64,000 nt of DNA from Rubrivivax sp. SCN 71-131 (GTDB lineage Bacteria > Pseudomonadota > Gammaproteobacteria > Burkholderiales > Burkholderiaceae_C). Shown here one piece after another: positions 1-64,000 of this stretch. The stretch lies in the NCBI GenBank assembly GCA_001724995.1, contig MEFD01000016.1, positions 62,001 through 126,000 on the forward strand, in the 5' to 3' direction. Under the pieces are notes generated by a model. It was not told the origin of the DNA. It ran no database searches and saw only the letters and a program-made list of their open reading frames with translations. Made by a program: the position numbers and the translations under genes. Within the stretch, counting starts at the first letter, position 1. Each line of letters starts with the position of its first letter.

Positions 1-111
1 CGCATCGCCGCGGTGCCGACGCCGACGATCGAGGCCGTGCACGCGGCGACGGCGCTGCTGGCGGGAACGCTCCAAAGGCAGCAGGGGCGGCTGCGCGTCG
101 AGCCGGTCTGA
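1..111 (+). CDS. 3' end of a CDS truncated by the window edge; C-terminus resembles 2-dehydropantoate 2-reductase
   Basis: Open frame 1 reads RIAAVPTPTIEAVHAATALLAGTLQRQQGRLRVEPV*; VPTPTIEAV resembles ketopantoate reductase C-termini. Confidence 0.45.
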   Translation, partial: RIAAVPTPTIEAVHAATALLAGTLQRQQGRLRVEPV

Positions 112-162
112 GCGTATCCGGGCCCGAACCATTCCCGATCGATCCTCCGTGGGGCCGGGTCT

Positions 163-2421
163 TCAGTCCGCTTCGGGCGCTTCGTCGTCGCCGCGCGGCA
201 GGGGTACGCGCAGCGTGCAGCGGATGCCGCCCGCGGCGGGAGCCGACCATTGCACCTCGCCGCCCAGGGTGCGTGCGCGCTTGCGGATGCCCGAAAGCCC
301 CAGGCCATGCGACCAGGCCTGCGGGTCGCCGCCGCGGCCGTCGTCGCTCACCGTGAGCCGCAGCGCGTCGTGCTCGACCCGCAGTTCGACGAGGACGCGC
401 GAGGCCTGCGCGTGCGCGATGGCGTTGCTCGCCAGCTCGCGCAGGATGCGCGTCAGTGCCGACCAGGTGACGACGCCGAGCACCGGGTCGGCGCCGGGCT
501 CGAGCTGCCAGTCCAGGCGGATGCCGGCCGTGGAAAGGCGCTGGCCGAGGTCGGCCTTCCATTCGGCGGCCGCGTCCGACAGCGTCTGGCTGCCGGCGGC
601 CAGACCGCGGGTGAGCGTCTTCAGGTCCTGCAGCGTGTGGCGGATGTAGTCCTCGATCTCGGGGTCGCCGGCCTTGTACATCAGCGTCAGCAGCCGTGCG
701 CCGATGTCGTCGTGCAGGTCCTGGGCGATGCGCTGGCGCTCCTCGCGGCGGCCCTGCTCGAGCGCGCGGTCGTGCGCCAGCGTGCGGCAGACCTGCTCCA
801 CCACGCGCGCGGCGAGCTGTGCGTCCTCGGGCATGAAGATGCGCTGGCCGTGGCTGGCAAAGCGCAGCACCAGCACCTCCTGCAGCGCCAGCGTCGTGCC
901 CGTGCCGGGTACCGGCACACACAGCGCACGCCCCGAACCGAGCACGCGCGCCTGCTCGATGCGCCGCGGCAACTGCACCAGCTCGCGCGGCGCGAACAGC
1001 GCCTGCAGCAGCCGCCGCAGCAGCAGCGCGGTGCGCTCGGGGCGCTCACTGGCCTGGCGCACCGTGCTGTAGATGAGCTCGAAGGTGCGCTCGGCGCTCA
1101 GCACGCTGGCGCCGGCGAACATGCGCGCGAGGATCCAGCGCCGCGCGCCGATGTAGAGCAGCGAGGCCGTCGCCGCGGCCAGCAGCAGCGCGCCCATCGC
1201 GCCGAGCGCGAACACCGCCACGAAAAGCAGCGTGAGCGTGCCGGTGACGGTGCCGATGCCGGCCAGCAGCGCGAACTCGCGCAGCACGCGCCGCGGCCGC
1301 GACATCAGGGTGAGCAGCAGCAGCAGCAGCGTGAAGAAGAGGTACCACACCTCGGCGCTGGTGGCGGCGACGAAAGGCGCGATGCCGCTGGCATGGCGCG
1401 TGGCGAAGACTCCCAGCGTGACGAGGACGAGCAGGGCGAGCACCAGCCAGGCCACCCGGGCGACGAGCGCCAGCGCGGGGTCGGCACGCCGGCGCAGCAC
1501 CCAGGCGAGCACGACCACCTCGACCAGGCCGAAGCCGATCAGCGTGCCCTGCGTCAGCAGCCACAAGGCGGGTGCGCCGGGGGCACGCGCGACCCAGGCC
1601 CAGGCCAGCACGATGGCCGCGGCCGCGGCCAGCAGCAGCGGCGTGCGCCGCATCGGCCGCGGGCGCAGCACGTAGATGCAGGCCGCCGCCATGGCCGTCA
1701 AGACGTCCAGCGCCATGCGTCCCTGCGGGTCTAGCGCCACCAGGGCCGGCGGCAGGCCCAGGCCGCGCCAGGGCCCGCAGCCGATGAGCAGCAGGTTCAG
1801 CGCCTGGCAGCCCGTCATCAGGGCGAACAGCGCGTTGCCTGCGTCGGGACGCCGCAACAGCACCGAGATGCCGATCAGGTAGAGCGCCAGCGCCAGCACC
1901 GCGGCGAGCCAGAAGAGCAGCGGGACATGCGCGTAGCCCAGCGCCGACATGGCCAGATCGAGGCGGCTGCCGTCCGTGAAGCGCAGCGTGATGCGATCCT
2001 GCGCCAGGTGCTCGGCCAGCGCCTGCTGCTGACGCTGCCAGTGGCTGCGCTGCGTGCCGTCGACCAGCCAGCGCGCGGTGCGGCGCAGCAGCCACTCGTC
2101 GGCGACGAGCGCGGGCCGGCCGGGGGACTCGATGTGCGAGAGCGTACGGCCGCTCATCGCCGCCAGGTCGGCGCGCGGGCTGGCCAGCAGCGTGGGCTGG
2201 CCCAGCGCCGTGAGCTGCCAGGTCGAGGGCAGGTGCGGGTGGGTCGCCAGCATCTGCATCAACGTGAAGACGACGGCGATGGCCGCCAGCGTGGACAGCA
2301 CGAGCAGCCGCAGCCGCCAGCCGATCCAGCGCCGCGGCGCGTGCAGCGCCAGCGAGCGCTCGATCGCCGCGAAATCCAGCCCGTCTTCCGTCGCGCCGGC
2401 GGGGCCGGATGGGGCGGGCAC
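163..2421 (-). CDS. Membrane-bound sensor histidine kinase (NarX/DegS-like, HisKA_3 type)
   Basis: Multiple TM segments, RQRIAQDLHDDIGARLLTL phospho-acceptor motif, C-terminal HATPase (SDDGRGG ... GLGLSGIRKRARTLGG). Confidence 0.88.
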   Translation of the reverse strand: MPAPSGPAGATEDGLDFAAIERSLALHAPRRWIGWRLRLLVLSTLAAIAVVFTLMQMLATHPHLPSTWQLTALGQPTLLASPRADLAAMSGRTLSHIESPGRPALVADEWLLRRTARWLVDGTQRSHWQRQQQALAEHLAQDRITLRFTDGSRLDLAMSALGYAHVPLLFWLAAVLALALYLIGISVLLRRPDAGNALFALMTGCQALNLLLIGCGPWRGLGLPPALVALDPQGRMALDVLTAMAAACIYVLRPRPMRRTPLLLAAAAAIVLAWAWVARAPGAPALWLLTQGTLIGFGLVEVVVLAWVLRRRADPALALVARVAWLVLALLVLVTLGVFATRHASGIAPFVAATSAEVWYLFFTLLLLLLTLMSRPRRVLREFALLAGIGTVTGTLTLLFVAVFALGAMGALLLAAATASLLYIGARRWILARMFAGASVLSAERTFELIYSTVRQASERPERTALLLRRLLQALFAPRELVQLPRRIEQARVLGSGRALCVPVPGTGTTLALQEVLVLRFASHGQRIFMPEDAQLAARVVEQVCRTLAHDRALEQGRREERQRIAQDLHDDIGARLLTLMYKAGDPEIEDYIRHTLQDLKTLTRGLAAGSQTLSDAAAEWKADLGQRLSTAGIRLDWQLEPGADPVLGVVTWSALTRILRELASNAIAHAQASRVLVELRVEHDALRLTVSDDGRGGDPQAWSHGLGLSGIRKRARTLGGEVQWSAPAAGGIRCTLRVPLPRGDDEAPEAD

Positions 2422-2509
2422 GCGCGGTCCCGGCTTCAGCCGCCGGCCGAGGTGCCGCTCGAACGTGCGCCCGGACGTCCCCGCGCAGGCCCGGAACCGC
2501 GCGCGCGCG

Positions 2510-3241
2510 TCACACCAGGCCCTGCTTGCTCGCCAGCACGGCGGCCTCGGCGCGGCTGGAGACGTCGAGCTTACGGTAGATCGCCTTGATGTGGTCGTTG
2601 ACGGTACTCCACTTGATGCCCATGAGGCTGGCGATCTCCTTGATCGTGAAGCCCTTGCTCAGGTAGGTCAGCACCTCGGTCTCGCGCGGCGTCAGCGGCT
2701 CGTGCGGGGGCGGCTTGCCGATCGCCAGCGGCGCCGTCGCCGGCCCGGGCGCGGCCTGCAGCCCCGGTGGCGGCGCCGGCTCGGCGCCGGGCGTGCCGCG
2801 AAAGTGGTTCAGCAGACGGCGCGCGATCGCCGGTGACAGCGGCGGTTGCCCGCGCACGATCTTCTGCAGTTCCTCGACCAGCACCTCGAAGCGATCCTCC
2901 TTCAGCAGGTAGCCGTCGGCGCCGCGCTGCAGCGCGGGGAAGAGGTGGTCGTCGTCCGAGTAGAGCGTGGTGACGATCTTCGTGGCCGGGTAGCTCGCCA
3001 GCTCGCCGAGCAGGTCCAGGCCGTTGCCGTCGGGCAGTTCGAGGTCGACGAGGATGAGCCGGAAGGGGTCCGTGCCGTGCATGCCGGTGGGCCCGCCGGC
3101 CAGCGCGAGCTGGCGGCGCGCGCCCTCCAGGTCGCCCGCCTCCACGATCTGCTGCGCGTCGCTGAAGCTCTCGCGCACGACCCGGCAGAGGAAGCTGCGG
3201 GCCACGGGGTTGTCTTCCAGGATCAGCACCTTGACCGGCAT
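2510..3241 (-). CDS. LuxR/NarL-family response regulator, partner of the upstream kinase
   Basis: Receiver domain (LILEDNP, LVDLELPDGNG) and C-terminal LuxR HTH (LTPRETEVLTYLSKGFTIKEIASLMGIKWSTVNDHIKAIYRKL). Confidence 0.9.
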   Translation of the reverse strand: MPVKVLILEDNPVARSFLCRVVRESFSDAQQIVEAGDLEGARRQLALAGGPTGMHGTDPFRLILVDLELPDGNGLDLLGELASYPATKIVTTLYSDDDHLFPALQRGADGYLLKEDRFEVLVEELQKIVRGQPPLSPAIARRLLNHFRGTPGAEPAPPPGLQAAPGPATAPLAIGKPPPHEPLTPRETEVLTYLSKGFTIKEIASLMGIKWSTVNDHIKAIYRKLDVSSRAEAAVLASKQGLV

Positions 3242-3320
3242 GCGAGCCTTTCCCGGGGGCGGGCTGGGTGGCGATCGGGGATGCTAACCCGAGCCGGGCC
3301 GGCTCCTACAATCGGCCGCC

Positions 3321-4091
3321 ATGCGCATCCTTATCGCCAATGATGACGGCTATCTCGCGCCGGGCATCGCGGCGCTCGCGCGCGCCTGCGAGGGCCTGGG
3401 CGAGATCGACATCGTCGCGCCCGAGCAGAACGCCAGCGGCACCAGCAACGCGCTGTCGCTGGTGCGGCCGCTGTCGGTGTTCGAGGCGCGCGTGGGCAGC
3501 GGCCATGCGGTGAAGGTGGTCAACGGCACGCCCTCGGACTGCGTGCACGTGGCGCTCACCGGCGTGCTCCCCGAGCGGCCGGACATCGTGGTGAGCGGCA
3601 TCAACAACGGCGCCAACATGGGCGACGACACGCACTACTCGGGCACCGTCGCCGCGGCGATGGAGGGCTTCCTGTTCGGCATTCCGGCGCTGGCCTTCTC
3701 GCAGGTCGACAAGGGCTGGGGTGAACTCGAGGCCGCGGCGGCAACCGTGCGCGCGATCCTGCAGCAGGTGCTGGCCGACGGCCCGCCGACAGTGCCCTTT
3801 CTGCTCAACGTGAACATTCCGAACCGCGCCGATGCGCTGACGCGCGAGCGCCGGGTGACGCGCCTGGGTCGCCGCCACCCGAGCGCACCGGTGGTGCGCC
3901 AGACCAACCCGCGTGGCGACGTCATCTACTGGATCGGCCCGGCCGGGGACGCGCGCGACGCCGGCGAGGGCACCGATTTCCACGCCATCGCGCAGGGTGA
4001 GGTGTCGATCACGCCGCTGCAGGTGGACCTGACCGACCACGCGGCGCGTCCGGCGTGGGCGGCGCGGCTGTCGCGAGCAGCGGCGCCGTGA
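3321..4091 (+). CDS. surE: 5'/3'-nucleotidase SurE
   Basis: [54 protein letters not shown]. Confidence 0.96.
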
Positions 4092-4930
4092 GCCGGCCTC
4101 CACGCGGGGCCCGTTTCCCGGCGGGCCTGGAGCACCTGGGCGGCAGCGCGCCCATGCCCGCGGCGCCGCGCGCGCGCAGCGGCGCGCAGCCGCCCGAGCC
4201 CCTGCGGCCGCAGCGCCCGCTGGCGCAGGCCGCGCGCGATGCCGCGCGGCAGGTGCCCGTGGCGGGCCTCGGGCTGGACTCGGCAGCGGTGCGCCTGCGC
4301 ATGGTGCAGCGACTGCGCGGCGACGGCATCGCCTGCGAGCCGGTGCTGCAGGCGCTGGCGCGCGTGGAGCGCCATCGCTTCGTCGACACCGCGCTCGCCA
4401 CCCAGGCCTACGAGGACACGAGCCTGCCGATCGGCCATGGCCAGACGATCAGCAAGCCTTCCGTCGTGGCGCGCATGCTCGCGCTGCTGCACGACTCCGA
4501 GTGCGCGCGCGCGCAGGGAACGCTCGGGCGGGTGCTCGAGATCGGCAGCGGCTGCGGCTACCAGGCGGCGCTGCTGTCCCTGCTCTCGCGCAGCGTGCTC
4601 TCCATCGAGCGCCTGCGCCCGTTGCACGAGAAGGCGCGCCAGCACCTGCATGGCTGGCGGCAGGGCGATGTGCGGCTGATCCACGGCGACGGGCGCCTGG
4701 GCCACGCGCCCTGGGCGCCTTACGACCACATCGTCGCCGCCGCCGGGGGGGAGGCGATTCCCGAGGCCTGGCTGGAGCAGCTCGCCGTGGGCGGGCGCCT
4801 GGTGGCGCCGATGCAGGACGGGCGCGGCGGCGGGCAGGTGCTGGTGGTCGTCGATCGCACCGCTTCGGGCCTGCGCGAGCAGCGGCTCGGGGCGGTTCAC
4901 TTCGTCCCTCTAAAATCCGGCCGCGAGTGA
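4055..4930 (+). CDS. pcm: Protein-L-isoaspartate O-methyltransferase; true start probably the GTG near 4089
   Basis: [32 protein letters not shown], gene order surE-pcm-nlpD. Confidence 0.93.
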
Positions 4931-4934
4931 CGGC

Positions 4935-6023
4935 TTGCGGGATGCCCGCCAGCGCAGCTGGAGGGCCGTCGTGCGCCGCGCTTGCGCAGGTCGAGCCGGC
5001 ACGCCCCGGTCCGGGGCTGCTGACGACGGACGGGCGACAGGGATGGACGAAACGATGAGGCCCAGCAGAAGCGGACGCGCGATCAAGGTGCCGGGCCTGT
5101 GCCTGCTGGTCATGGCCGCCCTGCTGACGGCGTGCGCGGGCAGTCCCAACCACGCCCCCGTCGAAGAGCGCAAGCCCCCGCCACGCGGTGCCGCGTCGCG
5201 GCCTGCGGGAGGCGACAGCGGTGCCGCGGTGCTGCGCCCGGCGGAGCCGGGCAAGGCCCAACCCGGGGCCGACAACGCCGACAAGCCGGGCTACTACACC
5301 GTCAAGCCGGGCGACACGCTGATCCGCATCGCGCTCGACAACGGCCAGAACTGGCGCGACGTGCAGCGCTGGAGCAACCTGGAGAACCCGCACGTGATCG
5401 AGGTCGGCCAGGTGCTGCGCGTCGCGCCTCCGGTCGCGGAGCCCGTGGTGGTGGCCGGCGGGGCCGCGGTGGTGAAGCCGGTGCCGGCCTCGGGTCGCGT
5501 GGAGTCGCGTCCGCTGGATGCGCCGCGCGAAGCCACGGCCGCGTCGGCGCCGGCCTCGTCGCCCGCCACCGCGACCAGTACGACCGGTGCGCCCGCCGCC
5601 GCCGCGGCCTCGGCCCCCCCGGCGGCGGCGAAGGCGCAGGCGCGCGAGGGCGATGAGGCGGTGGCGTGGATGTGGCCCGCGTCGGGTCCGGTCGTTGCTC
5701 CCTTCGACGAGGGCCGCAACAAGGGCCTGGCCGTCGGCGGCAAGGCGGGAGATCCGGTGCTGGCCGCCGCCGACGGGCGCGTGGTCTACGCCGGCTCGGG
5801 CCTGCGTGGCTACGGCAACCTGGTGATCGTCAAGCACAACGCCACCTACCTGAGCGCCTACGCGCACAACCAGGTGCTGCTGGTCAAGGACGAGCAGGTC
5901 GTGCGCCGCGGCCAGAAGATCGCCGAGATGGGTTCGAGCGATGCCGAGCGCGTGCAGCTGCACTTCGAGATCCGGCGCCTGGGCGTGCCCGTCGACCCGC
6001 TGCGCCTGCTGCCCGCGCGCTGA
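4935..6023 (+). CDS. nlpD: NlpD-type lipoprotein with LysM and degenerate M23/LytM domain (true start probably 5043 or 5055)
   Basis: Lipobox (LLTACAGS), LysM (YYTVKPGDTLIRIALDNGQNWRDV), C-terminal M23-like domain with non-canonical metal ligands, gene order. Confidence 0.88.
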   Translation: MRDARQRSWRAVVRRACAGRAGTPRSGAADDGRATGMDETMRPSRSGRAIKVPGLCLLVMAALLTACAGSPNHAPVEERKPPPRGAASRPAGGDSGAAVLRPAEPGKAQPGADNADKPGYYTVKPGDTLIRIALDNGQNWRDVQRWSNLENPHVIEVGQVLRVAPPVAEPVVVAGGAAVVKPVPASGRVESRPLDAPREATAASAPASSPATATSTTGAPAAAAASAPPAAAKAQAREGDEAVAWMWPASGPVVAPFDEGRNKGLAVGGKAGDPVLAAADGRVVYAGSGLRGYGNLVIVKHNATYLSAYAHNQVLLVKDEQVVRRGQKIAEMGSSDAERVQLHFEIRRLGVPVDPLRLLPAR

Positions 6024-6082
6024 GCCGCGGCACCCCGTTTAAGGGCTTCCGCTAGGCGGGCGGCCGGGATCCCCCGGCTAGC

Positions 6083-7006
6083 ATGCACCGCGCCGATCCG
6101 GTTTCGGCGCGTCGTGCGGGGGTCCATCGCTTGCAGTTGTTGCAGCTCATCGTCAGCGGCATCGCGCAGGGCTGCATCTATGGCCTGATCGCGCTGGGCA
6201 TCGTGCTCATCTACAAGGCCACCGAGACGGTGAGCTTCGCGCAGGGCGAGCTGATGATGCTCGGCGCCTTCCTCGGCCTCGTGCTGATGGGCCTGCTCGG
6301 CGGCTCGTTCTGGCTCGCCTTGCCGCTGGTGGTGCTGGCCATGGTGCTGCTGGGGATGGCCACCGAGCGCGTGGCGATCCGCCCCATCCTGGGCCAGCCG
6401 GCGTTCTCGATCGTCATGCTGACCTTCGGCCTGGGCTACGTCGCGCGCGGCGCGATCACGATGATCCCGGGCATCGGCACCGACACCAGCGCGCTGACCG
6501 TACCCTACAAGGACCAGGTGTGGATGGCCGGCGAACTGGTGCTCAACGTCGAGCAGCTCGTCGTCATCGGCGCCACGCTGCTGCTGTGCGCGGCGCTGTA
6601 CGCGCTGTTTCGCTTCAGCCGCATCGGCATCGCCATGCAGGCGGCGTCGCAGAACCAGCTCGCCGCCTACTACATGGGCATTCCGGTGCAGCGGCTCAAC
6701 GGCCTGGTCTGGGGCCTTGCCGCCGGGGTGGCGGCGATCGCCGGCCTGCTGCTGGCGCCGATCACCTTCGTGCACGCGAACATGGGTTTCATCGGCCTCA
6801 AGGCCTTCCCGGCGGCGGTCGTCGGCGGCTTCGGCAGCCTGCCCGGGGCCATCGTGGGCGGCCTCGTGATCGGCCTGGTCGAGGCGCTCGCGGGCTTCTA
6901 CCTGCCCGAGGGCATCAAGGACATCGCCGCCTACGTCGTCGTGCTGCTGATGCTGATGGTCAGGCCTGCCGGCCTCTTCGGCGACACCATGCACAAGAAG
7001 GTTTGA
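6083..7006 (+). CDS. livH: Branched-chain amino acid-type ABC transporter permease (LivH family)
   Basis: GIAQGCIYGLIALGIVLIYKATETVSFAQGELMM and operon context livHMGF. Confidence 0.9.
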   Translation: MHRADPVSARRAGVHRLQLLQLIVSGIAQGCIYGLIALGIVLIYKATETVSFAQGELMMLGAFLGLVLMGLLGGSFWLALPLVVLAMVLLGMATERVAIRPILGQPAFSIVMLTFGLGYVARGAITMIPGIGTDTSALTVPYKDQVWMAGELVLNVEQLVVIGATLLLCAALYALFRFSRIGIAMQAASQNQLAAYYMGIPVQRLNGLVWGLAAGVAAIAGLLLAPITFVHANMGFIGLKAFPAAVVGGFGSLPGAIVGGLVIGLVEALAGFYLPEGIKDIAAYVVVLLMLMVRPAGLFGDTMHKKV

Positions 7007-7018
7007 GGCGGGCCCGCG

Positions 7019-8095
7019 ATGCGCTTTCTCTTCAGGACCAGCCATGCGCAGGACATCGCCCTGGCCCGGCACGAAGGGCATCGCTTCTGGTATTCGCTGC
7101 TCGTGCTGCTGCTCGCGGCCGCGCCCTGGCTGCTGTCGGAGTACGGTCTGGCGCAGCTGAGCTTCGTGCTCATCTACGCCATCGTCGGTCTCGGGCTGAT
7201 GCTGCTGGCGGGCTTCACCGGCCTGTTCTCGATCGGCCACGCCGCCTTCCTCGGCGTCGGCGCCTACACCGAGGCGGTGCTGGTGGCCGCGGGGCTGCCG
7301 TTTCCGCTGGCGCTGGCGAGCGCGATGCTGGTCGCCGCCGCGGTCGGTGTCGTCGTGGGCCTGCCGGCGCTGCGCGTCAAGGGCATCTACCTCGGCATCG
7401 CGACGATGGCCTTCGGCTTCATCGTCGCCGAGGTGTTCGCGCGCTGGGAGTCGATCACCGGCGGCAACGCCGGCCTGCACGTGAAGCCGCCGGCGATTGG
7501 CGCCTGGGCGATCGACGACGGCGTCTCGTTCTACTTCCTCTGCCTCGTGCTCACCATCCTGGCCACGCTGGGCGTGCTCAACCTGCTGCGCTCGCCCACC
7601 GGGCGGGCCTTCGTCGCCATCCGCGACAGCGAGATCTCGGCGCAGAGCATGGGCATCCACCTGGCGCGCTACAAGACGCTTTCCTTCGCCATCTCGGCGG
7701 CACTCGCCGGCCTGGGCGGGGCCCTGTACGCGCACATGATCAAGTTCCTGAGTCCCGACCAGTTCGACATCATCCAGTCGATCGACCTGCTGCTGATGGT
7801 CGTCATCGGCGGCCTGGGTTCGGTGCACGGTGCCTTCCTCGGCGCCATCTTCCTCATCGTGATGCCGCAGGCGATCAACGCCGCCAAGGGCTTCCTGCCC
7901 GAGGCCATCGGCATGGCGCCGGGCCTCAAGGCCGCGGTCTACGGCCTGGTGCTGATCGCCTTCGTGCTCTTCGAGCCGATGGGCCTCTACGGCCGCTGGC
8001 TGAAGATCCGCACCTGGTTCAGCGTCTTCCCCTTCTACCGCCGCGGCATGTTCAAGCGGCAGAAGAGCTTCCAGAAATCGGAGCGCGTGCGATGA
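7019..8095 (+). CDS. livM: Branched-chain amino acid-type ABC transporter permease (LivM family)
   Basis: LivM family membrane protein (GLGLMLLAGFTGLFSIGHAAFLGVGAYTEA). Confidence 0.9.
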   Translation: MRFLFRTSHAQDIALARHEGHRFWYSLLVLLLAAAPWLLSEYGLAQLSFVLIYAIVGLGLMLLAGFTGLFSIGHAAFLGVGAYTEAVLVAAGLPFPLALASAMLVAAAVGVVVGLPALRVKGIYLGIATMAFGFIVAEVFARWESITGGNAGLHVKPPAIGAWAIDDGVSFYFLCLVLTILATLGVLNLLRSPTGRAFVAIRDSEISAQSMGIHLARYKTLSFAISAALAGLGGALYAHMIKFLSPDQFDIIQSIDLLLMVVIGGLGSVHGAFLGAIFLIVMPQAINAAKGFLPEAIGMAPGLKAAVYGLVLIAFVLFEPMGLYGRWLKIRTWFSVFPFYRRGMFKRQKSFQKSERVR

Positions 8096-8904
8096 GCGCT
8101 GCCACCGACGCCCCGCTGCTGTCGGTGCACGAGATCGGCGTGCACTTCGGCGGCGTGCGCGCGGTCGACGGCGTCAGCTTCGACGTCAGGCGGGGCGAGG
8201 TCTTCACCCTCATCGGTCCCAACGGCGCGGGCAAGACGACGGTCTTCAACCTCATCAGCCGCATCTACACGCCCACGAGCGGACACATCGTCTTCGACGG
8301 CGTGGAGCTCGCGCGCTGCGCGCCGCATGAGGTCGCGCGCCTGGGGGTGGCGCGCACCTTCCAGAACATCGAGCTGTTCGAGCACGCCAGCGTGCTGCAG
8401 AACCTGCTCATCGGCCGCCACACGCACCGGCGCACCGGCTTCTGGAGCGACCTCTTCTTCACGCCGGCCGCGCGCGCGGCCGCGCTGCGGGAGCGCGAGG
8501 AGGTCGAGCAGGTGATCGACTTCCTCGACCTGCAGCACTACCGCGACAGCCTGATCGCCGGCCTGCCCTACGGCGTGCGCAAGGTGGTGGAGCTGGCGCG
8601 CGCGCTGTGCATGAAGCCCAGGCTGCTGCTGCTGGACGAACCCTCGTCGGGGCTGAACGTCGAGGAGACCGAAGGTATGGCCTGGTGGATCCACGACATC
8701 CGGCGCGAGTTCGGCATCACCGTGCTGATGGTCGAGCACGACATGGGCCTGGTCTCCAGGGTCTCCGACCGCGTGCTTGCGATGAACCAGGGCCAGGTGC
8801 TGGCGCTGGGCGATCCGGCCGCGGTGCAGGCGCACCCGGGCGTGGTCGAGGCCTATCTCGGCGCCAGCCAGGACCTCGGCAGCCTGCGGCGGGAGCGCGC
8901 ATGA
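8092..8904 (+). CDS. livG: ABC transporter ATP-binding protein (LivG)
   Basis: Walker A GPNGAGKTT, GVARTFQNIELFEHASVLQNLLIG, ATGA overlap with livM; ATG at 8092 inside a longer ORF. Confidence 0.9.
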   Translation: MSAATDAPLLSVHEIGVHFGGVRAVDGVSFDVRRGEVFTLIGPNGAGKTTVFNLISRIYTPTSGHIVFDGVELARCAPHEVARLGVARTFQNIELFEHASVLQNLLIGRHTHRRTGFWSDLFFTPAARAAALREREEVEQVIDFLDLQHYRDSLIAGLPYGVRKVVELARALCMKPRLLLLDEPSSGLNVEETEGMAWWIHDIRREFGITVLMVEHDMGLVSRVSDRVLAMNQGQVLALGDPAAVQAHPGVVEAYLGASQDLGSLRRERA

Positions 8905-9686
8905 GCCCCGCCGCTGCCGACGAGATCCTCGTGCTCACCAACGTCGAGAGCGCCTACGGGCCGATCCGCGCCATCCGCGGTGTCAGCCTGAAGGTGCGCC
9001 GCGGCGAGATCGCGACCGTGCTCGGCAGCAACGGCGCGGGCAAGTCGACGATCCTGAAGACGATCAGCGGCATCCTCGACCCCACGCGCGGCAGCGTGCA
9101 CTTCAAGGGGCGGGACATCACCGCCGGCGACCCGGCGGCGATCGTGCGCAGCGGGATCGTGCACGTGCCCGAGGGGCGCGAGGTCTTCCCGCTGCTGTCG
9201 GTGCGCGAGAACCTGCTCATGGGCGCCTACACGCGCCGCGACCGCGACGGCGTGGCGCGCGACATGGAACAGGCCTTCGCCTACTTCCCGATCCTGCAGG
9301 AGCGACTGCAGCAGGAGGCCGGGCTGCTCTCGGGCGGCCAGCAGCAGATGCTGGCGATCGCGCGCGCGCTGCTGGCCGCGCCCGAGCTGATCCTGCTGGA
9401 CGAGCCGAGCCTGGGCCTGAGCCCCAAGCTCACCTACGAGATCTTCGAGATCGTCGTGCGCATCAACCGCGAGCGCGGCACGACGGTGCTGCTGGTCGAA
9501 CAGAACGCCAACATGGCGCTCAACGTCGCCGACTACGGCTACGTGCTGGAGAACGGCCGCATCGTGATGGAGGACCGCTGCGCCGTGCTGCGCGAGAAGG
9601 AGGACGTGAAGGAGTTCTACCTCGGCATGAAGGCCGGCGGGGTGCGCGGCGAGCGCCGCTGGAAGAAGCGAAAGACCTGGCGATGA
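8901..9686 (+). CDS. livF: ABC transporter ATP-binding protein (LivF)
   Basis: [52 protein letters not shown] at 8901 overlapping the livG stop. Confidence 0.9.
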   Translation: MSPAAADEILVLTNVESAYGPIRAIRGVSLKVRRGEIATVLGSNGAGKSTILKTISGILDPTRGSVHFKGRDITAGDPAAIVRSGIVHVPEGREVFPLLSVRENLLMGAYTRRDRDGVARDMEQAFAYFPILQERLQQEAGLLSGGQQQMLAIARALLAAPELILLDEPSLGLSPKLTYEIFEIVVRINRERGTTVLLVEQNANMALNVADYGYVLENGRIVMEDRCAVLREKEDVKEFYLGMKAGGVRGERRWKKRKTWR

Positions 9687-11542
9687 GCGGCCTCTGGGAC
9701 CTTGCCACCTTCGAGCAGCGCAGCGGCGCGATGACGCCGGGCGAGACCCTGCCGGAGCTGTTTCTCAACGCCGTGCAGGCGCGCGGTGACGCGGTGTGGA
9801 TGCGCGAGAAGAAGCTCGGCATCTGGCGCGAGTGGCGCTGGCGCGAGGCGGCGGTGGCCGTGCGCGAGATCGCGATGGGCCTGGCCGCCCTGGGCCTGCA
9901 GCCGGGGCAGACGGCGTCCATCCTCGCCAATACCGTCGTCGAGTGGGTGCTGGTCGACGTCGGCATCCTCTGCGCCGGTGGCGTCACCAACGGCATCTAC
10001 CCGACCGACAGCGAGCAGCAGGTCGTGTACCTGTGCGCCGACTCGGCCACGCGCATCGTCTTCGTCGAGGACGAGGAACAGCTCGACAAGCTGCTCGAGG
10101 TGCGCCAGCAGTTGCCGCTGCTGCAGCACATCGTCGTCTTCGACATGAAGGGCCTGGGCCAGTTCGAGGACGCGCAGGTGAGGAGCCTGGCCGCGCTGCG
10201 CGAGCTCGGCCGCGCCTTCGATGCCGCGCACCCGGGCGAGTACGAGCGCCGCTGCAGGAGCCGCGGTCCCGAGGACCTCGCCATCCTCGTCTACACCTCG
10301 GGCACGACGGGCCGGCCCAAGGGGGCGATGCACCTGCACGGGGGGATCATCTGGACGCTGCGCCGCATCGGCGTGCACTTGCCGCAGATGCAGGGCGACG
10401 AGCGCATGTGCTTCCTGCCGCTGTGCCACATCGCCGAGCGCATGATCGGCGCGTACTCGTCGATCGGCGCGGGCTCGATCCTGAACTTCGTCGAGAACCC
10501 GGACACCGTGGCCGAGAACGTGCGCGAGATCGCGCCGACGATCTTCTTCGCCGTGCCGCGGGTGTGGGAGAAGTTCTATTCCGCGGTGACCATCGGCGTG
10601 AAGGAGGCCGGGCGCGTGCAGCAGCTGGCCTACGCCTGGGCGATCGGCGTCGGCGGGCGCATCGCCGAACGCGTGCTGGCGCGCCGGCCGGTGCCGTGGC
10701 TGCTGCGCTGGCAGTTCCGCGTGGCGCGCTTCCTGGCCCTGGACAACGTGCGCAAGATCGTCGGCATCCACCGCGCGCGCTACCTGATCACCGGCGCGGC
10801 GCCGATCTCGCCCGACCTGGTGCGCTGGTTCATGGCCCTGGGCGTGCCCATGCTCGAAGGCTGGGGCATGACCGAGACCTGCGCCATCGGCACCATCAAC
10901 CGTGCCGATGCGATCAAGGCCGGGACCATCGGGCCGCCGATGGAGGGCATCGAGGCGCGCATCGACCCGGACAGCGGCGAGATCCAGCTGCGCGGGCGCA
11001 ACGTCTTCGCCGGCTACCTCAACCAGCCGGAGAAGACCGCGGAGGCGATCGACGCCGAGGGCTGGCTGCACACCGGCGACGTCGGCGCGGTGGACGAGGA
11101 AGGGTACTTCCGCATCACCGATCGCATGAAGGACATCATCATCACCGCCGGCGGCAAGAACGTGACGCCCAGCGAGTGGGAGAACGAGCTCAAGTTCTCG
11201 CCCTACATCACCGACGCCGTCGTCGTCGGCGACAAGCGACCCTATCTCGTGTGCATCGTGATGATCGACCAGGAGAACGTGGAGCGCTTCGCGCAGGAGC
11301 ACGACGTGCCCTTCAGCAACTATGCCAGCCTCGCCCGCGCGCCCGAGGTGCTGGCGCTGATCCAGCGCGAGATCGACAAGGTCAACGCGAAGTTCGCGCG
11401 CGTCGAGCAGGTCAAGCGCTTCTGGCTGCTGGACCTGCAGCTCGGTGCCGAGGACGAGGAGCTGACGCCGACCATGAAACTCAAGCGCAAGCTCGTCGAG
11501 AAGAAGTACGCTTCGCAGATCGAGGCGATGTACCCGGCCTGA
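9683..11542 (+). CDS. AMP-binding long-chain-type acyl-CoA synthetase
   Basis: YTSGTTGRPKGAM, GWGMTETCAIG, GWLHTGDVG, DRMKDIIITAGGKNVTPSE; overlaps livF by 4 nt. Confidence 0.9.
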   Translation: MSGLWDLATFEQRSGAMTPGETLPELFLNAVQARGDAVWMREKKLGIWREWRWREAAVAVREIAMGLAALGLQPGQTASILANTVVEWVLVDVGILCAGGVTNGIYPTDSEQQVVYLCADSATRIVFVEDEEQLDKLLEVRQQLPLLQHIVVFDMKGLGQFEDAQVRSLAALRELGRAFDAAHPGEYERRCRSRGPEDLAILVYTSGTTGRPKGAMHLHGGIIWTLRRIGVHLPQMQGDERMCFLPLCHIAERMIGAYSSIGAGSILNFVENPDTVAENVREIAPTIFFAVPRVWEKFYSAVTIGVKEAGRVQQLAYAWAIGVGGRIAERVLARRPVPWLLRWQFRVARFLALDNVRKIVGIHRARYLITGAAPISPDLVRWFMALGVPMLEGWGMTETCAIGTINRADAIKAGTIGPPMEGIEARIDPDSGEIQLRGRNVFAGYLNQPEKTAEAIDAEGWLHTGDVGAVDEEGYFRITDRMKDIIITAGGKNVTPSEWENELKFSPYITDAVVVGDKRPYLVCIVMIDQENVERFAQEHDVPFSNYASLARAPEVLALIQREIDKVNAKFARVEQVKRFWLLDLQLGAEDEELTPTMKLKRKLVEKKYASQIEAMYPA

Positions 11543-11573
11543 GTCAGGCCACCCACCGAGAAGGAGACCCGAG

Positions 11574-12743
11574 ATGAAAGTAGGTGCATGGGTGACGGTG
11601 GCGGCGTCCGCTCTGGCGCTGCTGGGCGGGGCTGCGCAGGCGCAGCAGCAGGGGGTGAGCAAGAACGAGATCCTGCTCGGCTCGATCCAGGACCTCTCCG
11701 GGCCGCTGGCGGGCTTCGGCAAGCAGGTGCGCCTGGGGCTGATGCTGCGCGTGGACGAAATCAACGAGCAGGGCGGCATCAACGGCCGCAAGCTCAGGCT
11801 GATCGTCGAGGACTCGGGCTACGACCCGAAGAAGGCGGTGCTGGCGGCGCAGAAGCTCGTCAACCAGGACAGGATCTTCATGATGGTCGGCCACATCGGC
11901 ACGGCGCAGAACCTGGCCGCGATGCCGGTGCAGTTCGAGAAGAACATCATCAACTTCATGCCCGTGACCGCGGCGCGCGAGATGTACGAGCCGTTTCACC
12001 GGCTCAAGTACGCGCTGGCCACGCCCTACTACGAGCAGATCCACGTCTTCCTGCCCAAGCTGATCAAGGAGAAGTCGCCCAAGGCGATCTGCGCCATCTA
12101 CCAGGATGACGAGTTCGGCCTCGAGGTGCTGCGCGGGGCGGAGACGGCGCTCAAGGAGATGAACCTGACGATGCACGAGAAGACCTCGTTCAAGCGCGGC
12201 GCGACCGACTTCTCCTCGCAGGTGGCGAAGATGAAGGCCGCGAACTGCGACTTCGTCGTGCTCGGCACCATCATCCGCGAGACCATCGGCACCGTCGCCA
12301 CGGCGCGCAAGCTGGGCTTCAACCCGCTCTTCGTCGGCTCACAGGCGGCCTACACCGACCTCATCCACAAGCTCGGTGGTCCGGCGATGAACGGCGTCTA
12401 CGCCACCATGGCCACGCAGCACCCCTACCTGGACGACGCCTCGCAGCCGGTGCGCTTCTGGGCCAACAAGTACAAGACCAAGTTCAACGAGGACCCGACC
12501 GTGTTCTCGGTCTACGGCTACAACATCGTCGACATGTTCGCCCAGGCCGCGGGCAAGGCCGGGGCCAACCTCACCACCGACAGCTTCATCAAGGTGATGG
12601 ACACGATGAAGGTTGCACCCGACATCTTCGGCACGCCGGAGCTGACGTTCGGCCCGCAGAAGCGCCTGGGCAGCATGGCCAGCCGGCTCTCGCAGATCCA
12701 GGACGGGCGCTGGAAGGTGGTGAGCGAGTACGTCTCGCCCTGA
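11574..12743 (+). CDS. ABC transporter substrate-binding protein, branched-chain amino acid family
   Basis: Signal peptide, EILLGSIQDLSGPLAGFGKQVRLG..., downstream of livHMGF. Confidence 0.9.
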   Translation: MKVGAWVTVAASALALLGGAAQAQQQGVSKNEILLGSIQDLSGPLAGFGKQVRLGLMLRVDEINEQGGINGRKLRLIVEDSGYDPKKAVLAAQKLVNQDRIFMMVGHIGTAQNLAAMPVQFEKNIINFMPVTAAREMYEPFHRLKYALATPYYEQIHVFLPKLIKEKSPKAICAIYQDDEFGLEVLRGAETALKEMNLTMHEKTSFKRGATDFSSQVAKMKAANCDFVVLGTIIRETIGTVATARKLGFNPLFVGSQAAYTDLIHKLGGPAMNGVYATMATQHPYLDDASQPVRFWANKYKTKFNEDPTVFSVYGYNIVDMFAQAAGKAGANLTTDSFIKVMDTMKVAPDIFGTPELTFGPQKRLGSMASRLSQIQDGRWKVVSEYVSP

Positions 12744-12760
12744 GGGTCGCGCGGCTTTGG

Positions 12761-12803
12761 CCGGGGAGGGTGGGACGGCGGTCCGCCGGCACCCTCACCC
12801 CGG
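12761..12803. repeat. Imperfect inverted repeat, REP-like or terminator
   Basis: CCGGGGAGGGTG...CACCCTCACCCCGG between the substrate-binding protein and rlmD. Confidence 0.5.
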
Positions 12804-12866
12804 TCCCTCCCGCGCAGCGGCAGAGGGCGGTCCTGTCCCGGATCACGCGCCTCGGATAATCGGCCG

Positions 12867-14225
12867 ATGACAGCGCAAGAGGAATGGCTCGAGGTCGAAT
12901 CGCTGGACCTCGATGCGCAGGGCGTGGCGCATCGCGCCGACGGCAAGGTGGTCTTCATCGAGGGCGCGCTGCCTGGCGAGCGCGTGCAGGCGGCGGTGGC
13001 GCGCCGCAAGAACCACTGGGAACAGGCGCAGCTCGCGGCGCTCGCGCGCGAGAGCGCGCAGCGCGTGCGCCCGGCGTGCGCGCACTTCGGCCTGCACGCC
13101 GGCGCCTGCGGCGGCTGCAAGATGCAGCACCTGCACCTGTCGGCGCAGGTCGCCATCAAGCAGCGCGTGCTGGAGGACAACCTGCTGCATCTGGCGAAGG
13201 TGCAGCCGCAGCAACTGCTGCGCGCGATCGAGGGCCCGGCCTGGGGCTACCGCTGGCGGGCCCGCCTGTCCGTGCGCCACGTGCAGAAGAAGGGCACGGT
13301 GCTGGTTGGCTTTCACGAGCGCAAGTCGCGCTACGTGGCCGACATGCGCGAGTGCCGGGTGCTGCCGCCGGCGGTGAGCGCGCTGCTGCTGCCGCTGCGC
13401 GAACTGGTCGGCGCCCTCGAGCAGCGCGACCGCGTGCCGCAGCTCGAGCTCGCGGTCGGCGACGAGGTCACGGCGTTGGTGCTGCGCCATCTGCAGCCGC
13501 TGACGGTGGCCGACGCCGCGCGCCTGCGCGCGTTCGCGGCCGAGCACGGCGTGCAGTGGTGGCTGCAGGCCAAGGGTCCGGAGACCGTGCAGCGCCTGGA
13601 CGAAGGCGGCCCCGAACTGGCCTATGCGCTGCCCGAGTTCGGCGTCGTGATGCCCTTCAAGCCGACCGACTTCACACAGGTCAACCCGCACATCAACCGC
13701 GTGCTGGTGGGCCGCGCGATCGGCCTGCTCGATCCGCAGCCGCACGAGCGCGTCGTGGACTGGTTCTGTGGCCTGGGCAACTTCACGCTGCCGCTGGCCA
13801 CGCGCGCGCAACGGGTGCATGGCCTCGAGGGCAGCGCGGTGCTGGTGCAGCGCGCCGGCGAGAACGCGCGCCGCAACGGCCTGGCGCAGCGGGCGAGCTT
13901 CGAGGCGCGTGACCTGCTCGAGATCGGCGCCGCCGACGTCGTGGCCACCGGGGCGGCCGAACGCTGGCTCGTCGACCCGCCGCGCGAGGGGGCGTTCGCA
14001 CTCGCCAAGGCGCTGGCCGACCTGCACGCGTCCCCCGCGGACGGCTGGCAGCCACCGCGACGCGTCGTCTACGTCAGCTGCAACCCGGCCACGCTCGCGC
14101 GCGACGCCGGGCTGCTCGTGCACCAGGCGGGCTACCGCTGCAGTGGCGCGGGCGTGGTCAACATGTTCCCCCACACGGCCCACGTCGAGAGCATCGCGGT
14201 CTTCGATCGCGACGCCTCGACCTAG
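12867..14225 (+). CDS. rlmD: 23S rRNA (uracil(1939)-C(5))-methyltransferase RlmD
   Basis: TRAM-like N-terminus, Cys-rich [47 protein letters not shown]. Confidence 0.93.
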
Positions 14226-14249
14226 GTTTTGACTCCAGGAGGCAGCGCG

Positions 14250-14339
14250 ATGGACGCGATCACGATCGATCACAACCCGCGCGGCGGCATCTCGCGCCCA
14301 GGCCGGCCGGTGGAGCGCGCGCTCGAGGTGCCCGGCTGA
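14250..14339 (+). pseudogene. 29-codon ORF resembling a decayed ArsC/Spx-like reductase N-terminus
   Basis: MDAITIDHNPRGGISRPGRPVERALEVPG* behind an AGGAGG-like RBS; ITIxHNPRCGxSR is typical of ArsC-like proteins. Confidence 0.35.
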
Positions 14340-14357
14340 CGCGGGCACGGCGCGCAC

Positions 14358-15665
14358 TCAGCCGGGGGTGATTCGCCGCGCCTCGACGTAGTAGCGCTTT
14401 TCGTTGGCCTCGCCGATGGAGAAGGTCTTGCGCGGCAGCGGGCCCTTGTGCACGACTCGGCGCAATAGTTCGCTCTTGTCGAGCGCGGGCAGGTGCACGC
14501 CGGCATGTCCCGGCGCCTGCGCCAGGCGCTCGAGCACCTCGTCGCCGTGGATATAGTCGACGTCGGCGATCGCCGGGCCCTCGAGCAGGCGGTCGATGAA
14601 GGGCTGCAGGGCGTCCAGGCCGAGCGCCGTCGGCGCGCCGTCGATCTCGCCGACCCAGAAGTGCGCGCCGGGCCCGATCAGGCCGAAGCGGTGCGAATGG
14701 CTCCCGACCTGCTCGCGCATGGCTGCCGCGGAGGCGACCTCGGCCCAGTGCAGCGCGCTGCCGAATGCCTGCGTGAGCGCATCCCGCAGGTCCACCGTGA
14801 CGCCGAAGAGCAGGCGGTGGATGGGCTCGAAGACGAGGGCGGGGTCGTGGATGTTGACGATCTCCACGAGCGCGAAGCGGCCCGGATGATCGGGGCCGGC
14901 CGTGGCCCTGATCTCGTTCCAAGTCGCCTTGGCGGTGGCCAGCGAATGGTTGCCGTCGCCGACCGGAAACAGCATCACCGGCGTGCCGTCGGGCACGCGA
15001 TAGCGCCGGGCGAAGGCATGCGGATCGGCCAGCGCGTCCAGGGCGGCGACGACGCGGTCCGCGCGCGGTGCATCGACGGCGCGGCCGCTGACATGGCCGC
15101 CGCCGGCCATGAGCTCGATGTCGTAGAGCGGCGCGAGCGCATCGCGCTGGCGCGTCAGCGGCTCGATCACCGTGCCCTCGGGGTCGTCGATCAGCACCAT
15201 CACGTGCGGCAGCTCGAGCGCAGCACCCCGGCGCACGGCTACGCGCGGCGCGATGCGCGCGACGATGGTGCCCTCGGTCGGGCGGATCAGGCTCGTCGAG
15301 GCGGCGTCGAAGTCGTAGCGCTCGAGGTCGAGTTCGAGCATCAGCCCGTGCCGCGTGCGCCCGCCGACGCGGCGCTCGACGTGGATCGGCCCCCGGTGCT
15401 CGACGAGCAGGCCGCGCGCGAGGTAGTCGCGCATCGCCGCCTGGATGCGCTCGATGCGCGCCGCGGCGTCGACGTCGTCCAGATGAACCTCCGGAAAGAT
15501 CAGGCACAGCGTGGACGGGGCCTCGCCGACCTCGCGCTCGACCGCCTCCCAGTACGCCGGCTCCGAGGTGTACTGGTCGCAGGCGACGACGGCCCACTTG
15601 TGCAGGTCGATGCCCGCGGCGGGCAGATGGATGAGGGGAAGGCGGAATCCGTGGTCGGGGGTCAT
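14358..15665 (-). CDS. DUF1015 family protein
   Basis: LPLIHLPAAGIDLHKWAVVACDQYTSEPAYWEAVEREVGEAPSTL and HSLATAKATW; start set at CAT 15663-15665. Confidence 0.8.
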   Translation of the reverse strand: MTPDHGFRLPLIHLPAAGIDLHKWAVVACDQYTSEPAYWEAVEREVGEAPSTLCLIFPEVHLDDVDAAARIERIQAAMRDYLARGLLVEHRGPIHVERRVGGRTRHGLMLELDLERYDFDAASTSLIRPTEGTIVARIAPRVAVRRGAALELPHVMVLIDDPEGTVIEPLTRQRDALAPLYDIELMAGGGHVSGRAVDAPRADRVVAALDALADPHAFARRYRVPDGTPVMLFPVGDGNHSLATAKATWNEIRATAGPDHPGRFALVEIVNIHDPALVFEPIHRLLFGVTVDLRDALTQAFGSALHWAEVASAAAMREQVGSHSHRFGLIGPGAHFWVGEIDGAPTALGLDALQPFIDRLLEGPAIADVDYIHGDEVLERLAQAPGHAGVHLPALDKSELLRRVVHKGPLPRKTFSIGEANEKRYYVEARRITPG

Positions 15666-15730
15666 CGCGGTGGTGGGCTTGGCTCGGTTCGGGATCAGGC
15701 GCAGGCCGAGGTGGGGGGCGGCCGGCAACG

Positions 15731-15754
15731 CAAAAGGGCCCCGGTCGGGGCCCT
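15731..15754 (-). terminator. Rho-independent terminator downstream of the BI-1 family gene
   Basis: AGGGCCCC-GGTC-GGGGCCCT hairpin followed on the minus strand by TTTTGCG. Confidence 0.75.
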
Positions 15755-15822
15755 CTCGTGGGCGCAGGGTCGGTGCAGGGTCGGTGCGGCGCCGGCCGCC
15801 GCCCGCGCCGGGCTCGAGCGCC

Positions 15823-16509
15823 TCAGTCCTCCCCGCCCAGGATGCCGAACATCGCCAGCAGGCTCTGGAAGACGTTGTAGAGGCTCAGGTACACGCCCAG
15901 CGTGGCCATGACGTAGTTGGTTTCCTCGCCGTCGCGCACGCGCTTCAGGTCGACCAGGATGAAGGCCGAGAAGACGAGGATCGCCAGCACGGCCAGCGTC
16001 ATCATCAGCGCGCTGCTCTGCACGAACACGTTGACGATGCCGACGACCAGGATGCCGATGGCGCCGATGAAGAGGAAGCGCGAGAAGCCCGAGAGGTCGC
16101 GCTTGACGACGGTGGAGAGCAGCGACATCGCGAAGAAGGCGGCACTCGTGCCGGCGAAGGCCATCATCACCAGGCTCGCACCGTTGCCCATCGACAGCAC
16201 GACCGAGAGCAGCCGCGCCAGCATGAGCCCCATGAAGAAGGTGAAGCCCAGCAACAGCGCCACGCCCAGCCCCGAGTTCGCGTTGCGCTGGATGGCGAAC
16301 ATGAAGCCGAACGCACCCGCCAGGAAGACGACGAGGCTGATCATCGGCGACATCGCGCTGGTGATGCCGGTGGCCACGCCGACCCAGGCACCGAGCACGG
16401 TGGGGATCATCGACAGCGCCAGCAGCGCATAGGTGTTGCGCAGCACGCGGTTGCGTTCGGCGCCCAGGGCGAGCGGCGAGCCGCCGAAATGTTCGGTGTT
16501 CGTCGTCAT
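15823..16509 (-). CDS. Bax inhibitor-1/YccA family membrane protein
   Basis: NRVLRNTYALLALSMIPTVLGA..., seven predicted TM segments, FQSLLAMFGILGGED C-terminus. Confidence 0.9.
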   Translation of the reverse strand: MTTNTEHFGGSPLALGAERNRVLRNTYALLALSMIPTVLGAWVGVATGITSAMSPMISLVVFLAGAFGFMFAIQRNANSGLGVALLLGFTFFMGLMLARLLSVVLSMGNGASLVMMAFAGTSAAFFAMSLLSTVVKRDLSGFSRFLFIGAIGILVVGIVNVFVQSSALMMTLAVLAILVFSAFILVDLKRVRDGEETNYVMATLGVYLSLYNVFQSLLAMFGILGGED

Positions 16510-16738
16510 ACGACCTCCATGGGATGCAATCGACAAGGATTCTAGTCGGGCGGCCGGCGCCACGAGAGGAACCGGCCTTTTTCGACCCCAGGACCGGAAA
16601 AGGAGCGTCGGGCGGGCGCGGACCCGAGGGCGCCTGACACCACAGGCGCCCAACCACGCGTTGGTACCCTTGGCGCGCCGAAGGTTCCTCGGCTATGGTC
16701 CGCGGCGGCTCGTGAAGCGCCGACTCGAGGAACGCCCG

Positions 16739-17137
16739 ATGAAGACGAAACCCCAACTCATGCTCGCGGACGTGCGCCGCATCGCCGCGGCGGCCGAGGC
16801 CGAGGCGCTGGCCAACCAATGGGCGGTGAGCATCGCGATCGTCGACGACGGCGGCCACCTGCTGTGGCTGCAGCGCCTGGACGGTGCGGCGCCGATCACC
16901 GCGCAGATCGCGCCGGCGAAGGCGCAGACGTCAGCTCTGGGCGGGCGCGAGAGCAAGGCCTACGAGGACATGATCAACGGCGGCCGCTTCGCCTTCCTGA
17001 GCGCTCCGCTGGTCGCTGCGCTCGAAGGCGGCGTGCCGGTGATCGTCGACGGCCAGGTGGTCGGCGCCGTCGGCGTGAGCGGGGTGAAGAGCGGGGAGGA
17101 CGTGCGCATCGCGCGCGCCGCCATCGCCGCGCTATAA
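16739..17137 (+). CDS. GlcG/HbpS family heme-binding-like protein
   Basis: NQWAVSIAIVDDGGHLLWLQRLDGA, GGVPVIVDGQVVGAVGVSGVKSGEDVRIARAAIAAL. Confidence 0.85.
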   Translation: MKTKPQLMLADVRRIAAAAEAEALANQWAVSIAIVDDGGHLLWLQRLDGAAPITAQIAPAKAQTSALGGRESKAYEDMINGGRFAFLSAPLVAALEGGVPVIVDGQVVGAVGVSGVKSGEDVRIARAAIAAL

Positions 17138-17139
17138 TT
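17134..17139 (+). promoter_or_regulatory. Candidate carAB promoter -10 element (TATAAT)
   Basis: Perfect TATAAT overlapping the stop codon of the upstream gene, ~90 bp before carA; -35 is weak. Confidence 0.45.
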
Positions 17140-17224
17140 TACAGGTTTACCCGCCAACATCGCAGCCTAGCGAAATCCCGACACCGGTTTCCCTCGGATT
17201 CATTCCCGGCCGCGCGGCCCTGGG

Positions 17225-18421
17225 GTGGAGCTGGGCGAGCGAATCCCGGAGTCCCCTTTGCTGCCCCTCCAGTCCAGCGCACGCGCACGCGCGCTCCTCG
17301 CCCTCGCGGACGGCACGACCTTTCTCGGTTCCTCGATCGGTGCGGCCGGCCGCACGGTCGGCGAGGTGGTGTTCAACACCGCCATGACCGGCTACCAGGA
17401 AGTGCTCACCGACCCGAGCTATCGACGTCAGCTCGTCACGCTGACCTACCCCCACATCGGTAACACCGGCGTCAATGCAGAGGACCTCGAGTCCTCGGGC
17501 GTGCAGGCCGCGGGTCTGATCGTGCGCGACGTGCCGGTGCGCATGTCGAGCTTTCGCGCCACCGCGACGCTGCCGGACTACCTGCAGCGCGAAGGCGTGG
17601 TCGCGCTGGCCGACATCGACACCCGCCGCCTGACGCGGCACCTGCGCAGCACCGGGACGCAGAACGGCTGCATCACCGCCTTCGCGCCGGGCGCCGAAGT
17701 CGGCGAACGCGAGTGCGCCGAGGCGGTGGCGGCGGCGCGCGCCGCGCCCTCGATGCTCGGCCTGGACCTGGCGCAGGAGGTGAGCACCGCCCAGCCCTAC
17801 GAGTGGACCGAGACCGAGTGGCGCCTGGGCGAAGGCTACGGCCGGCTCGTCGACGCCACGCACCATGTCGTGGCCTACGACTTCGGCGTCAAGCGCAACA
17901 TCCTGCGCATGCTGTCCAGCCGCGGCTGCCGCGTCACCGTGGTGCCGGCGCGCACACCCGCGCGCGAGGCGCTGGCGCTGCGCCCGCACGGCATCTTCCT
18001 GAGCAACGGACCGGGTGACCCGCAGCCCTGCGACTACGCGATCGAGGCGGTGCGCGAGTTCCTGTCCGTCGGCATCCCGGTGTTCGGCATCTGCCTCGGG
18101 CACCAGATCATGGCCCTGGCCTGCGGGGCGCGGACCTTCAAGATGAAGTTCGGCCACCACGGCGCCAACCACCCGGTGAAGGACCTGCAGACCGGCGGCG
18201 TGGCCATCACCAGCCAGAACCACGGCTTCGCGGTCGAGCTCGAGTCGCTGCCGGCCACGCTGCGCGCCACGCATGTGAGCCTCTTCGACGGCACGCTGCA
18301 GGGCATGGCGCATGTCGAGCGCCCGGCGTTCAGCTTCCAGGGCCACCCCGAGGCGCTGCCCGGGCCGCACGACATCGGCCACCTCTTCGACCACTTCGTG
18401 AAATTGATGGAAGTACGCTGA
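17225..18421 (+). CDS. carA: Carbamoyl-phosphate synthase small subunit (non-ATG start, 17225 or slightly downstream)
   Basis: [56 protein letters not shown]. Confidence 0.96.
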
Positions 18422-18422
18422 C

Positions 18423-21695
<3,273 letters not shown>

Positions 21696-21715
21696 ACTCG
21701 GGCCCTCATCCAACA

Positions 21716-21754
21716 CGCCGCAGCCGCCTCTTGCGAGGGACGCTGCGGCGGTTT
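21716..21754 (+). terminator. Candidate terminator between carB and greA
   Basis: CGCCGCAGC ... GCTGCGGCG 9-bp stem followed by GTTT. Confidence 0.55.
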
Positions 21755-21815
21755 CGCTTCTGCCTGCGGCCCGCTCGAGGCTTGGCCGCGACCAGTCCTT
21801 CCTGTCGAGTCGACC

Positions 21816-22292
21816 ATGGCCACCATTCCCCTGACCCTCCGCGGCGCCGAGCAGCTCAAGGCCGAACTGCATCGTCTGAAGACCGTCGAGCGCCACGCCG
21901 CGATCCAGGCCATCGCCGAGGCGCGCGCGCAGGGCGACCTCTCCGAGAACGCCGAGTACGACGCCGCCAAGGACCGGCAGGGTTTCGTCGAGGGGCGCAT
22001 CAAGGAACTCGAGGCCAAGCTCGCCGCGGCGCAGGTGATCGACCCGGCCGCGGTGAATGCCGGCGGCAGGGTGGTGTTCGGCGCCACCGTCGACCTCGAG
22101 GACGAGGACAGCGGGCAGAAGGTCACCTACCAGATCGTCGGCGACGACGAGGCCGACCTGAAGCTCGGCCTGATCTCGATCAGCAGCCCGATCGCGCGCG
22201 CCCTCATCGGCAAGGTCGCGGGCGACGTCGCCGAGGTGCAGGCTCCGGGCGGCCTGCACCACTGGGAAATCATGGACGTGCGCTACGTCTGA
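21816..22292 (+). CDS. greA: Transcription elongation factor GreA
   Basis: [40 protein letters not shown]. Confidence 0.96.
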
Positions 22293-22342
22293 TGGCCCGC
22301 AGGGCCGGGCCGCGCGCAGCCCGCCTCCCGCGTGCCTCGGCC

Positions 22343-22810
22343 TCAGCGCGCCTTCTTCGTCGATCGCTGCGTCGGCCGCGCCCGCTTCACGAGGCCGCCC
22401 GCGGTCACGCGCTGGTTGCCCAGCACCTCGAGCTTCTGCGCCACCGGCGCGCGCCCCGGGCGTGCGCTCGGCTTCACGACGCGAACCACGCGCGGCCCGG
22501 GCTTGCGATCCGCGCGCTCGCCGCGGGACTTCTCCGCCGGCGGCCGCCAGAGCACCAGCAGCTTGCCGATGTGCTGCACCGGCGCGGCGCCCAGGGCCTG
22601 CGCCAGCGCCAGCAGCGTCGCCTCGCGCAGGCTGCGGTCGTCGCTGAAGACGCGCACCTTGATGAGGCCATGCGCAGCGAGCGCGGCGTCGACCTCGCGC
22701 TGCACCGCGGCCGTGAGGCCCTCGGCGCCGATCATGGCCACGGGCTCGAGGTGGTGTGCCAGGCCGCGCATTTCCTTGCGCTCGGCGGGGGTCAGGGTGA
22801 GGACGGGCAT
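22343..22810 (-). CDS. yhbY: YhbY/CRS1-type RNA-binding protein
   Basis: [54 protein letters not shown]; divergent to rlmE. Confidence 0.9.
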
Positions 22811-22830
22811 GCCCCTATTATCGGCGCCCG

Positions 22831-23517
22831 ATGAACGTCAAGAGCCGCAGCAAGAAGGTCAACAAGGCCTGGTTGCACGATCACCTCAACGATCCCTACG
22901 TGCGCCGCGCGCAGGCCGAGGGCTACCGTTCGCGCGCGGCCTACAAGCTGGCCGAGATCGACGAGGCCTTCCGCCTGCTGCGCCCGGGGCACACGGTGGT
23001 CGACCTTGGCGCGGCGCCGGGGGCGTGGAGCCAGTACCTGCGGCGGCGCCTGGGCGCCGAGGCCGCGGGGCCGGGCGGGGTCGGGCCGCGCACCACGCTG
23101 CTGGCGCTGGACCTGCTGCCGATGGAGCCCATCGACGGCGTGCTCTTCCTGCAGGGCGACTTCCGCGAGGACGAGTCGCTGCGGGCGCTGGAAGCCGCGC
23201 TGCGGGGGCGGCCGGTGGACGTGGTGATCTCGGACATGGCGCCCAACCTCTCCGGCGTGGCCAGCGCCGACGCCGCGCGCATGGCCGACCTGGTCGAACT
23301 GGCGGTGGACTTCGCCGAGCGCCACCTGCGACCGGACGGCGTGCTGGTGGCCAAGGTCTTTCACGGCAGCGGCTACAGCCAGCTCGTCGAGCGCTTCAAG
23401 CGCAGCTTTCGCCTCGTCAAGCCGCACAAGCCCAAGGCGTCGCGGGCGCGCTCGGCGGAAACCTTTCTCGTCGGCATCGGCCCAAAGGCGGAGGCCAACC
23501 CCCGGCAAAGCGCTTGA
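22831..23517 (+). CDS. rlmE: 23S rRNA (uridine(2552)-2'-O)-methyltransferase RlmE/FtsJ
   Basis: [49 protein letters not shown]. Confidence 0.95.
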
Positions 23518-23625
23518 TCGGCAGGGAATTGCCGGTCACTCGAGCGGCTCCCCGGGGTTGACCGCAATAGAATCGCCCGCATATGGGCGGGGTCGCGCGC
23601 CCTGCGCGCCGCCCAAGGAGTCGCA

Positions 23626-25533
23626 GTGAACAATCAATGGTTTTCCAAGGTCGCTGTCTGGCTGGTGATCGCCCTCGTGCTCTTCACCGTGTTCAAGCAG
23701 TTCGACCGCGGCGTGGCTCAGGGCAACCAGATCGCCTACTCCGACTTCCTCGAGGAGGTGCGGGCGCGGCGCATCAAGCAGGTGACGCTGCAGGAAAACC
23801 CCGGGGGCGGCACCGAGATCGTCGCCATCACGAGCGACGACAAGCGGCTGCGCAGCACCGCGACCTACCTCGACCGCGGCCTCGTCGGCGACCTGATCAA
23901 CAACGGCATCAAGTTCGACGTCAAGCCGCGCGAGGAGCCGAGCCTGCTGATGAGCATCCTCGTCAGCTGGGGCCCGATGCTGCTGCTCATCGGCGTCTGG
24001 ATCTATTTCATGCGCCAGATGCAGGGCGGGGGCAAGGGCGGCGCCTTCAGCTTCGGCAAGAGCAAGGCGCGCATGCTCGACGAGAGCAACAACACCACCA
24101 CCTTCGCCGACGTCGCCGGCTGCGACGAGGCCAAGGAGGAGGTCAAGGAACTGGTCGACTTCCTCAAGGACCCGCAGAAGTTCCAGAAGCTCGGCGGCCG
24201 CATTCCGCGCGGCGTGCTGCTGGTGGGCCCGCCGGGGACGGGCAAGACGCTGCTGGCCAAGGCCATCGCCGGCGAGGCCAAGGTGCCCTTCTTCAGCATC
24301 AGCGGCTCGGACTTCGTCGAGATGTTCGTCGGCGTGGGCGCCGCGCGCGTGCGCGACATGTTCGAGCAGGCCAAGAAGAGCGCGCCCTGCATCATCTTCG
24401 TCGACGAGATCGACGCCGTCGGCCGCCACCGCGGCGCGGGCCTGGGCGGCGGCAACGACGAGCGCGAGCAGACGCTCAACCAGATGCTGGTCGAGATGGA
24501 CGGCTTCGAGACCAACCTCGGCGTCATCGTGATGGCGGCCACCAACCGCCCCGACATCCTCGATCCGGCGCTGCTGCGCCCGGGGCGCTTCGACCGCCAG
24601 GTCTACGTCACGCTGCCCGACGTGCGCGGGCGCGAGCAGATCCTGGGCGTGCACATGCGCAAGGTGCCGGTCGGGCAGGACATCCGCGCCGACATCCTGG
24701 CCCGCGGCACCCCCGGCTTCAGCGGTGCGGATCTGGCCAACCTGGTCAACGAGGCGGCGCTCTTCGCCGCGCGCCGCAACGCGCGCGTGGTCGAGATGGT
24801 CGACTTCGAGAAGGCCAAGGACAAGATCATGATGGGCCCCGAGCGCAAGTCCATGGTCATGCCCGAGGAGGAGCGCCGCAACACCGCCTACCACGAGGCC
24901 GGGCACGCGCTGGTGGCGCGGCTGCTGCCCAAGACCGACCCGGTGCACAAGGTGACGGTGATTCCGCGCGGGCGCGCCCTGGGCGTGACGATGCAGTTGC
25001 CCGAGGGTGACCGCTACAGCATGGACAAGGAGCGCATGCTCAGCACGATCAGCGTGCTCTTCGGCGGCCGCATCGCCGAGGAGGTGTTCATGAACCAGAT
25101 GACCACCGGCGCCAGCAACGACTTCGAGCGCGCCACGCAGATCGCGCGCGACATGGTCACGCGCTACGGCATGACCGACGAGCTCGGGCCGATGGTCTAC
25201 GCGGAGAACGAGGGCGAGGTCTTCCTCGGTCGCAGCGTCACCAAGACGACCAACATGTCCGAAGAGACGATGCGCAAGGTCGACCAGCAGATCCGCCGCA
25301 TCATCGACGACCAGTACGGCGTGGCGCGCCAGCTGATCGAGGACCACAAGGACAAGATGCACGCGATGGCGCAGGCGCTGCTCGACTGGGAGACGATCGA
25401 CGCCGAGCAGATCGACGACATCATGGCCGGCCGCCCGCCGCGTCCGCCCAAGGACTGGACGCCCCCGGCGAACCGCGCGAGCGGCCCGCCGGCGCCGCCT
25501 GCGCAGGCCGACAGCGCGCCCGCCGCCGCCTGA
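23626..25533 (+). CDS. ftsH: ATP-dependent zinc metalloprotease FtsH
   Basis: [29 protein letters not shown] (HEXXH), SRH-containing AAA domain. Confidence 0.98.
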
Positions 25534-25560
25534 GCGGCTGCGACCGCTTCGCGCGTCATC

Positions 25561-25582
25561 GACGGGGCCTTCGGGCCCCGTC
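25561..25582 (+). terminator. ftsH terminator with UUCG tetraloop
   Basis: GACGGGGCC-TTCG-GGCCCCGTC, perfect 9-bp stem, 28 nt after the ftsH stop. Confidence 0.7.
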
Positions 25583-25736
25583 TGCTTTGCAGCGGCACCC
25601 GGCCGGCCCGCTCCGGCCCGCTCCGGCCCGGTCGCGCGCGCCGCGCGGCCGTTCAACCCGTCACGACCGCGGCATGGCACGGAGCGAGCAGGCGCTGCGG
25701 CGGGCGAGGAAAATCCGGCTTCAGGGGGAAGCGACG

Positions 25737-27068
25737 ATGAGCAGACAGTATTTCGGCACCGACGGCATTCGCGGCACCGTGGGCAAGAGTCCGATCACGC
25801 CGGACTTCATGCTGCGCCTGGGGCACGCGGTGGGCCAGGTGCTGCGCCGGGGCAATCCGCATCCGACGGTGCTGATCGGCAAGGACACACGCATTTCGGG
25901 CTACATGCTCGAATCCTCGCTCGAGGCGGGTTTCGCGTCCGCCGGCGTCGACGTGCTGCTCAGCGGCCCGCTGCCCACGCCGGGGGTGGCCTACCTGACG
26001 CGCGCGCTGCGGCTGGACCTGGGGGTGGTGATCAGCGCCTCGCACAACGCCTTCGGCGACAACGGCGTCAAGTTCTTCTCCGCGCAGGGCGAGAAGCTGC
26101 CCGACGCCTGGGAGGCGGACGTCGAGGCGGCGCTCGCGCTCGCGCCGCAATGGGTCGATTCGGCCACGCTGGGCAAGGCGCGCCGGCTCACCGACGCCGG
26201 GGGCCGCTACATCGAGTTCTGCAAGAGCACGGTGCCGCACAACCTCACGCTGCGCGGCATGAAGCTCGTCGTCGATGCCGCCCATGGCGCGGCCTACCAG
26301 GTGGCGCCGAAGATCTTCCACGAGCTCGGCGCCGCCGTGGTGTCGATCGGGGTCCAGCCCGATGGCCTGAACATCAACCAGGGCGTGGGCGCGACGGAGC
26401 CGGCGGCGCTGGTGCAGGCCGTGCTCGAGCATGGCGCCGACTACGGCATCGCGCTCGATGGCGACGCCGACCGGCTGCAGATGGTCGACGCCAGGGGCCG
26501 CATCTACAACGGCGACGAACTGCTCTACGTCATGGCCGCCGACCGCCTGGCCAAGGGCGAGACGGTGCCCGGCGTGGTGGGCACGCTGATGACCAACCTG
26601 GCGGTGGAGCAGGCGCTGCAGCGCCTGCGCATTCCGCTCGTGCGCGCCAAGGTCGGCGACCGCTACGTGCTCGAGGAGCTGGCCGCCCGCGGCTGGCAGC
26701 TCGGCGGCGAGGGCTCGGGCCACCTGCTGGCGCTGGACCGGCATACCACCGGTGATGGCATCGTCAGCGCGCTGCAGATCATGCAGGCGATCCGGCGCAA
26801 CGGCCGTGATCTGGCTGCGCTGCTGGAGGGCGTGACGCTGTTCCCGCAGACGATGATCAACGTGCGCCTGCGCGAGGGCGGCGACTGGACGGGCAATGCC
26901 CGGCTCGACGATGCCAAGCGTTGCGTGACGCGCGATCTGGGCGACGCGGGCCGCATCCTCATCCGCGCCAGCGGCACCGAGCCGGTGCTGCGGGTGATGG
27001 TCGAATCGCGCGACGCCGACCTCGGCCGCCGCTGCGCCGAGCAGCTGGCGGCGGCGGCGATGGCCTGA
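25737..27068 (+). CDS. glmM: Phosphoglucosamine mutase
   Basis: [43 protein letters not shown]. Confidence 0.96.
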
Positions 27069-27106
27069 CGCAGCGGCCGCCCGCCATGTGACGGCCGGCG
27101 GGCCGG

Positions 27107-27124
27107 CTGTCACGAAGTCGTCAC
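27107..27124 (+). promoter_or_regulatory. PHO box upstream of pstS
   Basis: CTGTCAC-GAAG-TCGTCAC (direct 7-mers with 4-nt spacer) followed after 10 nt by a TAAAGT -10 at 27135-27140. Confidence 0.85.
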
Positions 27125-27176
27125 GCGGCGTTTCTAAAGTCCTGGGCAGTTCCACGAGCTGTCAAAAAGGACTGTC

Positions 27177-28214
27177 ATGACGCAAATTCTTCCCCGCGTG
27201 GCCGGCACTGCGCTGATCTTCGTTCTGGCGTCGGGCACCGCGCTCGCGCAGGATGTCACCGGCGCCGGTGCCACCTTCCCGGCACCGATCTATGCCAAAT
27301 GGGCCGACGCCTACAACAAGGCCACCGGTGCCCGCATCAACTACCAGTCGGTGGGCTCGGGCGCCGGCATCCGCCAGATCAAGGCCAACACGGTCGATTT
27401 CGGCGCCAGCGACATGCCGATCAAGGACGAAGACCTGGCCAAGGACGGCATGATCCAGTTTCCGACCGTCATCGGCGGCGTGGTGCCGGTGGTCAATATC
27501 AAGGGCATCGACCCCGGCCAGATCCGCCTCACGGGCCAGGTGCTGGGTGACATCTACCTGGGTAAGGTCACCAGGTGGAACGATGCCGCGCTGACGGCTT
27601 TGAATCCCGGCGTGCCGCTGCCCGACGCGGCGATCTCGGTCGTGCGCCGGGCCGACGGGTCTGGCACGACGTTCGTCTTCACCAACTACCTCTCGAAGGT
27701 CAACGCCGAGTGGAAGGAGAAGGTCGGTGAAGGCACGGCCGTCAACTGGCCGACCGGCGCGGGCGGCAAGGGCAACGAGGGCGTCGCCGCCTTCGTGCAG
27801 CGCCTGCCCAATTCGATCGGCTATGTCGAGTACGCCTACGTGAAGCAGAACAAGATGACATTCACGCTGATGAAGAACCGCGACGGCAACTTCGTGCCGC
27901 CGAGCGACTCGGCCTTCAAGGCCGCCGCCGCCGGTGCCGACTGGAGCAGGACCTTCTACCAGATCACCACGGAGCAACCCGGCAAGGATGCCTGGCCGCT
28001 GACCAACCCGACCTACATCCTCATGTACAAGAACCCGGACAAGCCGATGGTGTCGGGCAACGCGCTCAGGTTCTTCGATTGGGCCTTCGTCAACGGCGAC
28101 CCGATGGCCGGCGAACTCGACTACGTGCCGCTGCCGGACTCCGTCAAGGCCCTGGTGCGCAAGCATTGGGAGCAGATCAAGGACAGCAGCGGCAAGGCGG
28201 TCGCCTACAAGTGA
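27177..28214 (+). CDS. pstS: Phosphate ABC transporter substrate-binding protein
   Basis: [53 protein letters not shown]. Confidence 0.97.
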
Positions 28215-28236
28215 TGGCCTGATCCGCCTGCGGCGG

Positions 28237-29307
28237 GTGCCTTGCGGTGCCAGCCGTCGGTTGCCGTCCAGCCCAGGAGCAACCGTGGCCGCTACACTCC
28301 CCGCCACCGCCTACGCCGCCGACAAGAAGATGGAGCGTGATACTCCCCGCGGGCGGCCGCCCGAGCGTCGCCGCGTCGCTCCCTGGGCCGATACGCTCTT
28401 CTCGCTCCTCACCCACGGTGCTGCCTGGCTGACCCTGGCCCTGCTGGCGGGCATCATCGTCTCGCTGGTCATCGGTGCCGCACCCGCGATCAAGGAGTTC
28501 GGTCTCGGCTTTCTCGTCAGCACGGAGTGGGATCCGGTACGGGAGGAGTTCGGCGGCCTGGTGATGATCTACGGCACGCTGATGACCTCGTTCATCGCGC
28601 TGCTGATCGCGGTGCCGGTGAGCTTCGGCATCGCGCTGTTCCTCACCGAGCTGTCGCCCAAGTGGCTGAAGCGCCCGCTGGGCATCGCCGTCGAACTGCT
28701 GGCCGCGGTGCCGTCCATCGTCTACGGCATGTGGGGCCTGCTGGTCTTCGGGCCCATCCTTTCGACCTATGTGCAGATCCCGCTGCAGGCCGCCTTCGCC
28801 GACGTGCCGCTGCTCAGTGCCTTGGTCTCGGGCCCGCCGGTCGGCATCGGCATTCTGTCGGCGGGCATCATCCTGGCGATCATGGTGATCCCCTTCATCG
28901 CGTCCGTGATGCGCGATGTCTTCGAGATCACCCCGACCCTGCTCAAGGAATCGGCCTACGGCCTGGGCGCCACCACCTGGGAGGTGGTGTGGAAGGTGGT
29001 GCTGCCCTATACGAAGACCGGGGTCATCGGCGGCATCATGCTCGGTCTGGGCCGGGCGCTGGGCGAGACCATGGCCGTGACCTTCGTGATCGGCAATTTC
29101 AACCAGCTCGATTCGCTGTCGCTCTTCGAAGCCGCCAACAGCATCACCTCGGCACTGGCCAACGAATTTGCCGAGGCCAGCGCGGGCCTGCACCAGGCGT
29201 CGCTGATCTACCTGGGGCTGGTGCTGTTCTTCATCACCTTCGTGGTGCTGTCGCTGTCCAAGTTGCTGTTGTCGCAACTGCGCAAGGGTGAAGGAACCCG
29301 GTCATGA
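28237..29307 (+). CDS. pstC: Phosphate ABC transporter permease PstC (true start may be downstream)
   Basis: PstC-type permease ([42 protein letters not shown]). Confidence 0.95.
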
Positions 29308-30167
29308 GCGCGGTGATGAACGCCCCCCGGCTGGCCATGCACCGCCGACGCAAGCGCGTCAACGCCATCGCGCTGACGCTGTCGCTGGCGGCGATGGCCT
29401 TCGGCATCTTCTGGCTGATCTGGATCCTGGTCGAGACCGTGCGGCTGGGCATCGGCGGCATGGCGCTGTCGGTCTTCACCGAGATGACGCCGCCGCCGCA
29501 GGCGGACGTCGGCGGTCTGGCCAATGCGATCTTCGGCTCGCTGGTCATGGTGGCGCTGGCCACCCTGGTGGGCACGCCGATCGGCATCCTGGCCGGCATC
29601 TACCTGGGCGAATACGGCCAGAAGACCTTGCTGGGCCATGCCGTGCGCTTCATCAACGACATCCTGCTGTCGGCACCGTCGATCGTCATCGGGCTCTTCA
29701 TCTATGCCGTGGTGGTCGTCCCCTTCAAGGGCTTCTCGGGCATCGCCGGCGTCCTGGCGCTGGCCTTGATCGTCATCCCGGTCGTCATCCGCACCACCGA
29801 GAACATGCTGGCGCTGATCCCGAACGCGCTGCGCGAGGCCGCCTATGCGCTGGGCACGCCGAAGTGGAAGGTCATCCTTTCGGTCACGCTGAAGGCAGCA
29901 CGTGCCGGCGTCGTCACCGGCATCCTGCTGGCGGTGGCGCGCATTGCCGGCGAGACAGCCCCGCTGCTGTTCACCGCGCTGTCCAACCAGTTCTGGACCA
30001 ACGACCTGCGCCAACCGATGGCCAACCTGCCGGTGACCATCTTCAAGTTTGCGATGAGCCCCTACGAGAACTGGCAGCAGCTGGCCTGGGCCGGCGTCTT
30101 CCTGATCACGCTGGGCGTACTGCTGCTCAACATCCTGGCGCGCGTGCTGTTTCGCAACAAGCACTGA
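29304..30167 (+). CDS. pstA: Phosphate ABC transporter permease PstA
   Basis: [35 protein letters not shown]; 4-nt overlap with pstC. Confidence 0.95.
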
Positions 30168-30187
30168 GCCCGACAAGGCGACAACCC

Positions 30188-30973
30188 ATGGAAGCCGTCA
30201 TCGACCTCCTCGCCACCGAGAAGATCAAGATCTCGGTGCGCAACCTCCATTTCTACTACGGCAGCTTTCTGGCGCTGAAGGACATCAACCTCGACATCCC
30301 CGAGAAGAAGGTCACCGCCTTCATCGGACCTTCGGGCTGTGGCAAGAGCACGCTGCTGCGCGTCTTCAACCGCATGTTCGAGATCTACCCCGACCAGCGG
30401 GCCCAAGGGCAGATCAACCTCGACGGCGAGAACATCCTCGAGAGCAAGGAGGACGTGTCGCTGATCCGCGCCAGGGTCGGCATGGTGTTCCAGAAGCCGA
30501 CGCCTTTCCCGATGTCGATCTACGACAACATCGCCTTCGGCGTGCGCCTGTTCGAGCGGCTGCCGCGCGTGGAGATGGACGAGCGCGTGGAATGGGCGCT
30601 GAAGAAGGCCGCGCTCTGGAACGAGGTCAAGGACAAGCTCGACCAGAGCGGCTCGGGGCTGTCCGGCGGGCAGCAGCAGCGGCTGTGCATCGCCCGCGGC
30701 ATCGCCATCCGGCCCGAGGTGCTGCTGCTGGACGAGCCCTGCTCGGCGCTGGACCCGATCTCCACCGGCAAGGTCGAGGAGCTCATCCACGAGCTCAAGA
30801 GCGACTACACGGTGGCCATCGTCACGCACAACATGCAGCAGGCCGCGCGCTGCAGCGACTACACCGCCTACATGTACCTGGGCCACCTGGTCGAGTTCGG
30901 CCCCACCTCCGACATCTTCATGAAGCCGAAGAAGAAGGACACCGAGGACTACATCACCGGCCGGTTCGGATGA
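30188..30973 (+). CDS. pstB: Phosphate ABC transporter ATP-binding protein PstB
   Basis: [48 protein letters not shown] at 30188. Confidence 0.96.
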
Positions 30974-30992
30974 GTCCGCATAGGAGCAGCAC

Positions 30993-31700
30993 ATGAGCGA
31001 CAAGCATCTGTCGACCCAGTTCGACACCGAACTCAGTGGCATCTCGGCGCGAGTGCTCGAGATGGGCGGTCTGGTCGAAGCCCAGGTGGAGCAGGCCATC
31101 CACGCGCTGACGAACATGAGCGGCGACATCGCCAACCAGGTGCTGCGCCAGGAGGAGCGCGTCAACCAGATGGAAGTGGAGATCGACCGCGACCTGTTCG
31201 GCATCATCGCCCGCCGCCAGCCCACCGCGCGCGACCTGCGGCTGCTGATCGCCGTCAGCAAGACCATCGCCAACCTCGAGCGCGTGGGCGACGAGGCGGC
31301 GCGCATCGCGCGCACCGTGCAGCGGCTGATGAACACCGGGGTGTCGAGCCGGCTGCGGCTGCCGGTGGCAGACCTGGGGTTCGCGGCCGGCCTGGCCACG
31401 GCGCAGTTGCGCAAGGTGCTGGACGCCTTCGCGCGGCTGGACACCGGCCGCGCCCTCGAGGTGCTGAAGCAGGACGACCAGATCGACCAGGAATTCGATG
31501 GCCTGTTGCGCAAGCTCATCACCTACATGATGGAAGACCCGCGCACCATCTCGGCGTCGATCGACCTCGTCTTCGTCGCCAAGGCGATCGAACGCGTCGG
31601 CGACCACGCCAAGAACCTGGCCGAGGTCATCATCTACGTCGTCAAGGGAACCGACGTGCGGCACAGCTCGATGGCCGCGGTGGAGAGCGCGATCAAATGA
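30993..31700 (+). CDS. phoU: Phosphate signalling protein PhoU
   Basis: STQFDTELSGISARVLEMGGLVEAQVEQAIHAL, ERVGDHAKNLAE. Confidence 0.96.
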   Translation: MSDKHLSTQFDTELSGISARVLEMGGLVEAQVEQAIHALTNMSGDIANQVLRQEERVNQMEVEIDRDLFGIIARRQPTARDLRLLIAVSKTIANLERVGDEAARIARTVQRLMNTGVSSRLRLPVADLGFAAGLATAQLRKVLDAFARLDTGRALEVLKQDDQIDQEFDGLLRKLITYMMEDPRTISASIDLVFVAKAIERVGDHAKNLAEVIIYVVKGTDVRHSSMAAVESAIK

Positions 31701-32431
31701 GCACGGTGCTCGTCGTCGAGGATGAATCGGCGATCGCCGAGCTGATTGCCATCAACCTGCGCCACGCCGGCCACGACGTGGTGCTGGCGTCCAGTGCCGA
31801 GCAGGCCCAGCATGCGATCGGCGGCGCGCTTCCCGACCTCGTGCTGCTGGACTGGATGCTGCCCGGCGAAAGCGGGCTGCAGCTGGCGCGGCGCTGGCGC
31901 GCCGACGCACGCACGCGCGCGCTGCCCATCATCATGCTGACAGCGCGCGCGCAGGAGGCCGACAAGGTGGCGGGGCTGGATGCCGGTGCCGACGACTACC
32001 TGGCCAAGCCCTTCTCGCCCAAGGAACTGCTGGCGCGCATGCGCGCGGTGCTGCGGCGCAAGGCCCCCGACGCGCTGGACGAGGCGGTGAGGCTCGGTCC
32101 GCTCCAGCTGGACCCGGCGGCACACCGCCTGCTGCACGAGGGCGAGGCGGGCGCGCGGGAGCTGCGCCTGGGGCCCACCGAGTTCCGTCTGCTGCACTTC
32201 TTCATGACGCATCCGCAGCGCGTGCACACGCGCGCCCAGTTGCTCGACCGCGTCTGGGGCGACCATGTCTTCATCGAGGAGCGCACCGTCGACGTGCACA
32301 TCAAGCGCCTGCGCGAGGGCCTGGCCCTGGCCGGCTGCGCGAGGATGATCGAGACGGTGCGCGGCGTCGGCTACCGCATGGTGGAAGCCGGCGACGAAGG
32401 CACCGTTGACGGTGCCGGCGAAGGCGGCTGA
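31697..32431 (+). CDS. phoB: Phosphate regulon response regulator PhoB
   Basis: VLVVEDESAIAELIAINLRHAGHDV, OmpR-type C-terminal domain. Confidence 0.95.
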   Translation: MSTVLVVEDESAIAELIAINLRHAGHDVVLASSAEQAQHAIGGALPDLVLLDWMLPGESGLQLARRWRADARTRALPIIMLTARAQEADKVAGLDAGADDYLAKPFSPKELLARMRAVLRRKAPDALDEAVRLGPLQLDPAAHRLLHEGEAGARELRLGPTEFRLLHFFMTHPQRVHTRAQLLDRVWGDHVFIEERTVDVHIKRLREGLALAGCARMIETVRGVGYRMVEAGDEGTVDGAGEGG

Positions 32432-32463
32432 AGTTCACCGCCGCCCGCATCCAGGACCGGCGC

Positions 32464-33843
32464 ATGCATCCGCTGCTGACCCGTGCGCTGCTGGCCCTGG
32501 CCCTGCTGCTGGCCGGCGGCTGGCTGGGCGCGCGGCTCGGCGCGGCGTTCGCGCACGCGACGGCGGGTGCGTTCGGCGGCTGCCTGCTCGGTCTGCTGCT
32601 GTTCCTGCTGCAGGATTCGCTGCGCGCGGGGCGGCTGCTGCGCTGGCTGCGGCAGGCGCAGGTCGGACCGCCGCCGCCCGACGCGCTGCTGTGGGGCGAG
32701 CTCGGCTACCGCGTCGAGCGCGCGCTGCGCCAGCGCGAGCAGGTGGCGCGGCGCGAGGCGCAGCGGCTGGTGCAGTTCCTCAGCGCCATCGAGGCCTCCC
32801 CCAACGGCGTCGTGCTGCTCGACGCCAAGGACGACATCGAATGGTGCAACGGCGTCGCGGCCGACCAGCTCGGGCTGGATCCGCAGCGCGACCGCCGACA
32901 GCGCATCGGCAACCTCGTGCGCGCGCCGGCCTTCGTCGCCTGGCTGCAGGGCGAGGATGCGGACAAAGCCCTGTGCATGCCGGCACCGGGGGGCGACGGC
33001 CGCCAGCTCGCGCTGCTGCTGCGCGCCTACGGCGAAGGGCAGCGCCTGCTGCTGACGCAGGACATCACCGAGCATGAGCGCGTCGAGGCGATGCGGCGCG
33101 ACTTCGTCGCCAACGTCTCGCACGAGATCCGCACGCCGCTCACCGTGCTGGCCGGATTCATCGAGACGCTGGCTTCGCTGCCACTGTCCGAGGCCGAGCG
33201 CGAACGCGTGCTCGGCCTGATGGCCCAGCAGGCCGAGCGCATGCACTCGCTGGTGGCCGACCTGCTGATCCTGGCCACGCTGGAAGGCAGCCCGCGCCCG
33301 CCGATGGACGAGTGGGTCGATGCGCGCGCGCTGCTGCAGCAGGTGCTGGGCGACGGCCAGACGCTGTCCGGGGGGCGCCACGTGCTGACGCTGCACGAGG
33401 CCGCGGATCGGCAGCTCGCGGGCAGCGGCCACGAGCTGCTGAGCGCGATCGGCAACCTCGTCCACAACGCCGTGCGCTATACGCCGCCGGGAGGACGCAT
33501 CGAGCTGCGATTGCTGCCCCGCGACGATGGCGGCGTCGAGATCGAAGTCGCCGACACCGGCCCCGGCATCGCGCCCGAACACCTGCCGCGGCTGGCGGAG
33601 CGCTTCTACCGAGTCGACGGCAGCCGCTCGCGCGACAGCGGCGGCACCGGCCTGGGGCTTTCCATCGTCAAGCACGTCGCGCAGCGACACGGCGGCGAAC
33701 TGCAGGTGCACAGCGTGCTCGGGCAGGGCACGCGCATGCGCGTCGTGCTGCCCGCGGTGCGCGTGCGGCGCGTCGGAGAGCTGCCCGCGCCGTGGCCGGC
33801 GCCGGACGATTCGGCTCACGACGCGGAGCCGGCGCGGCGGTAG
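32464..33843 (+). CDS. phoR: Phosphate regulon sensor kinase PhoR
   Basis: PAS + HisKA (FVANVSHEIRTPLTVLAGFIETL) + HATPase; follows phoB. Confidence 0.94.
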   Translation: MHPLLTRALLALALLLAGGWLGARLGAAFAHATAGAFGGCLLGLLLFLLQDSLRAGRLLRWLRQAQVGPPPPDALLWGELGYRVERALRQREQVARREAQRLVQFLSAIEASPNGVVLLDAKDDIEWCNGVAADQLGLDPQRDRRQRIGNLVRAPAFVAWLQGEDADKALCMPAPGGDGRQLALLLRAYGEGQRLLLTQDITEHERVEAMRRDFVANVSHEIRTPLTVLAGFIETLASLPLSEAERERVLGLMAQQAERMHSLVADLLILATLEGSPRPPMDEWVDARALLQQVLGDGQTLSGGRHVLTLHEAADRQLAGSGHELLSAIGNLVHNAVRYTPPGGRIELRLLPRDDGGVEIEVADTGPGIAPEHLPRLAERFYRVDGSRSRDSGGTGLGLSIVKHVAQRHGGELQVHSVLGQGTRMRVVLPAVRVRRVGELPAPWPAPDDSAHDAEPARR

Positions 33844-35477
33844 AGCCAGGTGCGCTCGCTGCGGTCCGTCGGTCGCTGCAGCGTGGCGCGCAGCGTCCAA
33901 CCGTCGACCTGCGGCCCCTGCGCGGCGGCCCCCGTGCGCAGCAGCACCGTGCAGGGCCCCGCCGCGGCCTGCGGCCGGGCATCGACGCGCCAGCCGCCCA
34001 GGACTTCGAGGGCGGCCACGAGCGAGGCCGCGGCGCGCGGCGCGGCGATGCACTCGTCGGCGTTGACGTGAGCGCCCACTCGCTGCACCAGGGTGCGGTT
34101 GCTGCGCGCATAGTCCAGTGGCGGCAGCAGCAGCGTCATGGTCAGCAGCCAGCCCAGCGCCACGCCGCCGGCGGGCAGCACCAGGCTCTTCCACAGCGCC
34201 TCGCGCTGGCGCCCGGTGCGCCAGCGCAGCAGCCACAGCCAGGCCAGGGTGCCGAGGGCCGCCGCGCCGAGCGCCAGCGGCGAGAAGCCGGGCACGAGGC
34301 CCGGTGCCAGCTTGGCGATGTTGGCCGCCGGCTTGGCCGGCACGCCGGTCTGCATGGCGCTGTAGAGCACCCAGATGGTGATCGCGGCGCCGGAGAAGAA
34401 GAACATCGAGAACCAGTCGATGGCGGCACTGGCGCTGCGCCGCAGCGTGGGCAGGGCAAAGGCCGCGAGCATCGCCATGCCGGGCAGCGCCAGCATCAGG
34501 GCGCGGTCCGAGCCGCCCATCGCCAGGCTGGCGCCGAGCCCGGTCGCGGCGACCACCAGCGGTACCGCGAGATGACGGAAGAGCACGTACTGCCGCCAGC
34601 GCCACAGCGTCCACAGCACCAGCGGCCACGCCGGCCAGAGGAACCAGAGCCACTGGCGCGGGATGGCGAGCAGATCGCGCGGCTGCGGCAGCGCGACCCG
34701 CCACTGCCACGTGCCCATCAGCCAGGCCAGGGCGATCGCCAGCGCGGTGGCCGCGAGCACCCAGCGGCGCAAGGCGCGCACGGCCGGATAGCCCGAGCGG
34801 CGGCAGACCTCGGCGCCGGCCAGACCGAGCACCAGCGCGATCGCGGGTGCGCCGCTGCCCGCCAGCAGCGGCAGCGCGGCGACGACCGCCAGGCGCGGCT
34901 GCCAGCGGCGAAAGGGCGCGGCGGCGAGCGCGTAGGCCAGCAGCGCGACGCAGGCGAGCTGGGCGAGTTCGGGCGTCGTCTCGTGGCCCAGCTGCAGCAG
35001 CCCGAGCGTAGCCATCAGTGCCAGCACTGCGGCATCGGCGACCGCGCGCGCGTAGTCCACCGGCTCGGCCTCGCCGCCGAAGGCCAGCGGCAGCGGCTGG
35101 GCAGCGTCGGTCAAGGCCAGATGGCGGCTGGCGGCCCAGGTGAAGAGCAGGGTCAGCGCCAGCAGCAGCGCGAAGGCCAGCCGCGCCGCCAGCGGCGGCT
35201 GCACGAGCGGCGACAGCAGCAGGATGGCCGCTGCGCCCAGCCAGTGCGGCAGCAGGGCGGCGTCGCCGGGGACGCCGCCGAGCGTGGGCGCGAGCCAGCT
35301 GCTGCGTCCGTCGGCCATCGACATCATCTGGCCGAAGGCGGCAAGATCGGCATGCCGCCAGGGGTCGCGGCCGAAGAGCCCCGGCAGCAGGTAGGCGGCA
35401 GCCAGGGCCAGCAGCGCCAGCCGCGGCAGCGGCCGTGCGCCGCGCGCCGTGACGAGGGCGGGGATCGGGGAATTCAC
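33816..35477 (-). CDS. Polytopic membrane protein, possible ArnT/PMT-like glycosyltransferase
   Basis: 553 aa, ~12 hydrophobic segments, [16 protein letters not shown] near N-terminus; convergent with phoR with a 28-bp overlap. Confidence 0.7.
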
Positions 35478-35548
35478 GCGCCGATGATGCCCGAGTGCGG
35501 CGCGGTTCCCGCCCCGGGGCGCGGCCGGCCGCTGGTGATAATCGCGCC

Positions 35549-36496
35549 ATGAGTCAGACCACGATCATCGCCACCCGTGAAAGCCGGCTTGCGCTGTGGC
35601 AGGCGGAGCATGTACGCGCGCTGCTCATGCAGCGCTTCGGGCGCGAGGTCGAGCTGCTGGGCATGACGACGCAGGGCGACCGCATCCTCGACCGTGCGCT
35701 CTCCAAGATCGGCGGCAAGGGCTTGTTCGTGAAGGAGCTCGAGACGGCGCTCGAGGACGGGCGCGCGCACCTCGCCGTGCACTCGCTCAAGGACGTGCCG
35801 ATGGAGCTGCCGCCGGGCTTCGTGCTGGCGGCGGTGCTCGAGCGTGAGGATGCGCGCGACGCCTTCGTCTCCAATCGCTTCGCGGGCCTGGCCGAACTGC
35901 CGCAGGGCGCCGTGGTCGGCACCTCGAGCCTGCGCCGCGTCGTGCAACTGCTGGCGCTGCGCCCCGATCTGCGCATCGAGCCGCTGCGCGGCAACCTCGA
36001 CACGCGGCTGCGCAAGCTCGACGAGGGCGGCTTCGACGCCATCGTGCTCGCCGCCGCCGGGCTCGTGCGCCTGGGGTTGGCCGCGCGCATCCGCAGCCGC
36101 TTTGCCGCCGAGCAGATGATCCCCGCCGCGGGGCAGGGGGCGCTGGCGCTGGAAGTGCGCGAGGATGCCGTCGCGCTGCGCGCGACGCTCGAAGCGCTGC
36201 AGCATCGTCCCACCTGGCTGGCCGCGCATGCCGAGCGCGCGGTCTCGCGCGCCCTCGGCGGCAGCTGCAGCATGCCGCTGGCCGCGCACGCGGTGTGGCA
36301 GGGCGGGCAGCTCGTGCTCGATGCTGCGCTGGGTCACGGCAGCGAGCTGCATGCGCCCTTGCTGCGCACGCGCGTCGCCGGCGCTGCGGCGGACGCCCAG
36401 TCGGCCACGGCGCTGGGCGAGCAGGCCGCCGCCGCGCTGCGCAACGCGGGCGCCGCCGGCTACCTGGCCGCGACCGTGCCCGCGGCGCCGCACTGA
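35549..36496 (+). CDS. hemC: Porphobilinogen deaminase
   Basis: [48 protein letters not shown]. Confidence 0.96.
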
Positions 36497-36534
36497 AACG
36501 GGGCGCGGGCCGCGCGCGCCGCAGCGAACGCCGC

Positions 36535-37317
36535 ATGCGCGTCATCGTCACCCGGCCCGAGGCGCAGGGCGCCGCCTTCGTGCAGCGGCTGCGGGCCCTG
36601 GGCGTGGACGCCGTCGCCCTGCCGCTGATCGAGATCGCCCCGGCGCCGGATGCGCAGGCCGTGCGCGAGGCCTGGGCCGGCTTGCCGCGATGCGCGCTGG
36701 CGATGTTCGTGAGCGCGAACGCGGTGGCGCATTTCTTCGCCGCGGGCGCGGCCGGCAAGGCCTGGCCGCGGCACACGCTCGCCGGCTCGAGTGGCCCCGG
36801 CACCAGCGCCGCGCTGCTCGCCGCGGGTGTGCCGCCGACGCAGCTCGTCGACCCGGGGCCGGAGGGCCCCTTCGATACCGACACGCTGTGGCAGCGCCAT
36901 CTGGCCCGGTACGCCTGGGCTGGACAGCGCGTGCTGCTCGTGCGCGGCGAGGGCGGCCGGGACTGGCTGGCGACGCAGCTGCGGCAGGCCGGTGCGCAGG
37001 TCGACGTCGTCGCCGCCTATCGCCGCCTCGTCCCCTCGCTGGCGGACGTGCATCGCGACGTTCTCGCCGCCGCGCTGCACGATCCCGGCGCGCACTGCTG
37101 GCACTTCAGCAGCGGCGAGGCGATCGACAACCTGGCGCGCCTGTGCGCGCACGCGGACTGGTCGCGCGCGCGCGCGCTCGCCACGCATCCGCGCATCGCC
37201 CTGCGTGCACGCGCGCGGGGCTTCGGTCGCGTCGCCGAGGTCGGGCTGCGCCCCGAGGACGTGGCGAGAGCCCTCGCGGAAGGCGTTCCTGGCGCCGCCG
37301 CGGGCCCCGGTCGATAG
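36535..37317 (+). CDS. hemD: Uroporphyrinogen-III synthase
   Basis: MRVIVTRPEAQGAAFVQRLRALGVDAVALPLIEIAP; position after hemC. Confidence 0.9.
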   Translation: MRVIVTRPEAQGAAFVQRLRALGVDAVALPLIEIAPAPDAQAVREAWAGLPRCALAMFVSANAVAHFFAAGAAGKAWPRHTLAGSSGPGTSAALLAAGVPPTQLVDPGPEGPFDTDTLWQRHLARYAWAGQRVLLVRGEGGRDWLATQLRQAGAQVDVVAAYRRLVPSLADVHRDVLAAALHDPGAHCWHFSSGEAIDNLARLCAHADWSRARALATHPRIALRARARGFGRVAEVGLRPEDVARALAEGVPGAAAGPGR

Positions 37318-37330
37318 AATCCCCGACCCT

Positions 37331-38482
37331 GTGAGCGACTCTTCCGCCCCCGCGGCCGCACCCTCGGCCGAACCCGCGTCCGCGGCCCCGGCGGCGCCGG
37401 TCCTGCCCATGGCCGTGCCGGCGTCGGCGCCGGAAGCTGCCGGTGGCGGCGGCTTTGGCCGCTGGATCGCCACCGGCGCCGCGGTGCTGGCAGCGCTGAC
37501 CACGGCGGCGCTGGTGCTGGCATGGAACGCGCAGCAGCGCGTGAAGCTGCTGGAGGTCGAACTCGTCAAGCGCCAGCAGGACAGCGGCGCGCAGGCCGCC
37601 GAAGCCCGGCTGCTGGCGGTGCAGGCGCAGGAGGGCGTGCGCGACACCGCCGCCCGGCTGGCGCTGCTCGATGCGCGCGTTGCCGAGTCCACCATGCAGC
37701 GCACGCAGATCGAGGACCTGATCCAGTCGATGGCACGCTCGCGCGACGAGAACGCGCTGGCCGACGTCGAGGCCGCGGTGCGTGTGGCAATGCAGCAGAG
37801 CGCGATCACCGGCAGCGTCGAGCCGCTGGTGGCGGTGCTGCGCCAGGCCGACGAGCGGCTTGCGCGCTACAACCAGCCGCGCCTCGAGCGCGTGCGCCGC
37901 GCGGTACTCGCCGACCTGGAGAAGGCGCGCGCCGCTGGCGTCGCCGATCTGCCGCTGCTGAGCCTGCGCCTGGACGAGGTGATCCGCCTCGTCGACGACC
38001 TGCCGCTGCTGGCGGCGGTCGATCGCCGCCCCGGTTCGCGCCAGGCGGCCGCGCCGCGCCGCGGCATTGCGGCCTCCGCGCCGGCCTCGGGACCGGACGC
38101 CGCGGCCGAGGCCTGGAGCACGCGCTGGCAGCTCATGCTGGATGCCATCTGGACGGAGCTGCGGGCGCTGGTGCGCGTGACGCGCATCGATATGCCCGAG
38201 GCCATGCTCGTCGCCCCGGAGCAGGCCTTCTTCCTGCGCGAGAACCTCAAGCTGCGGCTGCTCAACGCGCGCCTGGCCCTGCTCAGCCGCCAGTTCGACA
38301 TCGCGCAGTCCGACCTGCGCGACGCGCAGTCCGCGCTCGAGCGCTATTTCGATCGCGGTTCACGCCGCGTCGGCGCGGCGGTGGAGGCGGTGCGACAGGT
38401 CGCCGCGCAGGCGCGCTCGGTGAGCGTGCCGCGGCCCGAGACCACGCTGGCGGCCATCGCCGCGGCCGCGGCCGGCCGCTGA
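37331..38482 (+). CDS. hemX: HemX-like membrane protein (GTG start)
   Basis: HemX-family coiled coil (RTQIEDLIQSMARSRDENALADVEAAVRVAMQQSAITGSVEPLVAVLRQADERL). Confidence 0.88.
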   Translation: MSDSSAPAAAPSAEPASAAPAAPVLPMAVPASAPEAAGGGGFGRWIATGAAVLAALTTAALVLAWNAQQRVKLLEVELVKRQQDSGAQAAEARLLAVQAQEGVRDTAARLALLDARVAESTMQRTQIEDLIQSMARSRDENALADVEAAVRVAMQQSAITGSVEPLVAVLRQADERLARYNQPRLERVRRAVLADLEKARAAGVADLPLLSLRLDEVIRLVDDLPLLAAVDRRPGSRQAAAPRRGIAASAPASGPDAAAEAWSTRWQLMLDAIWTELRALVRVTRIDMPEAMLVAPEQAFFLRENLKLRLLNARLALLSRQFDIAQSDLRDAQSALERYFDRGSRRVGAAVEAVRQVAAQARSVSVPRPETTLAAIAAAAAGR

Positions 38483-38515
38483 CGCGCGGGTGTGCAGCGC
38501 GCGCCGCATCTCGCC

Positions 38516-39763
38516 ATGCGCAGCATCATCTGGCTCCTGCTCCTGGGCGTGGTGGCGGTGGTCGCCGCCACCACCCTGGGCGGCAACGACGGGCTGGTGA
38601 CGATCTACTGGTCGGGCTGGCGCACCGAGCTCTCGCTCAACCTTTTCATCCTGCTCGTGCTGGTCGGCGTGGCGCTGCTGTTCTCGGCCGCGCAGGCCTT
38701 GCGCTCCCTGCTCACGCTGCCTGAGCGCGCCAGCCGCTGGCGCGCACTGCGCCGCGAGCGCGCGGCGCACGCGGCGCTGCACGAAGCGCTGGGCGAGTAC
38801 TTCAGCGCGCGCTACTCGCGCGCGCACAAGGCCGCGCTGAAGGCGATCGCCCTGCGCGACGAAGTGTCGCAACTGCGAGGCGATGCCGAGTTCGCCATGC
38901 TGGCCCGCATCCTCGCCGCCAGCGGCCTGCACCGGCTGCAGAACCGCGCCGGCCGCGACGCGCAGATGCAGGCGCTGTGGCAGCAGGCGGGCCCGCGCGG
39001 CGGCGGTCACGGCGTCGAGGACGGGGCGCGGCTGCTGGCTGCGGAATGGGCCGTCGAGGACCGCGACGGCGACCTCGCCAGCGAGCTGCTGGAGCAGTTG
39101 CCCGCCGGCGTGGCGCGGCGCACGCAGGCGCTGCGGCTGAAGCTGCAGGCCAGCCGCCTGCAGCGCCGGCCGCTGCAGGCGCTGTCGACGGCCCGGCTGC
39201 TGGCCAAGCACCAGGGCTTCACCCCGCTGGCCGCACGCGGCCTGCTGCGCTCGCTCGCCGCCGAGTCCATCGACGAGGCCTACGACCTGCAGCAGCTGCA
39301 GCGCCTGTGGGAGCAGTTCGACGCCGCCGACCGGCGTGACGCCGCCGTGGCGGCGCGTGCGGCACGGCGCGCGGTGCAACTGGGCGCTGCCGCGGCCGGC
39401 CGCGAGTGGCTGCGCCCGTTCTGGGAGCACCCGGGCGAGCTCGATCGCGACGACCGCGACGCGGTGGCGCTGGCGCTGCTCGAGGCCGTGCCCGGCATCG
39501 AGGCCGAGTGGTTGCCGCGGCTGGAGGCAGCACTCGAGGCGCATGGGATGGAAGCGCCCGTCGCCGCCGCGGTCGGTATCGCCTACGCCGATCGCCAGCT
39601 CTGGGGCAAGGCCAAGGGCCTGCTCGAACAGAGCGCCGCCGCCGCCGATCTCCCCGCGCGCGTACGCCGCCGCTGCCTGCGGGCGCTGGCCCAGCTGGCG
39701 CGCGAGCGCGGCGACGAGACGGCGGCCCAGGCGCACGAACGCGCGGCTGCAGCGACCGACTGA
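38516..39763 (+). CDS. hemY: HemY-like protein
   Basis: MRSIIWLLLLGVVAVVAATTLGGNDGLVTIYWSGWRTELSLNLFIL and TPR-like remainder. Confidence 0.9.
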   Translation: MRSIIWLLLLGVVAVVAATTLGGNDGLVTIYWSGWRTELSLNLFILLVLVGVALLFSAAQALRSLLTLPERASRWRALRRERAAHAALHEALGEYFSARYSRAHKAALKAIALRDEVSQLRGDAEFAMLARILAASGLHRLQNRAGRDAQMQALWQQAGPRGGGHGVEDGARLLAAEWAVEDRDGDLASELLEQLPAGVARRTQALRLKLQASRLQRRPLQALSTARLLAKHQGFTPLAARGLLRSLAAESIDEAYDLQQLQRLWEQFDAADRRDAAVAARAARRAVQLGAAAAGREWLRPFWEHPGELDRDDRDAVALALLEAVPGIEAEWLPRLEAALEAHGMEAPVAAAVGIAYADRQLWGKAKGLLEQSAAAADLPARVRRRCLRALAQLARERGDETAAQAHERAAAATD

Positions 39764-39766
39764 GCC

Positions 39767-39795
39767 CTGGACGCGACCCTTGTGCGTGGTATAGT
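39767..39795 (+). promoter_or_regulatory. Candidate tRNA promoter
   Basis: CTGGAC - 17 nt - TATAGT ending 12 nt before the tRNA. Confidence 0.45.
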
Positions 39796-39807
39796 GCAAG
39801 GCTTCGC

Positions 39808-39884
39808 GCGGCTGTAGCTCAGTTGGATAGAGTACTTGGCTACGAACCAAGGGGTCGTGGGTTCGAATCCTGCCAGCCGCGCCA
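39808..39884 (+). tRNA. tRNA-Arg (anticodon ACG), CCA encoded
   Basis: Cloverleaf: acceptor GCGGCTG/CAGCCGC, D arm GCTCAGTTGGATAGAGTA, anticodon loop with ACG at 39842-39844, T arm GTGGGTTCGAATCCTGC. Confidence 0.96.
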
Positions 39885-39925
39885 ACAAAATCAACGGGTC
39901 AGCTCTCACGAAAGAGCTGGCCCGT
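39839..39925 (+). repeat. Direct repeat, left copy (attL-like), 3' part of tRNA-Arg plus terminator stem
   Basis: 87 bp identical to 42230-42316 except one A/G difference. Confidence 0.9.
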
Positions 39926-39931
39926 TTTTTC
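39893..39931 (+). terminator. tRNA-Arg rho-independent terminator
   Basis: AACGGGTCAGCTCTCACGAAAGAGCTGGCCCGTTTTTT. Confidence 0.85.
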
Positions 39932-39946
39932 GTTTCAGAGCTCGGG

Positions 39947-39968
39947 AGGTCCACCCAGGGGTCCACCG
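39947..39968 (+). repeat. Left copy of 22-bp GGTCCACCCAGGGGTCCACCG element (possible integrase arm-type site)
   Basis: AGGTCCACCCAGGGGTCCACCG; near-identical copy at 42091-42112. Confidence 0.65.
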
Positions 39969-40038
39969 CAACGTGGCCATCGGCGCCTCGCCATCCCGCG
40001 TGGCCCTGGATCGGGCAGGGTAGGAGAGATCAAGAACA

Positions 40039-40389
40039 ATGATTGCCGACCCCATGCAGGGCATCGAGCAGTTCGAGAGCGAACTGTGGAGGATGGCCGA
40101 CAACCTGCGCGCCAACTCGAACCTCGCCTCGAACGAGTACTTCATGCCCATCCCCGGGCTAATCTTCCTGCGTCAGGCCACCAACCGATACCACCAGGCG
40201 CTGGTCGCCATCGAGGCCGACAAGGCTGCCGGCAAGATGCCCGACCGCCCGCTGGTCGAAGCCGACTTCACGCGCCGCCGCGCGCTGATGCTTCCCAAGG
40301 GCGCGCACTACGAGGAACTGATGGCTCTGGAAAAGGGCGCTGACCTGGGTGCCGCCGTCACGGCCGCTGCGACCTGCCTTGGGAAGTAG
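40039..40389 (+). pseudogene. Truncated type I restriction-modification methyltransferase subunit (HsdM N-terminal fragment)
   Basis: IEQFESELWRMADNLRANSNLASNEYFMPIPGLIFLRQATNRY ... RRRALMLP; stops before any SAM-binding motif. Confidence 0.75.
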
Positions 40390-40501
40390 TGCGATCCTTG
40401 ACCGCGCGGCAGGCTTGGGACGCTAGCCGGCTACGTTGCCGGTCATGCCCACACTGCGGTGAGGAATGCGCTGGGAGCGAGCAATGCAAGTCGGCAACAA
40501 C

Positions 40502-41626
40502 CTACACCCGCACGCGCGACATCAGCGGCTCGAAGCGATAGACCGCGGAACGTCGGCCTGAAGCCTCGCTCACCGTCTGCAACAGGCCTTCCTGCAGCAG
40601 CACACGTGTGAAGCGCGCAGCCGTTTGCGACGGGATGCCTGCTTTGCTCGTGAATCGGCTGTTGCTGAACACCGGGTAGGTGAAGAGGTAGTCCAGAGCG
40701 GCCACAGCGAACTTCGATGACAACAGTTCGATGAAGCGCGGCTTCATCTCGTCATAGAAGTCGCTGATGCTCTGTGCCACGTCGAGGTTACGGACGGCCT
40801 GCTGCGCGACTGCCGCCAGGAAGAACTCGCACCAGCCGTCCCAGTCATCGTTGGCCGACACTTCCCTGAGGCGGTCGAGATACTCGTCCTTGCGGTCCTC
40901 GAAGTAGCGGCTGATGTAGAAGTGCGGGGCGCTGATGGCGCGGCCTTGCCAGAGCATCAGAGTGATCAGCATCCGGCCGACGCGGCCGTTGCCGTCCTCG
41001 AACGGATGAAGTGATTCGAACTCCGCATGGGCCAGCGCGGTACGCAACAACACGGGTTTGGCATCGTCGCCGGCCAGCTCGAACAGCGCCTCCATGCCGC
41101 TGGCCAGGTGCTCCGGTGCGATGGGCACGAAGCTCACCTTGCGGCTGCCGCGCTCGCCGATGTAGTTCTGCTCGTGCTTGTACTCGCCGGGGGACTTGTT
41201 GGCGCCGCGCCCGAACGACAGCAACTGGCGGTGGATGCTTTTCACGAGCGACTCGGCCAGCGGCCGGCCTTCCTCCATCTGTCGCTGCGCGGTGTTCAGT
41301 GCGCGTCGGTAGAGCGCCGTCTCGATCACGTCCGCCCTGAACTCGGACGCTGCCTTCTCGTCGTCATCGTCGAACTCGGCCTGCAACTGGAGGATCTCGT
41401 CCAGCGTGCTGATGGTGCCCTCCATCCGCGACGAGATCACCGCCTCCTGGCCGCGCAACGGGGAGAGGAAGATCTCGCTGTTGTGCATGCCGCGCAGCAT
41501 CTGGTCGTAGCGAGCCAGTGCGGCCGTGGCTTCCAGCAGCACCGGCATCAGCCGGGCGTAGTCCAGTTGGGGCGGGGGGAACTTGCCCAGGTGGTAGTGG
41601 ACGGCGTTGCTGGTGTCGAGGGTCAT
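40502..41626 (-). CDS. Fic family protein, class II, with C-terminal winged-helix-like region
   Basis: Fic motif HPFEDGNGRVGR; N-terminal inhibitory SSRMEG; C-terminal KAGIPSQTAARFTRVLLQEGLLQTVSEASGRRSAVYRFE resembles a wHTH. Confidence 0.93.
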   Translation of the reverse strand: MTLDTSNAVHYHLGKFPPPQLDYARLMPVLLEATAALARYDQMLRGMHNSEIFLSPLRGQEAVISSRMEGTISTLDEILQLQAEFDDDDEKAASEFRADVIETALYRRALNTAQRQMEEGRPLAESLVKSIHRQLLSFGRGANKSPGEYKHEQNYIGERGSRKVSFVPIAPEHLASGMEALFELAGDDAKPVLLRTALAHAEFESLHPFEDGNGRVGRMLITLMLWQGRAISAPHFYISRYFEDRKDEYLDRLREVSANDDWDGWCEFFLAAVAQQAVRNLDVAQSISDFYDEMKPRFIELLSSKFAVAALDYLFTYPVFSNSRFTSKAGIPSQTAARFTRVLLQEGLLQTVSEASGRRSAVYRFEPLMSRVRV

Positions 41627-41682
41627 CGGTGCTGGCGCTCTCGTTGTAGATGGATTTGTTGTTAACGAACGTGCTGTATTTT

Positions 41683-41831
41683 ATAGACAAACGGCGTTGT
41701 CGTTCATGGATTGATGTCGGACGAGCTTGTCGTCAACCAAGAGCCCGGCATGAACGACAAACGACTTTGTCGTTCTTCGATCAACGACTAGGTGCTTTGT
41801 CGTTCAAGAAGTCGAGTCAAATCAACGACAA
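41683..41831. promoter_or_regulatory. Array of AACGACAA-N6-TTGTCGTT palindromes and half-sites upstream of fic (putative operator)
   Basis: 22-bp palindromes at 41683-41704, 41753-41774, 41783-41804; half-sites at 41727-41734 and 41824-41831. Confidence 0.75.
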
Positions 41832-42075
41832 CCGCGTGCGGGGCAGATTCCCGGTGTCCTCGCCGCCACGGGCTCGGGGGCTGGCCGCTGGTGAGCTGCC
41901 AGCCCGAACCCGAGCATCGGGCGCCGCGCGGCGCGCTGTCGCCTGCGATGAAGCGCACCGCGCCCACGAGCCCGTCGCCGTCGCGCAGCGCGTCGCCGCG
42001 CCAGTCCGCCGGGATGGCTTTCAGCTCCGCCACGGGCCACTTCCGGCCGCGACCCGACTTGGGGCAGCGAGTCAT
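41788..42075 (-). pseudogene. Possible remnant of a tyrosine integrase N-terminus
   Basis: MTRCPKSGRGRKWPVAELKAIPADWRGDALRDGDGLVGAVRF resembles N-termini of tRNA-targeting integrases; position next to the attR-like repeat. Confidence 0.45.
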
Positions 42076-42090
42076 CTCGAACTTCTCCAG

Positions 42091-42112
42091 GGGTCCACCC
42101 AGGGGTCCACCG
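42091..42112 (+). repeat. Right copy of GGTCCACCCAGGGGTCCACCG element
   Basis: GGGTCCACCCAGGGGTCCACCG, 118 bp before the attR-like repeat. Confidence 0.65.
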
Positions 42113-42229
42113 GAAACGGGATCTTGCGGGCAGATCCGGGATGGGTTGAGATGAAGTGCAGAGATTAAGCTATTGATCTACAAAGAAATTTACAGTCCCA
42201 GAAGATCCCGCAAAGTCTCGTTTCAATGC

Positions 42230-42316
42230 GCTACGAACCAAGGGGTCGTGGGTTCGAATCCTGCCAGCCGCGCCAACAAGATCAACGGGTCAGCTCTCAC
42301 GAAAGAGCTGGCCCGT
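42230..42316 (+). repeat. Direct repeat, right copy (attR-like)
   Basis: GCTACGAACCAAGGGGTCGTGGGTTCGAATCCTGCCAGCCGCGCCAACA...GAGCTGGCCCGT repeats the tRNA 3' half. Confidence 0.9.
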
Positions 42317-42350
42317 CTTGCATTGGGGCGTGGAGGCTGCCGCTGGCGCC

Positions 42351-42374
42351 TACACGCCTACACGCCTACACGCC
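42351..42374 (+). repeat. Short tandem repeat (TACACGCC)x3
   Basis: Three exact 8-bp copies. Confidence 0.8.
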
Positions 42375-42446
42375 GACAGGATGCCTGCTTGTCGCCGGCG
42401 ACGGTGCGCGGCCACGGCGCGATCTCGGGTGGCGCGGCACGCCGTC

Positions 42447-43049
42447 TCACTTGCCGCTGATGCTGAACCAGAGTTGGTCGTAGTAGACGATGCCGCCAAC
42501 GCCGGCCGTGGGTTCGCCGAAGCCTACGAAGACTCGATCGCTGAAGGTGCCGGTCCAGCTTGTGTACTTGCCGGTGCCGCCGGCGATCACACCGTCGCCG
42601 CCACCGGCGACCACCACCGTGGCGCCGAGTTCGGGGTACCGGGGGGCCTTCAGGACGGGGTCGATCGGCGCGCCGCAAGTACCGTTAGCCCCCGATGCGA
42701 CGTGCAGTTCGCCTTGCGCGAGCGCGAAGACGATGAACTCGCTGAAGCACAGCGAACCGCCGGCGCCGAACGCGAAATCCCGGCCCCAGACGTAGGCCGT
42801 GCCTTTGGGCTGGCCGTTGCCCGGGTCGTAGACCGGAAACTGTGTCGTCGGGAAGCAGCGTCCGCTGCACCAGGCGTCGAACGCCGACGTCGCCGGTGGT
42901 GTCGCGGCATTCGCCGCAGGGACACCGTCAGCGATGAACTGGAGGTTCTGCGTCGCCGCGGCCGGACCGGCCCACGCCGCCAGTGCCACCAGCGCGGCGG
43001 CTGTCACCGACTTCGTGGCGCAGGGAAGCAAGGAATGGAGTGAAGTCAT
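42447..43049 (-). CDS. Secreted hypothetical protein, tentatively allene-oxide-cyclase/dirigent-like barrel
   Basis: Signal peptide (MTSLHSLLPCATKSVTAAALVALAAWAGPAAA); GGTGKYTSWTGTFSDR resembles AOC/dirigent-like barrels. Confidence 0.6.
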   Translation of the reverse strand: MTSLHSLLPCATKSVTAAALVALAAWAGPAAATQNLQFIADGVPAANAATPPATSAFDAWCSGRCFPTTQFPVYDPGNGQPKGTAYVWGRDFAFGAGGSLCFSEFIVFALAQGELHVASGANGTCGAPIDPVLKAPRYPELGATVVVAGGGDGVIAGGTGKYTSWTGTFSDRVFVGFGEPTAGVGGIVYYDQLWFSISGK

Positions 43050-43272
43050 GGCGGGCTCCGGTTGAGCAGTGGGCAGCGCCCGCAGGATTGGAGCGCTGCG
43101 TTGGTTTGTAAGCCTCTGCGGCGTGCCCATGGAGAGCGGAATCCCTGGGTCGCTCCATGGTGCAGGGGTGGCGGCGGCGTTGATGTCCCAGGAGCTGCCG
43201 CGCGGGTCCGGGGATTCGGCAGCAGGCATCCTGGCCGCCGATGATCCGAAGCCAGGCGCGCGTGGGCGTCCG

Positions 43273-43920
43273 CTAACGCAGCAGCCCCGGCACGTTCAGC
43301 TTCGCGAACCGCGCCATCATGTCCTTCGCCATGGCCGTCGCGTCGGTGGCACCGGCGCTGATCCAGAGATCGAGGTTCAGCATCGTGGCGCCTTTGCGCG
43401 CGAAGCCTCGCAATACGGTGTTGGAACCCTTGTGGCGCGCGCAATCCTCGGTGTACTCGACGTAGATCAGCACGCCGCCGGGCACCTTTTCCTCGCGCAG
43501 CGACGCCACCGATTGCACCGAGGCATTGGTCCTGCGCAGCTGCTCCACGCGCTGCGGCAGGGCCTTCCTCGCCGCCAGGATATCGGCGTTGAAGAGCTCG
43601 ACCGCCGCGTCGAGCATCGGCGGCTCCTCCCAGGCCGTGTCGCCCTTCAGGCTCACGCGCAGCTCCGGCCCGATCGTGATGTCGCAGGAACTCGGGCGCC
43701 CCGGGATCGTGGCACGCATCTCGCCCGAGAAGGTCTTGCCGAATTCGGTGGGCATGATGGCGAAGCTGCCGCGGGCGAGTTGCGCTCCTGCGGGCAGCAA
43801 GTCCGAAACCGCGGGAGGCAGCTTCTGCGCCTGGGCCGGCTGCAGGAGCAGGAACAGAGCGAAATACCCGACGACCGCAACCGAACGGCCGACGGGACGA
43901 AGAGACGCGTGCAGGATCAT
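43273..43920 (-). CDS. Secreted hypothetical protein
   Basis: Signal peptide-like MILHASLRPVGRSVAVVGYFALFLLLQPAQA; no family recognised. Confidence 0.6.
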   Translation of the reverse strand: MILHASLRPVGRSVAVVGYFALFLLLQPAQAQKLPPAVSDLLPAGAQLARGSFAIMPTEFGKTFSGEMRATIPGRPSSCDITIGPELRVSLKGDTAWEEPPMLDAAVELFNADILAARKALPQRVEQLRRTNASVQSVASLREEKVPGGVLIYVEYTEDCARHKGSNTVLRGFARKGATMLNLDLWISAGATDATAMAKDMMARFAKLNVPGLLR

Positions 43921-44355
43921 GCAACCACCTCGGCTCCGAACCCGTGTCAGCGCCGTCGGCCATTCTATGGAACCTGCAGGGCGCATCCTCACCGGCATCG
44001 TGATCGACGTCCTGCGCCGCCTGCAGCTTCTGCAGGCGGCGTCCGCGCCAAGGGGCGATGCGCAGGTCGCATGGGCAGCCTTCGCCCTATCGGGTGCTGC
44101 ACGTCTGGCCTTGACTTCTGGCTCGCTCTTCTTTGCCGGAGGGCTTGCCAGGGGTGCTCGCGCCGCGCGACCGCGGGTCCGGGCAGGTGCTGTCCTTCGG
44201 CCCCTCCGCCGCCCCGCTCACGCCCGGGCACGCAGACCTGGCGTGGGCGCGATGCGGCGAGCCCGCATCAGGGGGCGATATCGAGGCCGCTGGCACGGGT
44301 AGGCGCCCGCCCGGCGCAAGGCCGACGCGACCGGCCTTCGATCGGCCGCGAAGGC

Positions 44356-45832
44356 TCAGCGCTTCACCGCCAGTGCCTCGGCCACGGTCTGGAACGCCTC
44401 CAGCGCCGCCTGCAGGTTCTCGACGATCTCGGCGGCCATGACATCCGGCGGCGGCAGGCCGTCCACGTCGTCCAGGCTCTCGTCCTCGAGCCAGAAGATG
44501 TCGAGGTTCAGCTTGTCGCGCGCGAGCAGTTCATCGACCGGGAACCGCCTGAAGCGCTCGCTCTCGCGCCGTGCACCGGGCTGGCCCACCCGATAACAGG
44601 CCGCGAAGTCCTGCAGGTCCCCGCGTGGCCAGGGGGTTCTTCTTCAGCGTGAAGTGCTGGTTGGTGCGCAGGTCGTAGATCCACAGCGCCTGCGTGTTCG
44701 GCTTGCCGTCGGCCCGCGGCGGGTGCTTGTCGAAGAACAGCACGTTGGCCTTGACGCCGGGCTTGTAGAAGATGCCGGTGGGCAGGCGCAGCAGGGTGTG
44801 GAAATCGAACTGCTCCAGCAGCCGCCGGCGGATGCCTTCGCCGGCGCTGCCGGCTTCGAACAGCACGTTGTCGGGCAGCACCACGCCGGCGCGGCCGCGG
44901 CTGCCCATCACCGTCATGATGTGCTGCATGAAGTTGAGCTGCTTGTTGCCGGTGGTGAACTTGAAGTCCTCGCGCTCGTAGTCCTCGCGCTCGGTGTCGA
45001 CCTCGCCGTCCTCGCCGATCACCCGGAAGCTGCTCTTCTTGCCGAACGGCGGGTTGGTGAGGATGACGTCGTAGCGCTCGCCGGGGTCGGCGGCGAGCGC
45101 GTCGACGTTGCGGATCGGACTGTCGCCGTTGCCGATGCCGTGCAGGTAGAGGTTCATCGCGCACAGGCGCACCACTTCATCGACGATGTCGTTGCCGCTG
45201 AAGGTCTCTTCGCGCAGCCGCCGCTGCGCGGTGCGGTCGCGCGCCTGGGCGCCGACGTGCTCCTTCATGTACTCGTAGGCCGAGAGCAGAAAGCCCCCGG
45301 TGCCGCAGGCCGGGTCGTGCACGGTCTCGCCGATGCGCGGGTCCAGCGCCGTCACCATCGCCTGGATCAGCGGGCGCGGCGTGAAGTACTGGCCCGCGCC
45401 GCTCTTCACCTCGGCGGCGTTGCGCTCCAGCAGGCCTTCGTAGATGGCGCCCTTCACGTCCACGCCGATGCCGATCCAGGTCTCGGCGTCCATCAGCGAC
45501 ACCACGCGCTTGAGCTTGGCCGGGTCGGTGAGCTTGTTCTGCGCGCCGCGGAAGATGGTGCCGATGAGGCCCTTTTCCCCCGCCAGCGCTTCCAGGGCGT
45601 GGCGGTAATGGATCTCCAGGTCGTCGCCGGCCAGCGGCGCCAGCCGGTCCCAGCGCCAGGCGGCCGGGATGGTGCTGGGCTCGCCCAGCAACTCGGCGCG
45701 CTCCTGGTCCATCTTCAGGAACAGCAGGAAGGTGATCTGCTCGACGTAGTCGCCGTAGCCGATGCCCTGGTCGCGCAGGACGTGGGCGTAGTTCCAGACC
45801 TTGCTGACGAGGGCGGTGTGGTCGGTGCTCAT
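44356..45832 (-). pseudogene. hsdM: Type I DNA methyltransferase HsdM with a 3' frameshift
   Basis: DPACGTGGFLLSAYEYM (motif I), NPPFGKK (NPPF motif); reading frame shifts at the C4 run 44619-44622, C-terminal part continues in ORF 44356..44589. Confidence 0.85.
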
Positions 45833-45910
45833 GGGTGGGGAACCGGTCCGCCGGATAACAACAGCGAACTCAAGTCGTTGTTTCGATTGAATTTTTCCGG
45901 ATGTCTGGGT

Positions 45911-45936
45911 TTGTTCTCCGGGGCTTCGGAAAACAA
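45911..45936. repeat. Inverted repeat upstream of hsdM
   Basis: TTGTTCTCCG-GGGCTT-CGGAAAACAA, 10-bp arms with one mismatch. Confidence 0.55.
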
Positions 45937-45940
45937 GCGT

Positions 45941-46687
45941 TCAGCCCTGCGGGTCTGTTGCTCGGCGGGCGGCGTACCGTTGCTCCGGGTGCTTTTCCAT
46001 GCTCGGGATGGTGAAGGCCAGCAGCCCCTGCGCCACCATCGGGCTCAACAGCTCCTTCACCAGGTGCTTGTGGTCGCGCCGGCCCAGCAGCATCGCCAGC
46101 TCGCGGGCGCTGTGGGGCTTCCAGGCGCAGATGTCGAACACGAGCGCCTGGAGCAGTTCGCGCCCTGGGCGGGTGCCTCGTGCCGGCAGGCGTTGCACCA
46201 AGGCGGCTGGCAGCGGCCCAGGCTTGAGGGTTTGTGCGGCTGCCTGGGGGGTTTGTGGCCCTGCCTGGGGGGTTTGTGCGCCTGCCTGGGGGGTTTGTGG
46301 CTCTGTGCGGGAGGAATCTGCGCCGGCGGCCGGGCCCTCGGGCCTGACGAAGCCTGGCCCCGGCACGTAGTAGGTGCGGCTGCCACTGCCCTTCATGGCC
46401 AGCAGCCCCAGGTCGCGCAGCCGCCGCAGGTGCACCGAGGCGTTGAGCGTGTCCGTGCGATTGATGTTGCGGTAGGCCGCGTTGTCGATGGCGCCCAGCT
46501 CGCGCACGGCCACGAGCGCGCGCGCTTCCTCGTCGGACAGCGGCTCGGCCGTGAGCGCGCGCAGCCAAGCCAGGTCCACCGCACCCAGGAAGTGGTGGAA
46601 CAGGAAGGTGGCCACGAACTGGTCCGGTCGGCGGCTCGATTCGAAGGTGGGTGGCAGCAGGTCGTGCTGCTGCATCAGCTCGCGCAT
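45941..46687 (-). pseudogene. C-terminal fragment of an AlbA_2/Schlafen-domain (RecG-like) ATP-binding protein
   Basis: LSDEEARALVAVRELGAIDNAAYRNINRTDTLNASVHLRRLRDLGLLAMKGSGSRTYYVPGP; no N-terminal AlbA or ATPase portion upstream. Confidence 0.6.
46231..46316. repeat. In-frame 21-bp minisatellite (4 copies, last degenerate) encoding QTPQAGA-like heptapeptides
   Basis: TTTGTGNNNCTGCCTGGGGGG starting at 46231, 46252, 46273, 46294. Confidence 0.9.
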
Positions 46688-46689
46688 GG

Positions 46690-46931
46690 CGCGGATGCTC
46701 GGCCACGCCGCTGAGCGTGACGCCCGCCTTCTTCGCCTCGATCACGCCGCAGGCCTTGCCGCCCACGAACAGCAGGTAGTCGCAAGGGCCGCCCGGCAGC
46801 GGGAACTCGCGCACCGCGACGCCTTCGGCGGCGTGACGGTCGAAGCCCACCCTGTCCTGGACGGCCCACCCTGCGGCCACCAACAGGGTGTCGATGGCAG
46901 CCCGGGCTTGCGCTTCGGGTGGGAGGGTCAT
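46690..46931 (-). pseudogene. 5' stub of a type I restriction endonuclease subunit HsdR
   Basis: MTLPPEAQARAAIDTLLVAAGWAVQDRVGFDRHAAEGVAVREFPLPGGPCDYLLFVGGKACGVIEAKKAGVTLSGVAE, then homology ends. Confidence 0.75.
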
Positions 46932-47002
46932 GGGCGGTGCGCCGGAGTGTGGCCCGCGCAAGACGCGGGTCGCGGCGGGCCGCCCGCCCGGCGCCGCCGC
47001 CG

Positions 47003-48493
47003 TCAGCCCACCGTCGCGGCGTGCGCGTCCGACCCGGCGGCCTTCACCGGCGGGCCGATGGTCACGGTCTCCGACGGCGCGCTCGCGTCGCCGTCGATGC
47101 TGCAGGCGCGCACGAAGTAGCGGTAGGTCACGTCGGCGAGCACCGCGTTGTCGGTGAACACCGGCAGCCGCACGCCGTCGAGGATGCGCGCCGGGCCGTC
47201 GTCGTCGGCGCGATAGACGTCGTAGTGCACGGGCTCGCCGGCGGCCTTCTTCCACTTCAGCGACACCGTCCCCGGCGCCTGCTTCACGACCAGCCCGGCC
47301 TGGCCCCGCGGCCAGTGCGGGGCGGCGGCGGCCGCCGCCGAGGGCTGCGGCGGCGGGGCCTGCAGCGCGCCCTTGGGCCACAGGAAGCAGGTCACCGGCA
47401 TGTGCGCGCCGTCGAGCTGCTTGCACACGTTGCAGTAGTCGCACTTCACGATGCGGTCGATCTGGCCGGCGCGCAGCTTGTTGACCCAGTCGGGGTCGGC
47501 GAGCAGCCCGCGCGCGATGCCGATCAGGTCGGCCTGGCCCTGGGCGAGCACGCGCTCGGCGGTGGCCGGATTCGACAGCTTGCCGGCGGCGATGACCGGC
47601 ACGTCCAGGCCGCGCTCGCGCAGGAAGCGCCGCACCTCGCCGGCCAGCGGGGCGTGCAGCGCCTCGGCGTAGCTGGCACCGGGCATGCAGCGCTCGCCCG
47701 AGTAGCCGGAATAGCCGTGCAGCACCTGGCCCTGCGTGTGCACCGCGTCCTCGAACTTGCCGCCCACCGACAGCGAGAGGTAGTCGGCGCCGAGCCGCGC
47801 CATGCGCAGGCCGATCAGCTTGGCGTCCTCGACCGTGTAGCCACCGCGGATGAACTCGTCCGCGAGATAGCGGATGCCGACGGGGAAGTCGTCGCCGACA
47901 TGGCGGCGCACGCAGTCCATGACGCGGCCGATGAGGTGCAGCCGGCCTTCGAGCGTCGCGCCGCCGTAGTCGTCGCTGCGCTGGTTCACCGGCGAGACGA
48001 AGGACGCCAGCGTGTAGGCGTGCGCGTTGTGCAGCTCGATGCCGTCGAAGCCGGCCTCGCGCGCCCGCGCCGCGGCTTGGCCGAACTGCTCGACGATGCG
48101 GTCGATGTCCTCGACCGACAGCATCTCCACCGTCTGCCGCCAGCCGGACTTCGAGATCTTCAGGAAGTGAATGAGCTGCGGCACGACCTTCGAGTCCGAG
48201 GTGTCGTGGATGCGCTGCGTCATCGCCTTCAGGCCCGGGATGAACTTGTCGTCGCCGATGCGCAGCAGCGGCCCGGCGTTGCTGCCGTGGATGGCCATCG
48301 CCTCGACGACGATCAGGCCGACGCCGCCTTGCGCATAGCGCACGTAGCGCTCGGTGATCGCTTCGCTGACGAAGCCGTCGTCGCCGCACAGTCGGGTCAC
48401 CATCGCGGGGACGACGACGCGGTTGGGCACGAGCATGCCGTTGATGTTCAGGGGTTCGAGCAGCTTCATGGCAGGGGAGGGGTTCGGGTTCAT
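47003..48493 (-). CDS. Old Yellow Enzyme/NADH:flavin oxidoreductase with FeS Cys motif and FN3-like C-terminal domain
   Basis: MKLLEPLNINGMLVPNRVVVPAM, HNAHAYTLASFVSPVNQRSDDYGG, CDYCNVCKQLDGAHMPVTC; C-terminus VSLKWKKAAGEPVHYDVYRADDDGPAR...YRYFVRACSIDGDASAPSETVTIGPP. Confidence 0.85.
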   Translation of the reverse strand: MNPNPSPAMKLLEPLNINGMLVPNRVVVPAMVTRLCGDDGFVSEAITERYVRYAQGGVGLIVVEAMAIHGSNAGPLLRIGDDKFIPGLKAMTQRIHDTSDSKVVPQLIHFLKISKSGWRQTVEMLSVEDIDRIVEQFGQAAARAREAGFDGIELHNAHAYTLASFVSPVNQRSDDYGGATLEGRLHLIGRVMDCVRRHVGDDFPVGIRYLADEFIRGGYTVEDAKLIGLRMARLGADYLSLSVGGKFEDAVHTQGQVLHGYSGYSGERCMPGASYAEALHAPLAGEVRRFLRERGLDVPVIAAGKLSNPATAERVLAQGQADLIGIARGLLADPDWVNKLRAGQIDRIVKCDYCNVCKQLDGAHMPVTCFLWPKGALQAPPPQPSAAAAAAPHWPRGQAGLVVKQAPGTVSLKWKKAAGEPVHYDVYRADDDGPARILDGVRLPVFTDNAVLADVTYRYFVRACSIDGDASAPSETVTIGPPVKAAGSDAHAATVG

Positions 48494-48500
48494 GCGGGGA

Positions 48501-49523
48501 TCAGCGGCGCGCCAGCGCCATGGCCAGGATGAGGATCGAGCCGATGGCGATCGTCTGCGCGTAGGCGCCGACCTGCATCAGGTTCATGCCGTTCTGCACG
48601 AGCACGATCAGCAGCGTGCCGAGCACGACGGCGATCGTGCGGCCGGCGCCGCCGGCCAGGCTGACGCCGGCGATGACGCAGGCGGCGATCGACTCCAGCG
48701 GCAGCGAGGCGCCGATGTTCGATTCGCCGGTGTCCAGCCGCGCCGTCAGCAGCAGCCCGGCCAGCGACGCCAGCGCGCCGGCGATCGCGAACGCCGTGAC
48801 GGTGACGCGCGTGGTGCGCACGCCCGAGAGCTCGGCGGCGCGCGCGTTGCCGCCGGTGGCGTAGAGGTGGCGGCCAAAACGCGTCCACTCCAGCAGCCCG
48901 TAGATCGCCGCGACGACGACGAGCGCCACCAGCGAGGGCACCGGCACGCCGGCGAGGCGGCCGAAGCCGAAGGTCTCGGCGAAGGCCGGCGGCAGCCCCT
49001 GGATCGGCACGCCGCCGCTGACCAGCAGCGTCAGGCCGAAGACGACCGAGGACATGCCCAGCGTCATCATGAACGAGGGGATGCGCAGCAGCGCGGTGCC
49101 GAGCCCGTTGACCAGGCCGACGAGGGCGCCCACGGCCATGCCGGCCGCGCAGCCGGCGCCGATGGCGAGCCATGGCGAATCGGGGAAGGCCTGGGCGACC
49201 AGCGTCATCACCGTCGCGCCGACCACCGAGGTCAGCGCGACGACGGTGCCGACCGAGAGGTCCAGGCCGCCGCCGATCAGCACCACCAGCTGCGCCAGCG
49301 CGACGATCAGCAGGTAGACCGACTGGCGCGAGACGTTGAAGAGGTTGTCGGCGCTGAGGAAGCCCGGCGCCAGCAGCGCAAAGGTGGCGACGGCGCCGAC
49401 GAAGAGCACCGGCAGCACGGCGGCCTGGCGGTGACGCGCGAGCCGGCGCCAGACGTCGCCGAGCAGCGAGGCCGCGGGCCCGGATGCGGGCGGATTCGAG
49501 TTCATGACGGCGGTCCGGTTCAT
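48501..49523 (-). CDS. ABC transporter permease, RbsC family
   Basis: QLVVLIGGGLDLSVGTVVALTSVVGATVM; 4-nt overlap with ATPase gene. Confidence 0.9.
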   Translation of the reverse strand: MNRTAVMNSNPPASGPAASLLGDVWRRLARHRQAAVLPVLFVGAVATFALLAPGFLSADNLFNVSRQSVYLLIVALAQLVVLIGGGLDLSVGTVVALTSVVGATVMTLVAQAFPDSPWLAIGAGCAAGMAVGALVGLVNGLGTALLRIPSFMMTLGMSSVVFGLTLLVSGGVPIQGLPPAFAETFGFGRLAGVPVPSLVALVVVAAIYGLLEWTRFGRHLYATGGNARAAELSGVRTTRVTVTAFAIAGALASLAGLLLTARLDTGESNIGASLPLESIAACVIAGVSLAGGAGRTIAVVLGTLLIVLVQNGMNLMQVGAYAQTIAIGSILILAMALARR

Positions 49524-51043
49524 TCGAAGAACTGCTCCAGGATGCGGCCCTCGTCGAAGTCCGCGCGGTCGAATTCGGCGACGAGCCGGCCGCCGCGCAT
49601 GACGTGCAGGCGGTGCGACAGGCCCATCAGCTCGGGCAGGTCGGAGGAGACGAGCACGATCGCCGCGCCGGAGGCGGCCAGCTTGGCGAGGTACTCGTAG
49701 ATGGAGCGCCGCGCGCCCATGTCGACGCCGACGGTGGGCTCGTCGAAGAGGTAGACGCCGACGTCCTGCGCCAGCCCCTTGGCCAGCAGCGCCTTCTGCT
49801 GGTTGCCGCCGGAGAAGTTGGCCACCGGCTCGCCGACGCGCGCCGCCGGGAAGTCGACCTGGGCGGCGAGCCGCCCGACCATCGCCGCCTCGCGCCGCCG
49901 GCGCAGCCGCCGGCCGGCGAGCTCGCCGAAGCGCCACGACGACAGCGACATGTTCTCGCGCGCCGCGCGCATCGGCACCAGGCCGTCGCGCTTGCGGTCC
50001 GGCGGGCTGTACCAGACGCCGCCGGCGATGGCGTCGGCGGGGTGGCCGAAGCGGCGCGTGCTGCCGTCCACCGCGAGCTCGCCATGGGCGATGCGGCGCA
50101 GCCCGAAGCAGGCCTGCGCCAGCTCGCTCTTGCCGCATCCCACCAGCCCGGCGATGCCGACGATCTCGCCGGCGCGCACCTGCAGGTCGGCGCCGCGCAC
50201 GCTGCCGTCGCGCGTGTCGACGCCGCGCAGCGCCAGCCGCACCGCGGCGCCGGGCGCCAGCGGCGGCAGCGGCGGGTAGATGTCGGAGACCGCGCGCCCG
50301 GTCATCAGCTCGACGAGGCGGCCCTCGGAGGTGTCGGCCGGCACGGTGGCGATGCGGCGGCCGTCGCGCAGCACGGTCACTTCGTCGCCGATCTGCGCGA
50401 TCTCGTGCAGCCGGTGCGTGATGTAGACGATCGACGTGCCCGCCGCGCGCAGCTTGCGCACCAGCGTGAACAGCGCCTGCGTGTCGTGTTCGGACAGCGA
50501 GGCCGTCGGCTCGTCGAGGATGAGCACGCGCGGCGCCTCGCGCACCGCCTTGCAGATCTCGACCATCTGCTGCTTGCCGCGCGGCAGCTCGTCGACCTTC
50601 GCCTCGGGGCGCAGCTCGAAGCCCAGTGCGTCGACGACGCGCTGCGCCTCGTGCAGCGCCGCGGCGCGCGACAGCAGGCCCAGGCGGCCGGTGGGCTCCT
50701 CGCCGAGCGCGATGTTCTCGGCGACCGTCAGCTGCGGAATGAGCGAGAACTCCTGGAACACGGCGCGCACGCCGTGCGCGCGCGCCTCGCCGACGGAGGT
50801 GAAGGCGCCGCGGTGGGCGCCGATCTCGATCGTGCCGCTGCTGGGCGCGTTGGCGCCGGCGATCATCGAGATCAGCGTCGACTTGCCCGCCCCGTTCTCG
50901 CCGAACAGCACGTGCACGCGGCCGGGCATCAGGTCGAGGCTGACGCCCTCGAGCGCGACGTGATGGCCGTAGCGCTTGCCGAGATCGCGCAGGCGCAGCG
51001 CGGGCGCAGCGCCTGCGGCTGCCGGGGCGGGCGTCGAGGTCAC
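49520..51043 (-). CDS. ABC transporter ATP-binding protein, RbsA family (two ATPase domains, GTG start)
   Basis: GENGAGKSTLISMIAGANAPSSG; second domain NFSGGNQQKALLAKGLAQDVGVYLFDEPTVGVD. Confidence 0.9.
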   Translation of the reverse strand: MTSTPAPAAAGAAPALRLRDLGKRYGHHVALEGVSLDLMPGRVHVLFGENGAGKSTLISMIAGANAPSSGTIEIGAHRGAFTSVGEARAHGVRAVFQEFSLIPQLTVAENIALGEEPTGRLGLLSRAAALHEAQRVVDALGFELRPEAKVDELPRGKQQMVEICKAVREAPRVLILDEPTASLSEHDTQALFTLVRKLRAAGTSIVYITHRLHEIAQIGDEVTVLRDGRRIATVPADTSEGRLVELMTGRAVSDIYPPLPPLAPGAAVRLALRGVDTRDGSVRGADLQVRAGEIVGIAGLVGCGKSELAQACFGLRRIAHGELAVDGSTRRFGHPADAIAGGVWYSPPDRKRDGLVPMRAARENMSLSSWRFGELAGRRLRRRREAAMVGRLAAQVDFPAARVGEPVANFSGGNQQKALLAKGLAQDVGVYLFDEPTVGVDMGARRSIYEYLAKLAASGAAIVLVSSDLPELMGLSHRLHVMRGGRLVAEFDRADFDEGRILEQFFE

Positions 51044-52098
51044 GAGCCGACCTTGAACACCGGGCGGAAGCCGGTCGGCGCGAGCACCGTGTCGGTCTTC
51101 AGCGTGCCGATGTCGGCGTCGGTGTAGACGCGGCCGATCGGGCCGACGTCGCGCAGCAGCTCCTTCTTCTCGAGCAGGCGCACCGCCTGGTCGACGGCGA
51201 TGCGGCCGACGAGCACGACCGGTGCCATGTTCGAGGCCTCGATCGACTTGTTCCTCAGGCCCTGGTAGACGCCGGGCGTCATGTAGACGGAGACCACCTT
51301 GACCTTGCCGGTGAGCCCGCGCGCGCGCAGCACGGTGACGGCGGCCTCGGCGGTGACGGCGGTGCCGGCGACGTAGTCGATGTCCTTGTGCGCCTGAAGG
51401 ATGTCCTCGATCAGCCGCGCCTGCACCTCCTTGCCGGTGTCGCCGTACTTGGTCTCGGCGATCTCGACGGCGCTGTCCTTGATCGCTTCGCGGAAGCCGC
51501 TGTTGAAGAGCTCGACCCAGCCCGCGCCGGCCGGCCCCGGCAGCCAGGCGACCTTGACCGCCTTGCCTCCCTTCGGATGCTTCTCGGCGAGGTAGCGGCC
51601 GGCACGCCAGCCTTCGTCGCGCGGCGCGGTGAGCGAGCGCGCGTCGACCTCCTTCGAGGCGATGCCGTTGTAGGCGTCGACGACCGGGATGTTCTTGCGC
51701 TTGAGCTCGGCGACGAGGTTGTTCAGGCCGTCCTGCGAGATCGCGCCGATGATCACCGCCTTGGCGCCGCCGGCGACGCAGTTCTCGATCTGCGAGATCT
51801 GGTTGGCGAGCTGCGTGAAGCCGCCGGCGTCGAGCACCGCGGCGCGCACGCCCAGGCGCTTGGCCTCTTCGGTGATGCCGTAGTTGGCGGCGAGCCAGAA
51901 CGAGTCCTTCAGGTGCGGGAAGGACACGCAGATGTCCCAGGGCTGCGCGGCCTTGGCGAGGGCGACGTAATTCGCGGGCGCGGACTTGCCGTCGGCGCCG
52001 GTCGAGTTGACCTGCAGCGGGAACCAGTCGGCGGCGTGTGCCGCGCTGCCGCACAGCAGCGCAGCGGCCAGGACCAGGGGCTTGGGGAGCATCTTCAT
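51040..52098 (-). CDS. TorT-like periplasmic binding protein
   Basis: Signal peptide; PWDICVSFPHLKDSFWLAANYGITEEAKRLGVRAAVLDAGGFTQLANQISQIENCVAGGAKAVIIG, AGRYLAEKHPKGGKAVKVAWLPGP resemble TorT. Confidence 0.8.
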   Translation of the reverse strand: MKMLPKPLVLAAALLCGSAAHAADWFPLQVNSTGADGKSAPANYVALAKAAQPWDICVSFPHLKDSFWLAANYGITEEAKRLGVRAAVLDAGGFTQLANQISQIENCVAGGAKAVIIGAISQDGLNNLVAELKRKNIPVVDAYNGIASKEVDARSLTAPRDEGWRAGRYLAEKHPKGGKAVKVAWLPGPAGAGWVELFNSGFREAIKDSAVEIAETKYGDTGKEVQARLIEDILQAHKDIDYVAGTAVTAEAAVTVLRARGLTGKVKVVSVYMTPGVYQGLRNKSIEASNMAPVVLVGRIAVDQAVRLLEKKELLRDVGPIGRVYTDADIGTLKTDTVLAPTGFRPVFKVGS

Positions 52099-52973
52099 CG
52101 TGTCGTCCTCGCAGAGGGGTTGGCAGGGGAATGCGCGAGCGGATGGCCGCGCCGCAGGTGGCCGAAGGCGTAGCCCTGCAGTTGCGCGGCGCGGGTGACG
52201 AGGGCGGCCTTCATCGCCCAGCCGGCGCCGATGCCGGCGAGGCCGGCGAGCACGAGCAGGGCGCGGCCGGCCGGTGACGGCGCGAGGGCCGCGCCGACGG
52301 CCAGCACCGCCACGACGAGCCCGCCGCGGCCGAGCCAGGGGTCGAAGCGGGCGAGGCGGGCCTGCGCCGCGGCCGGCGCCTGCGCGCGCTGCAGTCCGGC
52401 GCGGTAGCGGCGCCAGGCGAGCGCGCGCAGCAGCGCCAGCACCGCCAGCGCAAGGCCGAGCCAGGCCGGCACGGCCACGCCCGCGCCGCCGAGCAGCGCG
52501 AGCACGCCGGCACCTTCGGCGAGACCGGTGGCCACGATCAGCGGCACGACCGCCGGTTCGCGCCAGGCCGGCACGCCCTTGGCGGCCCGCAGGATGCGGG
52601 CCTGGCAGTAAAGGAAGGCCAGGCCGAGCACGCCGGCAGCGACGAGCAGTGCCGGCTGGCCGCTGAGCGCGGCCGCCAGACCGGCCGGCATCGCCAGCGC
52701 GGCCACCATGCCCTCGCGCGTCATCCACGAGCGCTGCGCGTGGCGGAAGACGTTCAGCGCGCGCCACGGACGGCCGATCTCGAGCCAGACGCAGGCCAGG
52801 CCGGCGCCGATCAGCGCCAGCGCCGGCAGCACGGTCCACGGGTGCGGCGAGGCGCCGGTGAGCACGGCGGCGCCGAGCAGCGCCAGCAGCCCGCTGCCGG
52901 CGCCGCCGAACACGAAGTTGCCGGCGGCGCGCCAGTCCCAGTGGGTCTGCAGCTTGGTGGCGAACCGGATCAT
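52095..52973 (-). CDS. DmsC-like membrane anchor subunit of a molybdoenzyme
   Basis: Polytopic; LQTHWDWRAAGNFVFGGAGSGLLALLGAAVLTG, ACVWLEIGRPWRALNVFRHAQRSWMTRE. Confidence 0.85.
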   Translation of the reverse strand: MIRFATKLQTHWDWRAAGNFVFGGAGSGLLALLGAAVLTGASPHPWTVLPALALIGAGLACVWLEIGRPWRALNVFRHAQRSWMTREGMVAALAMPAGLAAALSGQPALLVAAGVLGLAFLYCQARILRAAKGVPAWREPAVVPLIVATGLAEGAGVLALLGGAGVAVPAWLGLALAVLALLRALAWRRYRAGLQRAQAPAAAQARLARFDPWLGRGGLVVAVLAVGAALAPSPAGRALLVLAGLAGIGAGWAMKAALVTRAAQLQGYAFGHLRRGHPLAHSPANPSARTTR

Positions 52974-53620
52974 GTCCTCTCCTTGTCCCAGAGGTAGTAG
53001 AAGCCGGGGTTGGTGCCGAGCTCCTCGTGCATCTGGAACCACGGGTTGTGCTCGAGCTGTTGCGAGACGTTGCTCTGCGGATCCTCGATGTCGCCGAAGA
53101 CCAGCGCGTTGGCGATGCAGGCGTTGACGCAGGCCGGCGTGGCGTCGGGGTCGACGCCGGGCTTGAGCCCCTTGGCCGTGCCGGCATCGATGCGGTCGAC
53201 GCAGAAGGTGCACTTCTGCGCCACGCCGAGGCGACCTTCGTCGAAGCGCTGCTCCTCGGTGCGCGTGGGCTTGTCGTAGGCGAAGCTCGGCTTCTCGACC
53301 TTGTAGCGCGCCTGGTACGGGCAGGCGACCGCGCAGTAGGCGCAGCCGATGCAGATGTCGTAGTCGATCGTCACGATGCCGTCGTCGCGCTTGCGCGTGG
53401 CGGTGCTCGGGCAGACGTCGAGGCAGGGCGGGTCCGAGCAGTGCTGGCAGCCCACCGGCATGAACACGCGCTCGGCGTTCGGGTACTCGCCGAGCTCGAC
53501 GTCGAGCACCTTGCGCCACTGCACGCCGGGCGGCGTGGCGTTGGTCAGCTTGCAGGCCGCGGTGCAGGTCTGGCAGCCGACGCAGCGGCGCAGGTCGGCG
53601 ACCATCGCGTAGCGGGTCAT
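52970..53620 (-). CDS. 4Fe-4S dicluster ferredoxin-type electron transfer subunit (DmsB/PhsB/PadC-like)
   Basis: Four Cys clusters: CVGCQTCTAAC, CQHCSDPPCLDVC, CIGCAYCAVAC, CTFC...CVNAC. Confidence 0.92.
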   Translation of the reverse strand: MTRYAMVADLRRCVGCQTCTAACKLTNATPPGVQWRKVLDVELGEYPNAERVFMPVGCQHCSDPPCLDVCPSTATRKRDDGIVTIDYDICIGCAYCAVACPYQARYKVEKPSFAYDKPTRTEEQRFDEGRLGVAQKCTFCVDRIDAGTAKGLKPGVDPDATPACVNACIANALVFGDIEDPQSNVSQQLEHNPWFQMHEELGTNPGFYYLWDKERT

Positions 53621-56367
53621 GCGGCTTCTCCAACGCGCCGGATGCGCACTTTGACGGCGTCGATCGACGAGCCGGTGCCGTCGATCAGGTCCATCGTCAT
53701 CGGCACCAGATCGTTCAGGCTGGGCATCGGGATGTCCTTGGCAAACGGCGTCTTCCAGTGGCCGAACTGGCCGACCATGACGATGACGTCGGGGCGCACG
53801 CCCTGGCGCAGCTGCGCGCGCCCGCGCGTCGTGCCGACCGGCGAGCTGACCTCGATCGTGTCGCCGTCGGCGATGCCCATGCGGTCGGCCGTGCCCTTGT
53901 TGAGCAGGATGCCGCTGTGGCCGGCGACGTTCTCGGCGACCTCGCGCATCAGCTGGATGCCGACGTTGCCGCCCCAGGCGTACTGCATGCTGCGCGCGGT
54001 CAGCAGCCAGAACGGGAACTCGGCGATGTCGGTCTTGAAGTTGCGGCGGTAGACCCCGGCCCAGCGCGCCTCGAGGTCGTCCCAGGCCGGCAGCGCGGCG
54101 TAGTCGTGCAGCTGCAGGTCCCACCAGTCGATGCCGTTCTCGTGCAGCCGGTTGGCGAGCTGGCGGCCCACGCGCAGCACGCGCTCCTGGTAGGGCAGCT
54201 CGTAGCGCAGCCCGAGCTCGACCATGCGCGGGTGCAGGTACCAGTTCAGGCGCGAGAAGGGCTTGAGCCGGTAGCCGTGTTCCTTGAACCAGTCCAGGCC
54301 GTCGCTGGCGGCGCCGTCGGTGGTGTCGATGCTGGCCGCGCGGCACACCGCGTCCCAGATCTCCTCGACGCCGTTCTGCCGCTCCAGCGGCAGCGAGAAG
54401 TCGTAGCCCTCGCCCTTCAGCGGCAGGCCGCAGACGCCGGCGTTGATCATCGCGTTGAAGCTCTCCTGCAGCCCCGTGCGCTTCGCCAGCTCGGCGGCGA
54501 TCCAGGTGAACTCCTTGGTCTGCCCCTGCGGCTCGACCACCGGCTGGCGCAGCACCCAGCCGCGCGACTCCCAGAACTGCTCCTCGTAGCGCGTGCCGCC
54601 GATGCGCACCAGTTGCGTGCCCTCGAGGTCGGTGCGGTCGGGCAGCAGGATGTCGGCGAAGTGGTTGGTCTCGTCGTGCGTGTAGGCGAAGGCGACCATG
54701 AAGGGGAAGCTGGCGATCGTCTCGCCCAGGCGCGTCGTCTCCGAGAACGAGATCAGCGGGTTGCAGCGGTAGACGAACCAGACCTCGGGCGGCTTGGGCA
54801 CCGGCCAGCTCGGCGCCGCGCGTCCCTGCAGGCGCAGCCAGCTCAGCGAGGTCGAGCCCACCGCCTGCGCGTACGGTCCGTCGCCGGTGCCGGGGATCAG
54901 CGTGCTGTAGGCGTGGCGGATCGTCGGCTTGGCGATCCAGTGCTCGCGGTCGGTCGGATGGAAGGGGTAGGACAGGAAGCCGTCCGGGCCGGCCTCGACC
55001 GTGGCCCAGCGGTCGTGGTCGAGGCCGGGCTTGGACAGCAGCACCGTCGTGCCGAGCAGGCCGCCGGGCACCTCCAGGCCGCCGACCAGCACCATCAGCA
55101 CGGTGCGTGCCCAGACGCACTCGTAGGAGCCCCAGCCGTTGTTGATCGACTTGCCCATCGTCACCGCGACCGGGCGCAACGGCAGCGTCTGGCCGTTCAC
55201 CTCGGTGGTCTCGCCGATGCGCGCGTGCGCGAGGAATTCGTTGGCGATGCGCCGGATCGTCGCCGCCGGCACGTCGCACACCTTGGCCGCCCACTCCGGC
55301 GTGTGCGTCGCCACATGCTGCATCAGTCTGGCGTGCGCCGGCTGCCCGGTTGCGCCGGCATGCTGCCACTGCTCGTCGTCGGCGCCGACCTCGAGCGCGT
55401 CGAGCGTGAAGCTGCCGATGAGCGCCGGAGCGATGTCCGGCGTGTCGTGCGGCACGGCGCGGCCGCTCTCGAGGTCCCATACCAGCGGCTTGCGGCTCGC
55501 CGGGTCGCGCAGGTACCAGCCGTTGGGCCCGATCAGGTAAGGCGCGCCGGTGCGGTGCTCGAGGAACGGCACGTCCAGTTCGTCGAGGCGGTGCTCGTGC
55601 AGCAGCACGTGCACCATCGCGTAGAGGAACGCGGCGTCGGTCTTGGGGCGGATCGGCACCCATTCGCTGGCCTGCGCGCCGGTCACGGACAGGTGCGGCT
55701 CGATCTGCACGCGCTTCATGCCGCGCACGCGCGCGTCGGCGCCGCGGCGCACGCTGGTCACGCCGCCCGAGGCGTCGATGTTCAGGCCGAAGGAGACGAC
55801 GTACTCGACGCGCGGCGTGTCCGGGCAGACGGTGAAGCCGCGGTGCCACAGCTCGCCGTACAGGTGCTCGGAGTGCTTGCACTTCACCGTGCCGCCGGCG
55901 CCCAGACTCATGTCCAGCGGGCCCCAGGCGGCGAAGAAGGCCGGGAACGCGCCCATGAACATCAGCGGCGTGCCGGCGCCGCCGGTGCTGAAGGCGAACT
56001 TCGGGTTGCCGTTGTCGTCGAGCAGGCCGGCGGCGCGGATGCCGTTGAGCTTCTGCGCGATCGTCTCCAGCGCCTCGTCCCAGCTGATCGGCTCCCAGCC
56101 AGGGTCCTCGTCGCGGCCCTTCCTCGGATTCGTGCGCCGGAGCGGCGTCAGCAGCCGGTTCGGGTTGTAGATCTTCTGGATCAGGCCGTAGGGCTTGACG
56201 CAGATCTTGCCGTCGGCCGGATGCACGCCGCAGGCGTCGAAGTTGGGTTCGACCTTGGTCGCCACGCCGTCGACGACCTCGACCTTCAGCACGTCGGGTC
56301 CGTTGACGCACTGGTAGCAATAGGTCGGGATGCGCTTGCGCACTCCCGGGGTCGTCGTCGTGGCCAT
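53617..56367 (-). CDS. Molybdopterin oxidoreductase catalytic subunit (phenylacetyl-CoA:acceptor oxidoreductase PadB-like / thiosulfate reductase superfamily)
   Basis: TYCYQCVNGPDVLKVEV...GKICVKPYGLIQKIYNPNRLLTPLRRTNPRKGR, EPISWDEALETIAQKL, C-terminal molydopterin dinucleotide-binding domain; no Tat motif. Confidence 0.88.
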   Translation of the reverse strand: MATTTTPGVRKRIPTYCYQCVNGPDVLKVEVVDGVATKVEPNFDACGVHPADGKICVKPYGLIQKIYNPNRLLTPLRRTNPRKGRDEDPGWEPISWDEALETIAQKLNGIRAAGLLDDNGNPKFAFSTGGAGTPLMFMGAFPAFFAAWGPLDMSLGAGGTVKCKHSEHLYGELWHRGFTVCPDTPRVEYVVSFGLNIDASGGVTSVRRGADARVRGMKRVQIEPHLSVTGAQASEWVPIRPKTDAAFLYAMVHVLLHEHRLDELDVPFLEHRTGAPYLIGPNGWYLRDPASRKPLVWDLESGRAVPHDTPDIAPALIGSFTLDALEVGADDEQWQHAGATGQPAHARLMQHVATHTPEWAAKVCDVPAATIRRIANEFLAHARIGETTEVNGQTLPLRPVAVTMGKSINNGWGSYECVWARTVLMVLVGGLEVPGGLLGTTVLLSKPGLDHDRWATVEAGPDGFLSYPFHPTDREHWIAKPTIRHAYSTLIPGTGDGPYAQAVGSTSLSWLRLQGRAAPSWPVPKPPEVWFVYRCNPLISFSETTRLGETIASFPFMVAFAYTHDETNHFADILLPDRTDLEGTQLVRIGGTRYEEQFWESRGWVLRQPVVEPQGQTKEFTWIAAELAKRTGLQESFNAMINAGVCGLPLKGEGYDFSLPLERQNGVEEIWDAVCRAASIDTTDGAASDGLDWFKEHGYRLKPFSRLNWYLHPRMVELGLRYELPYQERVLRVGRQLANRLHENGIDWWDLQLHDYAALPAWDDLEARWAGVYRRNFKTDIAEFPFWLLTARSMQYAWGGNVGIQLMREVAENVAGHSGILLNKGTADRMGIADGDTIEVSSPVGTTRGRAQLRQGVRPDVIVMVGQFGHWKTPFAKDIPMPSLNDLVPMTMDLIDGTGSSIDAVKVRIRRVGEAA

Positions 56368-56426
56368 GTCTGCTCCAGCCTTGCGCATTCGGTGGAGGCG
56401 AAGGGTGAAGCCAGGCGGCGGCGGCG

Positions 56427-56456
56427 GCTATCCGATTCGTCCGCGGGTCATCCGCG
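56427..56456 (+). promoter_or_regulatory. Putative AraC operator site A
   Basis: GCTATCCGATTCGTCCGCGGGTCATCCGCG, 60 bp upstream of the molybdoenzyme start; matches site B at 24/30. Confidence 0.7.
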
Positions 56457-56537
56457 TGCTGCGGCGACCTCGGCGCCGCCGCGCCACGGCGACGCCGGCT
56501 GTCCTGGGTCAACAAAGCGCGTGCCGGGGCGGCGAAC

Positions 56538-56551
56538 AAGGGTTTACCCTT
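56538..56551. repeat. Palindrome in the molybdoenzyme/AraC intergenic region
   Basis: AAGGGT-TT-ACCCTT. Confidence 0.5.
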
Positions 56552-56656
56552 ATTGTCCGTCGCCGGGTCGCTTGCGACATTGATATAGGCTTGAACTAAA
56601 GCATCGGCCACCCGCGAGCCTTGCTTGCGGTGTCGCGGCCGACAGGAGGTGACCGA

Positions 56657-57655
56657 ATGAATGCCGCCGAGACTGACTCACGGACGCCGGGTTCGCTCGG
56701 CGCGTACGCGATCCTGCGCACCCGCGACCTCGACGAGGCGCGAGCCCGGGTGGCGGGCGTCTTCTCGCCGCACCATCTGTGCGTGGCGAGGCAGGACGCC
56801 CGGCTCGACGCCGAGATGTGCCACGTGCCGATGGGCGGCGTGTCGGTCAACCGGCTGCGCTACGGCGCCACGGTCGACATCGACGTCGGCCGCACGAACG
56901 ACTTCCTGCTGGTGATGATGCCGCTCACCGGCAGTGCCGAGATCCGCTGCGGCGACGCGACGATCCGCTCGACGCCGACGCTGGCCTCCGTGGTCTCGCC
57001 GACGCTGCCGCTGCGCATGCGCAGCCAGGCCGACGCCGACCAGATCATGGTGCGCATCGACCGCGCGCTGATCGAGCGCCAGTGCGCGCAGCACCTCGGC
57101 CACGACCTCAAGCGCCCGATCGAGTTCGAGGTCGGCATGGAGCTGTCGGAGAGCGGCGGGCAGAGCTGGGCGTCGCTGATCCGCTACCTCGTCGGCGAGC
57201 TCGATCGCCCGAGCAACGTGTTCACCTCGCCGCTGACGCGCGCGCACGTCGAGCAACTCGTCGTCGCCACGCTGCTGCTGGCGCAGCCGCATCGCTACCG
57301 CGACGAGTTGCTGCGCCCCGGGCGCTCGATCGCCCCGGCCTTCGTGCGGCGCGTCGAGGAGCACATCATCGATCACGCCGACCAGGCGCTGAGCGTGGCG
57401 CAGCTCGCGGCGCACGCCGGCGTCAGCACGAGCACGCTGTTCTCGGGCTTCCGCGATTTCCGCAACACCAGCCCGATGGCCTACCTGCGCCAGGTGCGGC
57501 TGCAGCGCGTGCGCGACGATCTGCAGGCGAGCGGCGGCGGCGACGCCACGGTGACCGAGGTCGCGCTGCGCTGGGGCTTCACGCACCTCGGCCGCTTCGC
57601 CTCGGAATACAAGCGCCGCTTCGGCGAATCGCCGTCGGCGACGCTCAAGCACTGA
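56657..57655 (+). CDS. AraC-family transcriptional regulator
   Basis: C-terminal HTH (LSVAQLAAHAGVSTSTLFSGFRDFRNTSPMAYLRQVRLQRVRDDL...VTEVALRWGFTHLGRFASEYKRRFGESPSATL); RBS AGGAGG before ATG 56657. Confidence 0.93.
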   Translation: MNAAETDSRTPGSLGAYAILRTRDLDEARARVAGVFSPHHLCVARQDARLDAEMCHVPMGGVSVNRLRYGATVDIDVGRTNDFLLVMMPLTGSAEIRCGDATIRSTPTLASVVSPTLPLRMRSQADADQIMVRIDRALIERQCAQHLGHDLKRPIEFEVGMELSESGGQSWASLIRYLVGELDRPSNVFTSPLTRAHVEQLVVATLLLAQPHRYRDELLRPGRSIAPAFVRRVEEHIIDHADQALSVAQLAAHAGVSTSTLFSGFRDFRNTSPMAYLRQVRLQRVRDDLQASGGGDATVTEVALRWGFTHLGRFASEYKRRFGESPSATLKH

Positions 57656-57703
57656 GGCCCTGAGGCCCTGAGGCACGCAGCCGTGGCCGCGGGCCGCCGC
57701 GTC

Positions 57704-58705
57704 TCAGTCGGGCCTGATGCCGCGCGAGCGGACGATGGCCGCGAAGAGCTTCGTCTCCGCCGCCACGCGCTCGCGAAACGCCTGCGGCCGCAGCGGCAGG
57801 GCCTCGGCGCCCAGCTCGGCGAAGCGCTCGCCGACGGACGCCTGGCCGAGCGCGGCGTTGACCTCGCGGCTCATGCGCTCGAGCGCCGCCGCGGGCAGCG
57901 ACGGCGGCGCGTAGATGCCGAACATCGAGTCGGCGTAGACGCCGGGAAAGCCCTCTTCGTCGAAGGTCGGCGCCTGCGCGTAGCTGGCCGCGCGCTGACG
58001 GCTGGCGACGGCGAGGATCTTCAGCCGCCCGGCCTTCACCAGGCCGAAGACCGTGCCCGGACCGAAGGCGAAGTCGATCTGCCCGGCCATCACGTCCTGC
58101 AGCGCCGGGGCCGCGCCGCGGTAGGGCAGATGGGTGATGAACAGGCCGCCGGCCTGCTTGAACAGCTCGCCGGCGAGGTGCGGCGTGGTGCCGTTGCCGG
58201 CCGAGCCGTAGCTCAGGCGTCCGGGCGTCGCGCGCGCGAGCGCCGCGAGTTCCTTCAGCGAGCCGGCGGCCAGCCCCGGCCGCGCGATCAGGAACAGATG
58301 GCTGTTGGCCAGCAGCGCCACCGGCTGCAACTGCGTGCCCGGGTTGAAGCCCATGCTGGGGTACAGCACCGGGTTGATCGATTCGAGCGTCGTCGGCGCG
58401 ACGAGAAAGGTGTGGTGGTCGCCGCCATTGCGGATCACCTCCAGCGCCGCCAGATTGCCGCCGGCGCCGCCGCGGTTGTCGATGATCACCGGCTGGCCCA
58501 GGGCCTTGGTCAGCGGCGCCTGCAGCGTACGCGTCAGGACGTCGGCCAAGCCGCCGGGCGCAAGGCCGACGACCAGCCGCAGCGGCCGCGTCGGCCACGT
58601 CGCGGCCGGCTGGGCGCGGGCGAGCTGTGGCAGGGCCGCGGCGCCCGCGGTGGCGGCGCAGCGGATGAGCAGGTGACGACGGGTCGGGGACGGGGGCGGT
58701 CGCAT
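57704..58705 (-). CDS. Bug/TctC family tripartite tricarboxylate transporter binding protein
   Basis: Signal sequence; WPTRPLRLVVGLAPGGLADVLTRTLQAPLTKALGQPVIIDNRGGAGGNLAAL. Confidence 0.92.
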   Translation of the reverse strand: MRPPPSPTRRHLLIRCAATAGAAALPQLARAQPAATWPTRPLRLVVGLAPGGLADVLTRTLQAPLTKALGQPVIIDNRGGAGGNLAALEVIRNGGDHHTFLVAPTTLESINPVLYPSMGFNPGTQLQPVALLANSHLFLIARPGLAAGSLKELAALARATPGRLSYGSAGNGTTPHLAGELFKQAGGLFITHLPYRGAAPALQDVMAGQIDFAFGPGTVFGLVKAGRLKILAVASRQRAASYAQAPTFDEEGFPGVYADSMFGIYAPPSLPAAALERMSREVNAALGQASVGERFAELGAEALPLRPQAFRERVAAETKLFAAIVRSRGIRPD

Positions 58706-58795
58706 GGGCTCTCCACGATTGTTCGGGGCGCGGGGTGGCGCACGACACGCCGGCCGTCCCGCGTCTGCGACTGTCGCCGCGCCGGCGATGCGCGC

Positions 58796-58825
58796 GCTAT
58801 CCGCTTCGTGCGCCGGCTGTCCGCG
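58796..58825 (+). promoter_or_regulatory. Putative AraC operator site B
   Basis: GCTATCCGCTTCGTGCGCCGGCTGTCCGCG: direct half-sites GCTATCCG/GCTGTCCG at 20-bp spacing, upstream of the Bug gene. Confidence 0.7.
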
Positions 58826-58853
58826 CAGTGCGGCAAGGCCAGGCCCGAGCAAA

Positions 58854-58881
58854 CGGCTAGGGAATGGACAAAGCGGATAGC
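58854..58881 (-). promoter_or_regulatory. Putative AraC operator site C
   Basis: Minus strand GCTATCCGCTTTGTCCATTCCCTAGCCG, 62 bp upstream of the cyclase start. Confidence 0.65.
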
Positions 58882-58942
58882 CGGTGGCGCGCCGCCGCGG
58901 CAGGATACCGAACCCGTCCCCGCGGGCGCCCAGGAGAGCAAC

Positions 58943-59725
58943 TTGAACGAACGCCTTGCAGGCCTTGCCGCCGACATCGCTTCCGGCGCGCTGCGTGTCG
59001 TCGACCTGACGCACACGCTGTCACCCGACTTCCCCGCGCTGAAGCTGCCGCCGGAGTTCGGCCAGGTCTGGGCGTTCAAGCAGGAACGGATTTCGCGCTA
59101 CGACGCGGCGGGCCCGGCCTGGTACTGGAACAACTTTTCCTGCGGCGAGCACACCGGCACGCACTTCGACGCGCCCGCGCACTGGGTCACCGGCAAGGAC
59201 CACCCGCGCAACACCGTCGACACCATCGACCCGGCGCGCTTCCTCGCGCCGGCGGCCGTCGTTGATGCCAGCGCCGAGGTGGCGGGCAACCCCGACTGGG
59301 TGCTGACGCCGGAGTTCCTGCTCGGCTGGGAGTCGCGCCACGGGCGCATCCCGCGCGGCGGCTGGCTGCTCTTTCGCACCGACTGGTCCAAGCGCATCGT
59401 CGATCCGGCGGCCTTCGCCAACCTGCGCGACGACGGCCCGCACACGCCTGGCCCCTCGAGGGAGGCGGTGCAGTGGCTGATCGACGAGCGCGACGTCTGC
59501 GGCTTCGGCGTCGAGACCATCAACACCGACGCCGGCCAGGCGAGCAAGTGGGATCCGCCGGCGCCCTGCCACGCGCTGATGCACGGCAGCAACCGATTCG
59601 GCCTGCAGTGCCTGAACAACCTCGACCAGCTGCCGCCGCAGGGTGCGTTCCTCATCGCGGCGCCGCTGAAGATCAACGCCGGTTCGGGCAGCCCGCTGCG
59701 CGTGATCGCGCTCGTCGGCCGCTGA
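58943..59725 (+). CDS. Cyclase family protein (KynB-like, TTG start)
   Basis: VVDLTHTLSPDFP, CGEHTGTHFDAPAHW metal-binding motif; RBS AGGAGAG before TTG 58943. Confidence 0.88.
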   Translation: MNERLAGLAADIASGALRVVDLTHTLSPDFPALKLPPEFGQVWAFKQERISRYDAAGPAWYWNNFSCGEHTGTHFDAPAHWVTGKDHPRNTVDTIDPARFLAPAAVVDASAEVAGNPDWVLTPEFLLGWESRHGRIPRGGWLLFRTDWSKRIVDPAAFANLRDDGPHTPGPSREAVQWLIDERDVCGFGVETINTDAGQASKWDPPAPCHALMHGSNRFGLQCLNNLDQLPPQGAFLIAAPLKINAGSGSPLRVIALVGR

Positions 59726-59732
59726 GTGCGTC

Positions 59733-62018
59733 ATGGCTGAGCGCTCGTTCGCCCGCGAGGTCCAGACGCTGCGCGTCCCGGCCGGCAGCACCTTCCATGG
59801 CGAGGGCATCCTCGCCGTCACCAAGGCGCTGCTCGAGGCCGGCGTCTCCTACGTCAGCGGCTACCAGGGTTCGCCGATCTCGCACCTGATGGACGTGCTG
59901 TCCGACGCGCAGCCGATCCTCGAGGAACTCGGCGTCTACTTCGAGCCGGCCGCCAACGAGGCGACGGCGGCGGCGACGCTGTCGGCCTCGGTCATGTACC
60001 CGGTGCGCGGCGCCGTGACGTGGAAGTCGACCGTCGGCACCAACGTCGCCTCGGACGCGCTGGCCAACCTCTCGTCGGGCGGCGTCACCGGCGGCGCGCT
60101 GATCATCGTCGGCGAGGACTACGGCGAAGGCTCCTCGATCATGCAGGAGCGCACCCACGCCTTCGCGATGAAGTCGCAGATGTGGCTGCTCGACCCGCGG
60201 CCCAATCTGCCCGGCATCGTGCAGGCGGTGCACGACGGCTTCGAGCTCTCGGAGGTGAGCCACACGCCGGTGATGCTGCAGCTGCGCATCCGCTCGTGTC
60301 ACCTGCACGGCAGCTTCGTCACGCGCGAGAACCGGCGCCCGACCTACACGCTGCAGCAGGCGCTCGAGTCGCCGCAGCGCGACACCGACCGCATCGTGCT
60401 GCCGCCGGCGTCGTTCCTGCACGAGCGCGAGAAGGTCGACGAGCGCTGGCCGGCGGCGGTGAAGTTCATCACCGAGCGCGGCCTCAACGAGTTCTTCGAC
60501 GGCGAGCGCGAGGATCTGGGCATCGTCATGCTCGGCGGGCACTACAACAACGTGCTGCGCGCGCTGCGGCTGCTCGGCCTGGCGGACCTCTTCGGCGCCT
60601 CGCGCATCCCGCTGTACGTGATGAACGTCGCCTACCCGGTGGTCGACGCCGAGATCGAGCGCTTCTGCCGCGGCAAGAAGGCAGTGCTGCTGGTCGAGGA
60701 AGGCCAGCCCGACTTCCACGAGCAGGCGCTGAGCAAGATCCTGCGCCGCGCCGGCATCGACACGGTGCTGCACGGCAAGGACCTGCTGCCCATGGGCGGC
60801 GACTACTCGGTGGCGGTGCTGCGCGACGGCCTGCGCGCCTTCCTCGAGCGGCACTATCCGGCGGCGCTGGCGACGGCCGTGCCGATGGCCATGCCGGCAC
60901 GCGCGAGGACCCCGGTGCCGGCCGCGCCCGCAGCGGCCGAAGCGGCCGAAGCGGCGGCAGGGCCGGGCGAGGAGCTGCCGCTCGACGACCTGCTGCCGCG
61001 GCGCCTGCCGGGGCTGTGCGTGGGCTGCCCGGAGCGGCCGATCTTCTCCTCGCTGAAGCTGGTCGAGGGCGAGATCGGACGCCATCACGTCTCGGCCGAC
61101 ATCGGCTGCCACCTGTTCTCGATCCTGCCGCCGTTCGAGATCGGCGCCACGACCATGGGCTACGGGCTCGGCGTGGCGAGCGCCTCGGCGTTCAACGTCA
61201 AGGGCGGCAAGCGCGCCATCGCCTTCGTCGGCGACGGCGGCTTCTGGCACAACGGCCTCTCCAGCGGCATCGGCAACGCGGTCTTCAACCGCAACGACGG
61301 CGTCACCGTCATCGTCGACAACAACTACTCGGCGGCCACCGGCGGGCAGGACATCCTGTCGTCGCGGGCGGTCAACCCGCGGCGCAGCACGATGCACCCG
61401 ATCGAGCGCGCGGTGCGCGGCGTCGGTGTCGAGTGGGTGCGCCTGGTCGACCGCACCTACGACGTCGCGCGCATGCGCGCGACCCTGCGCGAGGCGATGA
61501 CCACCGACTACCAGGGGCCCAAGGTCATCATCGCGCAGAGCGAGTGCATGCTCAACCGGCAGCGGCGCGAGAAGCCGCTGGCCGCCGCCGCGCTGAAGGC
61601 CGGCGAGCGCATCGTCAAGGAGCGCTTCGGCGTCGACGCGGCGGTGTGCAGCGGCGACCATGCCTGCATGCGCGTCTCCGGCTGTCCGAGCCTGACGCTG
61701 GCGCCCAGCGGCGATCCGCTCAAGCCGGACCCGGTGGCCCACGTCGACGAGCACTGCGTCGCCTGCGGCCATTGCGGCGAGGTTGCCGACGCGGCGGTGC
61801 TGTGCCCGTCCTTCTACAAGGCGCAGTGGGTGCGCAACCCGCGCGGCCTCGAGCGCTGGCTGCACCGCCTGCGCGCGCGCGTCGTCGGCTGGATGCAGGC
61901 ACGCCACGCGGCCGGCCTGCGCCGGCGCGCGCTGTACCCGCAGGAGTCCGAAGTGCGCGCGCCGGGCGGTCCCCAGGCGCTCACGCCGGAGCACGCAGTG
62001 CGGAGGGTTGTCCCATGA
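59733..62018 (+). CDS. Indolepyruvate ferredoxin oxidoreductase alpha subunit-like (IorA)
   Basis: TPP-binding GDGGFWHNGLSSGIGNAVFNRNDGVTVIVDNNYSAATGGQ; C-terminal ferredoxin HCVACGHCGEVADAAVLCPSF. Confidence 0.9.
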   Translation: MAERSFAREVQTLRVPAGSTFHGEGILAVTKALLEAGVSYVSGYQGSPISHLMDVLSDAQPILEELGVYFEPAANEATAAATLSASVMYPVRGAVTWKSTVGTNVASDALANLSSGGVTGGALIIVGEDYGEGSSIMQERTHAFAMKSQMWLLDPRPNLPGIVQAVHDGFELSEVSHTPVMLQLRIRSCHLHGSFVTRENRRPTYTLQQALESPQRDTDRIVLPPASFLHEREKVDERWPAAVKFITERGLNEFFDGEREDLGIVMLGGHYNNVLRALRLLGLADLFGASRIPLYVMNVAYPVVDAEIERFCRGKKAVLLVEEGQPDFHEQALSKILRRAGIDTVLHGKDLLPMGGDYSVAVLRDGLRAFLERHYPAALATAVPMAMPARARTPVPAAPAAAEAAEAAAGPGEELPLDDLLPRRLPGLCVGCPERPIFSSLKLVEGEIGRHHVSADIGCHLFSILPPFEIGATTMGYGLGVASASAFNVKGGKRAIAFVGDGGFWHNGLSSGIGNAVFNRNDGVTVIVDNNYSAATGGQDILSSRAVNPRRSTMHPIERAVRGVGVEWVRLVDRTYDVARMRATLREAMTTDYQGPKVIIAQSECMLNRQRREKPLAAAALKAGERIVKERFGVDAAVCSGDHACMRVSGCPSLTLAPSGDPLKPDPVAHVDEHCVACGHCGEVADAAVLCPSFYKAQWVRNPRGLERWLHRLRARVVGWMQARHAAGLRRRALYPQESEVRAPGGPQALTPEHAVRRVVP

Positions 62019-63571
62019 ATGACGCTAACGGTCAGCGCGAGCCTTGGCCGCTGACGATCGCCGTGCAGGCGCTCGGCGGACAGGGCGGCGGCGTGCTCGT
62101 CGACTGGATCGTCGACCTCGCCGAGGCCAACGGCTTCATCGCGCAATCGACCTCGGTCGCCGGCGTCGCGCAGCGCACCGGCGCGACCATCTACTACCTC
62201 GAGCTGGTGCCGCGCAGCGTGCTGCCCGCCGACGGCCGGCTGCCCGTGCTGGCGCAGATGCCGGTGCCCGGCGAGGTCGACATCGTCATCGCCTCCGAGC
62301 TGATGGAGGCCGGCCGCGCCGTGCAGCGCGGCTTCGTCACCCCCGGCCGCACGACGGTGATCGCCTCGTCGCACCGGACGTATTCGGCCGACGAGAAGGT
62401 CGAGCCCGGCAACGGCATCGCCGACAGCGCCGCGGTGCTGAAGGCGGTGCGTGCCAAGGCGCGACGGCTGATCTGCGACGACCTGGCGGCCCTGGCGGTG
62501 CGCAACGGCAGCGTCATCTCGGCGAGCCTGTTCGGCGCCCTGGCCGGCAGCGAGGCGTTGCCGTTCGGGCAGCAGGCCTTCGAGGAGACGGTGCGCCGCG
62601 CCGGCGTCGGTGTCGAACCCAGCCTGCGCGCACTGCGCGCGGCAGCCGAGGTGGCGCGGCGCGAGCCGGGCGAGCCGCACGGCGACTCGATGGTCACGCA
62701 AGCGCCGGCCTTGCCGGCGCGGGCCGCGAGCGCCGAGGCGCAGCCGCTGCTCGATCGCCTGCGGCGCGAGTTCCCCGAGCCGGCATGGCCGATGCTCGGC
62801 GCCGGGCTCGCCCGCGTCGTCGAATACCAGGATCTGCGCTACGGCAGCGAATACCTCGACCGCATGGCCGACGTGCTCGAATGCGAACGCCGCGCCGGCG
62901 GCGCCGCGCGCGGGTTTCCGCTCACCACCGAGGCGGCGCGCCAGGTTGCCGTGGCCATGGCCTACGACGACGTGATCCGCGTCGCCGACCTGAAGATCCG
63001 CGGCGAGCGCTTCACGCGCATCCGCGGCGAACTCGGCGCTGCGCAGGGCGACGTCGTGCAGACCGAGGAGTTCTTCCATCCGCGCCTGCAGGAGGTGTGC
63101 TCGATGCTGCCGCGGCGGCTCGGGCAATGGCTCGAAGCGTCGCCGCGCACGAGCGCCTGGCTCTCCCGCCGCGTCGACCGCGGCCGGCGCCTGCGCCCGG
63201 GCACCGTGCTCGGGCACCTGCAGCTCAGCCTCGTCGCCGGGCTGCGCCGCTGGCGCCGCGGCATGCTGCGCCACGGCCGCGAGCAGGCCCACCTCGAGGC
63301 CTGGCTCGAGGCGGCACGGCGCGTCTGCGCGCACGATCCGGCGCTGGCGCTGGAGATCGTGCGCTGCCGCCGGCTGATCAAGGGCTACAGCGACACGCAC
63401 GCGCGCGGCAGCGGCCGCTTCGATCGCCTGATGGGGGCCGCGCGCGCGCTCGAAGGGCGAGTCGACGCCGCTTCCGCCCTCGCCGGCCTGCGCACCGCGG
63501 CGCTGAAGGACGCGTCGGGGCAGGCGCTCGAGGCGCGCTGGCGCATGCTGGAACTGCCGGACAAGGCCTGA
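62015..63571 (+). CDS. Indolepyruvate oxidoreductase beta subunit-like (IorB) with long C-terminal extension (DUF6537-like)
   Basis: IAVQALGGQGGGVLVDWIVDLAEANGFIAQSTSVAGVAQRTGATIYYLEL; ~300-aa C-terminal extension; 4-nt overlap with iorA. Confidence 0.88.
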   Translation: MNDANGQREPWPLTIAVQALGGQGGGVLVDWIVDLAEANGFIAQSTSVAGVAQRTGATIYYLELVPRSVLPADGRLPVLAQMPVPGEVDIVIASELMEAGRAVQRGFVTPGRTTVIASSHRTYSADEKVEPGNGIADSAAVLKAVRAKARRLICDDLAALAVRNGSVISASLFGALAGSEALPFGQQAFEETVRRAGVGVEPSLRALRAAAEVARREPGEPHGDSMVTQAPALPARAASAEAQPLLDRLRREFPEPAWPMLGAGLARVVEYQDLRYGSEYLDRMADVLECERRAGGAARGFPLTTEAARQVAVAMAYDDVIRVADLKIRGERFTRIRGELGAAQGDVVQTEEFFHPRLQEVCSMLPRRLGQWLEASPRTSAWLSRRVDRGRRLRPGTVLGHLQLSLVAGLRRWRRGMLRHGREQAHLEAWLEAARRVCAHDPALALEIVRCRRLIKGYSDTHARGSGRFDRLMGAARALEGRVDAASALAGLRTAALKDASGQALEARWRMLELPDKA

Positions 63572-63663
63572 GCCTTGCGCGGGCCGCGCCGCCGCGGCCC
63601 GCGACGGTGGCACATCACGTCGAATCGACGCCGGCCATCATGCCGGTGCGGCGCCGGCTGCGC

Positions 63664-64000
63664 TCAGCGCATGAACGAAGGCAGCCACAGCGCGATCCCC
63701 GGCCAGGCGATGACGACGCCGAGGCAGGCCAGCGCGGCAACGACGAAGCCGCCGACGTTGGCGAACATCTGCCACGAGCCGACGTCCGGAATCAGCCCCT
63801 TGACGACGAACACGTTCATGCCCAACGGCGGGGTGATGAGCCCGAGTTCGACGACGATGACGACGACGATGCCGAACCAGATCGGGTCGAGCGCGAGCGC
63901 CTGGACGATCGGGAAGAAGATCGGGATCGTCAGGAAGATCATCGCCAGGCCGTCGAACACGCAACCGAGCAGAACGTAGATCAGGCACATCACCAGCACG
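63664..64000 (-). CDS. TRAP transporter large permease (DctM-like), C-terminal part, truncated by the window edge
   Basis: LIYVLLGCVFDGLAMIFLTIPIFFPIVQALALDPIWFGIVVVIVVELGLITPPLGMNVFVVKGL. Confidence 0.9.
   Translation of the reverse strand, partial: VLVMCLIYVLLGCVFDGLAMIFLTIPIFFPIVQALALDPIWFGIVVVIVVELGLITPPLGMNVFVVKGLIPDVGSWQMFANVGGFVVAALACLGVVIAWPGIALWLPSFMR

What the first reader, a model, noticed from the sequence alone, without database searches (positions are those of the whole stretch)
41683..41831. Phased array of 22-bp palindromes upstream of a Fic-wHTH gene
Palindromes AACGACAA-ACGACT-TTGTCGTT (41753-41774), AACGACTA-GGTGCT-TTGTCGTT (41783-41804) and ATAGACAA-ACGGCG-TTGTCGTT (41683-41704), plus half-sites TTGTCGTC (41727-41734) and AACGACAA (41824-41831). 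The four TTGTCGTY arms start at 41697, 41727, 41767 and 41797 (spacings 30/40/30), so they lie on one face of the helix. The proximal palindrome abuts a TATAAAAT-like element in the fic transcription direction. The Fic protein has a winged-helix-like C-terminus, so it may bind this array and autoregulate cooperatively.
Basis: partly seen in the sequence, partly recalled or inferred. Interest (0 to 1): 0.75.

Follow-up and report, generated by a model that had tools for sequence, protein, structure and literature searches.

The report
Operator array of a Fic toxin-regulator
Upstream of a bacterial gene for a Fic enzyme (SoFic-like, probably an anti-phage toxin) lies a row of DNA sites at strictly fixed spacings that follows relatives of this gene through very different genomes, so it is almost certainly the docking array through which the Fic protein controls its own gene and, in sister systems, probably a neighbouring restriction-enzyme gene.

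Summary
Four 22-bp sites sit at 41683, 41713, 41753 and 41783 (30/40/30), unique in the 3.9-Mb genome. A free-geometry search recovers exactly 30/40/30 upstream of fic in ten loci (the window plus homologues of 52-97% identity), although half-site letters change between subfamilies; only a CAA-N6-TTG core is constant. Neighbouring genes are not shared, so the array travels with fic. Arms of one palindrome are no more complementary to each other than to arms of other sites: protein half-sites, not RNA hairpins.

New here: (1) arrays end in single inward-facing half-sites, so the likely unit is a facing TTG...CAA pair spaced 21 or 31 bp (2 or 3 helical turns). (2) A sister Fic subfamily, often inside type I/III restriction-modification operons, lacks the upstream array and carries R0-30-site-40-site-30-L3 straight after the fic stop codon, commonly before the restriction gene.

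Best explanation: dimers of this SoFic-like class II Fic bind the array through the C-terminal winged helix and repress fic cooperatively. CccR of Yersinia (PMC9755527) is the experimental precedent for Fic autorepression. The multi-site geometry and the RM deployment appear undescribed. No binding was measured here.

The parts
40502..41626 (-). fic gene, 374 aa: Fic_N + Fic domain (HPFEDGNGRVGR), N-terminal inhibitory motif SSRMEG (class II), C-terminal winged helix (predicted recognition helix residues 333-345)
   Evidence: Pfam Fic_N 3e-19 and Fic 7e-18; PADLOC SoFic 1e-99; AF2 pLDDT 93.3; Foldseek best match SoFic 3eqx TM 0.82
41783..41804 (-). site 1 (distal), AACGACAA-AGCACC-TAGTCGTT in fic direction
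41753..41774 (-). site 2, perfect palindrome AACGACAA-N6-TTGTCGTT
   Evidence: frame conserved in homologues
41683..41704 (-). site 4 (proximal), AACGACAA-CGCCGT-TTGTCTAT in fic direction, runs into the -10-like TATAAAAT
41824..41831 (-). outer half-site R0 (TTGTCGTT in fic direction), about 41 bp frame from site 1
   Evidence: TTG at this frame (+-1) in 8 of 13 arrays, partner CAA in 0 of 13
   Evidence: CAA at this frame (+-1) in 7 of 9 arrays, partner TTG in 1 of 8
41679..41686 (-). TATAAAAT -10-like element, possible fic promoter
   Evidence: sequence; not confirmed by the consensus scan
39839..39928 (.). left copy of a 90-bp direct repeat containing the tRNA-Arg(acg) 3' end (att-like); context only
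42230..42319 (.). right copy of the same repeat (98%); fic and its array lie between the two copies; context only

Best explanation
The array is the operator of the fic gene. Dimers of the Fic protein bind it through their C-terminal winged-helix domains and repress fic transcription by covering the promoter region (negative autoregulation of a potentially toxic AMP-transferase). Each dimer probably bridges two inward-facing half-sites (TTG...CAA, cores 21 or 31 bp apart, i.e. 2 or 3 helical turns); neighbouring dimers meet head to head at each 22-bp palindrome. Five dimers would fill R0-L1, R1-L2, R2-L3, R3-L4 and R4-L5, giving a cooperative, switch-like operator. Shown here: real array, conserved geometry, linkage to fic, winged helix by prediction, boundary rule. 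Inferred: binding, repression, dimer bridging. In the sister subfamily the same kind of array directly follows fic and often precedes a restriction subunit gene, so there Fic probably controls the restriction gene.
For: Real and unique array. Free-offset search picks exactly 30/40/30 as the best geometry in 10 loci, while half-site letters change between subfamilies around a constant CAA-N6-TTG core. No neighbouring gene is shared except between close relatives. Arms are no more complementary within than between sites (p=0.91). Arrays end in facing half-sites: upstream type R0 8/13 vs L0 0/13 and L5 7/9 vs R5 1/8; downstream type R0 15/17 vs L0 0/17 and L3 16/17 vs R3 2/17. Sister subfamily: no 30/40/30 signal upstream of fic in 18 loci (z at most 1.4), signal at the fic stop codon with z of 2.8 or more in 16 of 18; several of the genes that follow are HsdR or Res by Pfam. 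wHTH predicted at high confidence, SoFic fold. Precedent: CccR autorepresses via its HTH at a 46-bp inverted repeat near -35/-10, with recognition helices 70 A apart in the dimer; 21 bp of B-DNA is about 71 A.
Against: No binding, footprint or expression data for this protein. No consensus sigma-70 promoter was found. CbFic2, another Fic-wHTH, bound random DNA with nanomolar affinity, so specificity cannot be assumed. CccR dimerizes back-to-back, unlike SoFic 3eqx, so the 70 A figure may not transfer; 31-bp pairs need about 105 A. Covariation of recognition helix and half-site letters is only anecdotal. Several 54-60% relatives (L016, L017, L046) show weak or displaced signals upstream.
Confidence: 0.8

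Rival explanations
1. Each 22-bp palindrome is the complete binding site of one Fic dimer (classical HTH dimer), and the outer half-sites are weak monomer sites; the array is four ordinary operators. (A rival to the dimer-bridging part, not to Fic autoregulation.)
For: The palindromes are the most visible units and the second one is perfect; ordinary HTH repressors work this way.
Against: Outer half-sites occur only in the inward-facing orientation and at the array frames in two differently laid-out arrays, without partners; the 30/40 spacing is strictly kept although independent dimers would not need it; CccR recognition helices lie 70 A apart, too far for cores 9 bp apart.
Confidence: 0.3
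2. Another regulator (a host factor or a neighbour-encoded regulator) binds the array and controls fic.
For: DNA binding of SoFic had not been shown experimentally according to the CbFic2 paper.
Against: The array follows fic across Beta-, Gamma- and Alphaproteobacteria with different neighbours and even different positions (upstream or downstream of fic), while half-site letters drift by fic subfamily; no other sites in the own genome.
Confidence: 0.08
3. The repeats act as RNA: tandem hairpins in the leader, for example a type III-like RNA antitoxin or attenuator for the Fic toxin.
For: Tandem repeats before a toxin gene resemble type III toxin-antitoxin loci (own knowledge); each palindrome could form an 8-bp stem.
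Against: Arms of the same palindrome are no more complementary than arms of different sites (p=0.91); unpaired outer half-sites are conserved; the array lies mostly upstream of the putative -10.
Confidence: 0.04
4. The array is mainly a DNA sink or activity switch: operator-bound Fic is held inactive, or DNA binding changes AMP-transferase activity, with autoregulation secondary.
For: [quoted passage not shown] the CbFic2 paper reports DNA-binding-induced (de)AMPylation.
Against: No direct evidence here; in CccR toxicity and regulation were separable.
Confidence: 0.15

Closest known systems
CccR (YPK_0951), Yersinia pseudotuberculosis Fic-HTH autorepressor (PMC9755527)
   Same: Class II Fic protein with C-terminal HTH that binds an inverted repeat near its own -35/-10 boxes and represses itself; dimer needed for binding.
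   Different: One 46-bp site (AGATAATCAT-N26-ATGATAATCT) described, not a multi-site array; secreted T6SS effector; other half-site sequence. Its promoter was not fetched here; facts are from the paper.
SoFic / Sofic anti-phage Fic (SO_4266, PDB 3eqx; EcSofic 9VJC, PMC12249575)
   Same: Same domain order and fold (TM 0.82); PADLOC SoFic profile match 1e-99.
   Different: Only 23% identical over the structural alignment; below the NCBIfam SoFic equivalog cut-off (125.7 vs 550); operator arrays not mentioned in the passages read; an AS1-like antitoxin was not searched for systematically.
CbFic2 (Coxiella burnetii, PDB 8cil, PMC10628234)
   Same: Class II Fic with a two-stranded winged HTH that binds DNA.
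   Different: Bound random DNA sequences; no operator reported in the passages read.
C-proteins and RptR, controllers of restriction-modification systems (PMC6237814, PMC12255303)
   Same: Autoregulators in RM loci with repeated palindromic sites; same logic as proposed for the RM-embedded Fic subfamily.
   Different: Unrelated small proteins without a Fic domain; RptR uses three 9-bp direct repeats.

Membership tests
SoFic-type class II Fic protein | Fic motif HxFx(D/E)GNGRxxR | tested here: met
   HPFEDGNGRVGR; invariant columns H207-R218 in 42 homologues
SoFic-type class II Fic protein | N-terminal inhibitory motif (S/T)xxxE(G/N) | tested here: met
   SSRMEG; S66, E69, G70 invariant
SoFic-type class II Fic protein | C-terminal winged helix-turn-helix | tested here: met
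   AF2 model H307-316, H322-329, H333-345, E349-353, E362-365; fold match to SoFic
SoFic-type class II Fic protein | NCBIfam SoFic equivalog score | tested here: not met
   125.7 bits vs cut-off 550: a relative, not SoFic proper; PADLOC SoFic 332 bits
SoFic-type class II Fic protein | anti-phage defence activity | not testable with these tools
Fic autorepressor (CccR-like regulation) | inverted repeats in the own promoter region | tested here: met
Fic autorepressor (CccR-like regulation) | binding by the Fic HTH domain | not testable with these tools
   inferred from linkage and conservation only
Fic autorepressor (CccR-like regulation) | de-repression when fic is deleted | not testable with these tools
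   needs a reporter assay
Fic autorepressor (CccR-like regulation) | two inverted boxes separated by 26 bp (CccR operator layout) | tested here: not met
   here facing TTG/CAA cores are 18 or 28 bp apart in a multi-site array
type III-like RNA antitoxin repeats | repeats form compensated RNA stems | tested here: not met
   within-site complementarity not above between-site (p=0.91)

The most novel reading that the evidence does not exclude
Fic proteins with a winged helix use a spacing-coded operator in which dimers bridge facing half-sites 2 or 3 helical turns apart, forming a multi-dimer nucleoprotein array; one branch autoregulates a stand-alone defence toxin, while a sister branch, lodged in type I and III restriction-modification operons, uses the same kind of array directly behind fic to control the restriction subunit gene, making Fic an enzyme-bearing counterpart of restriction controller proteins.
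Probability: 0.45. Interest if true: 0.8.

Novelty: new variant of a known kind. Interest (0 to 1): 0.62.

Why it matters
How SoFic-type defence toxins are kept silent and released is an open question, and the CbFic2 paper states that DNA binding of SoFic had not been demonstrated. A conserved operator array makes the question directly testable: it names the DNA, the sites to mutate and the spacing rule. The same kind of array between fic and restriction genes suggests an unrecognised control circuit for type I and III restriction systems and links Fic toxins and restriction in one regulatory logic.

Tried and rejected
RNA hairpin reading rejected. Wider regulon: none; only one further 3-mismatch hit in the own genome. 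Viral contigs: no relative. Literature searches for Fic as a restriction controller found no such paper in the held library. From memory I took ORF 41788-42075(-) for an integrase remnant; Pfam, PHROGs, NCBIfam and a plasmid tblastn gave no support, so that is not claimed. Consensus promoter scan negative. A geometry-free repeat test was significant for many stand-alone fic genes, including distant ones (L023, L027, L030, L034, L037, L038), hinting at other array types; not pursued.

Full report
OBSERVATION. The pattern AACGACAA-N6-TTGTCGTT with up to three mismatches matches only these three places in 64 kb, with none in 100 shuffles, and only one more 3-mismatch place in the 3.9-Mb genome. 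A scan that stacks eight half-sites at 0/30/70/100 scores 60 at 41683 and at most 50 at any place in the window outside the array. Read in the fic direction the array is: half-site R0 (41824-41831), site 1 (41783-41804), site 2 (41753-41774), site 3 (41713-41734, degenerate), site 4 (41683-41704), half-site L5 (41656-41663).

THE GENE. The gene next to it (41626-40502, minus strand) encodes a 374-aa class II Fic protein: Fic_N and Fic domains, inhibitory motif SSRMEG, catalytic HPFEDGNGRVGR, both conserved in homologues. PADLOC's SoFic profile matches at 1e-99, but the NCBIfam SoFic equivalog cut-off is not reached. AlphaFold2 gives a confident model (pLDDT 93.3) with a winged helix at the C-terminus; the best solved match is SoFic 3eqx, TM 0.82.

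CONSERVATION. Homologues were fetched from named genomes, sampled genomes and plasmids. Starting from each upstream region alone, with all three spacings free between 26 and 44, the best geometry was exactly 30/40/30 in the window, L009, L013, L010, L014, L011, L062, L050, L051 and L065, with fixed-geometry z-scores of 7 to 15 against shuffles; L063 and L064 also score z above 8, and L022 (35% identity) carries 30/40/30/40. The half-site letters differ between subfamilies (AACGACAA, ATYRRCAA, GAAGACAA, AGACACAA, GNCGTCAA and others), but CAA...TTG at the inner edge is constant. All-against-all comparison of flanking ORFs found shared neighbours only between close pairs, plus one distantly similar upstream ORF pair in two plasmids. 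So the array is linked to fic.

NOT RNA. If the palindromes were RNA stems, the two arms of one palindrome should match each other better than arms of other sites in the same array. They do not (4.80 against 5.02 of 8; permutation p about 0.91, also with G-U allowed). The half-sites behave as independent copies of a protein-binding motif.

BOUNDARY RULE. Outside the four sites, a TTG half-site recurs one 40-bp frame upstream (8 of 13 arrays) without its CAA partner (0 of 13), and a CAA half-site recurs one 40-bp frame downstream (7 of 9) with its TTG partner in only 1 of 8. The array therefore begins and ends with inward-facing halves. The distances between facing cores are 21 bp (30 frame) and 31 bp (40 frame), two and three helical turns at 10.5 bp per turn.

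A SECOND DEPLOYMENT. A sister subfamily (41-47% identical to the window protein) has no array upstream of fic (18 loci, z at most 1.4), but an array begins within about 15 bases of the fic stop codon in most. Its layout is R0-30-site-40-site-30-L3; R0 has TTG in 15 of 17 and CAA in 0 of 17; L3 has CAA in 16 of 17 and TTG in 2 of 17: the same boundary rule in a different layout. In L068 the order is hsdM, hsdS, fic, array, hsdR; in L071, L074, L076 and L077 the gene after the array is a type I HsdR or a ResIII/type III-like subunit; in L069 HsdR follows after an intervening ORF; in L073 the next gene is a YhcG/DUF1016 nuclease; L070 and L072 show no recognised restriction gene immediately downstream. 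The array thus changed position relative to fic but stayed adjacent to it.

MECHANISM. The simplest explanation is that the Fic protein binds through its winged helix. CccR of Yersinia is a proven case of a Fic-HTH autorepressor with a promoter-borne inverted repeat and recognition helices 70 A apart. If similar dimers form here, one dimer would reach two facing half-sites 21 bp (about 71 A) apart rather than both halves of one 22-bp palindrome; palindromes would then be junctions between neighbouring dimers. The 31-bp pairs would need flexibility or bending; EcSofic's C-terminal domain is reported to be twisted outward relative to ATP-bound SoFic. Occupation of site 4 and L5 would cover the presumed -10 and start region. 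This step is inference; the consensus promoter scan found nothing.

NOVELTY. Autorepression by a Fic-HTH protein is known (CccR). I found no description in the held library of a multi-site array with a fixed 30/40 code, of its conservation across the SoFic-like family, or of a Fic-linked array before restriction genes; the library lacks most subscription papers, so this is not proof of absence.

LIMITS. Relatedness inflates counts among the closest homologues, although their intergenic DNA is strongly diverged. Array positions in the downstream group were chosen by best 30/40/30 score, which rewards all eight half-sites; the absence of L0 and R3 is therefore not an artefact of that choice. Function is predicted, not measured.

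Noticed in passing
window 39839-39928 and 42230-42319: A 90-bp direct repeat (98%) carrying the tRNA-Arg(acg) 3' end brackets a 2.4-kb segment with fic, the array and an HsdM_N fragment (40039-40389): looks like the remnant of a tRNA-integrated element.
   Followed up: partly
L068, L069, L071, L074, L076, L077: Fic genes lie before type I hsdR or type III-like restriction genes with a phased array in the gap behind fic; possible Fic-based control of restriction.
   Followed up: partly
window 45944-46687 (-): A 248-aa protein beside a complete-looking hsdM (44531-45832) has a weak match (1e-4, below cut-off) to the Fic-like C-terminal family but no Fic domain; no 30/40/30 array nearby among the top-scoring places.
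   Followed up: no
L023, L027, L030, L034, L037, L038 upstream of fic: Distant stand-alone Fic-wHTH genes have significant upstream repeats with other motifs (e.g. TTAATTAA-like) and other spacings, suggesting more operator-array types.
   Followed up: no
G000 contig C11:560-1279 (locus L078): The own genome holds a second, 38% identical Fic homologue near a contig end; its upstream region was not analysed.
   Followed up: no
window 39941-39971 and 42085-42115: Repeated GGTCCACCCAGGGGTCCACC motif near both tRNA-end copies, possibly recombinase-related.
   Followed up: no
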